The notes beneath the pieces are model-generated. The model made no database searches, was not told where the DNA came from, and was given only the letters and a program-made list of their open reading frames with translations. The translations under genes were made by a program, and so were the position numbers. 63,094 nt of DNA from Pegethrix bostrychoides GSE-TBD4-15B (GTDB lineage Bacteria > Cyanobacteriota > Cyanobacteriia > Elainellales > Elainellaceae), in contig JAHHHV010000010.1 in NCBI GenBank assembly GCA_019359155.1, forward strand, positions 1 through 63,094, read 5' to 3'. Position 1 is the stretch's first letter; the number at the start of each line of letters is the position of its first letter. This document shows positions 1 to 63,094 of this stretch, piece by piece.

Positions 1-125
1 ATAGCGCGCAATTTTGCCCTGAATTTGTATCGCCACAATGGTTTTGAGAATATGGCTCAAGCTCAACGGCTCGCTGGCTTTGGTCTGAGCACACTCAAGT
101 TATTATTTAGAATGAAATAACCCTG
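1..125 (+). mobile_element. 3' end of an ISAs1-like insertion sequence (transposase C-terminus)
   Basis: Frame 1 is open from the first base to a TAA at 118-120 and encodes 39 residues, beginning IARNFALNLYRHNGF and ending LKLLFRMK. The pattern (RN-aliphatic-L-R-GF-N-A-x-R) resembles the extreme C-terminus of ISAs1-type DDE transposases; the family call comes from recall and was not searched. CCCTG follows the stop at 121-125, and leucine-rich-repeat coding sequence starts at base 126. I place the right end of the element at 125/126. Only this terminal piece lies in the window, so the target duplication and the other inverted repeat cannot be seen. Confidence 0.6.
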
Positions 126-150
126 CAATCAAATCAGTGAAATTCCTACT

Positions 151-2802
151 GTGGTTGAAATGCTCACAAATTTGACAGAGCTTGACCTCCGGGGCAACCA
201 AATCAGCGAAATTCCTACGATAATTGGCAATCTGATTAATCTAACGGAGCTTGATCTTTCTAGCAATCAGATCAGCGAAATCCCAGAAGTGATTGGGCAA
301 CTGACAAATTTGACAAAGCTTGATCTTTCTGGCAACCAAATCAGCGAAATTCCTACTGCGGTTGGGCATCTCACTAATCTAACGAGGCTTAACCTCTCTA
401 ATAACCAAATCAGCAAGATTCCAGAAGTGATTGGTCAGTTGTCCAATCTAGTAGGGCTTAACCTCTGGAGTAACCAGATCAGCGAGATTCCTGCGGTGAT
501 GGGACAGCTGGCTAATATGACGGGACTTGACCTCCATAGCAACCAAATTAGTAAGATTTCTGAGGTGATTGGGAACCTGACTCATCTATCAGGTCTTTCC
601 CTCTTTAACAACCAAATCAGCGAAATTCCTGCTGCAATTGGGAATCTGATCAATTTAACTTCGCTTGACCTTGAGAAAAACCATATCACATGGCTCCCAG
701 AAGAAATCTCTCAACTCCCTCAGCTTAAAAAACTTAATTTGCAAGGCAATCCCATCAACATTCCACCTGATATTCTCGCGCCTAAACCGGGCGAAAGATG
801 GCCAAATGCACAGCCCATTCTTGACTACTACTTCCGCGCTCAAGACCCGAACGAAACTACTATCCTCTACGAAGCCAAAATCCTGATCGTTGGTGAAGGT
901 GGCTCCGGCAAAACTAGCCTTGCGCGCAAACTGCTCGACCCCGACTATCAGCTTCCTCCCGAAACCGAAGACAATTCTACAGAAGGCATCGATATTTTTA
1001 AATGGGAATTCACCGGACGCAACCAAAAAAACTATCGCATCAATATTTGGGACTTTGGCGGCCAAGAAATCTATCACCAAACCCACCAATTTTTTCTCAC
1101 CGAACGCTCGCTTTATCTGCTCGTTGCCGACAGCCGCAAAGAAGACACCGACCATTACTTTTGGCTGCAAATCATCCGCCTGCTCAGCAACGATAGCCCC
1201 GTGCTGCTGATCCAAAACGAAAAACAAAACCGCACCTGCAACCTCAACCTGCGCGAACTCCGCGCCGAATTCGAGAACCTGCGGCCAGCCCTCAGCACCA
1301 ACCTCGCCGACAATCGCGGCCTCGAAGACCTCAAAACCGCCATCCAGCACAGCCTCGAAGACCTGCTGCCCAACGGCATCCCCTTCCCAAATAGCTGGCT
1401 CAACGTCCGCTACAGCCTCGAAAATGACAACCGCAACTACATCGACTGCGCCGACTACGAAGCCACCTGTCGCTATCACGGCATCACCCAGCGCGACGAA
1501 ATGTTCACCCTCAGCCGCTTCCTGCACAGCCTCGGCATCTGCTTGCATTTCCAAGAAGACCCGCTCTTGCGCCGCTATCTCATCCTCAAACCCAACTGGG
1601 GCACTGCCGCCGTCTACACAATCCTCGACAACCCCACCGTCAAACAACAGCTCGGCGAATTCAGCCGCACCGACCTGCGCCAAATCTGGCAAGGGCAATA
1701 TGCCGAAATGCGCGACGAACTGTTGCAACTGATGAAAGCCTTCAAAGTCTGCTACGAAATCCCCCGCCGCGACGGCCACTACATCGCCCCCCACCTGCTC
1801 TCGCCCGACGCACCCGCCTACGACTGGGACAGCAGCCACAACCTGATCCTGCGCTACCGCTACAAAGGCTTCATGCCCAAAGGCATCCTCACCCGCTTCA
1901 TTGTCGAATTGCACAAGCTCATCGAAAACGTCTCAGATCCAGACAAAGCCTTGGTTTGGAAAACCGGCGTTGTGCTCGTCAGCCCCAACCGCGCCCGCGC
2001 TGAAATCATTGAAGACTACCGCAACCGCCAGATCCGCATCCGGCTCAGCGGCTCCCACCAGCGTGATTTCCTTGCCGTCCTCAACCATGAATTCCAAACC
2101 ATCCACGACAGCTACGAACGCCTGGAATACGACACCCTGATTCCCTGCAACTGCGCTGTTTGCAAAGCCAGCCCCCAACCCTTTTCCTTCCCCTTCGACC
2201 GCCTCCAGCGCTGCATCACCCAGCACCGCAACACAATCGAATGCCACGAAAGCGGTGAAGATGTCAACGTCCGCCGCCTGCTCGACGATAGCATCGACCC
2301 CGCCTTCGACCGCAAGCGCCGCGAGATGGAAGAACGCGAATTCGGCTTCGGTGCTGAGCGAGCCTACAGAGATATGCTAGAAATTACGAAACAGGCTGTC
2401 AGCCAACCTTTGATTGTCAAACAGGAGCAGAATCCGGTGAGTACAACCATCCATCAAAACCACTCCGGCAGCGGCGATAACGTTGCGGGCGACAAAACGG
2501 TGAACTACAACGCCAGCACTGCCGAACTGCTCCAGCTCGTCGCCACCTTACGCCAAACTGCCGCCCAGTTTCCGCAAGACGTTCAAGAAGAAATCACTAT
2601 TGATCTCGACGACGTAGAAGCCGAAATCCAAAGACCCGAAGCCCAGCGCAACCCCACCCGCCTCAAAAAACGCCTGCTCGCCGCTGCTGTTGCCGCTACC
2701 GCCATCGCCACCCCCATCGCCGCCACCACCAACTTCGCCAACACTGCCCTCGATTTGGGCAGCAAACTCGGCATCGAACTGCCGCTGACTCCCAGGCCGT
2801 AA
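151..2802 (+). CDS. Roco-type protein (LRR-Roc-COR), 5'-truncated by an IS element
   Basis: About nine 23-residue leucine-rich repeats (LxxLxxLDLxxNQISEIPxxIGx, residues 1-205) are followed by a Roc GTPase domain with P-loop GEGGSGKTS (248-256) and G3 motif WDFGGQE (300-306). A COR-like region runs to about 690 and is followed by a tail. The usual NKxD guanine motif is replaced by QNEKQN near 355-360. The tail has a GSGDNVAGDKTVNYN motif, which I recall from cyanobacterial signalling and conflict proteins, and a hydrophobic Ala-rich segment near 845-870 that could sit in a membrane. Repeat coding is open upstream of the GTG at 151 back to base 126, where the insertion sequence begins, so the native N-terminus and promoter are lost. 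The LRR part is more AT-rich than the C-rich remainder. Whether the shortened gene is expressed is unknown. Confidence 0.85.
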   Translation: MVEMLTNLTELDLRGNQISEIPTIIGNLINLTELDLSSNQISEIPEVIGQLTNLTKLDLSGNQISEIPTAVGHLTNLTRLNLSNNQISKIPEVIGQLSNLVGLNLWSNQISEIPAVMGQLANMTGLDLHSNQISKISEVIGNLTHLSGLSLFNNQISEIPAAIGNLINLTSLDLEKNHITWLPEEISQLPQLKKLNLQGNPINIPPDILAPKPGERWPNAQPILDYYFRAQDPNETTILYEAKILIVGEGGSGKTSLARKLLDPDYQLPPETEDNSTEGIDIFKWEFTGRNQKNYRINIWDFGGQEIYHQTHQFFLTERSLYLLVADSRKEDTDHYFWLQIIRLLSNDSPVLLIQNEKQNRTCNLNLRELRAEFENLRPALSTNLADNRGLEDLKTAIQHSLEDLLPNGIPFPNSWLNVRYSLENDNRNYIDCADYEATCRYHGITQRDEMFTLSRFLHSLGICLHFQEDPLLRRYLILKPNWGTAAVYTILDNPTVKQQLGEFSRTDLRQIWQGQYAEMRDELLQLMKAFKVCYEIPRRDGHYIAPHLLSPDAPAYDWDSSHNLILRYRYKGFMPKGILTRFIVELHKLIENVSDPDKALVWKTGVVLVSPNRARAEIIEDYRNRQIRIRLSGSHQRDFLAVLNHEFQTIHDSYERLEYDTLIPCNCAVCKASPQPFSFPFDRLQRCITQHRNTIECHESGEDVNVRRLLDDSIDPAFDRKRREMEEREFGFGAERAYRDMLEITKQAVSQPLIVKQEQNPVSTTIHQNHSGSGDNVAGDKTVNYNASTAELLQLVATLRQTAAQFPQDVQEEITIDLDDVEAEIQRPEAQRNPTRLKKRLLAAAVAATAIATPIAATTNFANTALDLGSKLGIELPLTPRP

Positions 2803-2862
2803 TCCTGAGTTTAAGACGAGAGCGAGAGGCGCTGAAGCCAAGATTTCTGAGCCTGAAAATCT

Positions 2863-3588
2863 CTACGGCGCGAGTTTAGCCTTTTTAGCGCGATTTGCCT
2901 CATACCAACCCGCAACCGCCGGAACCCAGGCATGGAAAGAATTCCAGATTAGCTCACAGAGCTGCTGCGCCTCAAGCTGCGCGTCTAGCTTCCAGCGCAG
3001 ATCCAGCAGATGCATCAGCGAACGGACATTCGCCGACATTACCCAATGCTGCCGCACGTCAAACGGAATAATGCTGCGGGCATGTTCCTCAGAAAATCCC
3101 TGCTCGATGCGTAGAGCATAGCGTTCGCTAGCTTTCAGACACCAGTCGAGATCTTCTTGGCGCAGAGTCTCGGTATATTCATAGCGTTTGCCCTGCCGAT
3201 CGCTATAGAAACCCACCGGGCGCAGATAGAATACTTCTTCCAGGTCACGCTTGCCTTCTACTACGTCCATAATTCGCTTACCCGAATAGCGAAAGGACTG
3301 AACATCAAAAGAAATGCCAACGCGATGTGTACGGATTTGCTGCATCGTTGAGTGCGGAAAAAACCCGCAGTTGAGAACGATTTGAGGATGCTCCAATGGG
3401 CCATAATGTCCCCGGTTCCCCGCCAGCAGATGCTTAACAATCACCTCTCCCGCCTCGGCTTCATCCGGGAAGCGGTCGCGCTCGTCCCAGACAAAGCTCT
3501 CAGCATAGTCTTGGTGCATCGCCGCATAGATCACCTGATGCGGATTTGGGGTTTGGGAGAGGACTTCGACTTTGAAGAAGCGATCCAT
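2863..3588 (-). CDS. thyX: Flavin-dependent thymidylate synthase ThyX
   Basis: Makes dTMP from dUMP using methylenetetrahydrofolate, with FAD and NADPH as reductants. The 241-residue length fits ThyX. The signature lies at residues 86-100 as RTHRVGISFDVQSFR followed by YSG, the form I associate with cyanobacterial ThyX; it corresponds to the RHRx7S nucleotide/FAD-binding motif. The C-terminal half has the expected R-S-I-I-P-F and N-V-R-S-L-M-H-L-L-D-L-R segments that contribute to the dUMP site. The gene converges on the Roco gene, 60 bp away. An AT-rich stretch with a TATAAA-like sequence lies upstream (about 3625), but I see no convincing -35 box. Confidence 0.95.
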   Translation of the reverse strand: MDRFFKVEVLSQTPNPHQVIYAAMHQDYAESFVWDERDRFPDEAEAGEVIVKHLLAGNRGHYGPLEHPQIVLNCGFFPHSTMQQIRTHRVGISFDVQSFRYSGKRIMDVVEGKRDLEEVFYLRPVGFYSDRQGKRYEYTETLRQEDLDWCLKASERYALRIEQGFSEEHARSIIPFDVRQHWVMSANVRSLMHLLDLRWKLDAQLEAQQLCELIWNSFHAWVPAVAGWYEANRAKKAKLAP

Positions 3589-3655
3589 AGGAGATTGCGG
3601 TTAAATCACGATACGAAGCAAATATTTATAGCGCAAAAGCCAGCTCTCGGCACAG

Positions 3656-4540
3656 TTAGTCGAGATTTTCTAGACGGTGCGGCTCTAGGTGCGGCTTCAG
3701 GTGCGGCTCTAGGCACGGCTTCGGCTGAAGCTGCTGCAAGCTCTCTATCAGCGTATGACAGAGCAGCGGCTCAGTTTCGCGATCTAGCATCAGCCGGAAA
3801 CAGTCGCTCAAATGGTTAGCAGCCAGCGGCGGTTTTGGCCGCTGGACAATTTGGGTTAGCTGCCGGATGGCGATGAGTCGCTGCACCGGATCGGCGGCTG
3901 AGAGCTGTCCCAGATAGTCTGGTGCAATAGAGTCTGGTGCAATAGAGTCTGGCGAAACGGGAGCCTCTGTCTTAGATCTGGGTGAATCTAGCTGCCGCCA
4001 AATCAGCAGGCTCAAAATTGCCAGCAGCCCCAAGCCTTCCAAAATCACGCCCATTGCTAGCCAAGAGCGATCCGACTCCAGCCAGATTGCCAGCGATAGA
4101 TAAACCGTGCCAGCCGCCGCCAGTCCCGCCAGCGCCGCCAGGCTCAGCGCCCGGTCGAATCGTCTCCAGAATCCCCAGTTCCGCCAGGATTTGAGCTGTC
4201 CCTGCTCAGCCAGATAAACGCCCAGCATCGCCGTCAGTCCAACCGCCAGCGCCAGCAGCCACTGCCAGAAGACCCACAGCAGCAGCAGACTCCCCAAGCC
4301 GCTCAGCAGCCAGCCTTTCGAGCGGTTGAGCCGTCGGGTGAGGCTACGATAGCTATACTTTTCAGGCCAGCGTGAGAGCCATAGATACTGCGGCAGATAC
4401 TGCGACAGATACTGCGGCAGGCGGGATGCAGATTGGGCGGTAAACTGGGCGAGCTGGAGGGGAAATTGGCTGAGCTGGTTAGTTTTCACAGAAGGTTTAG
4501 ATTGACTCGATGAACGACAGTTGACCACGCCTAAGAGCAT
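3656..4540 (-). CDS. Cyanobacterial membrane protein with armadillo-like C-terminal region
   Basis: The protein has 294 residues. A Gln/Leu/Tyr-rich N-terminus (residues 25-55, repeated Q-Y-L-x) is followed by the basic motif YSYRSLTRRLNRSKGW, four hydrophobic segments between about 75 and 180, and a helical C-terminus (about 205-270). It matches my memory of a conserved cyanobacterial family annotated as armadillo-type fold protein; its function is unknown. Three separate in-frame tandem repeats occur in the gene (listed separately), giving LPQYLSQYLPQYL near the start, SIAPDSIAPD in the linker and LEPHLKPHLEPH at the end. The start region is poorly conserved, so the true start may be further in. 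The gene is divergent from the alkyltransferase-like gene. Confidence 0.65.
   Translation of the reverse strand: MLLGVVNCRSSSQSKPSVKTNQLSQFPLQLAQFTAQSASRLPQYLSQYLPQYLWLSRWPEKYSYRSLTRRLNRSKGWLLSGLGSLLLLWVFWQWLLALAVGLTAMLGVYLAEQGQLKSWRNWGFWRRFDRALSLAALAGLAAAGTVYLSLAIWLESDRSWLAMGVILEGLGLLAILSLLIWRQLDSPRSKTEAPVSPDSIAPDSIAPDYLGQLSAADPVQRLIAIRQLTQIVQRPKPPLAANHLSDCFRLMLDRETEPLLCHTLIESLQQLQPKPCLEPHLKPHLEPHRLENLD
3676..3723. repeat. 12-bp tandem repeat, 4 copies, coding
   Basis: Units GGTGCGGCTCTA, GGTGCGGCTTCA, GGTGCGGCTCTA and GGCACGGCTTCG lie end to end near the 3' end of the membrane-protein gene. Read on the minus strand they encode the four-residue repeat LxPH. Confidence 0.9.
3916..3954. repeat. 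15-bp tandem repeat, 2.6 copies, coding
   Basis: AGTCTGGTGCAATAG occurs at 3916-3930 and 3931-3945, with a third partial copy to 3954. On the minus strand it encodes DSIAPDSIAPD in the linker of the membrane protein. The two full copies are identical, which suggests a recent event. Confidence 0.95.
4383..4418. repeat. 12-bp tandem repeat, 3 copies, coding
   Basis: AGATACTGCGGC, AGATACTGCGAC and AGATACTGCGGC lie head to tail and encode the (L/S)-x-Q-Y repeat in the N-terminal part of the membrane protein. Confidence 0.95.
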
Positions 4541-4610
4541 AGCAAGGCCGCTTGCCCCCTCATGCTAAATTGCGTTAAAAATTTGAAGCGCGCTTGTGCA
4601 GAATCGCAAA

Positions 4611-4943
4611 ATGTCTAGCTACGAGGCGATCTACGCCGTGGTGCGGCAGATTCCAGTAGGTCAAGTGGCCACCTATGGCCAAATTGCTCAGCTTGCCAAC
4701 TTGGGCGGACAGGCGCGGCTCGTCGGCTATGCGCTCTATCGCGTCACGCCTGATCTGGCTGTGCCCTGGCATCGGGTGATCAACGCCAAGGGCGAGATTT
4801 CTGAATCGCCGTTTCGGTATGGCAACGATCAACTCCAGCGGCATTTACTGGAGCAGGAGGGCGTGCAGTTTTCGGCGGCTGGCAAGGTGAGTTTGGCAAC
4901 CTATCGCTGGCAGCCACCTAGCGACTTCCCCGCAGACGCTTGA
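4611..4943 (+). CDS. Alkyltransferase-like protein (MGMT/Atl family, PWHR active site)
   Basis: A 110-residue single-domain member of the O6-alkylguanine-DNA alkyltransferase family. The helix-turn-helix segment VGQVATYGQIAQLA and the arginine finger of the DNA-binding face (GQARLVGYAL) are present. The active-site motif reads VPWHRVINAKG, so the acceptor cysteine of PCHR is replaced by tryptophan. Proteins of this kind (E. coli Atl/YbaZ, yeast Atl1) do not transfer alkyl groups; they bind O6-alkylguanine, flip it and recruit nucleotide excision repair. I chose the ATG at 4611; an in-frame GTG at 4596 is possible. The last 26 bp overlap the 3' end of the convergent next gene. Confidence 0.88.
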   Translation: MSSYEAIYAVVRQIPVGQVATYGQIAQLANLGGQARLVGYALYRVTPDLAVPWHRVINAKGEISESPFRYGNDQLQRHLLEQEGVQFSAAGKVSLATYRWQPPSDFPADA

Positions 4944-5739
4944 CAGAGCCACGCCCTCGATCGTCCGGCCCATCAGGGTAATCTCTAGGATCATAGCGGT
5001 CGTCATAGCCCTCTGCCTGCGATCTGCGGCGCGGCTCTCGTCCCTGTCGATAGTCGTCCCGACTCTGGTATGGGTCTTGATATTGATCTCGCTCAGCCCC
5101 TTGGCCTAGCTGACGACAGACTTCTCGGAATATATCTCTGCGGAGGTAAGGATATTCTGAAACCCAGAGGTCAGATTCCGGCAAAAATACATCAGAGACA
5201 AAGCTGATGCGGCTCAAGTCGCCCCGGTTTGACATCACCAAGAGCTGCGCCGTATCGCCGGGGCGAATCGAGCGATGTTCGCGCAGCAGCGGCGCCTGCG
5301 TGGTGACCACAAAGCCAGTGTCGTCGCTAATTTCCAGGTTGATGCGGCGCTCGCGGTTCTCAATGATCACCAGCTCGCCCTGCTTGTTGACTGTCTCCTC
5401 TTTGCCAACCAAATTCTCGGTAATAAAAGTATCCAGCACTTCACCTTCAAAAAAGCCGCTGAACTTATATTTGCGGCAGTCCAGATTGCGGCGAGTCGCC
5501 CGATAGGCCGGACTCCAGAACCAGTAAAGCCCAGTCGCGCTGGCTAAAAAGGCCAGGATAATCTGAAATCGCTCGCCAGCAAAATAATTTAGCACGACCA
5601 CCGCCACCAGCCCCGCCACCGAAATCAGCACGCGCTGCAAAATATCGGTCAGCTTGCCCCAATAGAAGCGATATTGATTGAAGGTGGCGGTGAGCGGCAC
5701 CAGCTCTTCAAATTTCTTGCGGGTAATCGGAATGAGCAT
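4918..5739 (-). CDS. Conserved cyanobacterial membrane protein of unknown function
   Basis: 273 residues. The N-terminus, starting MLIPITRKKFEELVP, precedes two membrane segments (about 37-53 and 58-76) with a short loop. A soluble domain of about 130 residues (95-215) follows, with beta-rich character and the sequence GELVIIENRERRINLEI. The last 55 residues are Arg/Asp/Tyr-rich and look disordered. Homologues are sometimes labelled phosphate ABC transporter permease, but I see no permease motif and would not transfer that name. The 3' end overlaps the alkyltransferase-like gene tail-to-tail by 26 bp. Confidence 0.7.
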   Translation of the reverse strand: MLIPITRKKFEELVPLTATFNQYRFYWGKLTDILQRVLISVAGLVAVVVLNYFAGERFQIILAFLASATGLYWFWSPAYRATRRNLDCRKYKFSGFFEGEVLDTFITENLVGKEETVNKQGELVIIENRERRINLEISDDTGFVVTTQAPLLREHRSIRPGDTAQLLVMSNRGDLSRISFVSDVFLPESDLWVSEYPYLRRDIFREVCRQLGQGAERDQYQDPYQSRDDYRQGREPRRRSQAEGYDDRYDPRDYPDGPDDRGRGSVKRLRGSR

Positions 5740-5798
5740 GGGGTGGTTTAGGCAGCGAGATAGAAAGCAGCAAGGTGGCTTCTCAATTCTAGTCTGAT

Positions 5799-7154
5799 CT
5801 AGTCAGACAGAATTTGGCGGCAAAGCTGGCTAAAGTGCTCGCCGCGTTGCTCAAAGTCGCTGTACTGATCAAAGCTAGCGCAGGCTGGAGAGAGCAGAAC
5901 GTTTTGCGCCCCTAGCTGCTCTGCCAAATCTGCCCCGCGCCGCACGGCTTGCTCCATTGTCTCGACAATTTCGGAGGGCTGACCGATCTGCTCAAATCGC
6001 TGAGCAAAACCTGGAGCCGCACGGCCAATTAGCAGCACTACCGCTGCTCGCTCGCGGATCGTCTGCATCCAAAGCGTATCGTCTCCGGCTTTAGCCTCGC
6101 CGCCCGCAATCAAAATCGTCGGAGCTGCCACCGCCGCCAAGCCGACCTGAGCCGCGTCGTAGTTGGTGGCCTTGCTATCGTTGATGAAGGCAATGCCGCG
6201 CCAAGTGCAGACTAGCTCCAGGCGGTGCGGCATGCCCGGAAACTGCCGAATCGCCTCCACAATTGCAGATTGAGCAATTCCGGCCAGCCTCGCGGTCAGC
6301 ACCGCCATCAGCAAATTCTGCTGGTTGTGGCTGCCGATCATCCGCAGATCCGCCACCTGCAGAATCGGTTCGCCCTGCACGATCGCCCAGCCATTCTCAA
6401 TGTAAGCTCCCCGCTCCGGTGCACAGAGCAGATCGGCTTTGCCCGTAACGCTGGTCCAATAGGCTTTTGGCCAGGTTTGCGCCATCTGCCGCAGATAGGG
6501 ATCGTCGCCGTTGAGCACCTGAAGCGCCGAGCTAGAGAGCAGCTTGGCTTTGATGGCGGAGTAGTTTTCTAGCGTCTGGTGGCGGCTGAGGTGATCGGCG
6601 CTAAAAGTTGTCCAAACGCCAATCCGGGGCGCAACCGTAACGGAGGACTCAATTTGATAGCTGCTCAGCTCGGCAATCACCCAGTCTGGCGGCTGTGAGA
6701 GCGCCTGCAAAGCCACTTCCCCGACCGCATAGCCAATGTTGCCGCAGGCCGGAGCCGTCAGCCCCGCCGCCTGGAAGATCGCGGCAATCAGTGCGGTAGT
6801 GGTGGTCTTGCCGTTCGTGCCCGTGACGCTGACCCAGGGAATCTGCAACAAACTCTGCCAAGCCAGCTCTACTTCGCCAATAGTTTCAAGGCCCAGCTCC
6901 CGCGCTTTGACCAGAGCAGGCAGATCCCAGGGCACGCCGGGGCTGACGACCACAAGCTGCATCAGATCGGGATCAGGCGTGAACCGATCGCCTAGCCTGA
7001 CGGCAATTCCCTCAGCGTTTAGCATGTGCTGGAGCGGCTGTAGAGCAGGGGCAGTTCCAGCATCACTGACCGTCACCTGCCAGCCCTGACGCTGTAGCAA
7101 ACGCGCCGCCGCCACCCCCGATCGGCCCAGACCAATGACATAAGCGCTAGGCAT
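5799..7154 (-). CDS. murD: UDP-N-acetylmuramoyl-L-alanine--D-glutamate ligase MurD
   Basis: Cytoplasmic peptidoglycan precursor ligase that adds D-glutamate to UDP-MurNAc-L-Ala with ATP. About 451 residues, normal for MurD. The N-terminal Rossmann segment is [16 protein letters not shown]. The central ATP-binding loop is [11 protein letters not shown], preceded by a VSPGVP motif. The Mur signature N-D-S-K-A-T-N and the C-terminal segment [12 protein letters not shown] are present. I chose the ATG at 7154 (MPSAYVIG), because the family begins almost directly with the Rossmann strand; a TTG at 7166 would add four residues. No other mur or fts gene is adjacent. Confidence 0.95.
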
Positions 7155-7363
7155 ATTCTCTGACAACTGTTCCTGGAAACTTTGCTGAAAACTCTACGAG
7201 CTGCCCGATCAGTGCTAAAGCTGGCTCAGCGGCTTTGGCAGCACCCATCTTAGCCCTCCTCACCTTTGCTAGATGTGAATTCTTGTAAAACTGCCAGGGT
7301 TAATTCAGAGCGCTGAGCTTTGGTGAGACACCATGGCGAAGAGGTCGCCTAGTCTTCAGGCTT

Positions 7364-9499
7364 TCAGGCTTTCACAATCGCCCCAAAATCAGCTAAAACG
7401 CGGGCGTGGTTTCGCAGTAAACCCAGCAGATTCAGGCGGTTCTGGCGAATCTCTGGGTTTTCGTCCATCACCATGACGCTCTGCTCACCGTCAAAAAACT
7501 GGCTGACCACGGGCGCAATTTTGGCCAGCCCTGCCACCAGCTTTTGATAGTCGCGTTCAGCACGAGCCGCTTGCGTCTGGGGCAAAAGCTGCAACAGCGC
7601 CTGATAAAACGCCTGCTCTGAGGGCTGCTGAAACAGCTGCGGTTGGATCAGAGGCTGCGGGTCAAGCTGAACGGTGTCAAGTTCGCCCTGAGCCGCCAGC
7701 CGCGCCGCCCGATTTACTGTTTCATAAATCGCGTCGAGCTGCTGGGTTTGGCGGAGCTGCTGCAAAAACTCAGCTCGCTCCCGCAGATCCAGCAAATCTT
7801 GCAGGCCGCGATTTTGGGCTTCGCGGTCGCCCTCGCCCAGCACAGCGTTCACCAAATCGTAGTCCACCGCACGCTCGTCTTGCAGCAGGGTTCGCAGTCG
7901 CTGTAAGAAAAAGTCGCGCAGTTGGCTCAAGAGCTGCGCTGGTTCAGTTTTTGATTGGGCAGCCTGCGTGACCACCTGCGCCAAGAGCTGATCCAAATTT
8001 AGCCCCAGCTTCGCCGCCCAGATAATATTCACCACCGCATTGGCCGCTCGCCGCAGCGCAAACGGATCGGAGGAGCCAGTGGGCAGCATCCCCAGGCTAA
8101 AAATTCCGCTCAACGTATCCAGTCGGTCGGCCAGCCCCACGATTTGCCCTGCCAAAGACTGTGGCAGCGTATCGCCTGCTCCACGCGGCAAGTAATGCTC
8201 AAAAATTGCGGTGGCCACCTCTGGCGACTCTCCAGCGCTGGCGGCGTACTTCTGTCCCATCACGCCCTGAAGCTCCGGGAATTCGCCCACCATCTGCGTC
8301 ACCAAGTCGGCCTTGCAGAGCAGAGCGGCTCGCCCAATGGTCTGGCGCTGCTCTGCTCCAAGCTGAAGCTGCTCGGTAATCAGGTCAGCAATCTGGCCAA
8401 TTCGCGCCACCTTGGCGCGTACCGAACCCAGATCTTCTTGAAAGGTGACGGTTTCGAGTCGCGGCAGGTAAGCCTCTAGCGGCTGCTTGCGGTCGAGATC
8501 AAAAAAGTACTTGCCGTCCGAGAGTCGCGCCCGAATCACCCGCTCGTTGCCCGCCGCAATTAGCGCCGATTTGGCCGGATCGCCGTTTGAGATCGTGATG
8601 AAATAGGGCAAGAGCTCGCCGTCTTTCAGGATTGGGAAATAGCGCTGATGTCGTTCCATTTCGGTGGTGATCACCTCGGCAGGCAGCGCCAGAAACTCGG
8701 CATCAAACTGACCCACTACTGCCGTCGGAAACTCCACCAAATCGCGCACTTCTTCCAGCAGATTTGGATTGATTACCGCTTCGCCGCCCGCCGCCTGAGC
8801 TGCTGCTGTCGTCTGCGCCAAGATCAACTCCTGCCGCACCATCGGATCGACCTCCACGAAAGCTGACCGCAGCACCGCCGCATAGTCTGAGGCCGTTTTA
8901 ATCGACAGAGGCTGAGGATGCAGCACCCGATGTCCCTGTGAGATACGACCGCTAGAACAGCTCTCTGCGCCGTTTTGAATCGTTAGCGGCAGCACCGCCT
9001 CATCCAAGACCGTCACCAGCCAGCGCACCGGACGCGGAAACCGCAGATCGCCGTCGCCCCAGCGCATAAACCGCTTGCCTTCCAGACCAAAAATCCACTG
9101 CGGTACCAGCTCGCTCAAAATTTCTGAGGCCGGTCGTCCGGCGATTTGCTGTTGCAGAAACACGAACTCGCCTTTGTCAGTTTTGCGGAGTTCCAATGCC
9201 TCGACGCTAGCCCCCCGCGAGCGGGCAAATCCCTCGGCAGCTTTGGTGGGCTTGCCGTCTTTGAAAGCCGCCTGTGCCGCTGGGCCTTTTACTGCCTCCG
9301 TGCGGTCTGCCTGCTGGCTGGGCAAGCCGCGCAGCAGCAGGGCGAGCCGCCGGGGCGTGGCGTAATACTCAATCGTGTCGGGCGTGAGATAGACCTCTTC
9401 CAGGCTAGCCGGGATGCGGGTTTTCCACTGGCGCAGCGCATCTTTGACAAAGCTTGCAGGCAGTTCTTCAGTGCCGACTTCTAACAGAAAAGTGACCAT
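7364..9499 (-). CDS. glyS: Glycyl-tRNA synthetase beta subunit
   Basis: Beta chain of the alpha2-beta2 bacterial glycyl-tRNA synthetase. It binds and positions tRNA(Gly), while the alpha chain (GlyQ, not in this window) makes the adenylate. About 711 residues, typical length. It starts [18 protein letters not shown], the standard N-terminus, so I use the ATG at 9499 rather than one 11 codons upstream. The body contains an [13 protein letters not shown] segment, an HD-like region ([12 protein letters not shown]) and the C-terminal anticodon-binding helices ([17 protein letters not shown]). It is followed on the same strand by murD 209 bp downstream, which is too far to assume an operon. Confidence 0.96.
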
Positions 9500-9709
9500 A
9501 CCAGCCGACGCATCTATTCTAAAAAACTTCAAACTCAGCCACAGTTTACCGCGAATTTCTGACCGCGACCTGCCCTGAAGCCAGCCAGAAAACTAAGGGT
9601 AGGATAAAAGCATCTATAATTTAGCGACCAAATTTAAATTGCTCTAAATTGCTCTAAACATTGCTCAACCCATCACCGCTAGTCAGGAAACCCAGTAGGG
9701 GCAACTCAA
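9500..9709. promoter_or_regulatory. Divergent intergenic region with a consensus -10 (TATAAT at 9615-9620)
   Basis: This 210-bp space separates glyS from the secreted-protein gene. It holds a perfect TATAAT on the plus strand at 9615-9620, about 90 bp before the start at 9710, but no good -35 box. A short repeat (TAAATTGCTC, twice) lies just downstream of it. Confidence 0.3.
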
Positions 9710-10306
9710 ATGAACCAAATCAAATGGAGGCTAGGAACCAGTTTGACGCTGGGCTTACTGGCTTGCAGCTTCAGCAGCCGCGCCGAGGCATTGCCCGGTC
9801 AGCCTGTTGCTGAGGTGGCCACTTGGATGCAGAGCCAGCCGACGATTCAGCCCGCGCCCAACGAAACACTGCTGGTGCGCCGCACGGACAGCCCCTCGCG
9901 CCGCTTTAGCTTTCAAGCCTCCATTACTGCTCCCGGACGAGCCACAGCAGGTGACCGCAAAGACATCATTCGCAGTGAGACGATTACACTGTTTGACACG
10001 GTTTATGGTGTCAGCCAAGCACGATTGGAAGAAGCTCTGGGCATTATCTATGGAGAGGGTCTGGCTCAAGACTATGCCACCGCCGTGCCTGTTCTCACCT
10101 ATCCCACGCCCGAAATGCTGAGCCGAGCCGAGAGCGCCGATCTACCCCTGCTGCGGTTTACGGAGGGCGAACTGCGCCAAGGCAATCGCTTTGGCTACTG
10201 GGTGGAAACCGTACAGACCCCTAGCGGCAAAGCCCAGAATGGCAGAATCACCGTACTGCTGCTCGAAGATTTACCCAAGCTAACTGCCGAACTGGAGAGG
10301 CGTTGA
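9710..10306 (+). CDS. Predicted secreted protein, cyanobacterial, unknown function
   Basis: 198 residues with a clear signal peptide (basic MNQIKWR, hydrophobic core TLGLLACSF, likely cleavage near SRAEA-LPGQ). The mature part has a duplicated feel (FDTVYGVSQARLEEALG; RFGYWVETVQTPSG) but no catalytic motif that I recognise. It probably sits in the periplasm or at the envelope. The gene is monocistronic between glyS and the export cluster and is not obviously part of either. Orthologues are, as far as I recall, confined to cyanobacteria. Confidence 0.6.
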   Translation: MNQIKWRLGTSLTLGLLACSFSSRAEALPGQPVAEVATWMQSQPTIQPAPNETLLVRRTDSPSRRFSFQASITAPGRATAGDRKDIIRSETITLFDTVYGVSQARLEEALGIIYGEGLAQDYATAVPVLTYPTPEMLSRAESADLPLLRFTEGELRQGNRFGYWVETVQTPSGKAQNGRITVLLLEDLPKLTAELERR

Positions 10307-10341
10307 GCTGTGGGTATAGCAATGCAGCTGTGAAGGCTACA

Positions 10342-10369
10342 GGATGCTTCTAGTCGGATGCTTCTAGTC
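10342..10369. repeat. 14-bp tandem repeat, 2 identical copies
   Basis: GGATGCTTCTAGTC at 10342-10355 and 10356-10369, in the gap (10307-10614) between the secreted-protein gene and the aminotransferase gene. Apart from this and the repeat at 10421 I see nothing definite in that gap. Confidence 0.95.
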
Positions 10370-10420
10370 AGTCGTCTCTTTATAAATTGAGCTGAATGGC
10401 GAGTCTGTGAACGCTCTGAG

Positions 10421-10450
10421 CTGTAGTCTGAAGGGCTGTAGTCTGAAGGC
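10421..10450. repeat. 15-bp tandem repeat, 2 copies
   Basis: CTGTAGTCTGAAGGG and CTGTAGTCTGAAGGC are adjacent, with one mismatch, in the same non-coding gap as the 14-bp repeat. Confidence 0.95.
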
Positions 10451-10614
10451 TGGGCTATTTATGAATTCTTCACTCAAGCCAGTATCAAAAATTACAGAGA
10501 ATTCGGCATAACTAAAGTGAGGATGCCAAATCTAGGGTTTAAGCCAGCTCTCAAACCCAGCGGTGCTCCAGCCTGTTTGCGTTCACACCCTTGCACTCAT
10601 CGCCATATCTCGCC

Positions 10615-11838
10615 ATGCAACATTCCACTCTTCCAACCATCCCGTTTGTGGATCTCACGGCTCAGCACCAGCCGATTCAGGCCAAGCTCGAACAGGCTGT
10701 CTTAACCGCGATGCGCCAAGGCGACTATGTGCTGGGACAGGAGCTGAGCGAGTTTGAAACAGCCTTTGCCCAGGCTTGCGGCAGCGCTTACGGCGTAGGC
10801 GTAGCCTCTGGCACAGATGCGCTGGCCTTGGGGCTGCAAGCCTGCGGCATTGGGGCGGGCGACGAGGTAATCTTGCCTGCCAATACGTTTGTCGCCACGC
10901 TGATTGGCGTGCTGCGCTCTGGAGCTACGCCGATTTTTGTAGACTGCGATCCCAGCACGGCGCTGATTGACCTGATGGCGGCAGAAAAGGCCATTACTGC
11001 CCGGACGCGCGCCATTCTGCCCGTGCATCTTTATGGCCAGATGGTTTCACCCCGCAAGCTGCTCGATTTGGCTAGCACTTACGATCTGCTGATTTTTGAG
11101 GATGCGGCTCAGGCTCACTTGGCCGAGCGCGAAGGCTACCGGGCGGGTTCGATTGGCATGGCGGCAGCTTTCAGTTTCTATCCCAGCAAAAATCTTGGCG
11201 CATTTGGCGATGGCGGCATGCTGGTGACGCGCGAAGAAATCGTGGCGCAAACGATGCGCTCGCTCCGCAACTATGGCGCGACCCGCAAATATTTCCACAC
11301 TGACTTGGGCACCAACAGTCGTCTCGACACGATTCAAGCCGCCGTACTCAAAGCCAAGCTGCCGCACCTCTACGACTGGAACTGCGCTCGTCACCAAATT
11401 GCCCAGCAGTATGACGCGCTGCTGCAACCCCTAGCCGCCTATGGGATCCTGCCAATTGAAAATCGCTGTGGCCAAGGCCATGTCTACCATCTCTACGTGA
11501 TCCGAATTACCGAAACCTGCCCACTAGAGCGCACTGCTCTACAAACCGCCCTGGCCGAACTCGATATCCAGACTGGCATCCACTACCCAATTCCTTGCCA
11601 TCTCCAGCCCGCCTTCAAGCAGCTTGGCTACCGGGCTGGAGACTTTCCCCAGGCCGAAGCCCACAGCCAGGAAATTCTGTCGCTGCCGATGTATCCCGGC
11701 TTGACGCAGGCTCAAATCGAGCGGGTCGTCTCGGCAATTCGGGCTTTGGTGGAAGCAGAGATCAATCAGAGCTGGCTTCCTGGCATCAGCGAGGTATCTA
11801 GCGAGGCTGCTAGTGCGCCCTCTTTAGCGTCTAGCTAA
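10615..11838 (+). CDS. DegT/DnrJ/EryC1/StrS-family sugar aminotransferase
   Basis: PLP-dependent aminotransferase of the family that aminates nucleotide-linked keto-sugars for surface polysaccharides. Residues FVDLTAQH (near 10) open the fold, GVASGTDALALGL binds the cofactor phosphate, IFEDAAQAHLA supplies the PLP-contacting Asp, and the Schiff-base lysine is in SFYPSKNLGAFGDGG. The C-terminal YHLYVIR and GIHYPIPCHLQPAF segments are standard. I use the ATG at 10615; an in-frame TTG lies at 10591. The last 35 residues are low-complexity (Ser/Glu). It precedes the exosortase and polysaccharide-export genes, which supports a role in a surface glycan. Confidence 0.92.
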   Translation: MQHSTLPTIPFVDLTAQHQPIQAKLEQAVLTAMRQGDYVLGQELSEFETAFAQACGSAYGVGVASGTDALALGLQACGIGAGDEVILPANTFVATLIGVLRSGATPIFVDCDPSTALIDLMAAEKAITARTRAILPVHLYGQMVSPRKLLDLASTYDLLIFEDAAQAHLAEREGYRAGSIGMAAAFSFYPSKNLGAFGDGGMLVTREEIVAQTMRSLRNYGATRKYFHTDLGTNSRLDTIQAAVLKAKLPHLYDWNCARHQIAQQYDALLQPLAAYGILPIENRCGQGHVYHLYVIRITETCPLERTALQTALAELDIQTGIHYPIPCHLQPAFKQLGYRAGDFPQAEAHSQEILSLPMYPGLTQAQIERVVSAIRALVEAEINQSWLPGISEVSSEAASAPSLASS

Positions 11839-11918
11839 GCTGCCAGCTAGCGCAGACCTGTTGCCAACTGCGGTTTTGCGGGCACTCTGAGGATGCTATA
11901 CCTCCGCGCTCAATCCTA

Positions 11919-12833
11919 ATGCAGATCAGCCGCGCTCTAGCTTCCCAGAAGCGATATCTCCCCGAAACGATAGCTGCCTTCTTGCTGGCACTGCTCTACG
12001 CACCGCTGCTTTATTACTGGGTCGATGGCTGGCTGCATAAAAACATCAGCACTGAACATGAATATTTTAGTCATGGCTTGATTGGGCTGCCTTTTGCGGC
12101 CTATCTCTGCTGGCAGAACCGCCAGACTTGGCAAGCGCTGCCAACGCGAACTCACGGACTAGGACTGGTCTTACTGCTGCTGGCGGTGGGGCTATACAGC
12201 AGCCGTCTGCCAGATTTGATTAATCTGTCGCTGGTGGTGATGCTGGCTGGACTCTGCCTCTGGTTCAAGGGCTGGCCCGGTCTGCGGCTTCAGGGGTTTG
12301 CACTCTTGCTGCTGCTGCTGGCTTCCCCCAATCAAATTCCCTATCTGATCGCGCCTTATACCCTGCCGCTGCAAAAGTTGATCGCGGGTGTAGCCGGATT
12401 CATCTTGGCGCAGGGCGGTATGGACGTGCGGGTGGATCAGATTTACCTGTTTGTAAATGACCGCATCGTCGAGGTGGCTCCCTACTGCGCCGGACTGAAG
12501 ATGCTGTTTACCAGTCTATATGTCGGTCTGATGCTGCTCTACTGGACGGGAAACTGGCGGTCGCGAGCTAAGGTGCTGTGGTTTTACGGCGGCATTGTCA
12601 TCATGAGCGTCATCAGCAATATTATCCGCAATGCAATGCTCACCTATTTCCATGGCACAGGCCAAGATCAGGCGTTTTACTGGCTGCATGATAGCTGGGG
12701 CGGCGACCTCTACTCGACGCTGATGCTGGGTAGCTTAGTCTGGCTGATCCAGAAAATTGATGATTGGGTGGAGCCGGAGTTTGAGCTTGAGCCAGAATTT
12801 GATCCAGAGCTTGATCCAGAACCCGACGTTTAA
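11919..12833 (+). CDS. Cyanoexosortase B
   Basis: Integral membrane transpeptidase of the exosortase/archaeosortase superfamily, thought to process proteins carrying a C-terminal sorting signal and coupled to exopolysaccharide production. About eight hydrophobic segments are visible. The catalytic triad is recognisable: Cys190 in APYCAGLKM, Arg237 in NIIRNAML and His257 in WLHDSWGGD. The end of the protein (EPEFELEPEFDPELDPEPD) is an acidic repeat produced by near-tandem DNA repeats. The partner protein gene follows 18 bp later, then the export genes, so the genes are probably one operon. Confidence 0.9.
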   Translation: MQISRALASQKRYLPETIAAFLLALLYAPLLYYWVDGWLHKNISTEHEYFSHGLIGLPFAAYLCWQNRQTWQALPTRTHGLGLVLLLLAVGLYSSRLPDLINLSLVVMLAGLCLWFKGWPGLRLQGFALLLLLLASPNQIPYLIAPYTLPLQKLIAGVAGFILAQGGMDVRVDQIYLFVNDRIVEVAPYCAGLKMLFTSLYVGLMLLYWTGNWRSRAKVLWFYGGIVIMSVISNIIRNAMLTYFHGTGQDQAFYWLHDSWGGDLYSTLMLGSLVWLIQKIDDWVEPEFELEPEFDPELDPEPDV

Positions 12834-12851
12834 GCCGCACTATTTTTAACT

Positions 12852-13547
12852 ATGACGCGCTCCCAACCCGCAACTCGCCTGCCTTTAATGCGCCTGCTGG
12901 TCGTTCTATTTGTGCTGGCCATTGCCTTGACTAGCGCCATTCCTGGCTATCTGGGACAGCCCTGGCCTTGGCAACAGATTCCTAAACTGACGCAGACTGC
13001 CCCGCTCAAAGCTCTCCAGAAAACTGGCCTGAAGCTCCCCGGCTGGCAAACGCTGGAGCAGAAAACCATCGAGATTGGCGGGCACAAATGGTCGGCTCAG
13101 GCAATCGTTCCGGTCGGCTCAGCTTCTGAGGCTATGCCCGATCCCGTTTGGCTGCTGCTGCGACCTCAGACCTGGGATAAAGATATGCCGCAGATTGACT
13201 GGGTGGATATCAACGGCGTGCGGCAATGGACAGCCGATCAGCAGCAGCAGCTCAGCTTTAGCGCCGGGACGGCTCAAGTCGAAGCGCGATTTTTGCGAGG
13301 CTGGACGGAAAGAGCGACCGAAGCTGTTCTGCAATGGTATGCTCAGCCCGACAGCGGCCATCCGGCTCCGAACCGCTGGTTTTGGAATGACCAATGGCGG
13401 CAGCTGCGTCATCGACAGCGGCAAGCCTGGGTTGCAGTCAGCCTTCAGATCCCAATCTCGCCGCTGGGGGAAATCGAGACGGTGCGGGCGGAGGCTACGT
13501 CTTTGGGTAAACTGGTGCAGTTGGCGCTGATGGCTGATGTCTTTTAG
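12852..13547 (+). CDS. Cyanoexosortase B system-associated protein
   Basis: 231 residues with one N-terminal membrane anchor (VVLFVLAIALTSAIPGYLG) and a soluble outer part. Family assignment rests on size, topology and position immediately downstream of exosortase B, matching the pair I recall as cyanoexosortase B plus its associated protein (the analogue of EpsI fused or adjacent to other exosortases). The motifs W-V-D-I-N-G and FLRGWTERATEAVLQWY are visible. Its exact role in sorting is unknown. Confidence 0.8.
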   Translation: MTRSQPATRLPLMRLLVVLFVLAIALTSAIPGYLGQPWPWQQIPKLTQTAPLKALQKTGLKLPGWQTLEQKTIEIGGHKWSAQAIVPVGSASEAMPDPVWLLLRPQTWDKDMPQIDWVDINGVRQWTADQQQQLSFSAGTAQVEARFLRGWTERATEAVLQWYAQPDSGHPAPNRWFWNDQWRQLRHRQRQAWVAVSLQIPISPLGEIETVRAEATSLGKLVQLALMADVF

Positions 13548-13580
13548 TCGGGTAGATCCCCCTCTGCTCCTCGATTCCCT

Positions 13581-14810
13581 ATGTTTGGCAAGTTCCCTGG
13601 CAAGCTCTCTGGCAAGTTCTCTCAGCCCAATTTAACCCGCTTCAGCTGTGGCGCAGTTTTGCTGATCTATAGCTACAGCGCCTTGGGTTTGGCTTATTTA
13701 ATCGGGCAGCCCGCTCTGGCTCTGAATTCCCCAGCGATTGCTCAGGCTCCAATCCTGACTCAGCCGCCCAGTCCGCCCACCGAACTGCTAGAGCGAGCCA
13801 GAGAGCGCTTGCGTCAATCGCCCAGATCCCCCAGCCAGCTTGAGCCCTCGGCGGCTTTTACCAATTACCGACTAGGGCCGGGGGATTCGCTGTTTGTCAA
13901 CGTGCTGCGCTTTCCCGACCTCACTTTTCAAAACACGATTGATCTAGAAGGCAATTTGATTGTGCCGCTGGTAGGGGCGATGACGCTGGAGGGGCTGACG
14001 TTGCCTGAAGCCAGAGAGCAGATTCGGCTGGCGCTAGATCGCTATGTGGTGAATCCGCAGGTAGACGTGATTTTGGTGGCGCAACGTCCGGTGCAGGTGA
14101 CGATTTTGGGAGAGGTGGTGCGTCCGGGACTCTATCCGCTGGCGGCTCCGCAGCTCTCGACGGCGCTGATTTCGGCAGGCGGCACGACGGCGCTAGCTGA
14201 CCTGCGTACCGTGCGGGTGCGGCGCCAGCAGGACGGCGAACTGGCGGAACAGGATGTAGATCTGTTTACCCCGCTGGCCACGGCTAGCCCCGTCCCCGAT
14301 TTGCAGCTGGCAGATGGCGATACGATTGTCGTGCCTACGCTGACCGCCAATCAGGGCTATGACCGCAATTTGGCAGCGCGTTCGACGCTGGCTCAGCCCC
14401 AGATCAGAATTCGGGTGCTCAACTATGCCGCAGGCAGTCGGGGTGGCGGCAGCTTTGGTGTGATTCAAGTCCCCAACGGCAGCAGCTTTCTCGACGCACT
14501 AGCCGCTAGCTCTGTCGATCTTTCCAATGCCGATTTGCGAAACGTGGCGCTGATCCGGTTTGATGTCCAGCAGGGCAGAGCTGTAGCGCGCGAGCTAGAC
14601 GGCAAGACGGCGATCTTGGGCGATGCGTCTGAGAACCCAATTCTGGCGGATAATGATGTGATTGTGGTGGGTCGTAATCTGGTTGCCCGCGTCACCTATG
14701 CGCTGAATACGTTCACTCAGCCGTTCCGAGACATCCTGGGCTTCGTGCTGTTTTTTCAATCGTTGGTGGATAGCGCCTCCAACCTGTTTCAACCTTCCGG
14801 CAATAACTAG
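13581..14810 (+). CDS. Polysaccharide export protein, Wza-like (Poly_export + SLBB domains)
   Basis: Predicted outer-membrane or periplasmic export protein of 409 residues. An N-terminal hydrophobic segment (GAVLLIYSYSALGLAYLIG) is followed by a disordered Pro/Gln stretch. The export domain starts YRLGPGDSLFVNVLRFPDL (about 95) and contains LEGNLIVPLVG. An SLBB beta-grasp domain carries VTILGEVVRPGLYPL. A second, weaker SLBB-like segment follows, and the C-terminus (about 370-400) is hydrophobic. It is followed 15 bp later by the Wzc-like gene and belongs with the exosortase cluster. The first 15 residues (GKFPGKLSGKFS) come from a 12-bp tandem repeat. Confidence 0.9.
   Translation: MFGKFPGKLSGKFSQPNLTRFSCGAVLLIYSYSALGLAYLIGQPALALNSPAIAQAPILTQPPSPPTELLERARERLRQSPRSPSQLEPSAAFTNYRLGPGDSLFVNVLRFPDLTFQNTIDLEGNLIVPLVGAMTLEGLTLPEAREQIRLALDRYVVNPQVDVILVAQRPVQVTILGEVVRPGLYPLAAPQLSTALISAGGTTALADLRTVRVRRQQDGELAEQDVDLFTPLATASPVPDLQLADGDTIVVPTLTANQGYDRNLAARSTLAQPQIRIRVLNYAAGSRGGGSFGVIQVPNGSSFLDALAASSVDLSNADLRNVALIRFDVQQGRAVARELDGKTAILGDASENPILADNDVIVVGRNLVARVTYALNTFTQPFRDILGFVLFFQSLVDSASNLFQPSGNN
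13587..13622. repeat. 12-bp tandem repeat, 3 copies, coding
   Basis: GGCAAGTTCCCT, GGCAAGCTCTCT and GGCAAGTTCTCT lie end to end at the start of the Wza-like gene and encode GKFPGKLSGKFS. Confidence 0.95.
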
Positions 14811-14825
14811 CGGCATTGATCTGCG

Positions 14826-17030
14826 ATGGCTCCACCGTTTGTCAAACGATATTTAATTGCGCTAGAGCGCCACAAATGGGCAGGGCTGCTTGGGTTTGCG
14901 CTCGTCAGCGGTCTGTCCGCTATAGCCGCCGCCCTGCAGTCGCCACCGCCCGATAGCTACCAGGCGCGCGGCATTTTGACCTACAGCACGCCGCCAGACA
15001 CCTTTTCGGCCACGGGCGCAGCCCTCCAGCAGCAGGGGCAAACCGCCACCAAAGAGATTCTGCTCTCAGAGAACGTGCTGGATCTGACCAGCGAGCGGTT
15101 GGCCACCAAGCAAATTGATCTCAAGCCGAAGGAGATCCTCTCGGATGCGCGGGTTTCGGTGGAGAGTCCACTGATCGAATCTGACAGCAAAGACAAGGCC
15201 AAACCCACCAGCTTCAAGGCGGTTGTCTCCTACCAAGACACCAACCCAGAGCAGGCTACAACCGTCACGAATGCGCTGATGGACTCGATGGTGGAGCAGA
15301 GTCGGCAGTTCAACACGCAGCAGCTTGACCGGATCGTGCAGAATTTGAACCAGATTTTGCCCAAAGTAGATCAGGAGCTGCGGCAGGCTGAGCAGAACCT
15401 AGAGCAATATGTCAAAAAAGAGGGCACAGCCATTCAGACTGCCGAGAGCGGCAGCTTGCTCTCCGCCTTGACCAGCAACCAGGCGCAGCAGCGGCAGATT
15501 CGGCTAGAGCTAGCAGGCATCGACGCGCAGATTGTCAGCTTGGAGTCGCGCTTGGGGCTATCGCCCGACGAAGCCTATACCTCTTCTGCCCTCAGCGCCG
15601 ACCCGATCATTGCCGATCTGCGGGTGAAAATCTACAGCGCCGAACAGCAAAAGCTGCTGCTCTCCAACAGTTTGCGCCCTGATCACCCTGCGATGGTGGA
15701 GCTGCAAAATCAGCTCAATGCCTTTGACAGACTGCTGCAGGCTCGCGTCAACGAAGTGATTGGCGGCGGCAACGCCCAGCCGCTCCCCGCCAGCGCCTCG
15801 ATTCGGCAGGCTAGCAGCCTCGATCCCGCCCGACAGACGCTAGCTGGCAACCTGGTGGCTCTCCAGACGCAGCGTGATGCGCTCCGACAGCAGTTTGGCA
15901 ATCTAGCACAGGCAGAGCAAGAGCTGCGCCAAGACTATGCCAGCGTCCCCAACAAGCAGCTTGAGCAGCAGCGGTTTCAGCAGCAGGTGACGCTCAAGCA
16001 AACCTACTATGACCAGATTCAGGCGCGGCTAGCTGACGCGAAGCTGGCTCAGGAAGAGGCGGTGGGTAGCCTGGTGGTGGTGCAGCCCGCCCAGACTGAG
16101 CAGCTGCCCGCTAAGGGGCTGAGCAGTCTGGTGATTCTGCTGGTGGGCAGTGGCGTGGGACTGCTGGTGGGGGCGGGGCTGGTGCTGCTGCTGGGATCGC
16201 TCGACTCGACGTTCTATACGCTGGAAGATTTACAGGCAGCGCTGCGCCAAGAAGAAGTGCCGGTGCTGGGAATCTTGCCACTGCTGCCTGATGAAGACGA
16301 TCATCTGCCGGTGCTGGATGGCGACAGCTCGGTTTATCTAGAGTTTTATGAGCGACTGCGGAGCAGCCTGCGGCGGGTGGGCGGCAGCAAAGCGCTCAAG
16401 GTGGTGCTGATTACCAGTCCGCTGAGCGAGGAGGGCAAATCCGTCACGGCCTACAACCTGGCGATTGCTTCGGCGCGGGCTGGCAAACGCACGCTGCTGA
16501 TTGAAGCCAATCTCCGTGCGCCTTCTGGCTCTAGCGCCCTGAAGCTAGCCATTGACCCAGAGAGCATCACTGAGCCGCTGCGCTACTACGGCAATTTGGG
16601 CGACTGCATTCGGCTCGTGCCGAATGTGGAAAATCTCTACGTGGTGCCCAGTGCTGGGCCACAGCGCCATGCTGCCGCCATTCTAGAATCTAGCGAAATG
16701 CGGCGCTTGCTAGAAGATGCCAGAGGCCGCTTCGACCTGGCTATTCTCGATACGCCTTCGCTCAGCCGCTGCAACGATGCCCTGCTGCTGGAGCCTTACA
16801 CAGACGGCTTGGTGCTGGTGACGCGCCCTGGCTACAGCGAAGAAGCCTTGCTGAACGAAACGGTGCAGGAATTTATCGCTTCAGATCAGATTCGGTTTTT
16901 GGGAGCGGTGATCAACGGCGCTGAGATCTCGGTGCCGGTTCCAGAGTTTCTGGCAGCCGAGGACGCTGAGGAGGCCGATTTGCCAGATCAAGCTGAAGAT
17001 AAGCGCCAACCGCTGCGAACGGCTCCGTAG
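14826..17030 (+). CDS. Wzc-like chain-length determinant / BY-kinase-type ATPase
   Basis: 734 residues: Wzz domain with two membrane segments (about 18-36 and 435-460) flanking long coiled coils (residues 155-420), then a cytoplasmic P-loop domain. It controls chain length and export of polysaccharide with the Wza-like protein. The ATPase motifs are partly degenerate. Walker A is SPLSEEGKS (about 531). Walker A' is LLIEANLRAP, where BY-kinases usually have DxDxR. Walker B is LAILDTP (about 637). The C-terminus lacks a tyrosine cluster, so autophosphorylation is doubtful, although many cyanobacterial members look like this. The start is supported by tight spacing to the preceding gene. Confidence 0.9.
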   Translation: MAPPFVKRYLIALERHKWAGLLGFALVSGLSAIAAALQSPPPDSYQARGILTYSTPPDTFSATGAALQQQGQTATKEILLSENVLDLTSERLATKQIDLKPKEILSDARVSVESPLIESDSKDKAKPTSFKAVVSYQDTNPEQATTVTNALMDSMVEQSRQFNTQQLDRIVQNLNQILPKVDQELRQAEQNLEQYVKKEGTAIQTAESGSLLSALTSNQAQQRQIRLELAGIDAQIVSLESRLGLSPDEAYTSSALSADPIIADLRVKIYSAEQQKLLLSNSLRPDHPAMVELQNQLNAFDRLLQARVNEVIGGGNAQPLPASASIRQASSLDPARQTLAGNLVALQTQRDALRQQFGNLAQAEQELRQDYASVPNKQLEQQRFQQQVTLKQTYYDQIQARLADAKLAQEEAVGSLVVVQPAQTEQLPAKGLSSLVILLVGSGVGLLVGAGLVLLLGSLDSTFYTLEDLQAALRQEEVPVLGILPLLPDEDDHLPVLDGDSSVYLEFYERLRSSLRRVGGSKALKVVLITSPLSEEGKSVTAYNLAIASARAGKRTLLIEANLRAPSGSSALKLAIDPESITEPLRYYGNLGDCIRLVPNVENLYVVPSAGPQRHAAAILESSEMRRLLEDARGRFDLAILDTPSLSRCNDALLLEPYTDGLVLVTRPGYSEEALLNETVQEFIASDQIRFLGAVINGAEISVPVPEFLAAEDAEEADLPDQAEDKRQPLRTAP

Positions 17031-17495
17031 GGCGAGACCACCCAGTGTAGTTCAAGCACCTCGCTGAGGATTCAGATGAGACTTTGTCAGCGCTGAGTTC
17101 CTGCATTGAGACCTATCGAGATGATCTATCCTGCAAGACAGCTTGGCCAACTGAGCCATTTTTGAGCCATTTTTACAGTATCTCAGATTACCTTTGCTGA
17201 AATTTTGGCTCAGCCAGACTCGCAGCCCAAAAATTCAGGTATCATCTTCCCAGATCGAAGTGACATATTTCACTAGCTCTCCCTGATTGATTGTTGCTCA
17301 GAAGCTTTTTCTGGATAGCTGTTAAATGCTGTTGGATACAGTGGTTCAATTCGGGTAAGACTCAGCAAACAGCGATTGACAAGAATTTTGGCTAATTTTG
17401 GCCGATTTTCTGCCGGATTGAACTTTCAAACCTTGATTAGTCTATTTGACTGAATCAATCTCATCACATCATTAAGCGGAGTGGATTAAATAAAG
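17031..17495. other. 465-bp intergenic region without a recognisable gene
   Basis: AT-rich spacer between the export operon and the aquaporin gene. It contains TGAGCCATTTTT twice (17152-17174, overlapping by one base) and an isolated TTGACA at 17376, without a convincing -10 at normal spacing. No RNA gene, terminator or small ORF with a ribosome-binding site is evident. Confidence 0.5.
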
Positions 17496-18248
17496 ATGCC
17501 TCTGACAAAACGCTGCATTGCAGAACTGATCGGAACTTTTTGGCTTGTCTTTGGCGGCTGCGGCAGTGCCGTAATGGCCGCTGGTTTTCCCTATACGGCT
17601 GCTCCAGATGGCGCGAGCAACTTTTTCGGGATTGGCTTTTTGGGGGTTTCGCTGGCTTTTGGCCTGACCGTGCTGACGATGGCCTATGCGGTCGGCCATA
17701 TTTCGGGTGGCCACTTCAATCCTGCCGTCTCGTTTGGTCTCTGGGCGGGCAAAAAGTTTCCAGCCTCTGAGCTGTTGCCTTACATCATTGCTCAGGTGCT
17801 GGGCGCGATTCTGGCAGGCGGGCTGATTTTTGTGATTGCCAGCGGTCGCGCGGGTGGGTTTGAACTCTCTGGCTCCAACCCGCTAGCCACCAATGGTTTT
17901 GGAGATCATTCGCCAGGGGGCTATGGTCTGTTTGCCTGCTTCCTAACAGAAGTCGTGCTGACGTTCATTTTCCTATTGGTCATTCTAGGTTCGACTGACA
18001 GCCGTGCCCCAGCTGGGTTTGCGCCAATTGCAATTGGACTCTGCCTGACGCTGATTCACCTGATTAGCATCCCAATCACCAATACCTCAGTCAACCCGGC
18101 TCGTAGTCTGGGCGTGGCTCTGTTTGCTGGAACTGAGCTATTTGGACAGGTTTGGCTGTTTTGGATCGCGCCAATTCTGGGTGCGATCATCGCAGGCTTT
18201 GTGCATTCGGCAGTCTTTACGCCCGAATATGAGCAGCGGCTTGAATAG
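17496..18248 (+). CDS. aqpZ: Aquaporin Z
   Basis: Water channel of 250 residues with six membrane helices and the two half-helices carrying NPA boxes: [10 protein letters not shown] (first half) and SVNPARSLG (second half). The selectivity-filter positions look like those of water-selective AqpZ (the second-half helix [14 protein letters not shown] supplies His, and Arg follows the second NPA). Cyanobacterial AqpZ has been linked to osmotic shrinkage and glucose or light responses. The gene stands alone and ends in its own terminator. Confidence 0.95.
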
Positions 18249-18302
18249 GCGAGCGATTCCGTGAAATTTAACTGAAACCTAACGGAAACTTAACTGAAAG
18301 CA

Positions 18303-18325
18303 GGGGGCAGGTTGCTCCCTTTTTT
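18303..18325 (+). terminator. Rho-independent terminator after aqpZ
   Basis: Stem GGGGGCA / TGCTCCC (18303-18309 and 18313-18319, one G-T pair, 3-nt loop) is followed by six Ts. It lies 55 bp after the aquaporin stop. Confidence 0.75.
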
Positions 18326-18373
18326 GCTGGATTTCTGCTGGGATTTTTGCTGAGAGGCCCAATAACTCTGTCG

Positions 18374-18688
18374 CTAAAATTCCAAGATCCATTCCGAGGC
18401 GCGTTCGCCCAGATCGATCGGAATGCTGACCGCCTTACCCAGTCTTGGCCGCTCGCGCGTTTGGGCAACAAAACTCTGCACTTGAGCAATGCTGTCCCAA
18501 GCCGTCAGATAGCTGGCAATCTGATCGAGGTGCGCTAGGTACTCAGACTCATTCATTGGGAAAGAAGCTTGCTCCAGGTATTTCCACATGATTTGCAAGA
18601 ACATTTTGTTTTGAGCGCGCCGAAGCTGCACGTCAAACGAGCGTCCCCATTTCCCTAACAGAAGCTGATGCAGTTCTTCTCCCGTCAT
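18374..18688 (-). CDS. DUF3067 family protein
   Basis: 104 residues starting MTGEELHQLLLGKWGRSFDVQLRR, with FLQIMWKYLEQ, and ending in a conserved ERPRLGKAVSIPIDLGERASEW segment. This agrees with the DUF3067 family of cyanobacteria and chloroplasts, whose function is unknown. It is soluble and alpha/beta. The gene is convergent with aqpZ and alone on its strand. Confidence 0.85.
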   Translation of the reverse strand: MTGEELHQLLLGKWGRSFDVQLRRAQNKMFLQIMWKYLEQASFPMNESEYLAHLDQIASYLTAWDSIAQVQSFVAQTRERPRLGKAVSIPIDLGERASEWILEF

Positions 18689-18823
18689 ATCCTTACAGAC
18701 TGAATCAACGCTGTCTCTCAGGTTATCTCACGATTCTTATTGCATGATCAACCGGATCAGGAGTGGCTTTAGGCTGAGTTCTCACTTTTCTGCACCGCTA
18801 CTTTATCAATCAGCACTTTATCA

Positions 18824-19258
18824 ATGGACAAAAACAGATTAAAGTCAGTTGCAGCAGACTTTTTTGAGAAGACCCGAAAGATGGGTTCAGCGGGCATGGA
18901 AATTCGAGAACAGCTCAATCGGCAGCGCGTCAAGCATATTGTCAGCAGCTATCAGCTCAACGGCAGCGAGGGCAACGGATTTAATCTCTACCTAGAAGAC
19001 TTAATGCAGCACTATCCGCAGCCCTTGATTGAGCTAGCGCTAGTCGAAACGCTGATTGATCAATGGTTGACTGTACCGCTGCTGCGCGGCATTGAGTTTT
19101 TGGTGCAGACCCACAGCAAGCTCAAAGCCTGGGAAAACTGCCCGATTGTCAGCACGATTACGCCAGCTCAATTTCAGCAGCTCGTTGGCCTCGACCCCAC
19201 GCCGATTTTTGGCTCAGCCGAACTGCCGCCCGTCAGCCCGATTATGCATCCGCTCTAG
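18824..19258 (+). CDS. Conserved hypothetical protein, cyanobacterial
   Basis: 144 residues, soluble, mostly helical, beginning MDKNRLKSVAADFFEKTRK. Central text is NLYLEDLMQHYPQPLIELALVETL and the end is Pro-rich (LDPTPIF...PPVSPIMHPL). I recognise no family motif. The stop is followed directly by AGAGCT hexamer repeats (19256-19274). It converges on the ComF-like gene. Confidence 0.6.
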   Translation: MDKNRLKSVAADFFEKTRKMGSAGMEIREQLNRQRVKHIVSSYQLNGSEGNGFNLYLEDLMQHYPQPLIELALVETLIDQWLTVPLLRGIEFLVQTHSKLKAWENCPIVSTITPAQFQQLVGLDPTPIFGSAELPPVSPIMHPL

Positions 19259-19292
19259 AGCTAGAGCTAGAGCTGTAGATTGGGGCTGGGGA

Positions 19293-20021
19293 TTATGCTT
19301 TTTTAAGCTTGGGTTCAAGCTTGGGTTCAAGCCTGGGTTCAGAATCATCGCCTGCTTTGGCCACCGCCAGAATACCGCAGACCGAGATCTGATGTCGTCG
19401 CAATGTCTGTGCTGCTGCTAGCGCCGTCGCTCCGGTTGTATAAATATCGTCTAGCAGCAGCACAGCAGGCCGTTGCGTGCTGCGGTGACTTAAACCTGCG
19501 CCCAGCGCAAACGCCTCTGCCAGATTCTCGCTGCGCTCTGTAGCAGACAGCCCAAACTGAGGCGTAGTCTGGCGCTGCCGACTCAAGCCCTGTACCAGCG
19601 GCAGTCCAGTCTGCTGACAAAAGGCTCTGGCGATCAGTTCAGCCTGGTTAAACCCTCGCTGTCGCTGCTTTTCGAGATGCATTGGGATCGGCACAACCGC
19701 CAGCCTGCGGGTCGGTTGAACGGAGCGAGACGAGGCTAGCCAGGCTTGAGCTAACGCCTGCCCCAACGGCTTAGCCAGCTGGATCTGGCCGTCATACTTT
19801 AGCAGCGTCAGAGCGCGTTTCAGCGAACCGCCGTACTGCCCCCAGGCAAAGATTGGCAAAGGCGGCTGCCAGAGCTGGTCGGGAGCTGGCAGCCTAGCAC
19901 GCTGAAGCTGCTGCTGGCAGTTTGGGCAGAGGACGGCTGCGGCTGAGCGTCCGCAAAGGGGACAGACTGACTCCAGGCAGATCTGGGTGAGTTCAGCGAG
20001 CTGATGCAGCCATAGTTTCAT
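19293..20021 (-). CDS. ComF-family phosphoribosyltransferase-like protein
   Basis: 242 residues with an N-terminal zinc-finger-like CPLCGRS...CPNCQQQL, then a type I phosphoribosyltransferase fold with the PRPP loop VLLLDDIYTTGATALAAA (about 190-207). It also carries the family segment VPIPMHLEKQRQRGFNQAELIA. ComF proteins are needed for DNA uptake in naturally competent bacteria, including cyanobacteria, with an unclear biochemical role. The C-terminus EPRLEPKLEPKLKK derives from a 12-bp tandem repeat. Confidence 0.9.
   Translation of the reverse strand: MKLWLHQLAELTQICLESVCPLCGRSAAAVLCPNCQQQLQRARLPAPDQLWQPPLPIFAWGQYGGSLKRALTLLKYDGQIQLAKPLGQALAQAWLASSRSVQPTRRLAVVPIPMHLEKQRQRGFNQAELIARAFCQQTGLPLVQGLSRQRQTTPQFGLSATERSENLAEAFALGAGLSHRSTQRPAVLLLDDIYTTGATALAAAQTLRRHQISVCGILAVAKAGDDSEPRLEPKLEPKLKKA
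19305..19340. repeat. 12-bp tandem repeat, 3 copies, coding
   Basis: AAGCTTGGGTTC, AAGCTTGGGTTC and AAGCCTGGGTTC at the 3' end of the ComF-like gene; on the minus strand they encode EPRLEPKLEPKL. Confidence 0.95.
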
Positions 20022-20216
20022 GTTTTCAAGTCTCAGGTCTCGCTTACATCCAACCCAGCTTTCAGCAGCTAATCCTGATCTGATCCTTAAATCAAGTAGA
20101 GGAGCTAGGCAGGAAGTCAGTGAACGCAGCTAAAATATATTGATAGCAAATCTAGAGTTCCACTTTCAGCGATGGAGCCTACCATGATTGTTATGAACTT
20201 GAATTAATCGCTCAAT

Positions 20217-20244
20217 TTCTCAAACACAGATTCTCAAACACAGA
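20217..20244. repeat. 14-bp tandem repeat, 2 identical copies, infC leader
   Basis: TTCTCAAACACAGA at 20217-20230 and 20231-20244, ending 23 bp before the infC start. It lies in the presumed 5' untranslated region. Confidence 0.95.
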
Positions 20245-20267
20245 ATAGCAACCTTTTAAAACTGCCC

Positions 20268-20810
20268 ATGGCTTTACCCAGCAACCTTCCCACCAAGCAA
20301 AATCGCGACCTCCCCACCATCAACGAACGGATTCGCTTCCCCAAGATTCGCGTCATCGACTCAGATGGCAGTCAGTTGGGAATTATGGTTCCTAGAGATG
20401 CGCTGCGAATGGCGGAAGAGAAAGAGCTGGATCTGGTGCTGGTCAGCGACAAGGCCGATCCGCCGGTTTGCCGGATTATGGACTACGGCAAGTTTAAGTT
20501 TGAGCAGGAGAAAAAAGCGCGCGAGGCTCGCAAAAAGCAGCACACTTCCGATGTGAAGGAAGTTAAGATGCGCTACAAGATTGAAGATCACGACTATCAG
20601 GTGCTGGTCAAGCGCGCGATCGGCTTTCTGGGAGATGGGGACAAGGTGAAGGCCACCGTCATGTTTCGGGGACGTGAGAGTCAGCATAGCGATCTTGCCG
20701 AAGTGCTGCTGCGGCGAATGGCGACCGATCTACAAACTGTTGCCGAGATCCAGCAAGACCCGAAGCGCGAGGGCAAAAATATGATTATGATGCTCTCACC
20801 CAAGAAGTAG
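20268..20810 (+). CDS. infC: Translation initiation factor IF-3
   Basis: 180 residues, full length. The N-terminal domain contains [17 protein letters not shown], the linker is rich in Lys/Arg ([16 protein letters not shown]), and the C-terminal domain contains [17 protein letters not shown] and [13 protein letters not shown]. It binds the 30S subunit and enforces start-codon selection. The start is an ordinary ATG, unlike the AUU of enteric infC, so the classical start-codon autoregulation is not visible here. It ends at a strong terminator and is not followed by rpmI-rplT. Confidence 0.97.
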
Positions 20811-20850
20811 CTTGAGCTAAGCACCTGCCTCTAGAGATTCTGATTAGAAG

Positions 20851-20886
20851 CCGCACTGCGTTTTGAAGAGCCGTAGTGCGGTTTTT
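20851..20886 (+). terminator. Rho-independent terminator after infC
   Basis: CCGCACT (20851-20857) pairs with AGTGCGG (20875-20881), extended inward by a CG pair after one mismatch, then TTTTT (20882-20886). Confidence 0.85.
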
Positions 20887-20964
20887 AGATGCGGTTTTTA
20901 ATTGCCAAATCAGCTAGACGTGATTAGATCAAGTCAGATCCCTGGAGTAAAGACCGGAACCTGC

Positions 20965-23900
20965 ATGACTCCCTCCTTCACGCTTTCTTCAAGCCAACGG
21001 TCTGGCGGACAGACTTGGCTGCGCTGGCTCAATCTACGCCCAGAGGAAGTCGAACGCACCTTTTTGATGTTCGCGTTTTACACCTTGACCTCAGTTGGGA
21101 TTCTCTGGCTAGAGGTGAGCGTCGCCGCTTTATTTTTGGGCGAATATGGAGCCGAGTCGCTGCCCTGGATCTATCTGGCGAGCGCGGTAATTGGCACCGG
21201 GTTTGGCTTTCTCTACTCTTGGCTCCAGCGGTTTTTGTCGCTGCGGCGGGTGATTGTGCTGACGGCGGTGCTGATGGCGCTGCCGCTGTTTTTGTTTCGA
21301 CTCGATCTAAACTTGGCGCTGCTGGGTGGCTACAGCATTTTTTTGATGCGGTTGTGGTTGGAGGCCATCTACGTGCTGAATGAGGTGAACACCTCGATTA
21401 CGGCCAATCAGCTGTTTACGATCCGCGAGATTAAGCGCACCTATCCGCTGATTAGCAGTGGCATTCTGGCGGCAGATGTGGTCAGCGGTCTTTCGCTGCC
21501 GCCCCTCCGCAACTGGCTGGGGCTGCACAATATGATTCTGCTGGCGGGGCTAATGCTCTGCGGCGGAGCAGCCGTCTTGTTCTATCTAACACGTGCCTAC
21601 AGCCAATCATTTCCAGAGCGGCAGCTGACCGACAGAGCCGAAACCTCCTTTACGCAGCAGTCTCAAGGCCAGCTGCGGCGCTATGTGCTGCTAGTGATGG
21701 CCTTTTTTGTGCTGCTGCAAGTGCTGCTGCTGCTGATTGACTTTCAGTATTTGAGTCAGCTTGAACAAAACGTCGAAGTTGATCAAATTGCCGATTTTCT
21801 AGCGCTGTTTGGGGCTGGGTTGGGCATGGTAGAACTCGCGACCCAGTGGTTAATCTCAGGTCGAGTGATTGAGCGGTTTGGGATTTTTCGGGTGGCGCAG
21901 TTTTCGCCAATTGTGATTTTGGGGCTGAGCTGTTTGGCACTCACGCCGCTGCTGCCGCTGTTTGTTACAGCCGTCCTGCTCAAGTTTATCGACGAGCTGC
22001 TGCGCTATACGCTGGTGGCTAGCACCAGTCCGGTTTTGTTTCAGCCGCTGCCCGAAGCCCAGCGCGACCGGATTCAGGCCGATGTGCGCGGTATTGCCGA
22101 ACCCTTTTCGACAGGCGTGACGGGTCTGGTGCTGCTGCTGCTGATTTGGATCTTCCAGCATTTGCCTTTTTCAAAGACCGCTCCTGAAGTCGCGCAGCTC
22201 TGGCAAAATCTCTGCTTTCTCGGCGTGACGGCGCTTTTAGCCTGGGGCTGGCTGCGGACGGTGCAGCGGCTGCGCTCCAAATACCTAGAGATGCTGGTGC
22301 TGAGCGCCGACTGGGGACAGCTGAAGCTCTCGCAGGTGGATGCTCAAGGTCTGAGGCGCGAGCTAGAAGATGCGATGAATCGGCCAGAGCAGGCGTTTGA
22401 TCGAGATGGCTATATCAATTTACTGATTCGCACTGATCCTAAAACCGCCAGTCAGATTCTGGCGCCTCGCTTGCCGCAGCTCTCGCCAGAGTTGCAGACC
22501 CAGGTGCTAACCGTGATGCTAGACTATCCCAACCCTGCCTATGCGGAGTGGGTACGACAGCTGATTCAGAGCGCGCCGCCGCTGGTGCTGGCCGTCGCCC
22601 TCCGCTATCTCTGGCTGAGCGAGCGGCTCAATTTGAAGCCGCTGCGCGCCTACTGCCGCCCCAGCATCAATCCAGCCGTTCGCGGCACAGCGGCAGCGCT
22701 GATCATGCGGCAGGGAACCGCCCGTGACCAAGTTGAGGCCATGGATGTGCTGCGCCGAATGCTGACCCACAAGCAGGAGCAGGAGAGAATCATGGGCTGT
22801 CGAGCGTTGGGGGATACAGGCTATCTTCAGTCGCTGCGGCTCTATATGAAGCCGCTCTTGAAAGATCCATCTTTGGCGGTGCGCTGCGCGGTGCTAGAGG
22901 CGATTGGCACGACCCAGGCAGAAGACTACTATGGGTCGCTGTTGAAGGGGCTATACTACAAATCCACGCGCCCTGCGGCTCGACGCGCCCTGATGCGGCT
23001 GGGCAATGACGCGCTGCCGATGCTGCAAAAGCTGGCCGAAGATGTCTATCAGCCGCTGCTGGTACGCCGCTATGTCTGGCAGACGATCGGCGAGATTGGC
23101 AGCTCTGAGGCCATCGACAGGCTGATTAACCAACTGCTCACCAGCTGGGGCAGCAACCGCGAAATGCTGCTGCGCGTGCTGCTGAAGCTGCCTCAAGAGC
23201 GCGGCATCGATGCAGTCGCCGATCAGCTAGGGCGCAGCGGAATTGAAACGCTGATGGCGCAGGAGCTGCAATTTTTGTCGCATCTCTATGCGGCTCGGCT
23301 GGATTTGCAAAATGACTTTCAGGGTGAAACAACTCAGGGCAGCAGGCTCTCAAATCAGCTGTTGCAGCAGGCTTTGCGAAATCTGGAGGCGGACGCGGTG
23401 ACGCGGCTCTTTTTGCTGATGCAGTTTTTGTATGACCCGAATCAGGTGCGGGCTGCGGCCTTTAGTCTAGAGTCGGAGTCGGGAGAGGATCGGGCACGCG
23501 GGCTGGAAATTTTAGATAACCTGCTGGATATTCCTAAAAAGCGGGCGCTGCTGAATATGCTGGATGCAACCCACGATGCCGAGCGGTTGCAGTACCTGGC
23601 TGAATTTGCTCCCTACCGACCGCTGTCGCCTCAGCAGCGGCTGCGCTACCTGGTAGATCTGCGGCATTTCCTATCAGACTGGGCGCTGGCCTGCTGCTTT
23701 CACCTAGCGCGCGAAAATCGCTGGAACCTGAACCCTAGCCAAACCTTCGCCTGCCTCAAGTCGCCGACGGGCTTCGTGCGCGAAGCGGTCTTGGCCTACC
23801 TGCGGCTGGCCGCACCTCAGGCGCTGAAGCAGACTTTGCCGCTGCTGCAACAGGACTCTGACCCGCTGGTGCGAGCGCAAGTTTGCCAGCTTATGGCAGA

Positions 23901-24012
23901 ATTAGGGCTGAATCCAGCCTCAGAACCGCCCAGGCTACTGCCCCCCAGCGCTGGCTCAAGCTCGCCTGATCCAGGAGACTCATCTGGCTCAGCTAATCTC
24001 AAACAGGCTTAA
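20965..24012 (+). CDS. Nucleotide-translocase-like/MFS membrane domain fused to HEAT repeats
   Basis: A large protein of 1,015 residues. Residues about 35-430 hold roughly twelve membrane segments, opening LRWLNLRPEEVERTFLMFAFY, which is reminiscent of ATP/ADP-antiporter-like MFS proteins. The C-terminal half (about 440-970) is soluble and built of HEAT-like helical repeats, for example LKDPSLAVRCAVLEAIG and LQQDSDPLVRAQVCQLMAELG. The tail is Ser/Pro-rich. I chose the ATG at 20965; a TTG at 20902 would add 21 poorly conserved residues. The gene lies between infC and a cNMP-binding protein gene. In other bacteria similar membrane, HEAT and cNMP modules are fused in one chain, so the two proteins probably act together. 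Substrate unknown. Confidence 0.8.
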   Translation: MTPSFTLSSSQRSGGQTWLRWLNLRPEEVERTFLMFAFYTLTSVGILWLEVSVAALFLGEYGAESLPWIYLASAVIGTGFGFLYSWLQRFLSLRRVIVLTAVLMALPLFLFRLDLNLALLGGYSIFLMRLWLEAIYVLNEVNTSITANQLFTIREIKRTYPLISSGILAADVVSGLSLPPLRNWLGLHNMILLAGLMLCGGAAVLFYLTRAYSQSFPERQLTDRAETSFTQQSQGQLRRYVLLVMAFFVLLQVLLLLIDFQYLSQLEQNVEVDQIADFLALFGAGLGMVELATQWLISGRVIERFGIFRVAQFSPIVILGLSCLALTPLLPLFVTAVLLKFIDELLRYTLVASTSPVLFQPLPEAQRDRIQADVRGIAEPFSTGVTGLVLLLLIWIFQHLPFSKTAPEVAQLWQNLCFLGVTALLAWGWLRTVQRLRSKYLEMLVLSADWGQLKLSQVDAQGLRRELEDAMNRPEQAFDRDGYINLLIRTDPKTASQILAPRLPQLSPELQTQVLTVMLDYPNPAYAEWVRQLIQSAPPLVLAVALRYLWLSERLNLKPLRAYCRPSINPAVRGTAAALIMRQGTARDQVEAMDVLRRMLTHKQEQERIMGCRALGDTGYLQSLRLYMKPLLKDPSLAVRCAVLEAIGTTQAEDYYGSLLKGLYYKSTRPAARRALMRLGNDALPMLQKLAEDVYQPLLVRRYVWQTIGEIGSSEAIDRLINQLLTSWGSNREMLLRVLLKLPQERGIDAVADQLGRSGIETLMAQELQFLSHLYAARLDLQNDFQGETTQGSRLSNQLLQQALRNLEADAVTRLFLLMQFLYDPNQVRAAAFSLESESGEDRARGLEILDNLLDIPKKRALLNMLDATHDAERLQYLAEFAPYRPLSPQQRLRYLVDLRHFLSDWALACCFHLARENRWNLNPSQTFACLKSPTGFVREAVLAYLRLAAPQALKQTLPLLQQDSDPLVRAQVCQLMAELGLNPASEPPRLLPPSAGSSSPDPGDSSGSANLKQA

Positions 24013-24066
24013 TCTGCTGTTCCCGCGCTTTTCTCCGCTTAATCTGCTGTTCCCGCGCTTTTCTCC
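24007..24066. repeat. Perfect 30-bp tandem duplication across a stop codon
   Basis: GCTTAATCTGCTGTTCCCGC plus ten further bases (24007-24036) is repeated exactly at 24037-24066. The first copy contains the TAA of the translocase-like gene; the second lies in the spacer, 13 bp before the next ATG. The two copies are identical. Confidence 0.98.
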
Positions 24067-24079
24067 AGCGCTGATTGAC

Positions 24080-24550
24080 ATGCTCACCAGTATTCAACGG
24101 CTGCTCTTAGTTCAAAAGGTGCCCATTTTTCAAGAGCTGCGAGATGACTTTCTGGTACGGCTAGCGGCAACCATGGAGGAGCGGTCGTTTCCTGCCAAAC
24201 ATCTGATTGTGCGGCAAGGGGATGAAGGCCGATCGCTCTATGTGCTGGCTGCTGGTAGCGTCCGGGTGCATATTGGCGACTATGAGCTGGCTCAGCTCCA
24301 GCGCGAAGACTGCTTTGGCGAAATGGCTGTCTTGGATGCCGAGCCGCGTTCGGCATCAGTCACAACGCTTGAAGTCTGCGACTGCCTAGTATTGACACAG
24401 CAGCAGCTCTACGAAGCCATTGACGAAACGCCAGATATTGCGGTCAATATAATTCGCCTGCTGTCTCGCCGGATTCGTGAGCTGAATCAGCAGGTGAATC
24501 GGGTTGGCGGGAACGCTGCCGCAGTTCAGACCCGTGAAGCGATGTTTTGA
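24080..24550 (+). CDS. Cyclic-nucleotide-binding-domain protein (no DNA-binding domain)
   Basis: 156 residues forming one CRP-like beta-roll: FPAKHLIVRQGDEGRSLYVL, then the phosphate-binding cassette region FGEMAVLDAEPRSASVTTLE, then a C helix (IIRLLSRRIRELNQQV). There is no helix-turn-helix, so it is not a transcription factor. The Glu and Arg of the FGE-x6-RSA cassette are present, so cAMP or cGMP binding is plausible. Position directly behind the translocase/HEAT gene suggests that it regulates that protein. Confidence 0.87.
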   Translation: MLTSIQRLLLVQKVPIFQELRDDFLVRLAATMEERSFPAKHLIVRQGDEGRSLYVLAAGSVRVHIGDYELAQLQREDCFGEMAVLDAEPRSASVTTLEVCDCLVLTQQQLYEAIDETPDIAVNIIRLLSRRIRELNQQVNRVGGNAAAVQTREAMF

Positions 24551-24580
24551 GTATGTCAGTTTGTGAACGTGAGTCTCGCG

Positions 24581-24632
24581 CAGCATTCAGAACCAGCATT
24601 CAGAACCAGCATCCAGAAATAGCATCCAGAAC
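24581..24632. repeat. 13-bp tandem repeat, 4 copies, immediately before a start codon
   Basis: CAGCATTCAGAAC (twice), CAGCATCCAGAAA and TAGCATCCAGAAC lie end to end and stop one base before the ATG at 24634 of the DUF427 gene. No Shine-Dalgarno sequence remains visible. Confidence 0.95.
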
Positions 24633-24633
24633 T

Positions 24634-25125
24634 ATGATCAACCGTATTCCGCCTGCGCCGGGTCAAGAGTCAGTTTGGGACTATCCGCGCCCGCCCCGGC
24701 TAGAAGACTCCTCTAGGCAGGTTCAGATTATCTTCAACAACGTGGTGATTGCCGAAACCCGTCAAGCCAAGCGTCTGCTTGAAACCAGCCACCCGCCGAG
24801 CTACTACATTCCGCCTACCGAGATTCGGCTGGAATACTTCAGCCGCACGCCGCGCAGCAGCTTTTGCGAATGGAAGGGACAGGCTGCCTACTACAGCATT
24901 CAGGTGGGCGAGCAGCGAGCCGAGAATGCCGCCTGGTTTTATCCTGAGCCAACGCCTGCTTTCAGCGATTTGGCAAACTATGTTGCCTTTTATCCCAGTC
25001 TGATGCAGGCTTGCTACCTAGACGGTGAGCAGGTGCAGGCGCAGCCCGGTGACTTTTACGGCGGCTGGATCACCTCCGAGATTGTCGGGCCGTTCAAGGG
25101 CGGTTTGGGCAGCTGGGGCTGGTAG
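24634..25125 (+). CDS. DUF427 domain-containing protein
   Basis: 163 residues with the DUF427 hallmark VQIIFNNVVIAETRQAKRLLETSHPPSYYIPP split over residues 30-62, then FCEWKGQAAYYSIQ and WFYPEPTPAF, and a C-terminal GDFYGGWIT. It is a small soluble beta protein of unknown biochemical function that is common in bacteria. I chose the ATG at 24634 because everything upstream is a tandem repeat; an open frame extends back to 24547. Confidence 0.88.
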   Translation: MINRIPPAPGQESVWDYPRPPRLEDSSRQVQIIFNNVVIAETRQAKRLLETSHPPSYYIPPTEIRLEYFSRTPRSSFCEWKGQAAYYSIQVGEQRAENAAWFYPEPTPAFSDLANYVAFYPSLMQACYLDGEQVQAQPGDFYGGWITSEIVGPFKGGLGSWGW

Positions 25126-25160
25126 AGCTAGATAGCAGCTAGAGCCAGATGGCAGCCTAG

Positions 25161-25943
25161 CTACTCATCGGGGAGCCGCAGCCGCAGCTCATGCTTCACC
25201 TGACTGGGCGCGGTTGGATTTTTAACCTTGCGTAGCTCGAAAAGATTCAGGCTTTCCATCAGCTTCACCATGCCTTTTTGGCCAAACTGACGGCAGGAAA
25301 AGTCGGGCTGGCGGCGCTGGATGCGGGCATGAAAATCTTTGAGGTTGACCCAGTGATTCTGCGGCGAAGCTTCGCTAAAAATCTCGTGCAGCATCACGGC
25401 CAGCCGAGCGCGGGCGGCAGACTGCTCCGGTGTTTCCAAAACCTCCATCGATTGCTTGCGCTGAAGATTGGCCATCAGCGCCGCTTTCTGCGCGGCCTTG
25501 GAGGTATATTCGGTCTCCTCCAAGACAATATATTTGTGGCAAGCGCTAATGAAAGACAGGGCGGCTCTACGCGACCCAAATCCAACCACTCTGGCTCCCC
25601 CACCAATCAGTCGATGCACCAGCGGCGTGAAGTCGCCATCATTAGTGACAATGCAGAACCAGCTGACCTGCTGATGCAGCAGATCCATTGCGTCGATGGT
25701 GAGCAAAATGTCGGCGGAGTTTTTGCCTGCCGAATAGTTGGGCGTGTGAACCGCGTGAATGCCATAGTTGACTAGGACAGACTTCCAGCCGTTTTGCAGG
25801 CGGCTCCAGTCAGCGTAAGCCCGCTTAATGGTCACAAACCGACTAAGCTGTAAGCGACTGAGCATGGGGCCAGCAATTGCAGCGCTGACGTTCTCAGCAT
25901 CGAATAGAATAGCCAGTCGAGGAGTAGCAGCGAAGTCAGCCAT
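25161..25943 (-). CDS. NYN-domain (LabA/DUF88-like) protein with C-terminal LOTUS-like domain
   Basis: 260 residues. The N-terminal PIN-like NYN nuclease fold has its acidic residues in ILFDAENV, KNSADILLTIDAMDLL and VTNDGDFTPLVHRLIGGGARVVGFG. The C-terminal 90 residues (HWVNLKDFHARIQRRQPDFSCRQFGQ...KLMESLNLFEL) look like an OST-HTH/LOTUS winged helix that binds RNA. NYN proteins are RNA-processing enzymes; the cyanobacterial relative LabA affects circadian output. Target unknown. Confidence 0.88.
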   Translation of the reverse strand: MADFAATPRLAILFDAENVSAAIAGPMLSRLQLSRFVTIKRAYADWSRLQNGWKSVLVNYGIHAVHTPNYSAGKNSADILLTIDAMDLLHQQVSWFCIVTNDGDFTPLVHRLIGGGARVVGFGSRRAALSFISACHKYIVLEETEYTSKAAQKAALMANLQRKQSMEVLETPEQSAARARLAVMLHEIFSEASPQNHWVNLKDFHARIQRRQPDFSCRQFGQKGMVKLMESLNLFELRKVKNPTAPSQVKHELRLRLPDE

Positions 25944-26018
25944 GATGGTTTAAACGAGTTTTGAACAATCTAGGCGCTGAGGTGCATTCTGTCTAGCAAA
26001 AAGTCTGTAAAGATCAAT

Positions 26019-26066
26019 CTCGTAGCAATTCAGTCTCGTAGCAATCTAGTCTCACAGCAATCTAGG
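26019..26066. repeat. 16-bp tandem repeat, 3 copies, upstream of the phosphorylase-like gene
   Basis: CTCGTAGCAATTCAGT, CTCGTAGCAATCTAGT and CTCACAGCAATCTAGG, ending 12 bp before the ATG at 26079. Confidence 0.95.
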
Positions 26067-26078
26067 CCAATTCGTCAT

Positions 26079-26792
26079 ATGCCCGCTTCTATCCAAACGA
26101 TCCTTGTGCCCAGCGGAGCCGAATATCAAGCCGTGCTGCGGGGCCTGAAAAATGCCGCTGCCCAGTCTCAAGCCCAGTCTCAAGCCCAGTCTCAAGTTCG
26201 GCCTCAGCTCGTGGCCATTCCAATCGGCATCGCTGCGGTTCGCCAAGCGCTAGCCGAGCGCCCAGATTTGGCGCAGTCGCGCATTCTGGTGATGGGGCTT
26301 TGTGGCAGTCTACGACCCGACTATCAGATTGGGGATGCGTTGCTCTACCAAAACGCCGTTGCCCCAGACGGTCAAACGCTGCCCTGTGATGCGGTGCTCA
26401 CCGCTCAGATCCAGGCCAGCCTTCCCCAAACGCCGCGCGTACAGTCCATCACCAGCGCCCGATTTGTGCAGTCTGTGGTCGAAAAACAGCGGCTCGGCCA
26501 GCGCTATCAGGCCGGGGCGGTCGATATGGAGGGCAGCGCTATCTTAGCCGCGCTGCCCCAAGCTTCAGTCGCAATGCTGCGGATTATCAGCGACGACTGC
26601 GAGCATGAGCTCCCCGACTTATCGGCAGCCGTGAGCAGATTGCCGTCAGCCGGAGCGAGTTCGGGTCAGCTGCGCTCCTGGCCTTTGGTCACGGCCATGC
26701 TGCGACAGCCGGTTGGGGCTTGGCGGCTAATTCGGGGTTCGCTGCGGGCATTAAAAGCGCTGGAGCAGATCACAAAACAACTGTTTGAGTGA
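26079..26792 (+). CDS. Nucleoside phosphorylase-like protein (MTA/SAH nucleosidase-HpnG type)
   Basis: 237 residues of the PNP/UDP phosphorylase fold. VPSGAEYQAV opens the fold, VMGLCGSLRPDYQIGDALLY forms the phosphate/ribose site, and VDMEGSAI with LRIISDD carries the Glu and Asp expected for substrate ribose and catalysis. It is more divergent than MtnN and resembles the hopanoid-linked HpnG group, whose member releases adenine from adenosylhopane; that link is inference, as no hopanoid gene is nearby. AAQSQAQSQAQSQ near residue 30 is a repeat insertion. It converges on pgk. Confidence 0.75.
   Translation: MPASIQTILVPSGAEYQAVLRGLKNAAAQSQAQSQAQSQVRPQLVAIPIGIAAVRQALAERPDLAQSRILVMGLCGSLRPDYQIGDALLYQNAVAPDGQTLPCDAVLTAQIQASLPQTPRVQSITSARFVQSVVEKQRLGQRYQAGAVDMEGSAILAALPQASVAMLRIISDDCEHELPDLSAAVSRLPSAGASSGQLRSWPLVTAMLRQPVGAWRLIRGSLRALKALEQITKQLFE
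26161..26196. repeat. 12-bp tandem repeat, 3 identical copies, coding
   Basis: CCCAGTCTCAAG three times head to tail; encodes AQSQAQSQAQSQ in a surface loop of the phosphorylase-like protein. Confidence 0.97.
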
Positions 26793-26816
26793 GTTATGGT
26801 TGAGTGAATCAGCACC

Positions 26817-26858
26817 AAAAAGAGCCAAAGCCCTCTCCAACTCAGGGGCTTTGGCTCT
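26817..26858 (-). terminator. Terminator of pgk
   Basis: On the minus strand AGAGCCAAAGCCC (26858-26846) pairs with GGGCTTTGGCTCT (26833-26821), a 13-bp perfect stem, followed by TTTTT. The hairpin can also fold on the plus strand transcript of the convergent phosphorylase-like gene, but without a T run. Confidence 0.9.
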
Positions 26859-26882
26859 CAGCCAACTCAGGATTCGGGGTGA

Positions 26883-28088
26883 TTACGCTTCGTCTAGCGC
26901 CGCGATACCGGGCAGCACCTTGCCTTCCAGCAGCTCCAAGCTCGCGCCGCCGCCTGTCGAGATATGGCTCATCTGGTCAGCCAAACCGACCTTCTCCACT
27001 GCCGCCACCGAGTCGCCGCCGCCGATAATGGTGGTCGCGCCCGTTTTAGTGATTTCAGCCAGCGAGTAGGCAACGGCTTCTGTGCCCTTGGCAAATTTGT
27101 CGAACTCAAACACCCCCATTGGGCCGTTCCAGATCACGGTTTTGCAGTCTGCTAGCGCATCTTTGAACACCTTCACGGCATCCGGGCCAATGTCCAAGCC
27201 CATCCAGCCATCGGGGATGCTCTCAACGCTGACGGTCTGGGCTTCGGCATCTTTATCAAACTTGTCGGCCACCACTACGTCAGTTGGCAGCAGTAGCTCA
27301 ACGCCCTTTTCTTTAGCTTTGGCTTCCAGGCTTTTGGCCAGATCGAGAAACTCATCTTCCACCAGCGACTTGCCGACGCTCAGCCCGCGCGCTTTGTAAA
27401 AAGTGAAGATCATGCCGCCGCCAATCAACAGCTTGTCTACTTTATCGAGCAGCGTTTCGATCACAGTGATTTTGCTGGAGACTTTGGAGCCGCCGATGAT
27501 GGCGGCGAGCGGGCGCTGCGGCGATTCAATGGCGCTTTGCAAATACTGCAACTCTTTTTCAATCAGGTAGCCTGCCACCGAGGGCTTCAGGTAATGCGTC
27601 ACGCCTTCGGTTGAAGCGTGGGCGCGGTGTGCGGTGCCAAAGGCATCGTTGACGTAGAGATCGGCCATCGAGGCCAGCTGCTTGGCAAATTCTGGATCGT
27701 TGGTTTCTTCCTCGGCATGGAAGCGCACGTTTTCGAGCAGCGCCACCTGACCGTTCTGCATCCCGGCAACGGCTGCTGCGGCTGCCTCGCCAATGCAGTC
27801 GTCGGTCTTGATCACAGGCTGACCCAGCAATTCTGAGAGGCGATTGGCCACGGGGGTTAGCCGCATACTCTCAACCACCTTGCCTTTGGGACGGCCAAAG
27901 TGGCTGGTCAAAACCACCTTCGCACCTTTTGAGGTCAAGTCTTGGATCGTCGGCAGCGCTGCCCGAATCCGGGTATCGTCGGTGATTTTGCCTGCTTCAT
28001 CCAGCGGCACGTTGAAATCTACCCGCACCAAGACGCGCTTACCCGATAATTCTGCTGCCGATAAATTGGATACCGATTTTTTGGCCAC
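26883..28088 (-). CDS. pgk: Phosphoglycerate kinase
   Basis: Transfers phosphate between 1,3-bisphosphoglycerate and ADP; in cyanobacteria it works in both glycolysis and the Calvin cycle. 401 residues. [42 protein letters not shown] and the C-terminal [10 protein letters not shown] and [15 protein letters not shown] motifs are all present. I prefer the GTG at 28088 ([11 protein letters not shown]), preceded by AGGGGG at correct spacing; an ATG five codons upstream (28103) would include that sequence. Confidence 0.97.
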
Positions 28089-28323
28089 AACAACCCCCTG
28101 CATGAGTCTTTTTACCTACGGTCATTGTATGGGAAAGCGGTCGCTTTCTAGCGGATGCCGTCGAGATTTTGGGCTGGATGCCGCGAAAATTTGAAAAAAA
28201 TCTGTAGCCTATCCCACGAAGCCACTCAAACCGATACAAGATGCCTCATCAAGAGAGAATATAGAAATAGAGTCAGCAGAGTCTGGCCGAGTTTAGTTTT
28301 CTGACGTTTAGATGCGGCGTGCT

Positions 28324-28737
28324 ATGTATAAAACTGTTTTGTTTCCCATTGACCAGAGCCGCGAGTCGCGTGAAGCTTCTGGTACGGTTGCCGAAATAGT
28401 CAAAATGTTTGAGAGCAAGCTGGTGCTGCTGTCAGTCGTCGAGTCGCCAGACAAAGAGCCAGAAACGGTGGCGGCTGGCATCATGGCTTCGGCTGAGGCA
28501 ATTGCCCAACTGCTCGCAGATGCCAAGGCGCTGTTTGAGAGTAAAGGCATTGAGGCCGAAATTATCGAGCGCGAGGGCAACCCGGCCTTTGTGATCTGCG
28601 ACGTGGCCGACGAGCTAGAGGCCGATCTGATCATCATGGGCAGCCGAGGGCTAGGGCTGACGAATACTGGGGCAACCGAGAGCGTCGCCAATCGGGTGAT
28701 CAACCTTGCGCCCTGTCCGGTGATGATTGTGCCCTAG
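28324..28737 (+). CDS. Universal stress protein (UspA family)
   Basis: 137 residues, a single Usp domain starting MYKTVLFPIDQSRESREA. The ATP-binding signature near the C-terminus, MGSRGLGLTNTGATESVANR, matches G-2x-G-9x-G(S/T) closely, so an ATP-binding type is likely. I chose the ATG at 28324; one four codons upstream is possible. It is followed by its own terminator. Confidence 0.92.
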   Translation: MYKTVLFPIDQSRESREASGTVAEIVKMFESKLVLLSVVESPDKEPETVAAGIMASAEAIAQLLADAKALFESKGIEAEIIEREGNPAFVICDVADELEADLIIMGSRGLGLTNTGATESVANRVINLAPCPVMIVP

Positions 28738-28757
28738 TCTGGATTTAGCTAAATTCA

Positions 28758-28787
28758 CGGGCTTCAGGCTATCTTCAGCCCGTTTTT
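28758..28787 (+). terminator. Rho-independent terminator after the usp gene
   Basis: CGGGCT (28758-28763) pairs with AGCCCG (28777-28782), followed by TTTTT. The next gene's AGGAGG ribosome-binding site begins directly after it (28788). Confidence 0.85.
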
Positions 28788-28799
28788 AGGAGGTTCACA

Positions 28800-29339
28800 A
28801 TGCTAACTCGTCAAGATCTAGAGCATCTTCAGCAGCAAAATCCTGACTATCGCATGGAGTTAATCGATGGGCAGGTGCGAGTCATGAGTCCATCTGGATA
28901 TGAGTCAGATGAAGTCGCTGCTGAAGTGACGCGGCTGCTGGGAAATTGGGTCAGGCCGCGTAAGCTAGGCCGCATCACGGGGTCGAGCGCCGGGTTTGAC
29001 CTGCCCGAACTGGGAGTTCGCGCCCCGGATGCCTCGTTTGTGACCGCCGAGCGGCTCAGACGCGCTCCCCGCTCGTTTGCCCAGCTTGTGCCAGATCTGA
29101 TGGTGGAGGTCAAGTCGCCCAGTGATAGCGTTGAGGCACTAGAGGCCAAAATTATGCGGTTTCTGGAGCTAGGAGCCCAGGTGGGAATTTTGATCAACCC
29201 AGAGGCCGAAACCGTGCGGCTCTATCGTTTTAATCAGGTCGTCGAGTCCCTAACCAGCAGCGATTTACTGACTGTGCCAGAGCTATTACCCGGCTGGGAA
29301 GTGCGTGTGTCTGATCTCTGGTCGCCGGTGTTTGAGTGA
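28800..29339 (+). CDS. Uma2-family (DUF820) putative restriction-like endonuclease
   Basis: 179 residues: YRMELIDGQVRVMSPSG, then LGVRAPDASFVT, then the PD-(D/E)xK core PDLMVEVKSPSDS, then IMRFLELGAQVGILINPEAETVRLYR. The family is greatly expanded in cyanobacteria with dozens of copies per genome; the biological role is not established, and it is not tied to a methylase here. A strong AGGAGG lies 6 bp before the ATG. Confidence 0.93.
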   Translation: MLTRQDLEHLQQQNPDYRMELIDGQVRVMSPSGYESDEVAAEVTRLLGNWVRPRKLGRITGSSAGFDLPELGVRAPDASFVTAERLRRAPRSFAQLVPDLMVEVKSPSDSVEALEAKIMRFLELGAQVGILINPEAETVRLYRFNQVVESLTSSDLLTVPELLPGWEVRVSDLWSPVFE

Positions 29340-29365
29340 AAGCTTGGGGTGAGCCTGAGTTGAAC

Positions 29366-30016
29366 CTAAAAGCGATAGTTCTGGTCTTTCACCCAGAGGC
29401 TAGTCGGCACAGCGTTGCCGGTGCTGTCTACCTTGATCTCCACGACGAAGGCCTGCGACTGGCTCTGCTGGATGCGGCTAATCTCAGCGTTGATCTGCTG
29501 GCGCTGAGCTTCGGGCATATAGTAGGTTTCGAGACCGTAGGTAATCTGGCCGTACTGATTAACGTGGCCCTGAAGCACCACCTGATTGGGGGATAAATTC
29601 TCAGGTTGAGTCGCGCTGAGTTTTATAGGTTTCCAAGGCTGAGGGGGGATAGTGGTCGCGGTCGGAGCCTCTAGTACCAGATAGAAGTCGCTGGAGTATT
29701 TTGAAGCAAGCTCTCCATTGGGCAGCTTTTCGAGCTGAGCTGCGTCAGAGATTTCATAGCCCAGCGTTTGGGAATAGCCGCGCAGCAGATCATACGGATC
29801 AACTGGAGCTGTTTGCAGCGTTACGGTGCGTCCCGTAGCGTAAGTATAGGCATCTTGAGCAGGCACGGCCAGAATTAGCCCGGTTTGAAACAGCAGCGGC
29901 AGCCAGAACCACCAGCCCCAGAAACGGGTGGGCATCTGAGGTGGCAGGGTGAATTTGTCAGGTTGAACGCTAGGCTGAACTTCAGGCTGATCACGTTTGG
30001 GTAAGCGAAAAATCAT
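29366..30016 (-). CDS. GDYXXLXY-type membrane-anchored protein
   Basis: 216 residues: cytoplasmic Pro-rich N-terminus, one anchor (WWFWLPLLFQTGLILAVPA), then an outer domain with PYDLLRGYSQTLGYEIS, which corresponds to the GDYxxLxY signature that names the family. YGLETYYMPEAQRQQINAEI is another conserved segment. Its start codon overlaps the stop of the upstream DUF2157 gene (ATGA), so the two are co-translated and probably form one membrane complex. Function unknown. Confidence 0.85.
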   Translation of the reverse strand: MIFRLPKRDQPEVQPSVQPDKFTLPPQMPTRFWGWWFWLPLLFQTGLILAVPAQDAYTYATGRTVTLQTAPVDPYDLLRGYSQTLGYEISDAAQLEKLPNGELASKYSSDFYLVLEAPTATTIPPQPWKPIKLSATQPENLSPNQVVLQGHVNQYGQITYGLETYYMPEAQRQQINAEISRIQQSQSQAFVVEIKVDSTGNAVPTSLWVKDQNYRF

Positions 30017-31425
30017 AGCGGCTTTTCCTCCGTTGAACGATGAGTGGATGCATGAGACGAAAGGCTGTTGCGCTCAAACCAAATCCCGGCGGCAATAATT
30101 CCGATCCCACAGAGCGCAAACACCAGGGACTTCAACAGTAACCCCGTGTTGTATTCCAACATCCGGCAGATAATATCCAGCACCAGCAGCCCCATACCGC
30201 CCCAAAAAGCACCCCGGCTGCCCAGCGCTAAACCGTCGCGAATCAGGCCAATCGCCAGCCCAAACAGCAGCAGGTTGGAGGCTAACACGCCCAAACTGCC
30301 CAGCGTCACCCAGTTGAAGCTGCAATAGAGCAGTCCAAACGCCAGCAGCAGCATGCCAGCAATTGTGCCGCTGTGCAGCAGCCGATCAAAATGTCGGCCA
30401 GACTGGAACTGCCGCGACTCCTGCGCAATTTGAAACCAGCCCAAGCCCGTCACGATTATTAAAACAATCACATCAGCAACCAGGTGCCAGTTCGTGAACC
30501 CCACAGAGTCAGGTTTGGCAGTTTCCCAGACGGCCTGAAACGCAAACAGCGAGAAGCTGATGCCTAAGCACCAGAGCGCCAGACTCCGCGCTATCGGCAC
30601 AAACGGATCGCTGGCTCTGCGCCAGAGGCTGCTGCTATAGCTCCAAAGCAGAGCAGGCGGCAGCAGAAATGCGACTGGCACTGCCCAGCCCATCGCAGAC
30701 TCGCTGGAATTGAACAAACTCAGCGTGTTCATACTGATTGACATTGCCACCGTACCGCTTGCCAACCAAAACAGCCAGCGAGAGCGACAGCGATAGGCCA
30801 GCGGCACAAACAGCAGTGCTGTCACCAGCGGCATATGCTGGATTGCCAAACTCCAAGCAGAGTCCGAGAGACTGCCGCCCCAAAGGCTGTTACTCCAGCC
30901 CAGCCAGTAGCCCAATTGCAGCAAAACCCAGGCCAGCACGCCCAGCGAGGCCAGACGCAACCCGTAGGCCATGACCACAACGCCCAGCCCCCACACCCAA
31001 AACAGCGCGTAGAGTTGGCCGCTCTGATGAAACATCTGCGACATTAAGCCCAGGTTTGCGCCCAGCAGCAGCCCGCCCATGAGCAGTAAGCCATGTCCAA
31101 ATCGCTGGCTTCTAGAAGCAGGTTTGCGCCAGAGATAAAATCCGGCGGCATTGACAGCCCAAAATAGCCCCAGCAGTAGCGCCAATCTGACCGGACGCGG
31201 CCAGACCTGCCAGTTGGCGGCGACAAAAGTAATGGCGGCTAGTCCCAGCAGAATGCTGCCCAGCCCCAGCAAAATTGCCGTAAACCGCTGGCTGGCATCG
31301 CCTTCTAAAGACCGTAGCTGATAGCGTTCACAAAGCCGTTCATAGAGGCCAGCGTCAATCAACCCTTCTTGCCACCATTGCTCGGCCTCCTGACGCAGCT
31401 CGCGACGAAATTTTTCTGTGCTCAT
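30013..31425 (-). CDS. DUF2157 domain-containing polytopic membrane protein
   Basis: 470 residues. A soluble N-terminus (RRELRQEAEQWWQEGLIDAGLYERLCERY) precedes about twelve hydrophobic helices, beginning AILLGLGSILLGLAAITFVAANW. This is the DUF2157 arrangement, usually encoded with a GDYXXLXY protein, as here. Function unknown; the N-terminal W-x-x-G-x-I motif is typical of the family. Confidence 0.88.
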   Translation of the reverse strand: MSTEKFRRELRQEAEQWWQEGLIDAGLYERLCERYQLRSLEGDASQRFTAILLGLGSILLGLAAITFVAANWQVWPRPVRLALLLGLFWAVNAAGFYLWRKPASRSQRFGHGLLLMGGLLLGANLGLMSQMFHQSGQLYALFWVWGLGVVVMAYGLRLASLGVLAWVLLQLGYWLGWSNSLWGGSLSDSAWSLAIQHMPLVTALLFVPLAYRCRSRWLFWLASGTVAMSISMNTLSLFNSSESAMGWAVPVAFLLPPALLWSYSSSLWRRASDPFVPIARSLALWCLGISFSLFAFQAVWETAKPDSVGFTNWHLVADVIVLIIVTGLGWFQIAQESRQFQSGRHFDRLLHSGTIAGMLLLAFGLLYCSFNWVTLGSLGVLASNLLLFGLAIGLIRDGLALGSRGAFWGGMGLLVLDIICRMLEYNTGLLLKSLVFALCGIGIIAAGIWFERNSLSSHASTHRSTEEKPL

Positions 31426-31611
31426 GGCGTTCTGTGCAGAGTAGTGAAACCAACATACTCAGGCTGACAGCAGAGATTGTCGAAAAGTGGACGGTTCATC
31501 AAGCTGGCTTGAGCTGCAGGAGTTTCATGCTCCACGCGCAGTTTTGCAGAATTCGGAATTGCTAGGCTGTAGACACTAGAGACAGGCTCTGACTTCCTCA
31601 AACTCGCAACC

Positions 31612-32391
31612 ATGATGCATAGAATGCGCCAAGCTGGACTGCAAGCTCTGACAGTTTTGGCTGTGGGACTGGTGATTCTGACTGAAGCTGCCCCCAGCTT
31701 TGCCCAAAAGTTTGCCCAAAAGTCTGCCCAAAAGTCTGCTCAGTTTCGCCCACCCAATCGTGGGATGCCGGGACGGCGAGAAGGTGGCGGTACGCGCGGT
31801 GGCTGTCCGCTGCAACAGCCCGGACTCACAGCGCTGATGCCGCAGAGCAACCTGGGCGCGACGGTGGCAGCTCAGCCCCGATTGTTCTGGTACATTCCGC
31901 AAAATTCTGTAGCAGGAGCAGAATTTGTGCTGCTTGATGCTAACAACAGCGAGATCTACAAAACGCAGGTTGCAGTGCCATCTGCGGCGGGTATTGTCAG
32001 TTTGGCGCTGCCCCAAGATCGAACGCTCGTGGCAGGGCAACCCTACCGCTGGTATTTTTCGCTGATCTGCGATCCGCTGGATCGTTCAGCCGATACGTTT
32101 ACTTCTGGCTGGGTGGAACGGGTGGAGCCAACTGCTGAATTCAGCGAGGCGCTGGCTGTGGCTGCGGCAGCAGATCTGCCAAGACTCTATGCCCAAGCCG
32201 GCTTCTGGTATGACGCGCTGGCCAGCTTGGCTGACCTGCGGCAGTCGCAGCCTGAGAATCCGACCTGGATGGCGGCATGGCAGACGCTCCTGCAAACAGT
32301 TGGTCTGGAGCAGCTCGCCAATCAGCCGATTTTGTCTGTTGATCTGGCCACGCCTCAACCCAGTCTGATGCAGCCAGCCTCAGTGCAGTAG
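31612..32391 (+). CDS. DUF928 domain-containing secreted protein
   Basis: 259 residues with a signal peptide (ALTVLAVGLVILTEAAPSFAQ). The mature protein opens with GMPGRREGGGTRGGCP, the characteristic DUF928 start, followed by LFWYIP and RWYFSLICDPLDRSADTFTSGWVERV, the latter read in two conserved blocks. It is cyanobacteria-enriched, periplasmic or surface-associated, and often near CHASE2/CHAT genes, although not here. The FAQKFAQKSAQKSAQ stretch after the signal peptide is a 12-bp repeat expansion. Confidence 0.88.
   Translation: MMHRMRQAGLQALTVLAVGLVILTEAAPSFAQKFAQKSAQKSAQFRPPNRGMPGRREGGGTRGGCPLQQPGLTALMPQSNLGATVAAQPRLFWYIPQNSVAGAEFVLLDANNSEIYKTQVAVPSAAGIVSLALPQDRTLVAGQPYRWYFSLICDPLDRSADTFTSGWVERVEPTAEFSEALAVAAAADLPRLYAQAGFWYDALASLADLRQSQPENPTWMAAWQTLLQTVGLEQLANQPILSVDLATPQPSLMQPASVQ
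31699..31734. repeat. 12-bp tandem repeat, 3 copies, coding
   Basis: TTTGCCCAAAAG twice, then TCTGCCCAAAAG, directly after the signal peptide of the DUF928 protein; encodes FAQKFAQKSAQK. Confidence 0.95.
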
Positions 32392-32433
32392 CAGCGGCTA
32401 ATTCTCTGGGATAATAAGACTTTGCAAGTTGTG

Positions 32434-33255
32434 ATGCCTGACTCTAGTGCTGTTGGCCAGTCCTGGCAAGGGAATCTGACGCTGAGCTATGCGCTGCAAG
32501 CCGACAAAACTATTCCGAGCCGGGTGCAGGTGCAGGCTCCGCTGAAAGTGCAGCGGCCTTTTTACCCTGAAGGTGCAGTCTGCCACAGCGTCATGCTGCA
32601 TACGGCAGGCGGGATTGTGGGTGGCGACAGGCTGACTGTCGGGGTGGAGCTACAGCCGCAGGCCAACGCACTGATGACTACAGCCGCAGCCACCAAGGTC
32701 TATCGCAGCACCGGCTTAGAGTCTGAGCAGGACGTTATGCTTAGCTTGGACAGCGGCGCCTGTCTGGAATGGTTGCCCCAAGAAACGATTGTATTTGACG
32801 GCGCCATCTATCGGCAAAGGCTGCGGGTTGATCTGGCTGCTGGGGCAACTTGGCTGGGCTGGGAGATGACACGGCTAGGGCGCACTGCGCGGGGAGAGAG
32901 ATTTGAGTCGGGGACTTGGCGCTCTCGGATTGAGGTTTGGCAGGCAGGCAGGCTAATTTGGGTTGATCCGCAGTGGATTGCGGGCGGCAGCGCCATGTTG
33001 ACGAGTTCACAGGGGTTGGCTAACTGTCCGGTCGTGGGCAGCATGGCGCTGGTTGGGGCTGAGGTTACACCAGAAATTTTGGAAAAGGCGCGGCTGGCTT
33101 GTCCACAGCTTGGCATGACGCGGCTACAGTCTGGGCTGCTCTGCCGCTATCGAGGGGATTCGACTGCGGCAGCGCGAGTGGCTTTTATTGCAATTTGGCA
33201 GCTGCTGCGGCCTCTGTACTTGGGGCGTTCGGTCTGCCTGCCGCGCGTTTGGTGA
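32434..33255 (+). CDS. ureD: Urease accessory protein UreD
   Basis: Scaffold that recruits UreF and UreG to apo-urease for nickel-centre assembly. About 273 residues. Diagnostic motifs are RPFYPEG, LHTAGGIVGGDRL, ATKVYRS, LEWLPQETIVFDGA and WLGWEMTRLGRTARGE. I chose the ATG at 32434; TTG at 32422 or GTG at 32431 are possible. No ureABC, ureE, ureF or ureG lies in the window, so the urease genes are dispersed, as in some other cyanobacteria. Confidence 0.93.
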   Translation: MPDSSAVGQSWQGNLTLSYALQADKTIPSRVQVQAPLKVQRPFYPEGAVCHSVMLHTAGGIVGGDRLTVGVELQPQANALMTTAAATKVYRSTGLESEQDVMLSLDSGACLEWLPQETIVFDGAIYRQRLRVDLAAGATWLGWEMTRLGRTARGERFESGTWRSRIEVWQAGRLIWVDPQWIAGGSAMLTSSQGLANCPVVGSMALVGAEVTPEILEKARLACPQLGMTRLQSGLLCRYRGDSTAAARVAFIAIWQLLRPLYLGRSVCLPRVW

Positions 33256-33316
33256 GTCCGGCGCGCCAAGTACGAGGCCGAGCCATCAGCGCGGCTACTA
33301 GGTGGCTACTAGGCAG

Positions 33317-33730
33317 CTACTGGAAAGCCAGGTGATACAGCACCCAGAAGTTTACGAGGGGAATTAGCATCAGCAGGATCAGCCAGGGGGTTTTGCCAAG
33401 CCGTTTGACGATGTTGACCAGCGCAATCACCAGAAACACCAGCGCTACGATGTTAACCAACGGGATAAACAGCGCAATCACCCACCAGGGAGACTGTCCA
33501 CCAGCCTGATACATTTTCCACTGTCCCAAAAACGGCACCCAGGCGAACCAGGCATTAGCTTCCCCTAGACGCTGATAGATTTTCCAGAAGCAAAATGAGC
33601 CAAACAGATAGCTAATTAGCGAAAATAGGCTAAATAGCGGGCTTGAGGTGATTTCCGGCTCAATGTCAGCTGTTTGAGCCAAGAAGAACAGACTGTCTAG
33701 ATTTTGAACGAACCAAAGATGAATCATCAT
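33317..33730 (-). CDS. DUF5684-like small membrane protein
   Basis: 137 residues with about four membrane segments. FCFWKIYQRLGEANAWFAWVP, the PWWVIALFIPLVNIV segment and NIVKRLGKTPWLILLMLIPLVNFWVL fit the DUF5684 pattern, including repeated IPLVN motifs. Function unknown. The gene is convergent with ureD and divergent from the hydrolase. Confidence 0.75.
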   Translation of the reverse strand: MMIHLWFVQNLDSLFFLAQTADIEPEITSSPLFSLFSLISYLFGSFCFWKIYQRLGEANAWFAWVPFLGQWKMYQAGGQSPWWVIALFIPLVNIVALVFLVIALVNIVKRLGKTPWLILLMLIPLVNFWVLYHLAFQ

Positions 33731-33868
33731 TTGTGCCTTTACTCACAGATCTCTGTTTTGAGGCTACCGAGATCAGCCCAATTTGTCAGAGAAGATTGAT
33801 TTTTATTTATGAAAAATCTAGATTGACACTCGGCTTAACAGTTGGCTAGAGTCCATCAAATTTGCTAT

Positions 33869-33889
33869 TTATGGTAGAAAGCACCATAA
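33869..33889. promoter_or_regulatory. Inverted repeat TTATGGT-N7-ACCATAA upstream of the hydrolase gene
   Basis: Perfect 7-bp arms (33869-33875 and 33883-33889) with a 7-nt spacer, 46 bp before the start at 33936 in an AT-rich promoter-like stretch. It could be an operator for a dimeric regulator or a small hairpin. No T run follows, so a terminator is unlikely. Confidence 0.35.
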
Positions 33890-33935
33890 TAAGAATAACT
33901 CTCAATCTATACCTCAGCTCTCCCTTGAAACCGCT

Positions 33936-34970
33936 ATGCCAGCCACGACTCAACTGCCGATTCCTGCTCATTTTGATGCTGCCAAAGTTGGCGAGGTTTG
34001 GCGCGTGCCCTATCAAGCGACTGCGGCTGCCGCGACAGATTGGGCGCAGCAACAGCAAATCCCCGCCGCCGCTCAAGATCGCTTTCGCCTTTGTCTGCTG
34101 GCGATTGATGTGCAAAACACCTTCTGCATCCCAGATCACGAGCTGTTTGTCGGCGGGCACTCCGGGCTAGGCGCAGTGGAAGACAACATCCGGCTCTGCG
34201 AATTTATCTACCGCAATCTCAGCCAGATCACCCAAATCGCCCTGACAATGGATACCCATACCGCCGTCCAGATTTTTCATCCCGCCTTTTGGATTGATGC
34301 GGCGGGCGAGCATCCTGCCCCGATGACGCTGATTGCTGCGTCTGAGGTAGAGCAAGGGCTGTGGCAGGTCGATCCGGCAATTGCGCCCGCTTTGCACCAG
34401 CCCTATGAGACGCTGCAAGCCTACGCACTGCATTACGTGCAGGCGCTGACGCAGCAAGAGAAATATTTGCTCACCATCTGGCCCTATCACTCCATGCTGG
34501 GCGGGATTGGCCATGCGATTGTCTCGTCGGTTGAGCAAGCTTGTCTGTTCCACAATCTGGCGCGTCACAGCCAAACCCGCTTTGAGATTAAGGGCGGCAA
34601 TCCGCTGACTGAGAACTACTCGGTGCTGCAACCCGAAGTACTCAGCGATCAGCATCAGCAGGCGATTGCCCAAAAAAATAGCGGCTTTTTGCAATATCTG
34701 CTTGACTTTGATGCGGTGCTGATTGCTGGACAGGCCAAGAGCCACTGCGTGGCCTGGACAATTGCCGACCTGCTGCGCGAAATCCAGGCGACCGACCCCA
34801 AACTTGCCCAAAAAGTTTATCTGCTGGAAGATTGCAGCTCGCCTGTGGTCGTCCCCGGCGTGATTGACTTCACCGAATCCGCCGAAATGGCCTATGCCCG
34901 GTTTGCCGCAGCCGGAATGCATCGGATTAACTCTAGCGACCCGCTCGAAAACTGGCTCCAGCTGGCGTAG
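33936..34970 (+). CDS. Isochorismatase/nicotinamidase-superfamily hydrolase, long form
   Basis: 344 residues, much longer than typical nicotinamidases of about 200. The catalytic Asp is in LLAIDVQNTF (Asp58). A metal-site-like D-x-H...H is in TMDTHTAVQIFHPAFW (Asp106, His108, His115), and the nucleophile Cys271 is in AGQAKSHCVAWT. The extra sequence lies between the metal site and the cysteine (about 120-255) and includes IWPYHSMLGGIGHAI. Many cyanobacteria have this long form; the substrate is not established, and nicotinamide is a guess. Confidence 0.82.
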   Translation: MPATTQLPIPAHFDAAKVGEVWRVPYQATAAAATDWAQQQQIPAAAQDRFRLCLLAIDVQNTFCIPDHELFVGGHSGLGAVEDNIRLCEFIYRNLSQITQIALTMDTHTAVQIFHPAFWIDAAGEHPAPMTLIAASEVEQGLWQVDPAIAPALHQPYETLQAYALHYVQALTQQEKYLLTIWPYHSMLGGIGHAIVSSVEQACLFHNLARHSQTRFEIKGGNPLTENYSVLQPEVLSDQHQQAIAQKNSGFLQYLLDFDAVLIAGQAKSHCVAWTIADLLREIQATDPKLAQKVYLLEDCSSPVVVPGVIDFTESAEMAYARFAAAGMHRINSSDPLENWLQLA

Positions 34971-35041
34971 CTCCCAGCCCATGCGCGATATCAGTCTCCT
35001 AGCTGCCTGCCGTTTGCCTGGATGAATCTAGCCCGCAGAGC

Positions 35042-36298
35042 CTAAACGATGCCGTTGCCCTGGACAATATGCTTGACTGTCGTCAGCGCCTCCAGGTTGA
35101 TCAGGCCGCGTCGATGACCTTTTTGGTTAGATATGCCCAGGGTTGGACTGCCTCGCTTGGGGTTGCGATCAAACCGGGGCGAGGCGTTGATATAGGTGAT
35201 GGCGCTGTTGATGTCGGTGGCAAACTGGCGGCTCTCCTGGTAAGACTCCGTGACCAGACAGTCCGCATGGCCGCTGCTGTGGTAGTTGATCCAGTCAATT
35301 GCATCCTCCAGACTTTCCACCACCTTGAACGTAATGCTGTGGTTGAGGTAGCTGCGTCGCCAGTCTGAACTATCGGTGATGGGCATAAACAGATCGGGAA
35401 ATTGCTGCACCAGATCCGCTTCGCCCCGCAGCTGATAGCCCTTGTCGCGCAGGGCATTCCACAGCATCACCAGACTAGAAACGCTCTGCTGGCGATGGAT
35501 TAGCACCTTTTCGATCGCGTTGACGGCATCGGGCACAGACTGATGGCTGTCCAAAATCATCCACCGCGCCATCTCCAGACTGCCCGAAGGCGACCAGTAG
35601 AGATAACAGTTGCCGATTGCGGTTCGGAGGACTGGCGCGGTGGCTTGCCGCACGACCTGCTGCACCAGGCTGGTTCGGCCATAGGGAATGACCAAATTAA
35701 TATAGCGATCCAGCATCACCAGCTCGCTGGTCAAGCCTCCCTGCTCGGAGGGCAAGAGCTGGAGACAGTCGATGGGCAGCTTCGCGTCTTCCAGCGCCGT
35801 TTGTAGCGTCTCGACAATGACTTGATTAGACTGGCTGGCTTCCGTGCCGCCGCGCAAAATCAGGCTGTTACCGCTGCGGATGCAGAGTCCTGCCGCAATT
35901 GCCCCCAGCTCAGGCAGCGCTTCATAGATCAAGGCAATCACACCCAGCGGCATAAACTGACAGTAGGTCTGGCAGTCATCGACTTGATAGGAGGGTAGGT
36001 TTAAGACCTGCTGAATCGGGTCGGAGCGTTCCGAGAGGCGTTGCAGGATCTGTCCAGCAGTTTGCAGACGTTCTGGGGTAAGCTTCAGCCAGTCCAGAAC
36101 CAGATCGGGCACGGCCATCTCGCGGCTGGCTTCGAGATCGAGCGTGTTGGCTTCTAGAATGTCGTTTTGGCGTGCCAGCAGCGCTTCGGCCATTAGCTTC
36201 AGGGCATGGCTGCGCTGAGTGCCTCGGAGCGCAGCCAAACTCAACGCAGCCTGCTGCGCTCCAGAAGCGATGGAAATAAGATTCAGGGGGGGATTCAA
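35042..36298 (-). CDS. proA: Glutamate-5-semialdehyde dehydrogenase (ProA) paralogue lacking the catalytic cysteine
   Basis: 418 residues aligned end to end with gamma-glutamyl phosphate reductase: ALRGTQRSHALKLMAEALL at the start, MPLGVIALIYEALPEL, SLILRGGTEASQSN, LVIPYGRTSLV and the C-terminal INASPRF. The position of the nucleophile, normally Cys in (V/T)CNAxETLL, reads PDAVNAIEKVLIH, with Val instead of Cys. I recall a divergent second ProA in cyanobacteria with this feature. Reductase activity by the thioester mechanism is therefore doubtful, and the true proline enzyme may be elsewhere. The TTG start at 36298 is the only reasonable one, 17 bp after the upstream gene. Confidence 0.85.
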   Translation of the reverse strand: MNPPLNLISIASGAQQAALSLAALRGTQRSHALKLMAEALLARQNDILEANTLDLEASREMAVPDLVLDWLKLTPERLQTAGQILQRLSERSDPIQQVLNLPSYQVDDCQTYCQFMPLGVIALIYEALPELGAIAAGLCIRSGNSLILRGGTEASQSNQVIVETLQTALEDAKLPIDCLQLLPSEQGGLTSELVMLDRYINLVIPYGRTSLVQQVVRQATAPVLRTAIGNCYLYWSPSGSLEMARWMILDSHQSVPDAVNAIEKVLIHRQQSVSSLVMLWNALRDKGYQLRGEADLVQQFPDLFMPITDSSDWRRSYLNHSITFKVVESLEDAIDWINYHSSGHADCLVTESYQESRQFATDINSAITYINASPRFDRNPKRGSPTLGISNQKGHRRGLINLEALTTVKHIVQGNGIV

Positions 36299-36315
36299 GG
36301 AACTTTTGTCTGGCG

Positions 36316-36723
36316 CTAACGTCTACAAGCCAGCCATAGCATCAAGACTAGCATCATCGAGAGCACCAGCGCGGCAATCACGCGAAAGGCCAGACTTGCA
36401 CTCAGCGGCGAGTTGAGCGTGGTGAGGAGCAGCAAGAAAATCAAGCCAAAAATAATTGCCAGCGTCAGTGGAAAGTAGCCTCGCGCCAGCGAAGAATGTG
36501 CCACGTTCCAGTGATGGCCTGACCAGCGCCAAGCTCGCTTGTAGGGATAGGTCGTGGAGAGCTGCTCGATCACCTGAGCGTTTTCCTGCACGACAAAGAT
36601 CTGCTGACAGCGATCGCAGCCGAAAGCGTCGGTAAGCGTGATCGGCACCAAGCGTCCTCGCCGCCGACAGGGACAGGGGTAGTCGCTGTTGAAGTCAATT
36701 TTTTGAGCTTTTGGGGAAGGCAC
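36316..36723 (-). CDS. Zinc-ribbon plus two-helix membrane protein, cyanobacterial
   Basis: 135 residues. The N-terminal half has YPCPCRRRGRLVPITLTD and FGCDRCQQIF, two CxC/CxxC pairs typical of a zinc ribbon. Then come WRWSGHHWNVAH and two hydrophobic helices (about 82-100 and 110-131). GTG start. It is 17 bp upstream of the ProA-like gene on the same strand and probably co-transcribed. Function unknown. Confidence 0.7.
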   Translation of the reverse strand: MPSPKAQKIDFNSDYPCPCRRRGRLVPITLTDAFGCDRCQQIFVVQENAQVIEQLSTTYPYKRAWRWSGHHWNVAHSSLARGYFPLTLAIIFGLIFLLLLTTLNSPLSASLAFRVIAALVLSMMLVLMLWLACRR

Positions 36724-36848
36724 AGGCGCAACGCAGGTGAAGGTGAATAATGCAGGAATAGCCTTTCATAAATCTAGCTCAAACGCCTAGCTCAGCAAAG
36801 ATTGTTAGTGATTTATTCAGAATCCGGCTGGCTCATCTGGGATCGGTT

Positions 36849-36881
36849 CTATCCAAGATCTATTCAAAATCTATCCAAGAT
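36849..36881. repeat. 11-bp tandem repeat, 3 copies
   Basis: CTATCCAAGAT, CTATTCAAAAT and CTATCCAAGAT in the spacer (36724-37022) upstream of the DUF937 gene. Nothing else definite is seen in that spacer apart from a GGAGGT ribosome-binding site at 37010-37015. Confidence 0.9.
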
Positions 36882-37022
36882 TAAAAAAGATTAAATAATC
36901 AAAACTCTGCCAATCGGTGATACTAAATCAGACGCGCTGACTCTGGATGGCGACGCTTGACCTTACTCCTCACGACTCAACTTTTCTTAAGTCTACCTTT
37001 TTCAATTTTGGAGGTCTAACCG

Positions 37023-37565
37023 ATGGGACTATTCTTCGACGTATTGAGTGCAGTCAACAATCCGAATCAGAATGCTAGCGTTGATCAGCTTAGCTCGGTT
37101 GCCGGTACGGTGCAGCAGTTAGCTTCTCAGCATGGCGTTGAGCCTTCGGCAATGCAGGGAATTCTGTCTGGTTTGGGCGGGGCGATGCGTCCAGCGTTGC
37201 AGCAGCAGGCTACAGGCGGCGGATTGGGCGATTTGATGGGGCAATTGGCCTCCAGCCAGCTCACGGGCGGCGGCGGCGGGCTGGGCAATATGGGCGGACT
37301 GGCTGCGATGATTACGCCACAGTTGATTCAGGGACTAAGCCAGAAAACAGGCGTGAATTCTGGCGCTTTGCAGAGCATGTTGCCTGCCTTGATCCCGGTC
37401 GTGATGCAGTTTCTGAACATGGGCGCTAGCAAAACGGGCGGGTCTGCGGCTGGGCTGGCTGACAATCCGCTGCTGAAGTCGTTCTTAGACGGTGATCGGG
37501 ATGGCGATGTGGATCTCGGCGATGTCTTTAAGTTTACGGGTCGCTTCCTGAATCCAGCGCGCTAG
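37023..37565 (+). CDS. DUF937 (YidB-like) domain protein
   Basis: 180 residues, helical, rich in Gly, Gln, Leu and Met: GLFFDVLSAVNNPNQNASVDQLSSVAG, then HGVEPSAMQGILSGLGGAM and LSQKTGVNSGALQSMLPALIPVVM, ending with DGDRDGDVDLGDVFK, an Asp-rich loop that resembles a calcium-binding loop. DUF937 function is unknown. A strong GGAGGT precedes the ATG by 7 bp, and a terminator follows. Confidence 0.88.
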   Translation: MGLFFDVLSAVNNPNQNASVDQLSSVAGTVQQLASQHGVEPSAMQGILSGLGGAMRPALQQQATGGGLGDLMGQLASSQLTGGGGGLGNMGGLAAMITPQLIQGLSQKTGVNSGALQSMLPALIPVVMQFLNMGASKTGGSAAGLADNPLLKSFLDGDRDGDVDLGDVFKFTGRFLNPAR

Positions 37566-37583
37566 AGCAAGCCACCCATCTTA

Positions 37584-37613
37584 GAAAGCTCAAACAAAGA
37601 AAGCTCAAACAAA
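37584..37613. repeat. 15-bp tandem repeat, 2 identical copies
   Basis: GAAAGCTCAAACAAA at 37584-37598 and 37599-37613, between the DUF937 stop and its terminator. Confidence 0.97.
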
Positions 37614-37640
37614 AAGGCATCCTCGTCGCAGGATGCCTTT
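37611..37640. terminator. Bidirectional terminator, with partial repeat copies behind it
   Basis: GGCATCCT (37616-37623) pairs with AGGATGCC (37630-37637), with A5 before and T3 after, so it can serve the DUF937 gene and the convergent DUF4912 gene. Two more copies of the right arm follow (GCAAGATGCC and GCAGGATGCC, 37644-37677), as if the arm had been tandemly duplicated. Confidence 0.85.
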
Positions 37641-37709
37641 ATTGCAAGATGCCTTTTTGCAGGATGCCTTATCTAACAGGCTTGCACAGCTGACTTGGAG
37701 CCACGGGCG

Positions 37710-39959
37710 CTACGTCGAGATATGCACGGGTGCGGAGCGAGCAATCCGCAGCCAACGACCATTCTTAGCCAGGTAGCCAATTTCGGCAACATATTCGCCG
37801 TTGTCGGGGACAGTGACCGTCCGGCTGGTATCGCTCTCCTCGCAGTTAAACTGCTGAATGCTGTGGGGAGCCTGATTCTCCAGATCAACGCCAGTCACAT
37901 CACAGATTCGTAGAATAAAATTCTGACCGCCATGCTGCTTGGCAATTTCCTTGTGATGTTCCAGCACTTCCCACTCAGCTTCAGCATCGTGATCACCATG
38001 CGGCGAGAGCATAATCTGGCTGCGCTTGACTCGGCTTTTGGAACTACTTGCAGCCATTGCGGCAGCTCCTGCGGCTCCAACGCCCGCAACTCCGGCCATG
38101 CCAAATCCATCCATCCGATCAGCCCCCTGATCACTCATTGGATCGATAGCCGTTCGCTCTGAGGCTTCAGGCATCGCTTCAGATGCAAGCCTGTTCAGGT
38201 TGTCCAATCTGTCAGCTGGCTCCGCTAGACTGGCTGGATCGACGAGCGGCATGCCCTCCGTAAAGTTGTTCTCGGTAAAGCTATTTTCACCGAAGCTACT
38301 TTCAGCTAGCGAAAAGTCGGGCGCTCCTGGTGCTGGCATAGCTGCTGGCAGGGTTGGCGCTGGTATGGTCGGCACCGAAGCTGATCGAGCAGGCGGCGTT
38401 CCGACCGTACCATCTGCTGCAATATGCACGGCATTAGACTGAGCGAGCTTCACCCAGCGGCCTTGATAGGTGACATAGCCTAGCTGTACGAGATAGTCGC
38501 GGTCGGGCTGCGGCACGGGGAAATGTAGATCTTGATCAGACTCGTCGCATTCAAATTCTTCGATGCTGTGAGCCGGATGGCGGTCAAATTCTAGCCCCGT
38601 CACGTCGTAGAGTCTCAGCGACAGATTTTGGGCGCCTTCTTCCTTCCGCAACCGCTGCTTGTGCGCTTCCGGCACTTCCCAGTAGGCGTAGGCATCCTGC
38701 CCATTCCGAGCGCTCAGGACGATCCGGCTGTTCTCTCCAGCGCGATCTGCCGCAAGTGTTGCTGTAGAAACAGCACCTGACGAACTAGCAGCCGCTGCTC
38801 CCGTCACCGTCTCTACCTCATCTGAACCGCCGAGACCTTTCAGCAAAGCCCAAATCAAACCACCCAACAGCGGCAGAGAAAGCAGCCAGAGCCAGCCTGG
38901 AATGCCACCGTTAGCGCCAGCATCAGCACCAGCATCAGCCGCAGGAGCTTGCGCCACTGTATCAGGCTGAGCGGCACCGGGCTGAGCCGGATCGGCAGCC
39001 GTCACCGAAGGCGAAACAGCCGCCGCCGGAGCATCTGGAGCTGTGGGAATTGGAGCCGGGGCGACCGGAGCTGCTGGAGCTGGTGCTGATGCTGGCGCTC
39101 CATTTGGCGCAGCAGGCGCTCCAGGCGCAGCTAGACTCTGCTGAGCTTCAGGTGCCTGAATCACTCCCAAAAATGCCTGTACTGCTGGGCTGGGCGAGCC
39201 TTTGTAGACGTAGCTGAGCTGCTGTGAGAAGGGATAGCTGGGGTCGGTGGGCGGCGTGCCGTAAAGTGAGACGATCTTGACTCCCGGCTGATTGGTGACT
39301 TGATCAACGAGCGCGTAGCTAATGCCGTCATCACCCAGCTGGCTGAGCATCGCCTCTGTGGCTGCATCATCGATTGACTGACCTGTCGTGCCTGTTTCAA
39401 ATGCGCCCGCCTGAAAAACCGGGTAAGGCTGAAGCGCAATTCGCGTATCGCTATTGATCCGATCTAGCACCCGAATCGGTTTGTTGCTGCCGCCGACTTC
39501 TGACCAATTGGCGATCTCGCCCCGGAAGATGCTGGCGAACTGTTCGCCCGTCATGTCGCCCGGAAACGGATTTTTGTCACCCACCACCACGGCAATCTTG
39601 CGGCGCGTGATCGGCTCTTGCACAAAGCCTGCCGCCTTTTCTTCTGGGGTCAGCGCACGGCCAATCGCGGCCAAGTCGATTCTGCCCTCTTCCAATGCTT
39701 TCAACGCTTCGGCGCTAAGAGTTTGGTTCAGCTCAACGGTGCTGCCCGGAAATTTAGATTCAAACTGTTGCTTTAAGGTCTGGCTAATGCTCGTGACGCT
39801 GGGCGAGCTGTTAATTCGCACTCTCGTCCCAGCCGGAACAGCGGCATCAGGCGCTTGAGCCTGGACGATTTGTTCGGTCTGAATCACGGCGAATGAAACA
39901 GGGGACAGTGCCAATAAGGCCGCCAAAGTCACAATGGAAGAAGAACGTTGTCGCAGCAT
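37710..39959 (-). CDS. PstS-like binding domain / membrane anchor / two DUF4912 domains
   Basis: 749 residues. A signal peptide (VTLAALLALSPVSFAV) is followed by a phosphate-binding-protein-like domain (about 40-275: INSSPSVTSISQTLKQQFESKFPG, IDLAAIGRALTPEEKAAGF, FRGEIANWSEVGGSNKPIRV). Then come a Pro/Ala linker, one membrane helix (GIPGWLWLLSLPLLGGLIWALL) and two DUF4912 domains (about 405-520 and 635-749). The two repeats share A-x-W-E-V-x-E-x-H-K, L-R-x-x-D-V-T-G and R-W-x-x-A-x-S-x-x-V-H-I. By topology the binding domain is outside and the DUF4912 domains are in the cytoplasm, the layout of a one-protein sensor. DUF4912 function is unknown. Confidence 0.85.
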   Translation of the reverse strand: MLRQRSSSIVTLAALLALSPVSFAVIQTEQIVQAQAPDAAVPAGTRVRINSSPSVTSISQTLKQQFESKFPGSTVELNQTLSAEALKALEEGRIDLAAIGRALTPEEKAAGFVQEPITRRKIAVVVGDKNPFPGDMTGEQFASIFRGEIANWSEVGGSNKPIRVLDRINSDTRIALQPYPVFQAGAFETGTTGQSIDDAATEAMLSQLGDDGISYALVDQVTNQPGVKIVSLYGTPPTDPSYPFSQQLSYVYKGSPSPAVQAFLGVIQAPEAQQSLAAPGAPAAPNGAPASAPAPAAPVAPAPIPTAPDAPAAAVSPSVTAADPAQPGAAQPDTVAQAPAADAGADAGANGGIPGWLWLLSLPLLGGLIWALLKGLGGSDEVETVTGAAAASSSGAVSTATLAADRAGENSRIVLSARNGQDAYAYWEVPEAHKQRLRKEEGAQNLSLRLYDVTGLEFDRHPAHSIEEFECDESDQDLHFPVPQPDRDYLVQLGYVTYQGRWVKLAQSNAVHIAADGTVGTPPARSASVPTIPAPTLPAAMPAPGAPDFSLAESSFGENSFTENNFTEGMPLVDPASLAEPADRLDNLNRLASEAMPEASERTAIDPMSDQGADRMDGFGMAGVAGVGAAGAAAMAASSSKSRVKRSQIMLSPHGDHDAEAEWEVLEHHKEIAKQHGGQNFILRICDVTGVDLENQAPHSIQQFNCEESDTSRTVTVPDNGEYVAEIGYLAKNGRWLRIARSAPVHIST

Positions 39960-40120
39960 GTGCGGTACACCTGACGATGCAAGATTTAATCAAAGGCACG
40001 TTTATGATATAGCCAGCCGCTCAATTTTTCACCTAGTTTTCTTCAGTCCGCCTGATTTTAGAGATTTTAGAAATTTTGAGCGCTGCTTGAACTGAGCCTG
40101 AATTGGGCTTGAACCAGACT

Positions 40121-40158
40121 GCAACCTGTAACTGCAACCTGTAACTGCAACCTGCAAC
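40121..40158. repeat. 13-bp tandem repeat, about 3 copies, just before a start codon
   Basis: GCAACCTGTAACT twice, then GCAACCTGCAAC, ending 3 bp before the ATG at 40162. The sequence GCAACCTGTAA recurs alone at 43519-43529. Confidence 0.95.
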
Positions 40159-40161
40159 GGT

Positions 40162-41439
40162 ATGACCCTGAGCGACCGATCCGATATTCTGATTCTCTCC
40201 AATGGCCCTGGCGAACTTACCACCTGGGTCAGTCCAGTTTTGCAGGCGCTGCGAGCCAAAGCCCTCCAGCCAGCGCCGCGGATTTCGCTGGTACTCTCGC
40301 CCTGTCCCAACGCCAGTGGCCAAGAAGTTGCCATCGCCCAGCGCTACGGAATTGACCGCATCCAGGCAGCAGAGCATTTTTGGCCATTCTTGCTCTGGGG
40401 CAAAACGACGGAGGACTGGGACTGGTCGCCGCAGGGTCTGGTGATTTTTTTGGGCGGCGACCAGCTGTTTCCGGTGATCATCGGCAGAAGGCTGGGCTAC
40501 AAAACGCTGGTTTACGGCGAATGGCAGACGCGCTGGCATCGCTGGGTGGATTGCTTCGCAGTGATGCGGCCTGAGCAGATTCAGCAGGCTCCGGCTCGGT
40601 ATGCCGCCAAATTTTGCGTCGTCGGCGATTTGATGGCCGATTTAACACCCAACCTAACGCCTGACGCTCAGTCTGCTCCCGCTCCAGACCAAGCCGCAGC
40701 CGCACCGCTGATTGGCCTGCTGCCCGGTTCCAAATCCGCCAAGCTGACGCAGGGGATGCCGTTAGCTCTGGCGATTGCGGCTCAAGTCCAGCAGGCGCGT
40801 CCTCAGGCGCGATTTGTCATCCCGGTTGCCCCAACGCTGCAACTCTACGACTTGGCACGATTCGCCGATCCGCTGCAAAACCCGCTTTTGACGCAGTTTG
40901 GGGCAATCGCAGCAGTGCTCAAGCAAGCGGCGGGGCAGCCCTATCTTGAAACTCAGCAAGGGCTGCGCATTGATCTTTGCACAGAAACTCCGGCTCACGC
41001 ACTGCTGAGGCAATGCGATCTCTGTCTGACCACCATTGGTGCCAATACGGCTGAGCTGGGCGCGCTAGCCGTGCCGATGATTGTGCTGATGCCGACTCAG
41101 CAGCTGGACGCAATGCGGGCTTGGGATGGACTCCCCGGACTGCTGGCGAATCTGCCGGGGGTTGGCTCCCTTTGGGCGCGGTTGATCAACGCCTGGTTTC
41201 TGAGGCGAAATCGTCGTCAGCCGCGCTTTTTCGCTTGGCCAAATATTTGGGCAAATCGGGCTGTCGTGCCGGAGTTATTGGGCGAACTCCAGCCTGCGGA
41301 GGTGGCCGCTCTCGTGCTGGACTGGCTCGATCACCCAGAGCAGCTGAGTCAGATTCGCCAAGATTTGCGGCAGGTGCGCGGTGAACCCGGAGCTGCCCGT
41401 CAGATGGCAGAGGCGGCGCTGACGTTGCTTAAGGTCTGA
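40162..41439 (+). CDS. LpxB-related (lipid-A-disaccharide synthase-like) glycosyltransferase
   Basis: 425 residues, GT-B fold relative of LpxB found in cyanobacteria in addition to true LpxB. ILILSNGPGELTTWVSPVL opens the first Rossmann half, LGGDQLFPVIIGRRLGYKTLVYGEW follows, and the C-terminal half has GLLPGSKSAKLTQGMPLAL and CLTTIGANTAELGALAVPMIVLMPTQ, the donor-site loop. The substrate is unknown; a glycolipid or lipid head group is likely from the fold. Confidence 0.85.
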   Translation: MTLSDRSDILILSNGPGELTTWVSPVLQALRAKALQPAPRISLVLSPCPNASGQEVAIAQRYGIDRIQAAEHFWPFLLWGKTTEDWDWSPQGLVIFLGGDQLFPVIIGRRLGYKTLVYGEWQTRWHRWVDCFAVMRPEQIQQAPARYAAKFCVVGDLMADLTPNLTPDAQSAPAPDQAAAAPLIGLLPGSKSAKLTQGMPLALAIAAQVQQARPQARFVIPVAPTLQLYDLARFADPLQNPLLTQFGAIAAVLKQAAGQPYLETQQGLRIDLCTETPAHALLRQCDLCLTTIGANTAELGALAVPMIVLMPTQQLDAMRAWDGLPGLLANLPGVGSLWARLINAWFLRRNRRQPRFFAWPNIWANRAVVPELLGELQPAEVAALVLDWLDHPEQLSQIRQDLRQVRGEPGAARQMAEAALTLLKV

Positions 41440-41470
41440 TAGTGAGGCATATGTATAGTGAGGCATATGA
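41439..41470. repeat. 16-bp tandem repeat, 2 copies, spanning a start region
   Basis: ATAGTGAGGCATATGT at 41439-41454 and ATAGTGAGGCATATGA at 41455-41470. It covers the stop of the LpxB-related gene and the candidate starts (GTG 41458, ATG 41467) of the next one. Confidence 0.95.
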
Positions 41471-41904
41471 GGCAGATGCGAATTCCTTGGCTTTCCCTGT
41501 TGCTGCTGCTGGCCGCCTACAGTATTTTTAGCTGGTTCTTGATCCGCACGTTGGGATCGCTGGCTTGGCTGCTGGCCGCCGGAATTGCCATCGCGCAGGC
41601 GCTGCTGCTGACGACCTGGCTAAACGGTTTAAAGCGCTTTGCTCGCCTCTGGCTGCGTTCAGATATAGGCTACTTCACGCTGATTTTGCTCTTATCACTG
41701 GGCAGCACGCTGGCGCTAGTTTGGTCCAAAACCGCTGGCTACTGTCTGGTCATTCTGTCGGCAGAACTGCTGGCTCGGCTCGACCTGCAGAACGCGGGCT
41801 ACAACCGCTGGCAGTCTCTGCTGCTGCTGATGCTGGTTTCTTCGGTTGGGCTATGGCTGGGCTGGCTGGCAACGCAAAATCCGCTGTTCCGGCTGGTGAC
41901 TTGA
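41467..41904 (+). CDS. Small polytopic membrane protein, unknown
   Basis: About 145 residues with four hydrophobic segments (LLLLLAAYSIFSWFLI, AWLLAAGIAIAQALLLTTWL, YFTLILLLSLGSTLALVW, LLLLMLVSSVGLWLGWLA) and the short motif ELLARLDLQNAGYNRWQ between the third and fourth. It looks like a conserved cyanobacterial protein; I do not recognise the family. Start uncertain (GTG 41458, ATG 41467 or ATG 41476) because the start lies in a tandem repeat. Probably co-transcribed with the LpxB-related gene. Confidence 0.6.
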   Translation: MRQMRIPWLSLLLLLAAYSIFSWFLIRTLGSLAWLLAAGIAIAQALLLTTWLNGLKRFARLWLRSDIGYFTLILLLSLGSTLALVWSKTAGYCLVILSAELLARLDLQNAGYNRWQSLLLLMLVSSVGLWLGWLATQNPLFRLVT

Positions 41905-41927
41905 GGAACCTGAGCAGATTCTAGCTA

Positions 41928-42887
41928 TTAGCCGCCCGCTTCATAGGCTTCGTAGGCGGAGACAATCTGCTGCACGAGCGGATGACGCACCACGTCGGCT
42001 TTCGTGAGCTGACAGAAGGCAATGCCCTCAACGTTCTTTAAGATTCTCTGCGCGACTGCCAGTCCAGACTGCTGATGGCTGGGCAAGTCGGTCTGGGTAA
42101 TATCGCCCGTCACCACCATCCGAGAGCGCTGTCCCAGACGGGTCAGCACCATTTTCATCTGAGCAGGCGTGGTGTTTTGGGCTTCATCCAGAATCACGAA
42201 GGCTTTGTTCAGCGTCCGACCCCGCATATATGCCAGCGGCGCAACTTCAATCACGCCGCGCTCCATCAGGCTAGGCAGCTTTTCAGGGTCGAGCATTTCG
42301 TAGAGCGCATCGTAGAGCGGGCGTAGATAGGGATCGATCTTTTGCTGCAAGTCTCCCGGCAAAAAACCCAGCTTTTCTCCGGCTTCAACGGCTGGCCGCG
42401 TCAGAATAATCCGCTCGTACTGGTGGGAAAGCAGGGCTTGCACCGCCACAATTGCCGCCAGAAACGTTTTGCCAGTGCCAGCTGGCCCTGTACAAAATAC
42501 CAGATCGTGATCTTGAATCGCCTGAATATACTGACGCTGCCGAAAGGTCTTGGCGCGGATCTCTTCGCCTTTGCGTGTGCGAGCCAGCAGGTTTTGCTGA
42601 AGCGCTTGCAGCTCTTCTTGCTGGTCGGTGGTCAGCGCCTGTCGCGCAGTGAGAATATCGACGCGTGCCACCGGCTGGCCTCGGCTCCAGGCAGGTCTGA
42701 GAGCCTGTACGAGACTATCAGCTAGAGCAACTTGAGCTTCGGTGCCGATAATCTGTAAGGCTTGCCCTCTCAGCACAAAAGCTGCCCCAGTCTGCTGAGC
42801 CAGCACCTTCAGGTTTTCTTCACGGAGACCCGCGATGGCAATCGCGCTTTCGGGCGTGGGGAGTTCGAATGTGAGTGTTATGCCCAT
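41928..42887 (-). CDS. phoH: PhoH-like ATPase (YbeZ type)
   Basis: 319 residues: small KH-like N-terminal domain, then a P-loop ATPase with TGPAGTGKTFLA (Walker A), LTRPAVEAGEKLGFLPGD, AYMRGRTLNKAFVILDEAQNTT (Walker B, split) and VVTGDITQTDLP. YbeZ-like PhoH proteins act in RNA metabolism, together with YbeY. The gene is downstream of rpsP and the KH-domain gene, an order I recall in other cyanobacteria. Confidence 0.94.
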   Translation of the reverse strand: MGITLTFELPTPESAIAIAGLREENLKVLAQQTGAAFVLRGQALQIIGTEAQVALADSLVQALRPAWSRGQPVARVDILTARQALTTDQQEELQALQQNLLARTRKGEEIRAKTFRQRQYIQAIQDHDLVFCTGPAGTGKTFLAAIVAVQALLSHQYERIILTRPAVEAGEKLGFLPGDLQQKIDPYLRPLYDALYEMLDPEKLPSLMERGVIEVAPLAYMRGRTLNKAFVILDEAQNTTPAQMKMVLTRLGQRSRMVVTGDITQTDLPSHQQSGLAVAQRILKNVEGIAFCQLTKADVVRHPLVQQIVSAYEAYEAGG

Positions 42888-42962
42888 GCAATGCAGAGAT
42901 GAAGCCTCAGCATACAGATTCCTTGTGATTGATCTTCCAAAGCTAGCCGAGGGTCTTAAGCT

Positions 42963-43436
42963 CTATGACTCAGGCTTAGACTCAGGCTCTATAGACTCAG
43001 GCTTAGACTCAGATCGCGGCTGAGGTGGCCGACGTGGCGCCGCCAGTCGCGGTCGCGCCGCCTCCACAGAGGGGCGATGGCTTTCTGACTGCTCTCCAGA
43101 CTGGCTGCCAAAGACTTCTAGGTGGGCTGAATGCCCTGCGGCTTGAGCAACCGCCTGAATCACCGTCCGCACGGCCTGAACGTTGCGACCGCCTCGGCCA
43201 AACACGCGACCCTTGTCATCGCCTTCAATTGCGACTCGAATCAGCACGCGCTGGGTACGGGGGGAGATCTCGCAGTCTACCTTCAGGAGTTCGGGCGAAT
43301 CTAAGAAGGGACAGACTAGAAATCGCACCAGCTGCACATAGTCTAGTGCTACTACGTCTAGTGCTACTGCTGGAGTGGCCGATAGATCTGGCATAGGCTG
43401 GGGCAATTCGGTCGAGGGTGAGGTGGGTTCAGACAC
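42963..43436 (-). CDS. khpA: KH-domain RNA-binding protein (KhpA-like)
   Basis: 157 residues. The core (about 25-110) is a KH domain of the YlqC/KhpA type: YVQLVRFLVCPFLDSPELLKV, IRVAIEGDDKGRVFGRGG with the GxxG loop GRGG, and NVQAVRTVIQA. KhpA is an RNA chaperone in Gram-positive bacteria and is commonly encoded just after rpsP, as here. The C-terminal 40 residues are disordered and end in SESKPESIEPESKPES, a repeat expansion. GTG start at 43436; none of the nearby ATG codons keeps the frame. Confidence 0.88.
   Translation of the reverse strand: MSEPTSPSTELPQPMPDLSATPAVALDVVALDYVQLVRFLVCPFLDSPELLKVDCEISPRTQRVLIRVAIEGDDKGRVFGRGGRNVQAVRTVIQAVAQAAGHSAHLEVFGSQSGEQSESHRPSVEAARPRLAAPRRPPQPRSESKPESIEPESKPES
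42967..43005. repeat. 12-bp imperfect tandem repeat, coding
   Basis: GACTCAGGCTTA, GACTCAGGCTCT, then (after ATA) GACTCAGGCTTA at the 3' end of the KH-domain gene; encodes PES-K/I repeats. Confidence 0.85.
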
Positions 43437-43457
43437 TTTCTTTGAGCGCTGCTTGCT

Positions 43458-43495
43458 CAGGTAGCTTGCTTAGAGACAGGTAGCTTGCTTAGAGA
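43458..43495. repeat. 19-bp tandem repeat, 2 identical copies
   Basis: CAGGTAGCTTGCTTAGAGA at 43458-43476 and 43477-43495, between rpsP and the KH-domain gene on the transcribed minus strand. Confidence 0.97.
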
Positions 43496-43567
43496 ATTGA
43501 ACAACGCCCGTAACCATCTGCAACCTGTAAACAGCGTCGCCGACCAGCATCTGACCGGCAGCAAAGT

Positions 43568-43819
43568 CTAGGCGCGCACCTTTTGCTCTAACAGATTGGC
43601 TTTTTCGAGGATGCGACGCACAGTATCGGTCGGCTGTGCTCCGTCTTGAAGGCGCTTGGTGATCGCCTCGGCGTTCAGCTTCACTTCGTCCGTTCTAGGG
43701 TTGTAGAACCCTAGCTCTTCTAGAGGCCGCCCATCTCGGCGCGTATCGTTGTTCATGGCCACAATTCTGTAGCTGGCCTCAAATTTTTTGCCGAACCGCT
43801 TCAACCGCAGTTTAATCAT
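43568..43819 (-). CDS. rpsP: 30S ribosomal protein S16
   Basis: 83 residues beginning [20 protein letters not shown], with the S16 segment [20 protein letters not shown] and the C-terminal [20 protein letters not shown] end. I use the ATG at 43819; upstream in-frame sequence is not S16. An AGGAG lies upstream. First gene of an rpsP-KH-phoH set on the minus strand. Confidence 0.97.
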
Positions 43820-44137
43820 GCCTGAAATGCTTGCTCCTGTAAAAAATAATCCGCTGTCGAATTGCAAACCTTTATTGATGCTACCTTTGACCAAATTCTG
43901 ATTTCATCGGTCAGGCCAAAGCCACCATCGGTGAATGAATTCCAAGTTACCTATATTAACCCCTCCAGTCAAATGCCTACCACTCAAACTGACTGGCTCC
44001 TGATTGTGATGCTTGTGATCCGCATTGGAGCATTGAGGGCATTGAGCAATGCGGGCGCTGCTCAAATTTTAAGTTCCAAAGATTATAGCGCAGATCTAGC
44101 TCAGACCAGCTGGCGCGGCTGGCGCATTACTGGCCCA
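43820..44137. other. 318-bp spacer between cupB and rpsP
   Basis: Both neighbours are on the minus strand, so this should hold the end of the ndhF4-ndhD4-cupB transcript and the rpsP promoter. I find no strong hairpin with a T run and no consensus promoter. An open frame on the plus strand running into cupB has no family resemblance. Confidence 0.5.
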
Positions 44138-45262
44138 TCAGTTGAGCGACGGCAGGCGCGAATTCACCATCCGATCCAGCCACTGCTCCAAGTAGCGGCG
44201 GTTAGTTTGCTGTTGGGTAGGGTCGGCAGTATCGAGCGGGTACGGGGCGAGTCCTTGAATCGCGGCAGTTGTGACGCAAAACATCGACTTCTGAAAACTG
44301 AGGCAGATCTTGACGCGAAAGTCATCCTGCCTCCTAGAGCCGCGTAGATAAATCTCCTGCAAATAATCCGGCAGATAGTGCAGCATATCCTGCATTAAGA
44401 GTGTCGGCGGAATGCCTGCCCCACCGACAGGCAGCGGATCGGCATAGAGTACGCCATAGTTGAAGTCAGCCTGCTCAGCCGAGATCTGATGTGCCTGCGC
44501 GTTGTAAGAAACCGTGCCAAAGAACGGGAACGAGCGGAAAAACACCGCCTCCACATAGGGTACTGCCGTATCCATCAAAAATTGCAGCCCTGCGGATTTA
44601 GGAATAATTTCATAGCGCTGATCTGCGACCATGACGGCGTAGGTGATCGGCTGAGCGGCAGCGGTCACCAGCCCTTCACGAATGTGATCGACCACGTCCT
44701 TGATGCTGTTAATTTCGCCGTGGTCATAGCGATCGGAGAGCACCAAAAACATCCGGCTCATCACGTCCCAAAACTGACCGAGCGCGCTGTAGTAGCTCAG
44801 CAGCCGCACCTGCTCTGGCAAAAACTCCGGGAACAGACGGTTAAGACTTCCCATGATCACGTTGCCGCGCAGCTTCACCTGCAAGATTTTCTCGACCCGC
44901 TGCTGAAATTCGGGGCTGTCTAGGTAATTATCCAGCGCCGTTCCGCCATGCCAAAACATGGCCTTCATGCAATATTCCGCAAACTCATAGTTGATCCGAT
45001 CATGCCACCAGTGTTTTAGCAGCTTTTGCAGCGTTACTTCACCGTTGAAATATTTGAAAAATGGAAACAGCACCAAAAACTGATGCTCAGCAATATAGTT
45101 GAGGTTGCGCTGATAGGCATCCAGCACATGCCCATAGCTTTTGAGAATGCCAACCACTTCCAGCAAATTGTCAGGCGATTCTGGCAGCAAGGCTCCGCCC
45201 TGCTCTAAGCGCGTCAGGATCTCGGCTAAGGGATGAGTTGAAGGAGGAGTGGCAAGCACCAT
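44138..45262 (-). CDS. cupB: CO2 hydration protein CupB (ChpX)
   Basis: 374 residues; the size and sequence fit CupB rather than the longer CupA. It docks on the NdhF4/NdhD4 NDH-1 complex on the cytoplasmic side of the thylakoid and converts CO2 to bicarbonate, driven by electron flow. The segment LLKHWWHDRINYEF places His84 and Arg89 five residues apart, the same spacing I recall for the zinc-site His/Arg pair in CupA structures. WHGGTALDNYL and FRSFPFFGTVSYNAQAHQIS are further conserved blocks. It is the last gene of the ndhF4-ndhD4-cupB operon. Confidence 0.93.
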   Translation of the reverse strand: MVLATPPSTHPLAEILTRLEQGGALLPESPDNLLEVVGILKSYGHVLDAYQRNLNYIAEHQFLVLFPFFKYFNGEVTLQKLLKHWWHDRINYEFAEYCMKAMFWHGGTALDNYLDSPEFQQRVEKILQVKLRGNVIMGSLNRLFPEFLPEQVRLLSYYSALGQFWDVMSRMFLVLSDRYDHGEINSIKDVVDHIREGLVTAAAQPITYAVMVADQRYEIIPKSAGLQFLMDTAVPYVEAVFFRSFPFFGTVSYNAQAHQISAEQADFNYGVLYADPLPVGGAGIPPTLLMQDMLHYLPDYLQEIYLRGSRRQDDFRVKICLSFQKSMFCVTTAAIQGLAPYPLDTADPTQQQTNRRYLEQWLDRMVNSRLPSLN

Positions 45263-45292
45263 AGCGGTATCGAGAGAATGAGGAATGAAAAG

Positions 45293-45324
45293 AATGGGCA
45301 GTGAAAAAAATGGGCAGTGAAAAG
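45293..45324. repeat. 16-bp tandem repeat, 2 copies, upstream of cupB
   Basis: AATGGGCAGTGAAAAA at 45293-45308 and AATGGGCAGTGAAAAG at 45309-45324, in the ndhD4-cupB spacer. Confidence 0.95.
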
Positions 45325-45371
45325 AAGCAAGCAGCGGCTGATCGAGTCTAGCGCTTGAGCCTAGCTATAGG

Positions 45372-46904
45372 CTAACTACCCTGACTGGCCGGAGCAATCT
45401 TGGAAAGCACAGTTTCAGAAAGCGGCTGCACTGTTGAGTAGTGCTGCATGCGCCCTTGCCCCATCGCGGTGGCGGTGGCCTCACTCCAGCGCGTCATCCA
45501 GTTTGGCTGAATGCCCAGCCAAATAATCAGCAGCGTTACAATTACGCCGGGTAGCCGATCCTGCCAGCGGACGCGAGGCAAATTCGCCAGCGTTTCGGGC
45601 AAACGGCCAAAAAACGTCTTATTGATCATGATCAAAAAGTACACCGCCGTTAGCCCTGTGCCAACCATGCTGAGGAGCGTCTGCACCGGGAAGACTTCAA
45701 AGCTGCTGCGGTAGACAATAAACTCAGCAATAAAACCCATCATCCCCGGGATGCCAGCGCTCGCCATCGCCCCGACAATCATCAGGCTGCCAATCACGGG
45801 CAGACCACGCTCTGGGCTGAGCAGTCCCCGCAGCTGGTTAATGTCACGGGTGCCAGTTTTGGCATAGACTACGCCTACTGCCAAAAACAGCAGCGCCGAA
45901 ATCAGGCCGTGGCTGACCATTTGAATAATTGCCCCCAGCAGGCTGAGCGGAGTCGCCGCCGCCGCCGCTAGCAGAATATAGCCCATATGACCTACCGAGC
46001 TATAGGCGACAATTTTTTTCATGTCGGTCTGGGCAATTGCCGCAAACGAGCCGTACAGCACGCTAATTGCAGCCAGCACCGCCAGTCCGGGAGCAATCAC
46101 TCTCCAAGCTTCGGGAAACAGCCCCAGCCCAAATCGCAGGAGGCCATATGTGCCCAGCTTCAGCAGCACTCCAGCCAGCAGCACCGAGGCCGGCGTTGGA
46201 GCCTCAACGTGAGCGTCCGGCAGCCAGGTATGCAGCGGCACGATCGGGATCTTGATGCCAAAGCCAATCAGCAGCGTGATTAGCAGCACCAGCTGGACGG
46301 TAAGCGGCAGGGTTTGCTGCTGCAATAGGTCGTAGTCAAAGCTAGAAGTGCCGCTCAACACCGAGAGGCCGAAGAAAGCAGCCAGAATCAGCACGCCCGA
46401 AAAAGCCGTGTAAATCAAAAACTTGGTGGCCGCATAGCCGCGTCTGGCCCCGCCCCAGATCGCAATGATCAGGTAAAGCGGGATCAGCTCTACTTCGTAG
46501 AAGATAAAAAACAGCAGCAGATTTTCCGCCAGGAAAGCAGCAGCCACGGCGCTCCCCAAAATCAGCATCAGCGCGTAGTAGAGCCGGGGGCGACTGATCT
46601 GCGGATCGCTGCTAAACAGCGCAATCCACACGAGCAGGCTATTCACCAGCACCAGCGGCATCGAAAGTCCGTCAATGCCTAGCCGATAGGACAGCCCCAG
46701 ATTCTCGATCCAGGGCAGCGCTTCTGCAAACTGCATGCCGGGGTTGCTCAGGTCGAACTGGCCAGCCAGGTAAATCGACCACAGCAGAACCAGGCTGGCA
46801 ATCACCAGCGAAATCTGCCGCGCCCGCACCCCTGATGTGGCCTGTGGCAAGCAGGTAATCAGCAGTGCCCCTAACGCCGGAGCCCAAATCAAAACGCTTA
46901 GCAT
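45372..46904 (-). CDS. ndhD4: NDH-1 subunit NdhD4 (CO2-uptake type)
   Basis: 510-residue antiporter-like subunit with about 14 membrane helices. Signature stretches are LSYRLGIDGLSMPLVLVNSLL, YEVELIPLYLIIAIWGG (carrying the essential Glu), HTWLPDAHVEAPTPASVLLAG and TDMKKIVAYSSVGHMGYILL (Lys and His of the proton path). Its place between ndhF4 and cupB identifies it as D4 rather than the respiratory D1/D2. The complex also carries out cyclic electron flow linked to CO2 hydration. Confidence 0.92.
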   Translation of the reverse strand: MLSVLIWAPALGALLITCLPQATSGVRARQISLVIASLVLLWSIYLAGQFDLSNPGMQFAEALPWIENLGLSYRLGIDGLSMPLVLVNSLLVWIALFSSDPQISRPRLYYALMLILGSAVAAAFLAENLLLFFIFYEVELIPLYLIIAIWGGARRGYAATKFLIYTAFSGVLILAAFFGLSVLSGTSSFDYDLLQQQTLPLTVQLVLLITLLIGFGIKIPIVPLHTWLPDAHVEAPTPASVLLAGVLLKLGTYGLLRFGLGLFPEAWRVIAPGLAVLAAISVLYGSFAAIAQTDMKKIVAYSSVGHMGYILLAAAAATPLSLLGAIIQMVSHGLISALLFLAVGVVYAKTGTRDINQLRGLLSPERGLPVIGSLMIVGAMASAGIPGMMGFIAEFIVYRSSFEVFPVQTLLSMVGTGLTAVYFLIMINKTFFGRLPETLANLPRVRWQDRLPGVIVTLLIIWLGIQPNWMTRWSEATATAMGQGRMQHYSTVQPLSETVLSKIAPASQGS

Positions 46905-46966
46905 ATAACGGCGACCCCTAGCCTCTGAAATAATTTAAATACGCGACTAACTATGCGACTGTCAGG

Positions 46967-48814
46967 CTAAAAACCGCTGCCCCAGTAGCCCCAGCCAATA
47001 ACCGTCAGCGCCAAAAATAGCGCCAAAAACAGCGTCAACAGATAGTTGCGCGACTGACCCGACACAGTGTACTTGAGACTCTCGCCGCTAAAAATTGAGA
47101 CCACGCCCACAAAGTTCACCAGCCCGTCCACCACATAGCGGTCAAACCAGGCGGTGAGTCTCGCCCCCTGCACCACGCCCTGCACCACGGTGATCTGGTA
47201 GAGCTGCTCAATCCGAAAATCATAGGCCAAGCCTTCGCGCACCGACGGCCAAACGAGATCAACGGGCTTCGAGATGCCTGGACTGAGGTAGATCCAACCG
47301 CCTAGCCCAGCTCCTAGCCCGCCTGCGCCTAGCAGCAGCAGCAGCACGGTGGGATTAAACTGTGCCCAGGTAGGCAAGATCTGCCATTGACGCAGCAGCA
47401 GCGGCAGCAATAGCGCAATGATCGTTAGCGAAACCATGGGAACTGCCATCAGCCAGCCGACTTCGGGAGCGCGCCGCGTTTTGGGCTGAGGCTGACCGCC
47501 AAACACTAGAACAAACACTCGCACCAGATTAAAAGCCGTCAGCCCGTTCACCACCAGCAAAATCCCGACGAGCCAGGGTGTTGTTGTCCAGACCGTCTCA
47601 GCCCAGGCCAGCATCGCCCAAAAGCAGCCCAGCGGCAGCAGTCCCAGCATTGAAACTGCACCGACCGCATAGGCCAGCGTTGTCGCAGGCATTCGAGACC
47701 CCAGGCCACCTAGCTCGGTCAAATCCTGCGTGCTGGCGGTCAAAATCACTGAGCCCAGACTCATAAACAGTAGCGCCTTGGCAATGCCATGCGTCAGCAG
47801 CAGCATCAGCGCCAGCTCATCTTGCTGCGTTCCGACAGCCAAAAATACCAGCCCCAGATATGCGCTCGTCGAATGGCAGAGAGCTCGCTTGATGTCGATT
47901 TGGGCAATGGCGACGAGCGACGAGCCGACCGCCGTCAGCGCTCCCAAGATCAGCAGAATTTCCAGCGCCAGTGGCGAGAGTGCCAGCACGGGCTGGAGTC
48001 GGATTAGTACATAGGCTCCGCAGGCGACCACCACCGAGTTCCGCAAAATTGAGGCTGGATTTGGCCCTTCCATCGCCTCATCCAGCCAGAGGTTGAGCGG
48101 GAACTGGGCGCATTTGCCCGTCGGCCCAGCCAGCAGCGCTATCCCCAGCAGATTTGCCGTCAGCGGACTCAGCTCCACCTGCTCGGCCCAGAGTGCCAGA
48201 TGGGTAAAGTCGAGACTGCCTGCCAAGTTGGAGAGCGTCACCACGCCCATCAGCAGCAGCAGGTCGCCGACGCGCTTGGTTAAAAAGGCATCGCGCGCTG
48301 CCCCCACCACCAGCGGCTGAGCATACCAGAAACCCACCAGCAAATAGGTCGAAAGCGTCAGCATTTCCAGCAGGGCATAGCTGAGAAACAGCGAATCGCT
48401 CAGTGCCAGCCCCGTCATGGCCGACTCAAAGAAGCCCATCAGCCCGTAGAAGCGAGCCAGCGCCCAGTCTTTTTCCATATAGCCCAAGGCAAACACCTGC
48501 GCCATCAGGCTCAGCAAGGTGATGACGAACGCAGCGCCAACGCTGATTCGTGAAGTCAAGAAGGTGATCCATAGCTCAAATCCCGGTAGGCTGAGCCAGG
48601 GAATCAGCAGCCGATCGGGCGGAGCATCCCAGACCGCCCAAAGCACCAGCGCCGTATGAATCAGCGCCAGAACCGTCATTAAAATGTTGATATAGGCCGC
48701 CGGTCTTGGCCCTGTGCGCTTCACCAAGCCGACCGACCAAGGCAGGGTCAGAATGGCTCCCACCAACCCATAGAGCGGAACCCACCAGCTAGTCTGGTAA
48801 AGGAGCTGATTCAT
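46967..48814 (-). CDS. ndhF4: NDH-1 subunit NdhF4 (CO2-uptake type)
   Basis: 615 residues, NuoL/NdhF-type antiporter-like subunit. LLEMLTLSTYLLVGFWYAQP, AFLTKRVGDLLLLMGV, GPTGKCAQFPLNLWLDEAMEGP and IDIKRALCHSTSAYLGLVFLA are family blocks. The C-terminal amphipathic part (LAYDFRIEQLYQITVVQG) contacts the neighbouring subunits. ATG at 48814 (MNQLLYQTSWW); a TTG lies directly before it. First gene of the operon and divergent from ccmK2, so both parts of the carbon-concentrating mechanism share one control region. Confidence 0.93.
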   Translation of the reverse strand: MNQLLYQTSWWVPLYGLVGAILTLPWSVGLVKRTGPRPAAYINILMTVLALIHTALVLWAVWDAPPDRLLIPWLSLPGFELWITFLTSRISVGAAFVITLLSLMAQVFALGYMEKDWALARFYGLMGFFESAMTGLALSDSLFLSYALLEMLTLSTYLLVGFWYAQPLVVGAARDAFLTKRVGDLLLLMGVVTLSNLAGSLDFTHLALWAEQVELSPLTANLLGIALLAGPTGKCAQFPLNLWLDEAMEGPNPASILRNSVVVACGAYVLIRLQPVLALSPLALEILLILGALTAVGSSLVAIAQIDIKRALCHSTSAYLGLVFLAVGTQQDELALMLLLTHGIAKALLFMSLGSVILTASTQDLTELGGLGSRMPATTLAYAVGAVSMLGLLPLGCFWAMLAWAETVWTTTPWLVGILLVVNGLTAFNLVRVFVLVFGGQPQPKTRRAPEVGWLMAVPMVSLTIIALLLPLLLRQWQILPTWAQFNPTVLLLLLGAGGLGAGLGGWIYLSPGISKPVDLVWPSVREGLAYDFRIEQLYQITVVQGVVQGARLTAWFDRYVVDGLVNFVGVVSIFSGESLKYTVSGQSRNYLLTLFLALFLALTVIGWGYWGSGF

Positions 48815-49268
48815 CAATCCCGCATTTCCTTCTTTTAAAGTTAAAGATGCCTTATAGAGCTTTCAATTGCTAAATATTAGCACTCTGTGAATCAAGGCTT
48901 CGTCTCGTATCGTTTTAATAATTTTTTTATGTTTAATCGCCTTAAAGTTCATTTAACTTCAGCTCGGATTTAAGCCATAAAGGCTGACGGGTGAATGGTA
49001 TAATCCATACCTATATATCAGCTCAGTCAAGCCGAGGAAGGCAAAGTTGAGGGAGGCAAAGTTTAATAAACTAGGGTTATGTTTTCTATAAAAACAATTA
49101 TCCGAAGTTATGTTGCTATGCGTCTACACTGGCCTGTATTGTTAGGTCTGGGAGTTGTAAAACACTTTTGAAGACTGAGGATAGGGCTTCCGTCGAATTT
49201 AGTCTCTGCTCTGGTTTTCAGAAGGTAGGACTGCTCGTTGATATTGGGGATATTGGAGAGAGTTTAAG
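48815..49268. promoter_or_regulatory. 454-bp divergent control region between ndhF4 and ccmK2; -10 TATAAT at 48999-49004
   Basis: AT-rich region flanked by the two inorganic-carbon operons. On the plus strand a perfect TATAAT sits at 48999-49004 without a clear -35. If used, the ccmK2 transcript would have a leader of about 255 nt. The repeated element AGGCAAAGTT (49039-49048 and 49054-49063) lies in that leader. I did not find a convincing LysR-type palindrome. Confidence 0.4.
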
Positions 49269-49577
49269 ATGCCGATTGCTGTTGGAATGATTGAAACGCG
49301 GGGATTTCCTGCGGTGGTGGAGGCAGCAGATGCGATGGTGAAAGCCGCTCGTGTGACGCTGGTAGGCTACGAAAAGATTGGCAGCGGCCGCGTCACGGTG
49401 ATTGTGCGGGGCGATGTCTCAGAAGTGCAGGCTTCGATCGCGGCAGGGGTTGAAAACGTCAAGCGTGTTAACGGTGGTGAGGTGCTCTCGACCCACATCA
49501 TCGCCCGCCCGCATGAGAACCTGGAGTACGTGCTGCCCATTCGCTACACCGAAGCTGTCGAACAGTTTCGCTCTTAG
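49269..49577 (+). CDS. ccmK2: Carboxysome shell protein CcmK2
   Basis: 102-residue BMC-domain protein that forms the hexamers of the shell facets. The pore loop KIGSGR and the start [23 protein letters not shown] are typical. It is shorter at the C-terminus than the following copy, as in the ccmK2-ccmK1 order of Synechocystis, which is the basis for the numbering. First gene of the ccmK2-K1-L-M-N-O cluster. Confidence 0.95.
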
Positions 49578-49807
49578 CGCTTGAGCGGTGGTCATAAGGT
49601 GGCCGTCGATCGAGTCAATCGATCGCGCATAGAGATCTCAAGATCTAGCTAATACAGGTCTAACTATCTAACTAATTAGTAGAGCTAATGAGTAGAGATC
49701 TGAATTAACAGCGCTCTAATCTAAGCAGGTTGGGTCAGCAGATCGGGTCTAAACAGATCAAGATAAAGATCAGTAAACGTTCAAGATATCACTGGAAGGA
49801 AAATCTC

Positions 49808-50149
49808 ATGGCAATTGCAGTTGGAATGGTAGAAACGCTGGGCTTTCCGGCGATTGTAGAAGCAGCAGACGCAATGGTGAAGGCTGCTCGCGTCACGCTG
49901 GTAGGCTATGAAAAAATCGGCAGCGGCCGCGTCACGGTGATTGTGCGGGGCGATGTCTCAGAGGTGCAGGCTTCGGTCGCAGCTGGCATCGAAAATGTGA
50001 AGCGCGTCAACGGCGGACAGGTGCTCTCGACCCATATCATCGCCCGCCCGCACGAGAACTTGGAGTACGTGCTGCCCATTCGCTACACCGAAGCCGTTGA
50101 GGCATTCCGCGAAAGCGTCAGCGGTATCCGCCCCATCAGCCGCTCTTAG
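49808..50149 (+). CDS. ccmK1: Carboxysome shell protein CcmK1
   Basis: 113-residue BMC-domain paralogue of CcmK2, nearly identical through the first 100 residues and with an added tail ([13 protein letters not shown]). Same pore loop KIGSGR. The start ATG at 49808 has a GGAAGG ribosome-binding site; an open frame upstream is not conserved. It probably co-assembles with CcmK2 in shell facets. The 230-bp spacer before it holds only short repeats rich in GATC and CTAA. Confidence 0.95.
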
Positions 50150-50174
50150 AGCGCGCCCCGGCGGATAAAGGCTC

Positions 50175-50477
50175 ATGCAAATTGCCAAAGTCTGCGGCAC
50201 GGTGGTCAGCACGCAAAAAGAACAGAGCCTAATGGGCGTGAAGTTCCTGCTGGTGCAGTTTCTCGATTCCGAGGGTCAGCCTCTGCCTCGCTATGAGGTG
50301 GCGGCTGACAGCGTCGGGGCGGGGCTTGATGAATGGGTGCTGGTGAGTCGCGGCAGCGCGGCTCGTCAGATCCAGGGCAACGAGTCGCGTCCCCTGGATG
50401 CACTGATTATCGGCATCATTGACACAGTTAGCGTTGAAAACCAGCGGCTCTACAGCAAGCGCGATCAGGATCGCTAG
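50175..50477 (+). CDS. ccmL: Carboxysome vertex protein CcmL
   Basis: 100 residues, pentamer-forming shell protein that closes the icosahedral vertices. MQIAKVCGTVVSTQKEQSL and LLVQFLDSEGQPLPRYEVAADSVGAGLDEWVLV, read as two blocks, are diagnostic, together with GSAARQ and the C-terminal IIGIIDTVSVE. 25 bp after ccmK1. Confidence 0.96.
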   Translation: MQIAKVCGTVVSTQKEQSLMGVKFLLVQFLDSEGQPLPRYEVAADSVGAGLDEWVLVSRGSAARQIQGNESRPLDALIIGIIDTVSVENQRLYSKRDQDR

Positions 50478-50549
50478 AGCTAGCTTGGGCAATTTGGTCA
50501 GCGAGTCGGAAAGTCTGGGTGACGTCAAGCTGAACTAGGCGCTGACGCA

Positions 50550-50581
50550 GAGTTTGGTATACAGGGAGTTTGGCATACAGG
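50550..50581. repeat. 16-bp tandem repeat, 2 copies, ccmL-ccmM spacer
   Basis: GAGTTTGGTATACAGG and GAGTTTGGCATACAGG, one mismatch. Confidence 0.95.
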
Positions 50582-50587
50582 TTCGCA

Positions 50588-50646
50588 AAGCTGTTTAACC
50601 GAAGACTGTTCAACCGAAGACTGTTCAACCAAAGGCTGTTTAGCCA
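50588..50646. repeat. 15-bp tandem repeat, 4 copies, ccmM leader
   Basis: AAGCTGTTTAACCG (14 nt), AAGACTGTTCAACCG, AAGACTGTTCAACCA and AAGGCTGTTTAGCCA, ending 12 bp before the ccmM ATG. Each unit contains GTT-N-AAC, a small palindrome. Confidence 0.95.
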
Positions 50647-50658
50647 AGAGATAATCCT

Positions 50659-52443
50659 ATGGCAAGCGCTACTGCTGCTCCAACGCCCGTGACAACCGCT
50701 CAACCTCAAATTGCCCCAACGGCCTACGTCCATGCTTTTTCAAACCTGAGTGGGAATGTCAGCGTTGGCGATCGCGCCTTGATTGGCCCCGGGGCTTCCA
50801 TCCGAGCTGATCAGGGTGGCGCGTTTCATATTGGCTCAGGTAGCCAGGTTCAGGATGGTGCCATCATCCACAGTCTGGAGCAGGGGCGCGTCGTCGGAGC
50901 GGATCAAAATCCCTACTCTGTTTGGATCGGTGAGGGTAGCTCAATTACGCATATGGTGCTGATTCAAGGCCCAGCCTACATCGGCAGCCGCTGCTTTATT
51001 GGCTTTCGCTCTACGGTGTTCAACGCCCGAATTGGCGATGACTGCATTGTGATGATGCATACGCTGATTCAGGATGTCGAAATTCCGCCCGGTAAATTTG
51101 TGCCCTCTGGCGCAGTGATTACCAGCCAGCAGCAGGCGGATCGGTTGCCTGACGTGCAGGAGGCCGATCGGCGCTTTGCCCAACATCTAATGGGCGCAAA
51201 TGCGGCTTTGCAATCCGGCGCGCATCGAGCTGAGCAGATCACGCAGACCGCCCCGATTCGGCAGCAGCTTGAACGCAGCTACAGCGAATCTCACAGCCCG
51301 ATCAGTTCACAATCTGCTTCATCCTCTGGTTCACTCTCTGATCTCAAGTCCCAACGTTCTCATTCCACCTCTAACTCTAGTCCCATGCAAAACACTCGCT
51401 TAGCGCCCGAAATTGTTGACCAGGTTCGCCAGTTGCTGTCCCAAGGCCTGATCGTCAGCGCCGAATATGCCGATAAGCGCCGGTTCCAGACCAGCTCTTG
51501 GACAAGCGCCTCCATTCACTCAACGCGAGATTCAGAGGTGCTAAGCGCAATCGAAGCCTGCATAGCCGAACATCAGGGCGACTATGTGCGCTTGATTGGG
51601 GTTGATCCCAAAGTGAAGCGGCGCGTCTTGGAGCTGGTGATCCAGCGGCCTGACGGATCCGGCGTGCGCAGTACTCCTCCGGTCAAAACCTACAGCGCCA
51701 GCAGCGCTAGCAGCGCCAGTAGCTATGGCGGATCTAGCAGCGCTAGCTACGGCGGATCTTCCAAACTGAGTCCAGACGTGATCGAGAAGGTGCATCAGTT
51801 TATTAATCAAGGCTTCAAAATTGGCACGGAACATGCCGACAATCGGCATTTTCGGATTAGCTCTTGGAACAGCTGCTCGCCGATTCAAACCAGCCGTCCA
51901 GCCGATGCGATTGCGGCTCTCGAATCCTGCCTGAACGAGCATAGCGGCGAGTACGTGCGCGTCTTCGGCATTGATCCCAAGGCAAAACGCCGGATCTCAG
52001 AAATGATTGTGCAGCGCCCCGGCGAATCCAATGGCGCAGGTCAGGCTCCTGCTACCAACGGTAACGGCAGCTACAGCCAGACTAAGCAGCAATCGGGCTA
52101 TCAGCCTAGCAGCTATCAACCTAGTCCCCCGCTCTATACGGGCAGCACGGGTGGCCATGCGGCGGCGGGGCATACAGGCGGTAAACTCAGCGCTGAAGTC
52201 GTTGCTGAGGTGCGGCAGCTTTTGTCTCAAGGCTACCGAGTGGCCGCTGAACATGCTGATCTTCGCCGCTTCCGAATCAGCTCTTGGACGAGCTGCCCGC
52301 CGATTCAATCTACCCGCGACAGCGATGTGCTGGCAGCTATCGAAGCCTGCGTAGCCGAAAACAGCGGTGAGTACGTGCGGCTAATCGGTGTCGATACGAA
52401 AACCAAGCGCCGCGTCGCTGAGGTGATGGTACAGCGCCCATAA
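50659..52443 (+). CDS. ccmM: Carboxysome scaffold CcmM (gamma-CA-like domain + 3 SSUL domains)
   Basis: 594 residues. Residues about 18-185 form a left-handed beta-helix like gamma-carbonic anhydrase; three Rubisco-small-subunit-like repeats follow (about 248-332, 365-450, 508-593). The repeats condense Rubisco into the carboxysome core. Zinc ligands are His71 (GAIIHSL), His98 (SITHM), and at the third position Gln103 (LIQGPAY) instead of His. The regulatory cysteine pair after the beta-helix is also absent, so carbonic anhydrase activity is not expected. SSUL2 and SSUL3 keep a Cys pair (NSC/ESC, TSC/EAC), while SSUL1 has only one. An in-frame ATG at 51385 (Met243) could start the short CcmM form, although it has no good ribosome-binding site. 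Confidence 0.96.
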
Positions 52444-52470
52444 CCTCAGGGCGAACCCTGCAATACTGCC

Positions 52471-53226
52471 ATGCAATCGCCGTCGCTGAACTCTGTCAAC
52501 AATAGTCATATCTACAGCCATATCTATGCAAGTGGGAATGTGGTGGTACATCCGAGTGCAGCAGTTGCCCCCGGCGTTTTGCTCCAGGCTGATCCGGACT
52601 GCTGTCTGACCATTGCGGCTGGGGTTTGTGTCGGGCAGGGCGTTGTGATACATGCCTGTCGGGGCAACTTGACGGTTGAGACTGGCTGTACGTTGGGGCG
52701 GGGCGTGCTGATTGTCGGGCGGGGGCAGATTGGGGCAGATACCTGCATTGGGGCATTCACCACCGTCTGGAATAGCTCGATTGCGGCGGGGCAGATTCTG
52801 CCGCCTAATTCGCTGATTGGGGAGACTGGACGGCAGGTGGCACTGGAGCCAGCACCTGAACTAGCACCTGAGCCAGCGAAGCCAGCGGAGTCAGTTCCCG
52901 ATCCTTGGGCCACTGAACCAGCACCTGCTCCTTTCTTCAAGGCTGAATTCGTCAGCGGATTTAGCGTCGGATTTGGCAGCTCAAACGGCAGCTCTAGTAG
53001 TGGGGTAGTTCCTCCAGCGCCGCAGCCTCCAGTATCTCAGCCCTCAACACCACAAGCTCCAGCCTCAGCGCCGATTCACCCAGCGCCAACGCCAATGCCT
53101 GAACCTTCAGCTCAAGTCTATGGTCAGGCCTACGTCGAGCGGATGATGATTGCGATGTTTCCGCATCGGCAAGCCCTCAGCCAGCCGGATGATTTTGGCT
53201 CCGCGAGGCCGCCTGCTAGTGATTGA
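52471..53226 (+). CDS. ccmN: Carboxysome adaptor CcmN
   Basis: 251 residues: a beta-helix of hexapeptide repeats (about 15-125: GNVVVHPSAAVAPGVLLQ, TLGRGVLIVGRGQIGADT), then a Pro/Ala/Glu-rich linker, then the C-terminal encapsulation peptide VYGQAYVERMMIAMFPHRQ (about 217-235), which binds the CcmK shell. The beta-helix binds CcmM. It follows ccmM by 27 bp. The linker is longer and more repetitive than usual. Confidence 0.94.
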   Translation: MQSPSLNSVNNSHIYSHIYASGNVVVHPSAAVAPGVLLQADPDCCLTIAAGVCVGQGVVIHACRGNLTVETGCTLGRGVLIVGRGQIGADTCIGAFTTVWNSSIAAGQILPPNSLIGETGRQVALEPAPELAPEPAKPAESVPDPWATEPAPAPFFKAEFVSGFSVGFGSSNGSSSSGVVPPAPQPPVSQPSTPQAPASAPIHPAPTPMPEPSAQVYGQAYVERMMIAMFPHRQALSQPDDFGSARPPASD

Positions 53227-53300
53227 GCTGCGGCAGCGGCTACTGATACAGCGCTACCATTCATCTCTGCACTAAGCTATGTTGACAGTAGTCGAACGCA

Positions 53301-53336
53301 TAGTCAGACAACTAGTCAGATAACTAGTCAGATAAA
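53301..53336. repeat. 12-bp tandem repeat, 3 copies, ccmN-ccmO spacer
   Basis: TAGTCAGACAAC, TAGTCAGATAAC and TAGTCAGATAAA, about 40 bp before the ccmO start. Confidence 0.95.
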
Positions 53337-53374
53337 CGCTCTGAGCGTCCGAGACTCTATTGCTGCTCCAAATC

Positions 53375-54373
53375 ATGACCTCATCTCGTCCGCCGATTCA
53401 AAGCGAAAGCGCCCTCGGACTCGTCTCGACCCGCAGCTTCCCGGCGATTATTGGCGTGGCTGACAACATGCTAAAAGCGGCTTCAGTGCGGCTGGTGGGC
53501 TACGAAAAAACTGGCAGCGGCTACTGTACCGCTGTGGTGCGCGGCGGCATTTCCGACGTGCGGTTGGCCATTGACGCAGGCGTCGACTTTGCCGAGCGGA
53601 TTGGTCAACTTGTCTCCAGCAGCGTGATTCCCAGGCCGCTCGCCAACCTGGAAGCCGTGCTGCCAATCAGCGATCGGCTGGCGCAAATAGCCGCAGAGCA
53701 GGGCTATAGCCGCCTCAGCAATCAGGCCGTAGGGCTGCTGGAGACGCGGGGCTTTCCGGCGATGGTGGGAGCCGCAGATGCCATGCTGAAGTCTGCCGAG
53801 GTGTATCTTTCTGGCTATGAGATCGTCGGCGACGGGCTTTGTACCGCCGTGATTCGAGGTCGGATTTCGGATGTGACAGTAGCGGTCGAAGCCGGAATGC
53901 ATGAGGCCGATCGAATTGGCGAGCTGCATTCCGTCATGGTGATTCCTCGCCCGCTCGAAGATCTCGAAGAAACCCTGCCCACCGCGAGCTGCTGGATCGA
54001 ACAGCCGATTGCTCTGCCAATCTCGATCAAAGAAACTCAAAAAGAGCTGGTGTCGCAAGCCGAGGCGCAGGCTCAATCGCAGGCCAAATCGCAGGCCATG
54101 CCCGACCTGCGGCAGCTGCCCGTCGCCGATCTAGAGCCAGTGCAGTTTCCCGAAGCGGCTCAGCCTGAACTGCTCCAGTTCGAGGTGCAGCCTGAAGTAG
54201 TTCGGACTGAAGTGGTTCGGACTGAAGTAGCCCAACCCGAAGTAGCTCAACCCGAAGTAGCTGAGTCTGAGGCGATTCAAACTGAAGTGATTCAGCCAGA
54301 GGTGTTAGACTCTCGCTCAGAGCCAATCATCCGAGCCAAGCCGTTTGTGCTGCCTGAAGAGAGCATTGACTAG
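53375..54373 (+). CDS. ccmO: Carboxysome tandem-BMC shell protein CcmO with long C-terminal extension
   Basis: 332 residues with two BMC domains in tandem (about 13-100: ALGLVSTRSFPAIIGVADNML, and about 118-205: AVGLLETRGFPAMVGAADAML, each read as block starts) separated by a short linker. Forms pseudohexameric shell tiles and is needed for shell closure in some strains. The C-terminal 120 residues are an acidic, Gln/Pro-rich extension made partly of a five-residue repeat EV(V/A/I)(R/Q)(T/P), which I do not recall from CcmO. ATG at 53375; a TTG at 53360 is possible. The position after ccmN matches the K-L-M-N-O order of Synechococcus elongatus. Confidence 0.93.
   Translation: MTSSRPPIQSESALGLVSTRSFPAIIGVADNMLKAASVRLVGYEKTGSGYCTAVVRGGISDVRLAIDAGVDFAERIGQLVSSSVIPRPLANLEAVLPISDRLAQIAAEQGYSRLSNQAVGLLETRGFPAMVGAADAMLKSAEVYLSGYEIVGDGLCTAVIRGRISDVTVAVEAGMHEADRIGELHSVMVIPRPLEDLEETLPTASCWIEQPIALPISIKETQKELVSQAEAQAQSQAKSQAMPDLRQLPVADLEPVQFPEAAQPELLQFEVQPEVVRTEVVRTEVAQPEVAQPEVAESEAIQTEVIQPEVLDSRSEPIIRAKPFVLPEESID
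54194..54298. repeat. 15-bp tandem repeat, 7 copies, coding (ccmO tail)
   Basis: Consensus GAAGTAG(C/T)(T/C)CRRMCY, beginning GAAGTAGTTCGGACT at 54194. The first two and the third and fourth units are almost identical pairwise, so the array grew by local duplication. Encodes EVVRT, EVVRT, EVAQP, EVAQP, EVAES, EAIQT, EVIQP. Confidence 0.95.
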
Positions 54374-54384
54374 GGCTGCTAACC

Positions 54385-54423
54385 TGCCCAGGTTGATTGC
54401 CCAGGTTGATTTGCCCAGGCTGA
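54385..54423. repeat. 13-bp tandem repeat, 3 copies
   Basis: TGCCCAGGTTGAT twice and TTGCCCAGGCTGA, between the ccmO stop and the clpB promoter. Confidence 0.95.
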
Positions 54424-54427
54424 AGCG

Positions 54428-54455
54428 TTGGCTGATGCAGCGGGATTGCTATACT
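54428..54455 (+). promoter_or_regulatory. Candidate sigma-70 promoter of clpB
   Basis: TTGGCT (54428-54433), 16-bp spacer, extended -10 TGCTATACT with TATACT at 54450-54455. It lies about 80 bp before the clpB start. Confidence 0.45.
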
Positions 54456-54534
54456 AAAATCGCCAAAGCGGCTCGCTATCCAGCAACAGTTCTCTTTATT
54501 TCACTGCTTATCTCACTGTTATTTCTATTTCACC

Positions 54535-57282
54535 ATGCAGCCCACCGACCCTAGCAAATTTACCGAGAAAGCCTGGGAGGCGATCGTCAAATCGCAAGAT
54601 GTCGCCCGCCAGCATCAGCATCAGCAGCTAGAGGTCGAGCATGTGATTTTGGCGCTTTTGGAGCAGGAAGGCGCAGCTCAAACCATTCTCACCAAAGCCG
54701 GGATTAGCCCCGCTAAGTTTAAGCAGCAGCTGGAAACGTTTGCTCAGCGTCAGACTCGCAGCGGTGCATCAGCTCAGCTCTATCTGGGGCAGGGGCTAGA
54801 TGTTTTGCTAGATCGAGCGGAAACAGCGCGTCAGTCTTTAAACGACGATTTCATTTCGGTCGAACACCTGCTGCTGGCGCTAGCTGAAGATGACCGCACC
54901 GGACGCCGGATTTTCCGAGGCTTTGAGGTTGATACACGCAAGCTAGAGGCAGCAGTGAAGGCCGTGCGGGGCAGTCAGCAAGTCAAAGACCAGAACCCTG
55001 AAACGGGCTACCAAGCGCTAGAGAAATATGGCCGCGACCTGACCGAAGCCGCCCGTCAAGGCAAGCTCGATCCAGTGATTGGCCGCGACGAAGAAATCCG
55101 CCGCGTGGTGCAGGTGCTCTCACGCCGGATGAAAAATAACCCGGTGCTGATTGGCGAACCGGGCGTGGGCAAAACTGCGATTGCCGAAGGTTTAGCGCAG
55201 CGGATTATCAACGGCGACGTGCCCGAATCGCTGAAAGAGCGTCGCCTGATCAGCCTGGATATGGGATCGCTGATTGCCGGGGCAAAATATCGAGGCGAGT
55301 TTGAAGATCGGCTGCGAGCCGTGCTGCGCGAAGTCACCAGCTCTGCCGGACAGGTCGTGCTGTTTATTGACGAGCTGCATACGGTGGTCGGAGCCGGAGC
55401 CTCTTCTGGCACAATGGATGCGGGCAACCTGCTCAAGCCGATGCTCTCACGCGGCGAACTGCGCTGCATTGGCGCCACGACAATCGACGAATATCGCAAA
55501 TATATTGAAAAAGATGCGGCTCTAGAGCGACGCTTCCAGCAGGTCTATGTTGATCAGCCGAACGTTGAGGACACCATTTCGATCTTGCGCGGACTCAAAG
55601 AGCGCTACGAGGTGCATCACAACGTCAAAATTGCCGACTCAGCGCTGGTCGCCGCCGCGACGCTTTCCGACCGCTACATCAGCGATCGATTTTTGCCGGA
55701 TAAGGCGATTGATCTAGTCGATGAAGCGGCGGCTCAACTGAAGATGGAAATTACCTCGAAGCCTGTCGAACTCGAAACCATCGACCGCCGCTTGATCCAG
55801 CTGGAGATGGAGAAGCTGTCGATTGAAGGTGAAGGCCAATCGGCGATTGCAATTCGCTCTTACCGCACCTCGCAGGAACGGCTAGAAAAAATTGCCCAGG
55901 AGATTGCCGAACTCCAGCAGGAGCAGGCTGCGCTCAGCTCCCAGTGGGAGTCCGAAAAAGCGTTGATTGACGAAATCAGCAGCCTGCGTCAAGAAGAAGA
56001 GCAGCTGCGCCGCCAGATTGACAAAGCCGAGCGCGACTATGACCTGAACACTGCCGCTCAGCTCAAATATGGCCGCTTAGAAGCTGTCCACCGCGAGCTA
56101 GAGGCCAAAGAAGCCAGTCTGGGCGAAATCCAGAAGCTGGGCAAAACGCTGCTGCGGGAGCAGGTGAGCGAAACCGACATTGCCGAAATTGTGGCCAAAT
56201 GGACGGGCATTCCCGTGAATCGGCTGATGGAATCCGAGCGCCAGAAGCTGCTCCAGCTCGAAAACTTTCTGCATCAGCGCGTGATTGGTCAGCAGGAGGC
56301 GGTCGAAGCGGTTTCTGCGGCGATTCGTCGCGCCCGCGCCGGGATGAAGGATCTGGGTCGCCCAATTGGTTCGTTCATGTTTCTGGGGCCGACGGGCGTG
56401 GGCAAAACTGAGCTAGCCCGCGCTCTGGCGCAAAGTCTATTTGACTCGGATGATGCGCTGGTGCGCCTGGATATGTCTGAGTATATGGAGAAGAACTCGG
56501 TGGCGCGACTGGTAGGCGCACCGCCGGGATATGTTGGATACGAAGAAGGCGGCCAGCTCTCTGAGGCAATTCGGCGGCATCCTTATTCGGTGCTGCTGCT
56601 AGACGAGGTGGAGAAAGCGCATCCTGACGTATTCAACATATTGCTGCAACTGCTCGACGATGGCCGCATTACCGATTCGCAGGGACGCACCGCCGACTGC
56701 CGTAATACCGTTGTGGTTATGACCAGTAATATTGGCAGCGAATATATTCTGGACGTGTCCGGTGATAATAACCAGTATGAAGAAATGCAGCGTCGAGTGA
56801 TGACGGCTTTGCGCGGCCATTTCCGACCAGAATTTCTGAATCGCGTTGACGATATTATTTTGTTCCATGCTCTCAGCCTCAAGGAACTGCGCCAGATTGT
56901 CGGGATTCAGCTTCAGCGGGTGCGGCGACTGCTGGTCGACCAAAAAATTGGCCTCGAACTCACGCCAGAAGCCCAAAACTATATTGCTGACGTGGGCTAC
57001 GACCCGGTCTACGGAGCGCGCCCGCTGAAGCGCGCCATCCAAAAGGAAGTCGAAAATCCGCTGGCTACCAAAATCTTAGAAAATGCCTTTAGTGAAGGCG
57101 ATATCGTGAAGATTGACCTCGTTGATCACAAGCTAACGTTTGAACGGCAGGCATCTGAGCCGCCTAGCGAGGCCGAAGCACCAGAGATGAACGGCCAAGT
57201 GGAGCCTGTATCTGAGCAAACAGCTGGGCAAACAGCTGAGCCAGCTTTAGCCCAGATTGATGAGCTGGTAGCCAACGAGTAA
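54535..57282 (+). CDS. clpB: ATP-dependent disaggregase ClpB
   Basis: 915-residue Hsp100 that works with DnaK to dissolve aggregates. N domain (about 5-145), NBD1 with GEPGVGKT and VLFIDELHT, a coiled-coil middle domain (about 405-525) and NBD2 with [23 protein letters not shown] and the sensor-2 GARPLKR. The middle domain identifies ClpB rather than ClpC. The C-terminus carries about 45 extra Glu/Pro/Ala/Gln residues beyond the usual end, of low complexity. It is separated from ccmO by its own promoter-like sequence, so co-transcription with the carboxysome genes is not implied. Confidence 0.96.
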
Positions 57283-57355
57283 AATCTGCGTTCTGAATCG
57301 GCTTCTGAGTCGCCATTCTGAGTCGGGTTGTCAAGGCTCTGATTCAGGCAAGCAG

Positions 57356-57385
57356 CAGTGGGTTAAAGCGCAGTGGGTTAAAGCG
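57356..57385. repeat. 15-bp tandem repeat, 2 identical copies
   Basis: CAGTGGGTTAAAGCG at 57356-57370 and 57371-57385; the second copy contains the stop codon (minus strand) of the DUF2127 gene. Confidence 0.97.
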
Positions 57386-57878
57386 TTGACTCGCCCAACG
57401 TTTCTGCCTGTCCTGACGCTCTCAGCTTGACAGCTCGCAGCCAGTGGCTCAGCAGTACGCTAAACACAATCAAATTTCCGATAAACAGGGCTAGCTTGGG
57501 GAGCGAAGCCTCATGGATCACCTCGTAGGTTTCAAACGGAATCAGCAAGCCGACTAAGCCCACAAACATCGGATCAGCCCAAAGCTTGCCCAGCCACAGC
57601 CCAACTGCCGCCGTGCCCAGCAGCATTCCATAAAAGCCGGACGCGACTGCCACCAGCTTCAGCGTAGGTACGCCCAGATGCACAATCTTCTCCAGCATCC
57701 AGTCCACTAGCGCAAATTCGGCGGTTAGCGCATCCTGCTCAGCCCAGATGGTCAGCAGGCTATAGTTCCGCCAGCTGAGGATTGAACCAACCGCGATCAA
57801 AAGCAGCAGGAAGGCAAAGGCTCCTTTTTGCAGAGCAATTATCCGAATCAGCAGGGGGGGATGAGCAGGCAAAGACAT
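57378..57878 (-). CDS. DUF2127 domain-containing membrane protein
   Basis: 166 residues with four membrane helices, opening PLLIRIIALQKGAFAFLLLL and containing LGVPTLKLVAVASGFYGMLLGTAAVGLWLGKLW (two blocks) and PFETYEVIHE, all typical of DUF2127. Function unknown. Convergent with clpB. Confidence 0.86.
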   Translation of the reverse strand: MSLPAHPPLLIRIIALQKGAFAFLLLLIAVGSILSWRNYSLLTIWAEQDALTAEFALVDWMLEKIVHLGVPTLKLVAVASGFYGMLLGTAAVGLWLGKLWADPMFVGLVGLLIPFETYEVIHEASLPKLALFIGNLIVFSVLLSHWLRAVKLRASGQAETLGESTL

Positions 57879-57992
57879 AGAACTTTACATGAATCGGTCA
57901 CTTTACATTATGCGCTATATCTTTGCGGCTCTGTAGAGCGGTTCTGTATATTCCTGATATTCCTGCGTTTTTCGGGGCGGCGGCAGCTCAGA

Positions 57993-59081
57993 TTAGCAGA
58001 TTAGCTCTTGCTGAATCACCAAACCGCGCTGCTGACTCGCCTGCTCAAACAGCTGAGTGGGCAAGGCCTGCTCCACGCTCCAAACTCCGGGATGTCGCAG
58101 CTCACCAGAGAGCAAAAATTGAGCAATGCCGCCTGTGCCTGCCGCTGCTGCCGTTGCCGTATGCGAGTGGCTAAAGCCCAGCCGATAACAGCCCTGCCGC
58201 TGCTGCCGCACCCCACAAACCGTCGCCTGCATTGCTACACCGATTCCAGTCAGCCGATCGCTGACGCGCGTCATGGCATGGCTCACCTGCGCCAAGAATT
58301 CGATCATCTGAGATTGGTGAATCAGCCGAGTTGGAAACCAGTGAGCCGCCATCCAGGTGAGGCGGTTATAGAAGTCAGGGTGCGAGCCAAATTTAGTGAT
58401 CACGGTTTGGGCGGGAAACGCCTCGGCGAGCGTATAAGCTTCCGGCATGTCGAACCAATAGACAGCCGAGCGACCATAGGTTGGCAGATCAATCAGCTCA
58501 CGATCGCTGTAAGGCTGTACCGACTGCCATTTACCATTGATCCAGGCTAAGAACGGCTGCTGCAATCCCAAAAACGTGGTTCGCATGACGGTTACGCCCG
58601 ATCCGCCCGATCCGCTGACCACATAGCTCAAGTGAATGTTCTCTGTTTTGTCCAATTGCTCAACGGCTTTACGCACCAAGCTATTGGAAATACCTGGAAA
58701 GACTCCTGTGTTTACGATCGCGGTTACGTCCGCAATCTCGGCCTGCTCTCGAAGCTGCAATGCTTTTTGGGTAAAACTGCGATCATCACTGACATCTAGA
58801 TAGTTCACACCTTGCTGAATGCAGTGTTGCAATACCGAGGTGTCCCGGTAGCGAAACGGCCCTGCACAGTGGATCACTAAGTTGCTGTCTGCTATGGCCT
58901 GAACCAAAGCAGCCTGATCTGCCAAATCGAGCACCCGATAGCGAATCCGCGAGTCCCCTAACATCACTTTACGCAGACTGCGACCCGTCAAAACCAGATC
59001 TGCGTCCGTGTAAGCTAGCAGGTCAGCCGCCAGACTTTGACCGATCCTGCCCTGTCCACCCAGGATTAAGACTTGTGGCAA
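57993..59081 (-). CDS. Saccharopine-dehydrogenase-like NAD(P)-binding protein
   Basis: 362 residues. Rossmann start VLILGGQGRIGQSLAADLL, then VIHCAGPF and the conserved GVNYLDVSDD block of the Sacchrp_dh_NADP family, followed by VNTGVFPGISNSLVRK. The C-terminal half is not the lysine-pathway domain, so the true reaction is unknown; cyanobacterial members are often next to carotenoid or lipid genes, and crtO is adjacent here on the same strand, 69 bp upstream. The start is TTG at 59081, chosen because AGGAGGT lies 4 bp upstream and the Rossmann motif begins at residue 4. Confidence 0.85.
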   Translation of the reverse strand: MPQVLILGGQGRIGQSLAADLLAYTDADLVLTGRSLRKVMLGDSRIRYRVLDLADQAALVQAIADSNLVIHCAGPFRYRDTSVLQHCIQQGVNYLDVSDDRSFTQKALQLREQAEIADVTAIVNTGVFPGISNSLVRKAVEQLDKTENIHLSYVVSGSGGSGVTVMRTTFLGLQQPFLAWINGKWQSVQPYSDRELIDLPTYGRSAVYWFDMPEAYTLAEAFPAQTVITKFGSHPDFYNRLTWMAAHWFPTRLIHQSQMIEFLAQVSHAMTRVSDRLTGIGVAMQATVCGVRQQRQGCYRLGFSHSHTATAAAAGTGGIAQFLLSGELRHPGVWSVEQALPTQLFEQASQQRGLVIQQELIC

Positions 59082-59150
59082 ACTGACCTCCTGTCTCCCG
59101 CTCTTTTAACCTGCTAATTGCTCTGCTGATCTGCTGCTCTAGCTTCTACC

Positions 59151-60842
59151 CTAAACGCTCTTGTTGAACAACGTTCCTACCGTTGAGCGAACCGAGTTGC
59201 CCATGTCTTTGAGCGTCTGAGCCATAGGCTGCTGCTGCTGCAGAAACACTCGCGCACAGTTGCGTCCCGGCATCCCGGAAATTGAGCCGCCCGGATGTGT
59301 CCCGGCTCCGGTGAGGTACAGTCCTTCAATTGGCGTTTTGTAATTAGCAATTTCGGGCAGAGGTCGGAAGAAGACCATCTGTTCTAGGGTCATGTCTATG
59401 TGGTAATAGTTACCTTTGTATGCCCCCAGGCGTTCACCTAACTCTGCCGGACTCTCTACCTGACGCGCAATAATCGACTGCTTCAGGTTCGGCGCATATT
59501 CAGCCAGCTTGTCAATAACGCGATCGGCCACCTTGTTTTTCAAGTCATCCGTCCAGCCTGTACCTTTTAAGCCTTCCTGCGTATTCTCGATTTGGTAAGG
59601 CGCAAAGAACTCAATCCAGAGCGTGTGCTGTCCCGGAGGTGCCATTGAGGGGTCAAGCATCGTTGGCACAACTGCGTAGAACGAAGGGTCAGCATCAGGA
59701 ATCCGGCCAATGCTGGGGTCACTATGGGCAATTTCGACCTGTTTCACGGAGTCGGCAATCAGCACGGAGCCAATCAAATAGTCATCTTGATGTTGGTGAT
59801 GCGTGAAGTTAGGCGCTTCTGAAAGCGCGCAGTCGATCTTGAGAATAGTTTCGTTATTATTCACGATCCGACGCTCTAGACGCTCGCGCAGATGTTCGTC
59901 GGCATCATCTAGCTCGGCACTATCCACCATTTGTAAAAATAGCCGCTTGGCATCAATGTTCGAAATCACGCCCTTGGTCGCCCGATATTCCATGCCGCCT
60001 GCCACCCGTACACCGACAGCTTTACCCTCGTCGATCAGGATTTTCTCAACTGATTGATCAACAATGACCTGTCCGCCCAAGCTCTTGACCAGATTCAGCA
60101 GCGCTTGGGTCAAAGCTCCTGTGCCGCCTCTAGGACGAGCCATGCCGGGGTGGTGCCGCATCGCCATCATAATCGCGCCAATCGCCAGATTCTTTTGGCT
60201 GGGCGGCACACCCATTTCAGAAGCCAAGCGAGCCAGCGGCGCTTTCAAAAACTCAGAGTCGAAGTATTCATTGAGCATATCTTCGGCGCTCGTCAGCAGC
60301 GTCCGGATTAGATCCAGCGTCTTGTTGGGCGCACCTACTACCGAAAGCAGATCTTTGAGCTGAGGCAGATCGTAGTTGCCGATAATATCAATAACTGATT
60401 TGGGCGGCGCGTTGAATACAGGCACAATTCCCTTTAAAAGCCGCTGCCAGAAGTCAATAAACTCAGCGTACTTTTGGGCATCTCGCGGGCTGTAGCGGGC
60501 AATCTCGGCGCAGGTTTTCTCAATGGACTTGTGCGCTAGAAAATACTTGCCGTCTGGATGCGGGCAGAAGACAACTGGATCACAAAACATATAGTCCAAG
60601 CCGTATTTATCAAGTTCTAACTCTTTAACGACCGGGCCTAGATGAATAAACTCGTGATCAATCGCGCAGCGGTTAAAATGGAAGCCAGGAGCCTCGTTGG
60701 GCATCAGCTCTTCAGTTGTTGCACCGCCACCCGGAACTGAACGCTTCTCTAGCAGCGTGACGCTATAGCCTGCTTTCAATAGATAGGCAGCGCAGGTTAG
60801 TCCATTGTGCCCTGCACCAATCATGACAACATCAGATTGCAT
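59151..60842 (-). CDS. crtO: CrtO-type beta-carotene ketolase
   Basis: 563 residues of the phytoene-desaturase-like FAD family. The dinucleotide-binding motif VVMIGAGHNGLTCAAYLLKAG is at the N-terminus (read as GAGHNGL-x4-YL), then EKRSVPGGGA. PRGGTGALTQALLN is central, and the C-terminal GLYLTGAGTHPGGSISGMPG contains the second FAD motif. CrtO introduces the 4-keto group that makes echinenone, used by the orange carotenoid protein and in membranes. It may be co-transcribed with the saccharopine-dehydrogenase-like gene downstream. Confidence 0.93.
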   Translation of the reverse strand: MQSDVVMIGAGHNGLTCAAYLLKAGYSVTLLEKRSVPGGGATTEELMPNEAPGFHFNRCAIDHEFIHLGPVVKELELDKYGLDYMFCDPVVFCPHPDGKYFLAHKSIEKTCAEIARYSPRDAQKYAEFIDFWQRLLKGIVPVFNAPPKSVIDIIGNYDLPQLKDLLSVVGAPNKTLDLIRTLLTSAEDMLNEYFDSEFLKAPLARLASEMGVPPSQKNLAIGAIMMAMRHHPGMARPRGGTGALTQALLNLVKSLGGQVIVDQSVEKILIDEGKAVGVRVAGGMEYRATKGVISNIDAKRLFLQMVDSAELDDADEHLRERLERRIVNNNETILKIDCALSEAPNFTHHQHQDDYLIGSVLIADSVKQVEIAHSDPSIGRIPDADPSFYAVVPTMLDPSMAPPGQHTLWIEFFAPYQIENTQEGLKGTGWTDDLKNKVADRVIDKLAEYAPNLKQSIIARQVESPAELGERLGAYKGNYYHIDMTLEQMVFFRPLPEIANYKTPIEGLYLTGAGTHPGGSISGMPGRNCARVFLQQQQPMAQTLKDMGNSVRSTVGTLFNKSV

Positions 60843-60992
60843 CGCTGACTCCGATCATAAAGCTAGTTAAAGAGCAATTTAGAAAAGCAATAGCTAGCAG
60901 ATGGATACATGGTCCGGAATGGCGTTGCTCCAATCTGCTAGCCCAAGAATTGTCCCGCCATCGATTCTGGCATCCTATCGTTGAACCGACCT

Positions 60993-61018
60993 AGATGGAA
61001 TCCAAAGATGGAATCCAA
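60993..61018. repeat. 13-bp tandem repeat, 2 identical copies
   Basis: AGATGGAATCCAA at 60993-61005 and 61006-61018, directly after the stop of the Hlip gene (minus strand). Confidence 0.97.
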
Positions 61019-61022
61019 AGAT

Positions 61023-61238
61023 CTAGCGGACGGTGTAGGGCAGCAGGTGCAATAAATCGCGCACAACACTATAGCCAGCAATATCCCACAACAGATAGGC
61101 CAAGAAGCCAATCATCGCTAAACGACCGTTCCACAGCTCAGCTTGAGGAGTAAAGCCAAAGGTAAAGGCATTGCGGTCTTGGCCGTTGAATGCAGGCGTG
61201 ACGGGTGTCATTGGCTTATTCGGGTTCTTCGTTTCCAT
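61023..61238 (-). CDS. High-light-inducible protein (Hlip/Scp)
   Basis: 71 residues with one membrane helix and the chlorophyll-binding motif of the LHC family, ELWNGRLAMIGFLAYLLWD (Glu, Asn, Arg as ligands). Hlips bind chlorophyll and beta-carotene and quench excess energy during photosystem II repair and chlorophyll synthesis. The position near crtO suggests a shared role in light stress. Strand and orientation are the same as crtO. Confidence 0.95.
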   Translation of the reverse strand: METKNPNKPMTPVTPAFNGQDRNAFTFGFTPQAELWNGRLAMIGFLAYLLWDIAGYSVVRDLLHLLPYTVR

Positions 61239-61260
61239 GATTGATTGCGCTCCCAGAAAA

Positions 61261-61278
61261 TGTAACAGACTGTTTACA
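61261..61278 (-). promoter_or_regulatory. TGTAAAC/GTTACA element upstream of the Hlip gene
   Basis: On the minus strand TGTAAACAGTCTGTTACA, 22 bp before the start. GTTACATT matches one half of the HLR1 site bound by RpaB, which controls hli genes. The second half is inverted rather than direct, so the assignment is weak. Confidence 0.3.
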
Positions 61279-61477
61279 CTTCACACCCTAAGGCCAGCCG
61301 CCCGGTCTTCACTCTGCCCAAAGGCAGAACTCCAAGCCAGAATTGCTCTGTACGTTGTTCAGCTGGTCTAAATTCCTAAATCATCCCGACGAGAGATGAG
61401 CTAATGCATGAAGTTACGTCAAGTTGATAGCAGACCTCCCGAATCCTACGCAACATTCGCAACATTGGAGAACAACT

Positions 61478-62512
61478 ATGGTAACAACTCTTGACGACAC
61501 AAAGCGGGCTGCGATTGCTTCTAAACTGGCCGATATGAAAGCAGTGCAGTCGCTGCTAATTTCGAGTGAGCAAGCGCTGATGACAGTCTGTAATGATGCG
61601 GATGTTCGTGAGCGCCTCAATAATATGCTCAACGACGATCAGAAAAATATGGGCATCCTCGAAACTGTGATTGTGCAGTATGGTGTGCAAGGCGAACCTA
61701 AGCAGACCACTCAAGAGATGACCAAAATGGTGCAAAAGCTGATGGAAGGCTCTGAGCTATCGCCCTACGAAAAATTCGCTCAGTTTGAGTTGCTCAAGCA
61801 TGGCCAAACCATGAGCGGTCTGTTGGTTCACAAGGCGGCACAGGTTGTTGGTGCAGATATTGAAGCAGCGATTACGCCCCTGAATACCGTCAACTTTGAG
61901 AATCGGGCGCATCAAGAGCAGCTCAAGGGCATTTTAGAGGTGCTGGGCGTGCGCGAACTCACTGGCCAAGAGGCAGATCAAAGCATCTGGGCGCGAGTGC
62001 AGGATGCAATGGCTGCTGTGACTGGCGTGGCAGGCAGCGTCATCAGCCGCACGGACGACGAGATGAATATTCAGGATGTGATCCGTATGGATCACCAGAA
62101 AGTGAATTTGCTATTCGGGCAGATTGCTGCCACTGACAATGCCACTAAGCTGCAAGAGTATTTCGGCCAGCTCTATAAAGATCTGACCGTTCACGCTCAG
62201 GCTGAAGAGCAGGTCGTCTATCCGGCAGTGCGGGGATTTTATGGCGACAGGGATACGCAAGAGCTGTATGACGAGCAAGCTGAGATGAAAGTCATGCTGG
62301 ATCATATCAAATCGCTCAGCCCAACCTCGCCTGAATTCAAGCAGCAGATCGATCGCCTCAAAGATGTGGTGATGGATCATGTGCGCCAAGAAGAGAGCAC
62401 GATGTTTGCCGCGATTCGCAACAATTGCAGCGACGAACAGAAAAAGCAGCTGGCAACCCAGTTTAAGTCTGCCAAGGCTCAGCTTCAGAATCAGCTCGCC
62501 ACTGCTCAATAG
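61478..62512 (+). CDS. Hemerythrin-domain protein, cyanobacterial two-domain type
   Basis: 344 residues. The N-terminal half (about 1-170) is helical and resembles ferritin-like bundles, with SELSPYEKFAQFELLKHGQ. The C-terminal half is a hemerythrin HHE domain: DVIRMDHQKVNLLFGQI, HAQAEEQVVYPAV and HVRQEESTMFAAI supply His and Glu for a di-iron site that binds oxygen or nitric oxide. I use the ATG at 61478 (MVTTLDDTKRA), preceded by GGAG. It ends at a strong hairpin. Confidence 0.88.
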   Translation: MVTTLDDTKRAAIASKLADMKAVQSLLISSEQALMTVCNDADVRERLNNMLNDDQKNMGILETVIVQYGVQGEPKQTTQEMTKMVQKLMEGSELSPYEKFAQFELLKHGQTMSGLLVHKAAQVVGADIEAAITPLNTVNFENRAHQEQLKGILEVLGVRELTGQEADQSIWARVQDAMAAVTGVAGSVISRTDDEMNIQDVIRMDHQKVNLLFGQIAATDNATKLQEYFGQLYKDLTVHAQAEEQVVYPAVRGFYGDRDTQELYDEQAEMKVMLDHIKSLSPTSPEFKQQIDRLKDVVMDHVRQEESTMFAAIRNNCSDEQKKQLATQFKSAKAQLQNQLATAQ

Positions 62513-62551
62513 TTGGGTCTGCATCTAGTTAGTATCTAGATGCGTAAACAA

Positions 62552-62586
62552 GCAAAGGGTCAGCGCATTATCGGCTGACCCTTTGC
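62552..62586. terminator. Shared hairpin terminator between the hemerythrin and ABC genes
   Basis: GCAAAGGGTCAGC (62552-62564) pairs with GCTGACCCTTTGC (62574-62586), a perfect 13-bp stem with a 9-nt loop. No long T run on either side. A second hairpin, GCATCTAG-N7-CTAGATGC (62521-62543), lies directly before it. Confidence 0.7.
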
Positions 62587-62609
62587 TGTGCAAAGCAGTT
62601 TACGCAATT

Positions 62610-62982
62610 TTATAGATAGCTGCTTGCCTGACGGCTAAACATCGTGTAGTACCGCTCCTGCTGCTGCATCAGCTCCTCATGCGTTCCCATTTCCATAATC
62701 TTGCCATGCTCCAAGACCACAATTCGGTCTGCGAGTTTGGCGAGTGCCAGTCGGTGGCTGACAACAACCGCCATCCGTCCTTCAGCAATCGTTTTGAAGA
62801 TGCGGTAGATCTCATGCTCATTTTTGGGATCAAGTGCCGCAGTGGGTTCGTCAAATACCAGCAGCTCTGTTTCGGAAAGCCGCATCAGCGCCCGCGCAAT
62901 CGCCAATCGCTGCCACTGCCCGCCTGAGAGGTCAACCCCATCCTCAAGCTGCTTGCCCAATGGCGTTTCGGCGTTGCTGAAA
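62610..62982 (-). pseudogene. ABC transporter ATPase, C-terminal fragment cut by an IS1-like element
   Basis: About 124 residues: GKQLEDGVDLSGGQWQRLAIARALMR (signature motif LSGGQ, in two blocks), LLVFDEPTAALDP (Walker B), VVVSHRL (His loop) and IVVLEHGKIMEMGTHEELM. This is the end of an HlyB/MsbA-type exporter ATPase. Upstream coding runs F-S-N-A-E-T-P-L to base 62982, where IS1-like sequence begins, and a TAG follows inside the element. The Walker A half and any membrane domain are outside the window or lost. Confidence 0.85.
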
Positions 62983-63094
62983 GGCTAATGATTTATACGG
63001 GCAAAGGCACTGTTCGATACCTCAAGTAGTGCAACAACAACCGCAACGAACACTTCAACATCTCAACTGACTTGGAGTAACACAATGTCTTGCG
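62983..63094 (-). mobile_element. 3' end of an IS1-like insertion sequence (transposase C-terminus)
   Basis: On the minus strand the frame is open from the window edge to a TAA at 62993-62995 and encodes 33 residues, RKTLCYSKSVEML followed by LRLLLHYLRYRTVPLPV. This resembles the C-terminal RKTLxxSK...HY segment of IS1-family transposases in cyanobacteria (recall, not searched). The outer end GGCTAATGATTTA at 62983 resembles the IS1 terminal repeat start GGTAATGA. The target duplication cannot be checked because the other end is outside the window. Confidence 0.65.

Follow-up and report, generated by a model that had tools for sequence, protein, structure and literature searches.

We suggest that the gamma-carbonic-anhydrase-like (gammaCAL) domain of CcmM in Pegethrix bostrychoides GSE-TBD4-15B is very probably a non-catalytic scaffold, a former gamma-carbonic anhydrase (gamma-CA), and that bicarbonate dehydration is carried out by CcaA, a beta-carbonic anhydrase (beta-CA). 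The proposal draws on the protein sequence, on a putative docking tail of CcaA and on an association seen across the class. In outline, a former gamma-CA domain would have lost its third zinc ligand (now Gln103), its catalytic Glu (now Gln52) and the Cys pair of its redox switch, and would have kept its beta-helix sequence and the residues of the pocket for the CcaA peptide under strong purifying selection, leaving a scaffold. CcaA, encoded elsewhere in the genome, would be recruited to the carboxysome by its C2 tail and would there dehydrate bicarbonate. We infer that the domain holds no zinc and has no activity, that CcaA docks on it and that CcaA lies inside the carboxysome. A first-pass annotation of this DNA had called the domain structural only and assigned the reaction to another enzyme; our analysis supports this, the structural role being a prediction from sequence. 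Papers identified by PMC number are cited from excerpts.

The ccmM gene and its surroundings

The window, the whole stretch of 63,094 nucleotides analysed here, corresponds to contig C10 of a genome assembled into 92 contigs (5.72 Mb, 99.97% complete). The ccmM product scores 684 bits against NF053794 (beta-carboxysome scaffolding protein CcmM; cut-off 550), matches Pfam RuBisCO_small (PF00101) in three stretches as well as Hexapep, and has the CcmM layout of a beta-helix followed by SSUL modules. PDB 3kwc (Thermosynechococcus elongatus CcmM) matches the domain with an E-value of 4e-85. The gene lies inside a ccmK-L-M-N(-O) locus (Table 1), in which ccmL, ccmN and ccmO exceed the cut-offs of their models; the two upstream shell genes match BMC models below cut-offs only and are called ccmK from their position. 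The ccmN product also resembles the gammaCAL domain, though weakly (beta-helix match, 24 bits).

Table 1. Features of the ccmM region, in window coordinates
Feature	Position	Strand	Remarks
ccmL	50175-50477	+	carboxysome-locus neighbour; NF053795 175 bits, cut-off 125
ccmM	50659-52443	+	594 aa; gamma-CA-like domain and three SSUL modules
gammaCAL domain (gamma-CA-like)	50659-51198	+	residues 1-180, boundary approximate; aligned to 3kwc and 7o4z
Gln52 (CAG), replacing Glu of RADEG	50812-50814	+	3kwc alignment
His71 (CAC), kept zinc ligand, T. elongatus His75	50869-50871	+	codon and 3kwc alignment
His98 (CAT), kept zinc ligand, T. elongatus His102	50950-50952	+	codon and 3kwc alignment
Gln103 (CAA), replacing zinc ligand His107	50965-50967	+	codon and 3kwc alignment
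Lost Cys-pair site, Arg190 and Gln196 for Cys194/Cys200	51226-51246	+	3kwc alignment, codons
SSUL1 conserved core	51484-51594	+	residues 276-312, approximate
SSUL3	52189-52440	+	residues 511-594, best PF00101 stretch; Cys pair kept
ccmN	52471-53226	+	neighbour; NF053793 134 bits, cut-off 100

Several other features of the region were seen. In SSUL1, Ala replaces the first Cys of the redox pair, and SSUL2 and SSUL3 keep both; the Cys residues of the whole protein are 112, 129, 301, 406, 424, 546 and 564. CcmO (53360-54373) has 337 residues against the 205 positions of its model, and the extra stretch at its C-terminus has a high content of Glu, Val and Gln, with 15-base tandem repeats at 54192-54262. 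A further 15-base tandem repeat (3.3 copies, 50591-50640) lies between ccmL and ccmM, immediately upstream of ccmM. Divergent to the locus on the minus strand are ndhD and ndhF (45372-48817), the latter exceeding the cut-off of TIGR01960, the CO2-uptake NdhF3 family.

The active site of CcmM

Active gamma-CAs carry three His ligands and a catalytic Glu in an R-x-D-E-G motif, and those of the CcmM type also carry the activating disulfide Cys194-Cys200. The window protein has none of the three in full. Its ligand set is His71, His98 and Gln103, as the first-pass annotation had read from the codons, and the 3kwc alignment pairs the motifs as VIHGL/IIHSL, THMAL/THMVL and LIHGP/LIQGP (T. elongatus/window), so the proposed offset of four to Thermosynechococcus numbering is also correct. 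The range then assigned to the lesions, 50875-50985, takes in the Gln103 codon; the His71 codon falls just upstream of its start. Where T. elongatus has SGYQCAENIACIAP, both Cys are replaced in the aligned window stretch (Arg190 and Gln196), and there is no Cys at all between residues 164 and 262, in agreement with the earlier statement that the region from the beta-helix to the first SSUL is free of Cys.

The alignment adds a lesion absent from that annotation, Gln52 in place of the RADEG Glu. We take this Glu to be the equivalent of Glu62 of Cam, and the Cam-like enzyme 9lin has SDEG at the aligned position. Cam Glu62 is reported to lie in the proton path (PMC4519908). According to the same excerpt, Glu62 and Glu84 are both absent from T. 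elongatus CcmM, and the case for Gln52 would be weaker if so; the 3kwc alignment nevertheless has a Glu in RADEG. AlphaFold2 gave a mean pLDDT of 66.8 for the window domain and 66.3 for the intact domain of Elainella saxicola (same 23 sequences), and the would-be Cys-pair stretch scored under 50 for the window and higher for E. saxicola, both models being too poor elsewhere for a comparison.

One alternative is that His71, His98 and Gln103 still bind a metal and that the domain has a low or different activity without the disulfide switch. Two of the His ligands are indeed present, as are the residues at the positions of Arg59, Asp61 and Gln75 of Cam, presumably their equivalents. A carboxamide can serve as a weak zinc ligand in CA II, and a change from His to Gln need not abolish zinc binding. 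In the excerpt of PMC10175565, which discusses CA II ligand variants with measured affinities, H119N and H119Q are however those with the lowest predicted zinc probability. The occurrence of three lesions together also argues against a working site, as does the nature of Gln52, which replaces a Glu that is invariant in the 48 CcaA-less genomes in which it could be read. We consider a functional metal site of this kind highly improbable.

CcaA and its putative docking site

The genome holds three beta-CA genes by a search with PF00484. One of them, encoding 324 residues, is a CcaA homologue: it scores 162 bits against PF00484 and 337 bits against PDB 5swc (named Carbonic anhydrase), which we take to be Synechocystis CcaA. 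It has the beta-CA core, with both metal-site motifs, CSDSR and GHSHC, kept, and its C-terminus ends LWLSPEQAQRIY; its final residues, LWLSPEQAQRIYGGSPSKPS, place it among the CcaA proteins with a C2 tail. In Synechococcus elongatus, CcaA docks on gammaCAL through a C-terminal helix, PEQQQRIY, with W257, R265 and Y267 (Zang et al. 2021, excerpt of PMC8580825). The tail encoded here reads PEQAQRIY, and the Trp, Arg and Tyr are kept. The enzyme that the first-pass annotation had expected, with CcaA as its example, therefore has a homologue in the genome, complete with metal motifs and a C2-like tail. At the N-terminus of each remaining beta-CA is a stretch that resembles a twin-arginine signal (SRRSLLQFG and NRRSFLQLG, read by eye), and both for that reason look exported. 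An alpha-CA was rejected as the alternative enzyme, there being no alpha-CA match in the genome, and so was rescue by a second gamma-CA, the matches besides CcmM being four at 18-25 bits, one of them ccmN.

On the CcmM side, seven of the eight named contact residues of the pocket are identical in the window (F123, N124, R126, D141, E143, Q159 and D163); the eighth, L81, is Val. The 22 domains of CcaA-containing genomes that have lost a zinc ligand keep R126, D141 and Q159 in every case, F123, N124 and D163 in 21 and E143 in 18. The same residues are kept in 43 to 49 of the 49 CcaA-less genomes, and this nearly equal conservation means that the pocket alone is not specific evidence of docking. 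Of 86 CcaA tails read, 71 come from genomes whose CcmM is degenerate and 15, an arbitrary pick, from genomes where it is intact; C2 occurs in 68 of the former and 10 of the latter, and four further degenerate genomes (G087, G199, G205 and G211) lie outside this sample. The three misses are a variant tail (G043), an unrelated end in a genome with a second CcaA-like match (G239) and a CcaA without recognisable C2 in G207 (L389; G207:C1:2101550-2102700), a genome in which the Cys pair of CcmM is lost.

It could also be that the domain is inactive and CcaA is not the carboxysomal enzyme, the CO2 coming from another source. There is a precedent in Sodalinema, whose CcaA homologue CahB1 is reported as extracellular though its CcmM looks inactive (PMC9865033), and the genome does hold two further beta-CA genes. 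The C2-like tail on CcaA and the pocket residues kept in CcmM speak against this, as do the twin-arginine-like starts of those two beta-CAs, and we regard it as highly improbable.

Between the window and its nearest relative, PMM_0073, dN/dS is 0.082 over the first 180 codons of ccmM and 0.079 over the remainder; the gammaCAL domain is under purifying selection. A pseudogene was rejected in view of the open frame and the dN/dS of 0.08. SSUL contacts in S. elongatus are assigned to five charged residues of gammaCAL; the window protein shares two of these and has changes at three (E17 to Gln15, D35 to Asn33 and R37 to Ser35), which suggests that the SSUL contact may work differently here.

CcmM and CcaA across the class

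We surveyed 195 genomes of the class, drawn evenly, of which 169 have CcmM (E 1e-20) and 121 have CcaA (E 1e-40); two (G124 and G160) have CcaA and no CcmM match. The main CcmM was read in 167 of the 169 (all save G055, with CcaA, and G157, without), and CcaA is present in 118 of these and absent from 49. The counts do not cover 13 CcmM that are second copies or distant ones, nor 14 genomes sampled solely as relatives. The 60 residues that follow QQADRL were scanned for Cys, and the pair was scored as lost when they held fewer than two; a single remaining Cys therefore counts as loss.

Counting genomes singly and ignoring kinship, the Cys pair is lost in 74 of the 118 CcaA-containing genomes and in 0 of the 49 others, and the Glu in 40 of 118 and 0 of 49. 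The confinement of Cys-pair loss to CcaA-containing genomes is in line with the replacement of CcmM by another enzyme that the first-pass annotation had proposed. Among the CcaA-less genomes, the RADEG Glu is kept in all 48 CcmM that could be read at this position; the remaining one has a gap. As for the ligands, three His are found in 143 of the 167 CcmM; 23, that of the window included, have lost a ligand, and the last is truncated at the site. By CcaA status, ligand loss is found in 22 of 118 against 1 of 49 (23 of 118 if the truncated G074, here set aside, is added). The sole CcaA-less exception, G092, has Tyr as third ligand and no PF00484 match. Its CcmM (L194; G092:C520:6031-6603) reads His, His, Tyr with the Glu and the Cys pair intact, in an assembly that is 8% contaminated, and may represent an atypical active site, or else a gap or an error.

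The association has its bounds. CcaA does not always bring decay, as 42 of the 118 genomes with CcaA keep three His and two linker Cys, and the Cys pair is often lost (74 of 167), which is by itself no proof of inactivity. Nor does CcaA-less mean beta-CA-less: PF00484 found another beta-CA in three of eight CcaA-less genomes of the class. On the CcmM tree, which has many weak branches and long ones joined together, a minimum of 18 changes is needed for the Cys trait, 9 for the ligands and 20 for the Glu. Only five independent pairs stand on supported branches, about two of them for the association, none against and three showing no difference, a sample too small to reach significance.

Apparent order of losses

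Once three sequences gapped at the Glu (G074, G163 and G192) are omitted, 86 CcmM are fully intact, 35 have lost the Cys pair only, 18 the Cys pair and Glu, and 19 the Cys pair, Glu and a ligand; rarer are loss of the Glu only (3), of the Cys pair and a ligand (1) and of a ligand only (2). These states, which are not reconstructed ancestors, suit an apparent order in which the Cys pair goes first, then the Glu and then His75 or His107. The His102 position is kept in 21 of the 22 ligand-lost CcmM of genomes with CcaA. By analogy, His102 presumably corresponds to His117 of Cam, the ligand from the neighbouring subunit, and its retention perhaps reflects trimer packing. Position 107 in the 22 domains is occupied by Gln (8), His (6), Tyr (4), Asn (3) or Arg (1). 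All of the replacements are one base from a His codon, so plain drift would be compatible with them too.

A stronger version would hold that decay follows a set order once a C2-tailed CcaA is present (Cys pair, Glu, His75/His107, with His102 kept), that Glu-to-Gln and His-to-Gln arose twice in the genus as if coupled, and that the role of the retained His and of the Gln/Gln site would then lie in trimer packing or in binding a new ligand, with more than mere drift behind them. We put this forward tentatively, as a rather unlikely extension. Among the matches listed in a search of the open-licence literature, there was no survey of comparable size and no order of decay, and no title on this substitution.

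Relatives within the genus

The nearest relative, the metagenome-assembled PMM_0073 (G034; L009/L119), is 87% identical and has CAA at position 103, Gln52 and no Cys pair. A second genome of the genus, G033, has CAG at 103, Gln52 and one remaining Cys, and G048, of the same family, has Gln103 and retains the Glu. Elsewhere in the genus, Elainella sp. Prado103 (G032) has three His, Gly for the Glu and no Cys pair, and E. saxicola E1 (L010/G031) has three His, the Glu and both Cys. In a pattern search that favoured close relatives, 78 of 80 related loci have three His; the other two are PMM_0073 and Cyanothece SIO2G6, which has Asn at the lost ligand and retains the Cys pair. A sequencing or assembly error at CAA 50965-50967, raised in the first-pass annotation and plausible in so far as CAA is one base from CAC or CAT, has a negligible probability, since the PMM_0073 and G033 assemblies also encode Gln and have the Glu-to-Gln change alongside.

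A tree of CcmM and CcaA joins the window to PMM_0073 with support 100/100 and these to E. saxicola and Prado103 at 90/91, with G033 outside. A forced single clade of the three Gln/Gln genomes (window, PMM_0073 and G033) is not rejected (p 0.146). The first Cys of SSUL1 is lost in the window, PMM_0073, E. saxicola and Prado103 and kept in G033, which favours two Gln/Gln events; we regard separate origins in G033 and in the window lineage as somewhat more likely than one. CcaA is present in all five genomes of the genus, the window's own included, and the C2 tail is seen in four of them, ccaA of PMM_0073 running off its contig. Decay of CcmM would appear to postdate the presence of CcaA.

Comparison with known systems

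The division of labour between CcmM and CcaA is a known idea: excerpts of five papers have CcmM often inactive where CcaA is present (PMC9120777, PMC13249358, PMC5472144, PMC9865033 and PMC10172474), and one of them describes a strain in which both are apparently active (PMC10172474). The less familiar element is the apparent order of decay. The window offers a natural case of an enzyme domain seemingly turned into a scaffold where a second enzyme can take over its reaction, in a genus whose CcmM proteins range from intact through partly decayed to more fully decayed. This series, together with the absence of Cys-pair loss among the 49 CcaA-less genomes, supplies concrete pairs of proteins on which to test the idea that CcaA replaces CcmM. 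It also cautions that a CcmM should not be annotated as a carbonic anhydrase by default.

The closest functional parallels are Synechocystis 6803 and S. elongatus 7942, in which the gamma-CA domain is reported to be non-functional and CcaA is present (PMC5472144, PMC9120777). As in those organisms, the window CcmM combines gammaCAL with SSULs, its catalysis is predicted to be lost and a CcaA accompanies it, with the C2 helix matching that of S. elongatus 7942 in its Trp, Arg and Tyr. The S. elongatus CcmM differs in keeping three His (VIHGL and ITHKALIHG in 7o4z) and RADEG, whereas the window protein lacks the third ligand and the Glu, and S. elongatus CcaA is shorter (272 residues as against 324 here). 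CcmM of T. elongatus, which is reported to be active (PMC13249358), has the same domain (3kwc/3kwd), aligning with one two-residue gap; it has three His, the Glu and Cys194-Cys200, where the window protein has two His and neither the Glu nor either Cys. Within the genus, the E. saxicola E1 domain is 70% identical to that of the window and is likewise found with a C2-tailed CcaA but, unlike the window domain, retains all three His, the Glu and the two Cys, so that CcmM is apparently active there in the company of CcaA.
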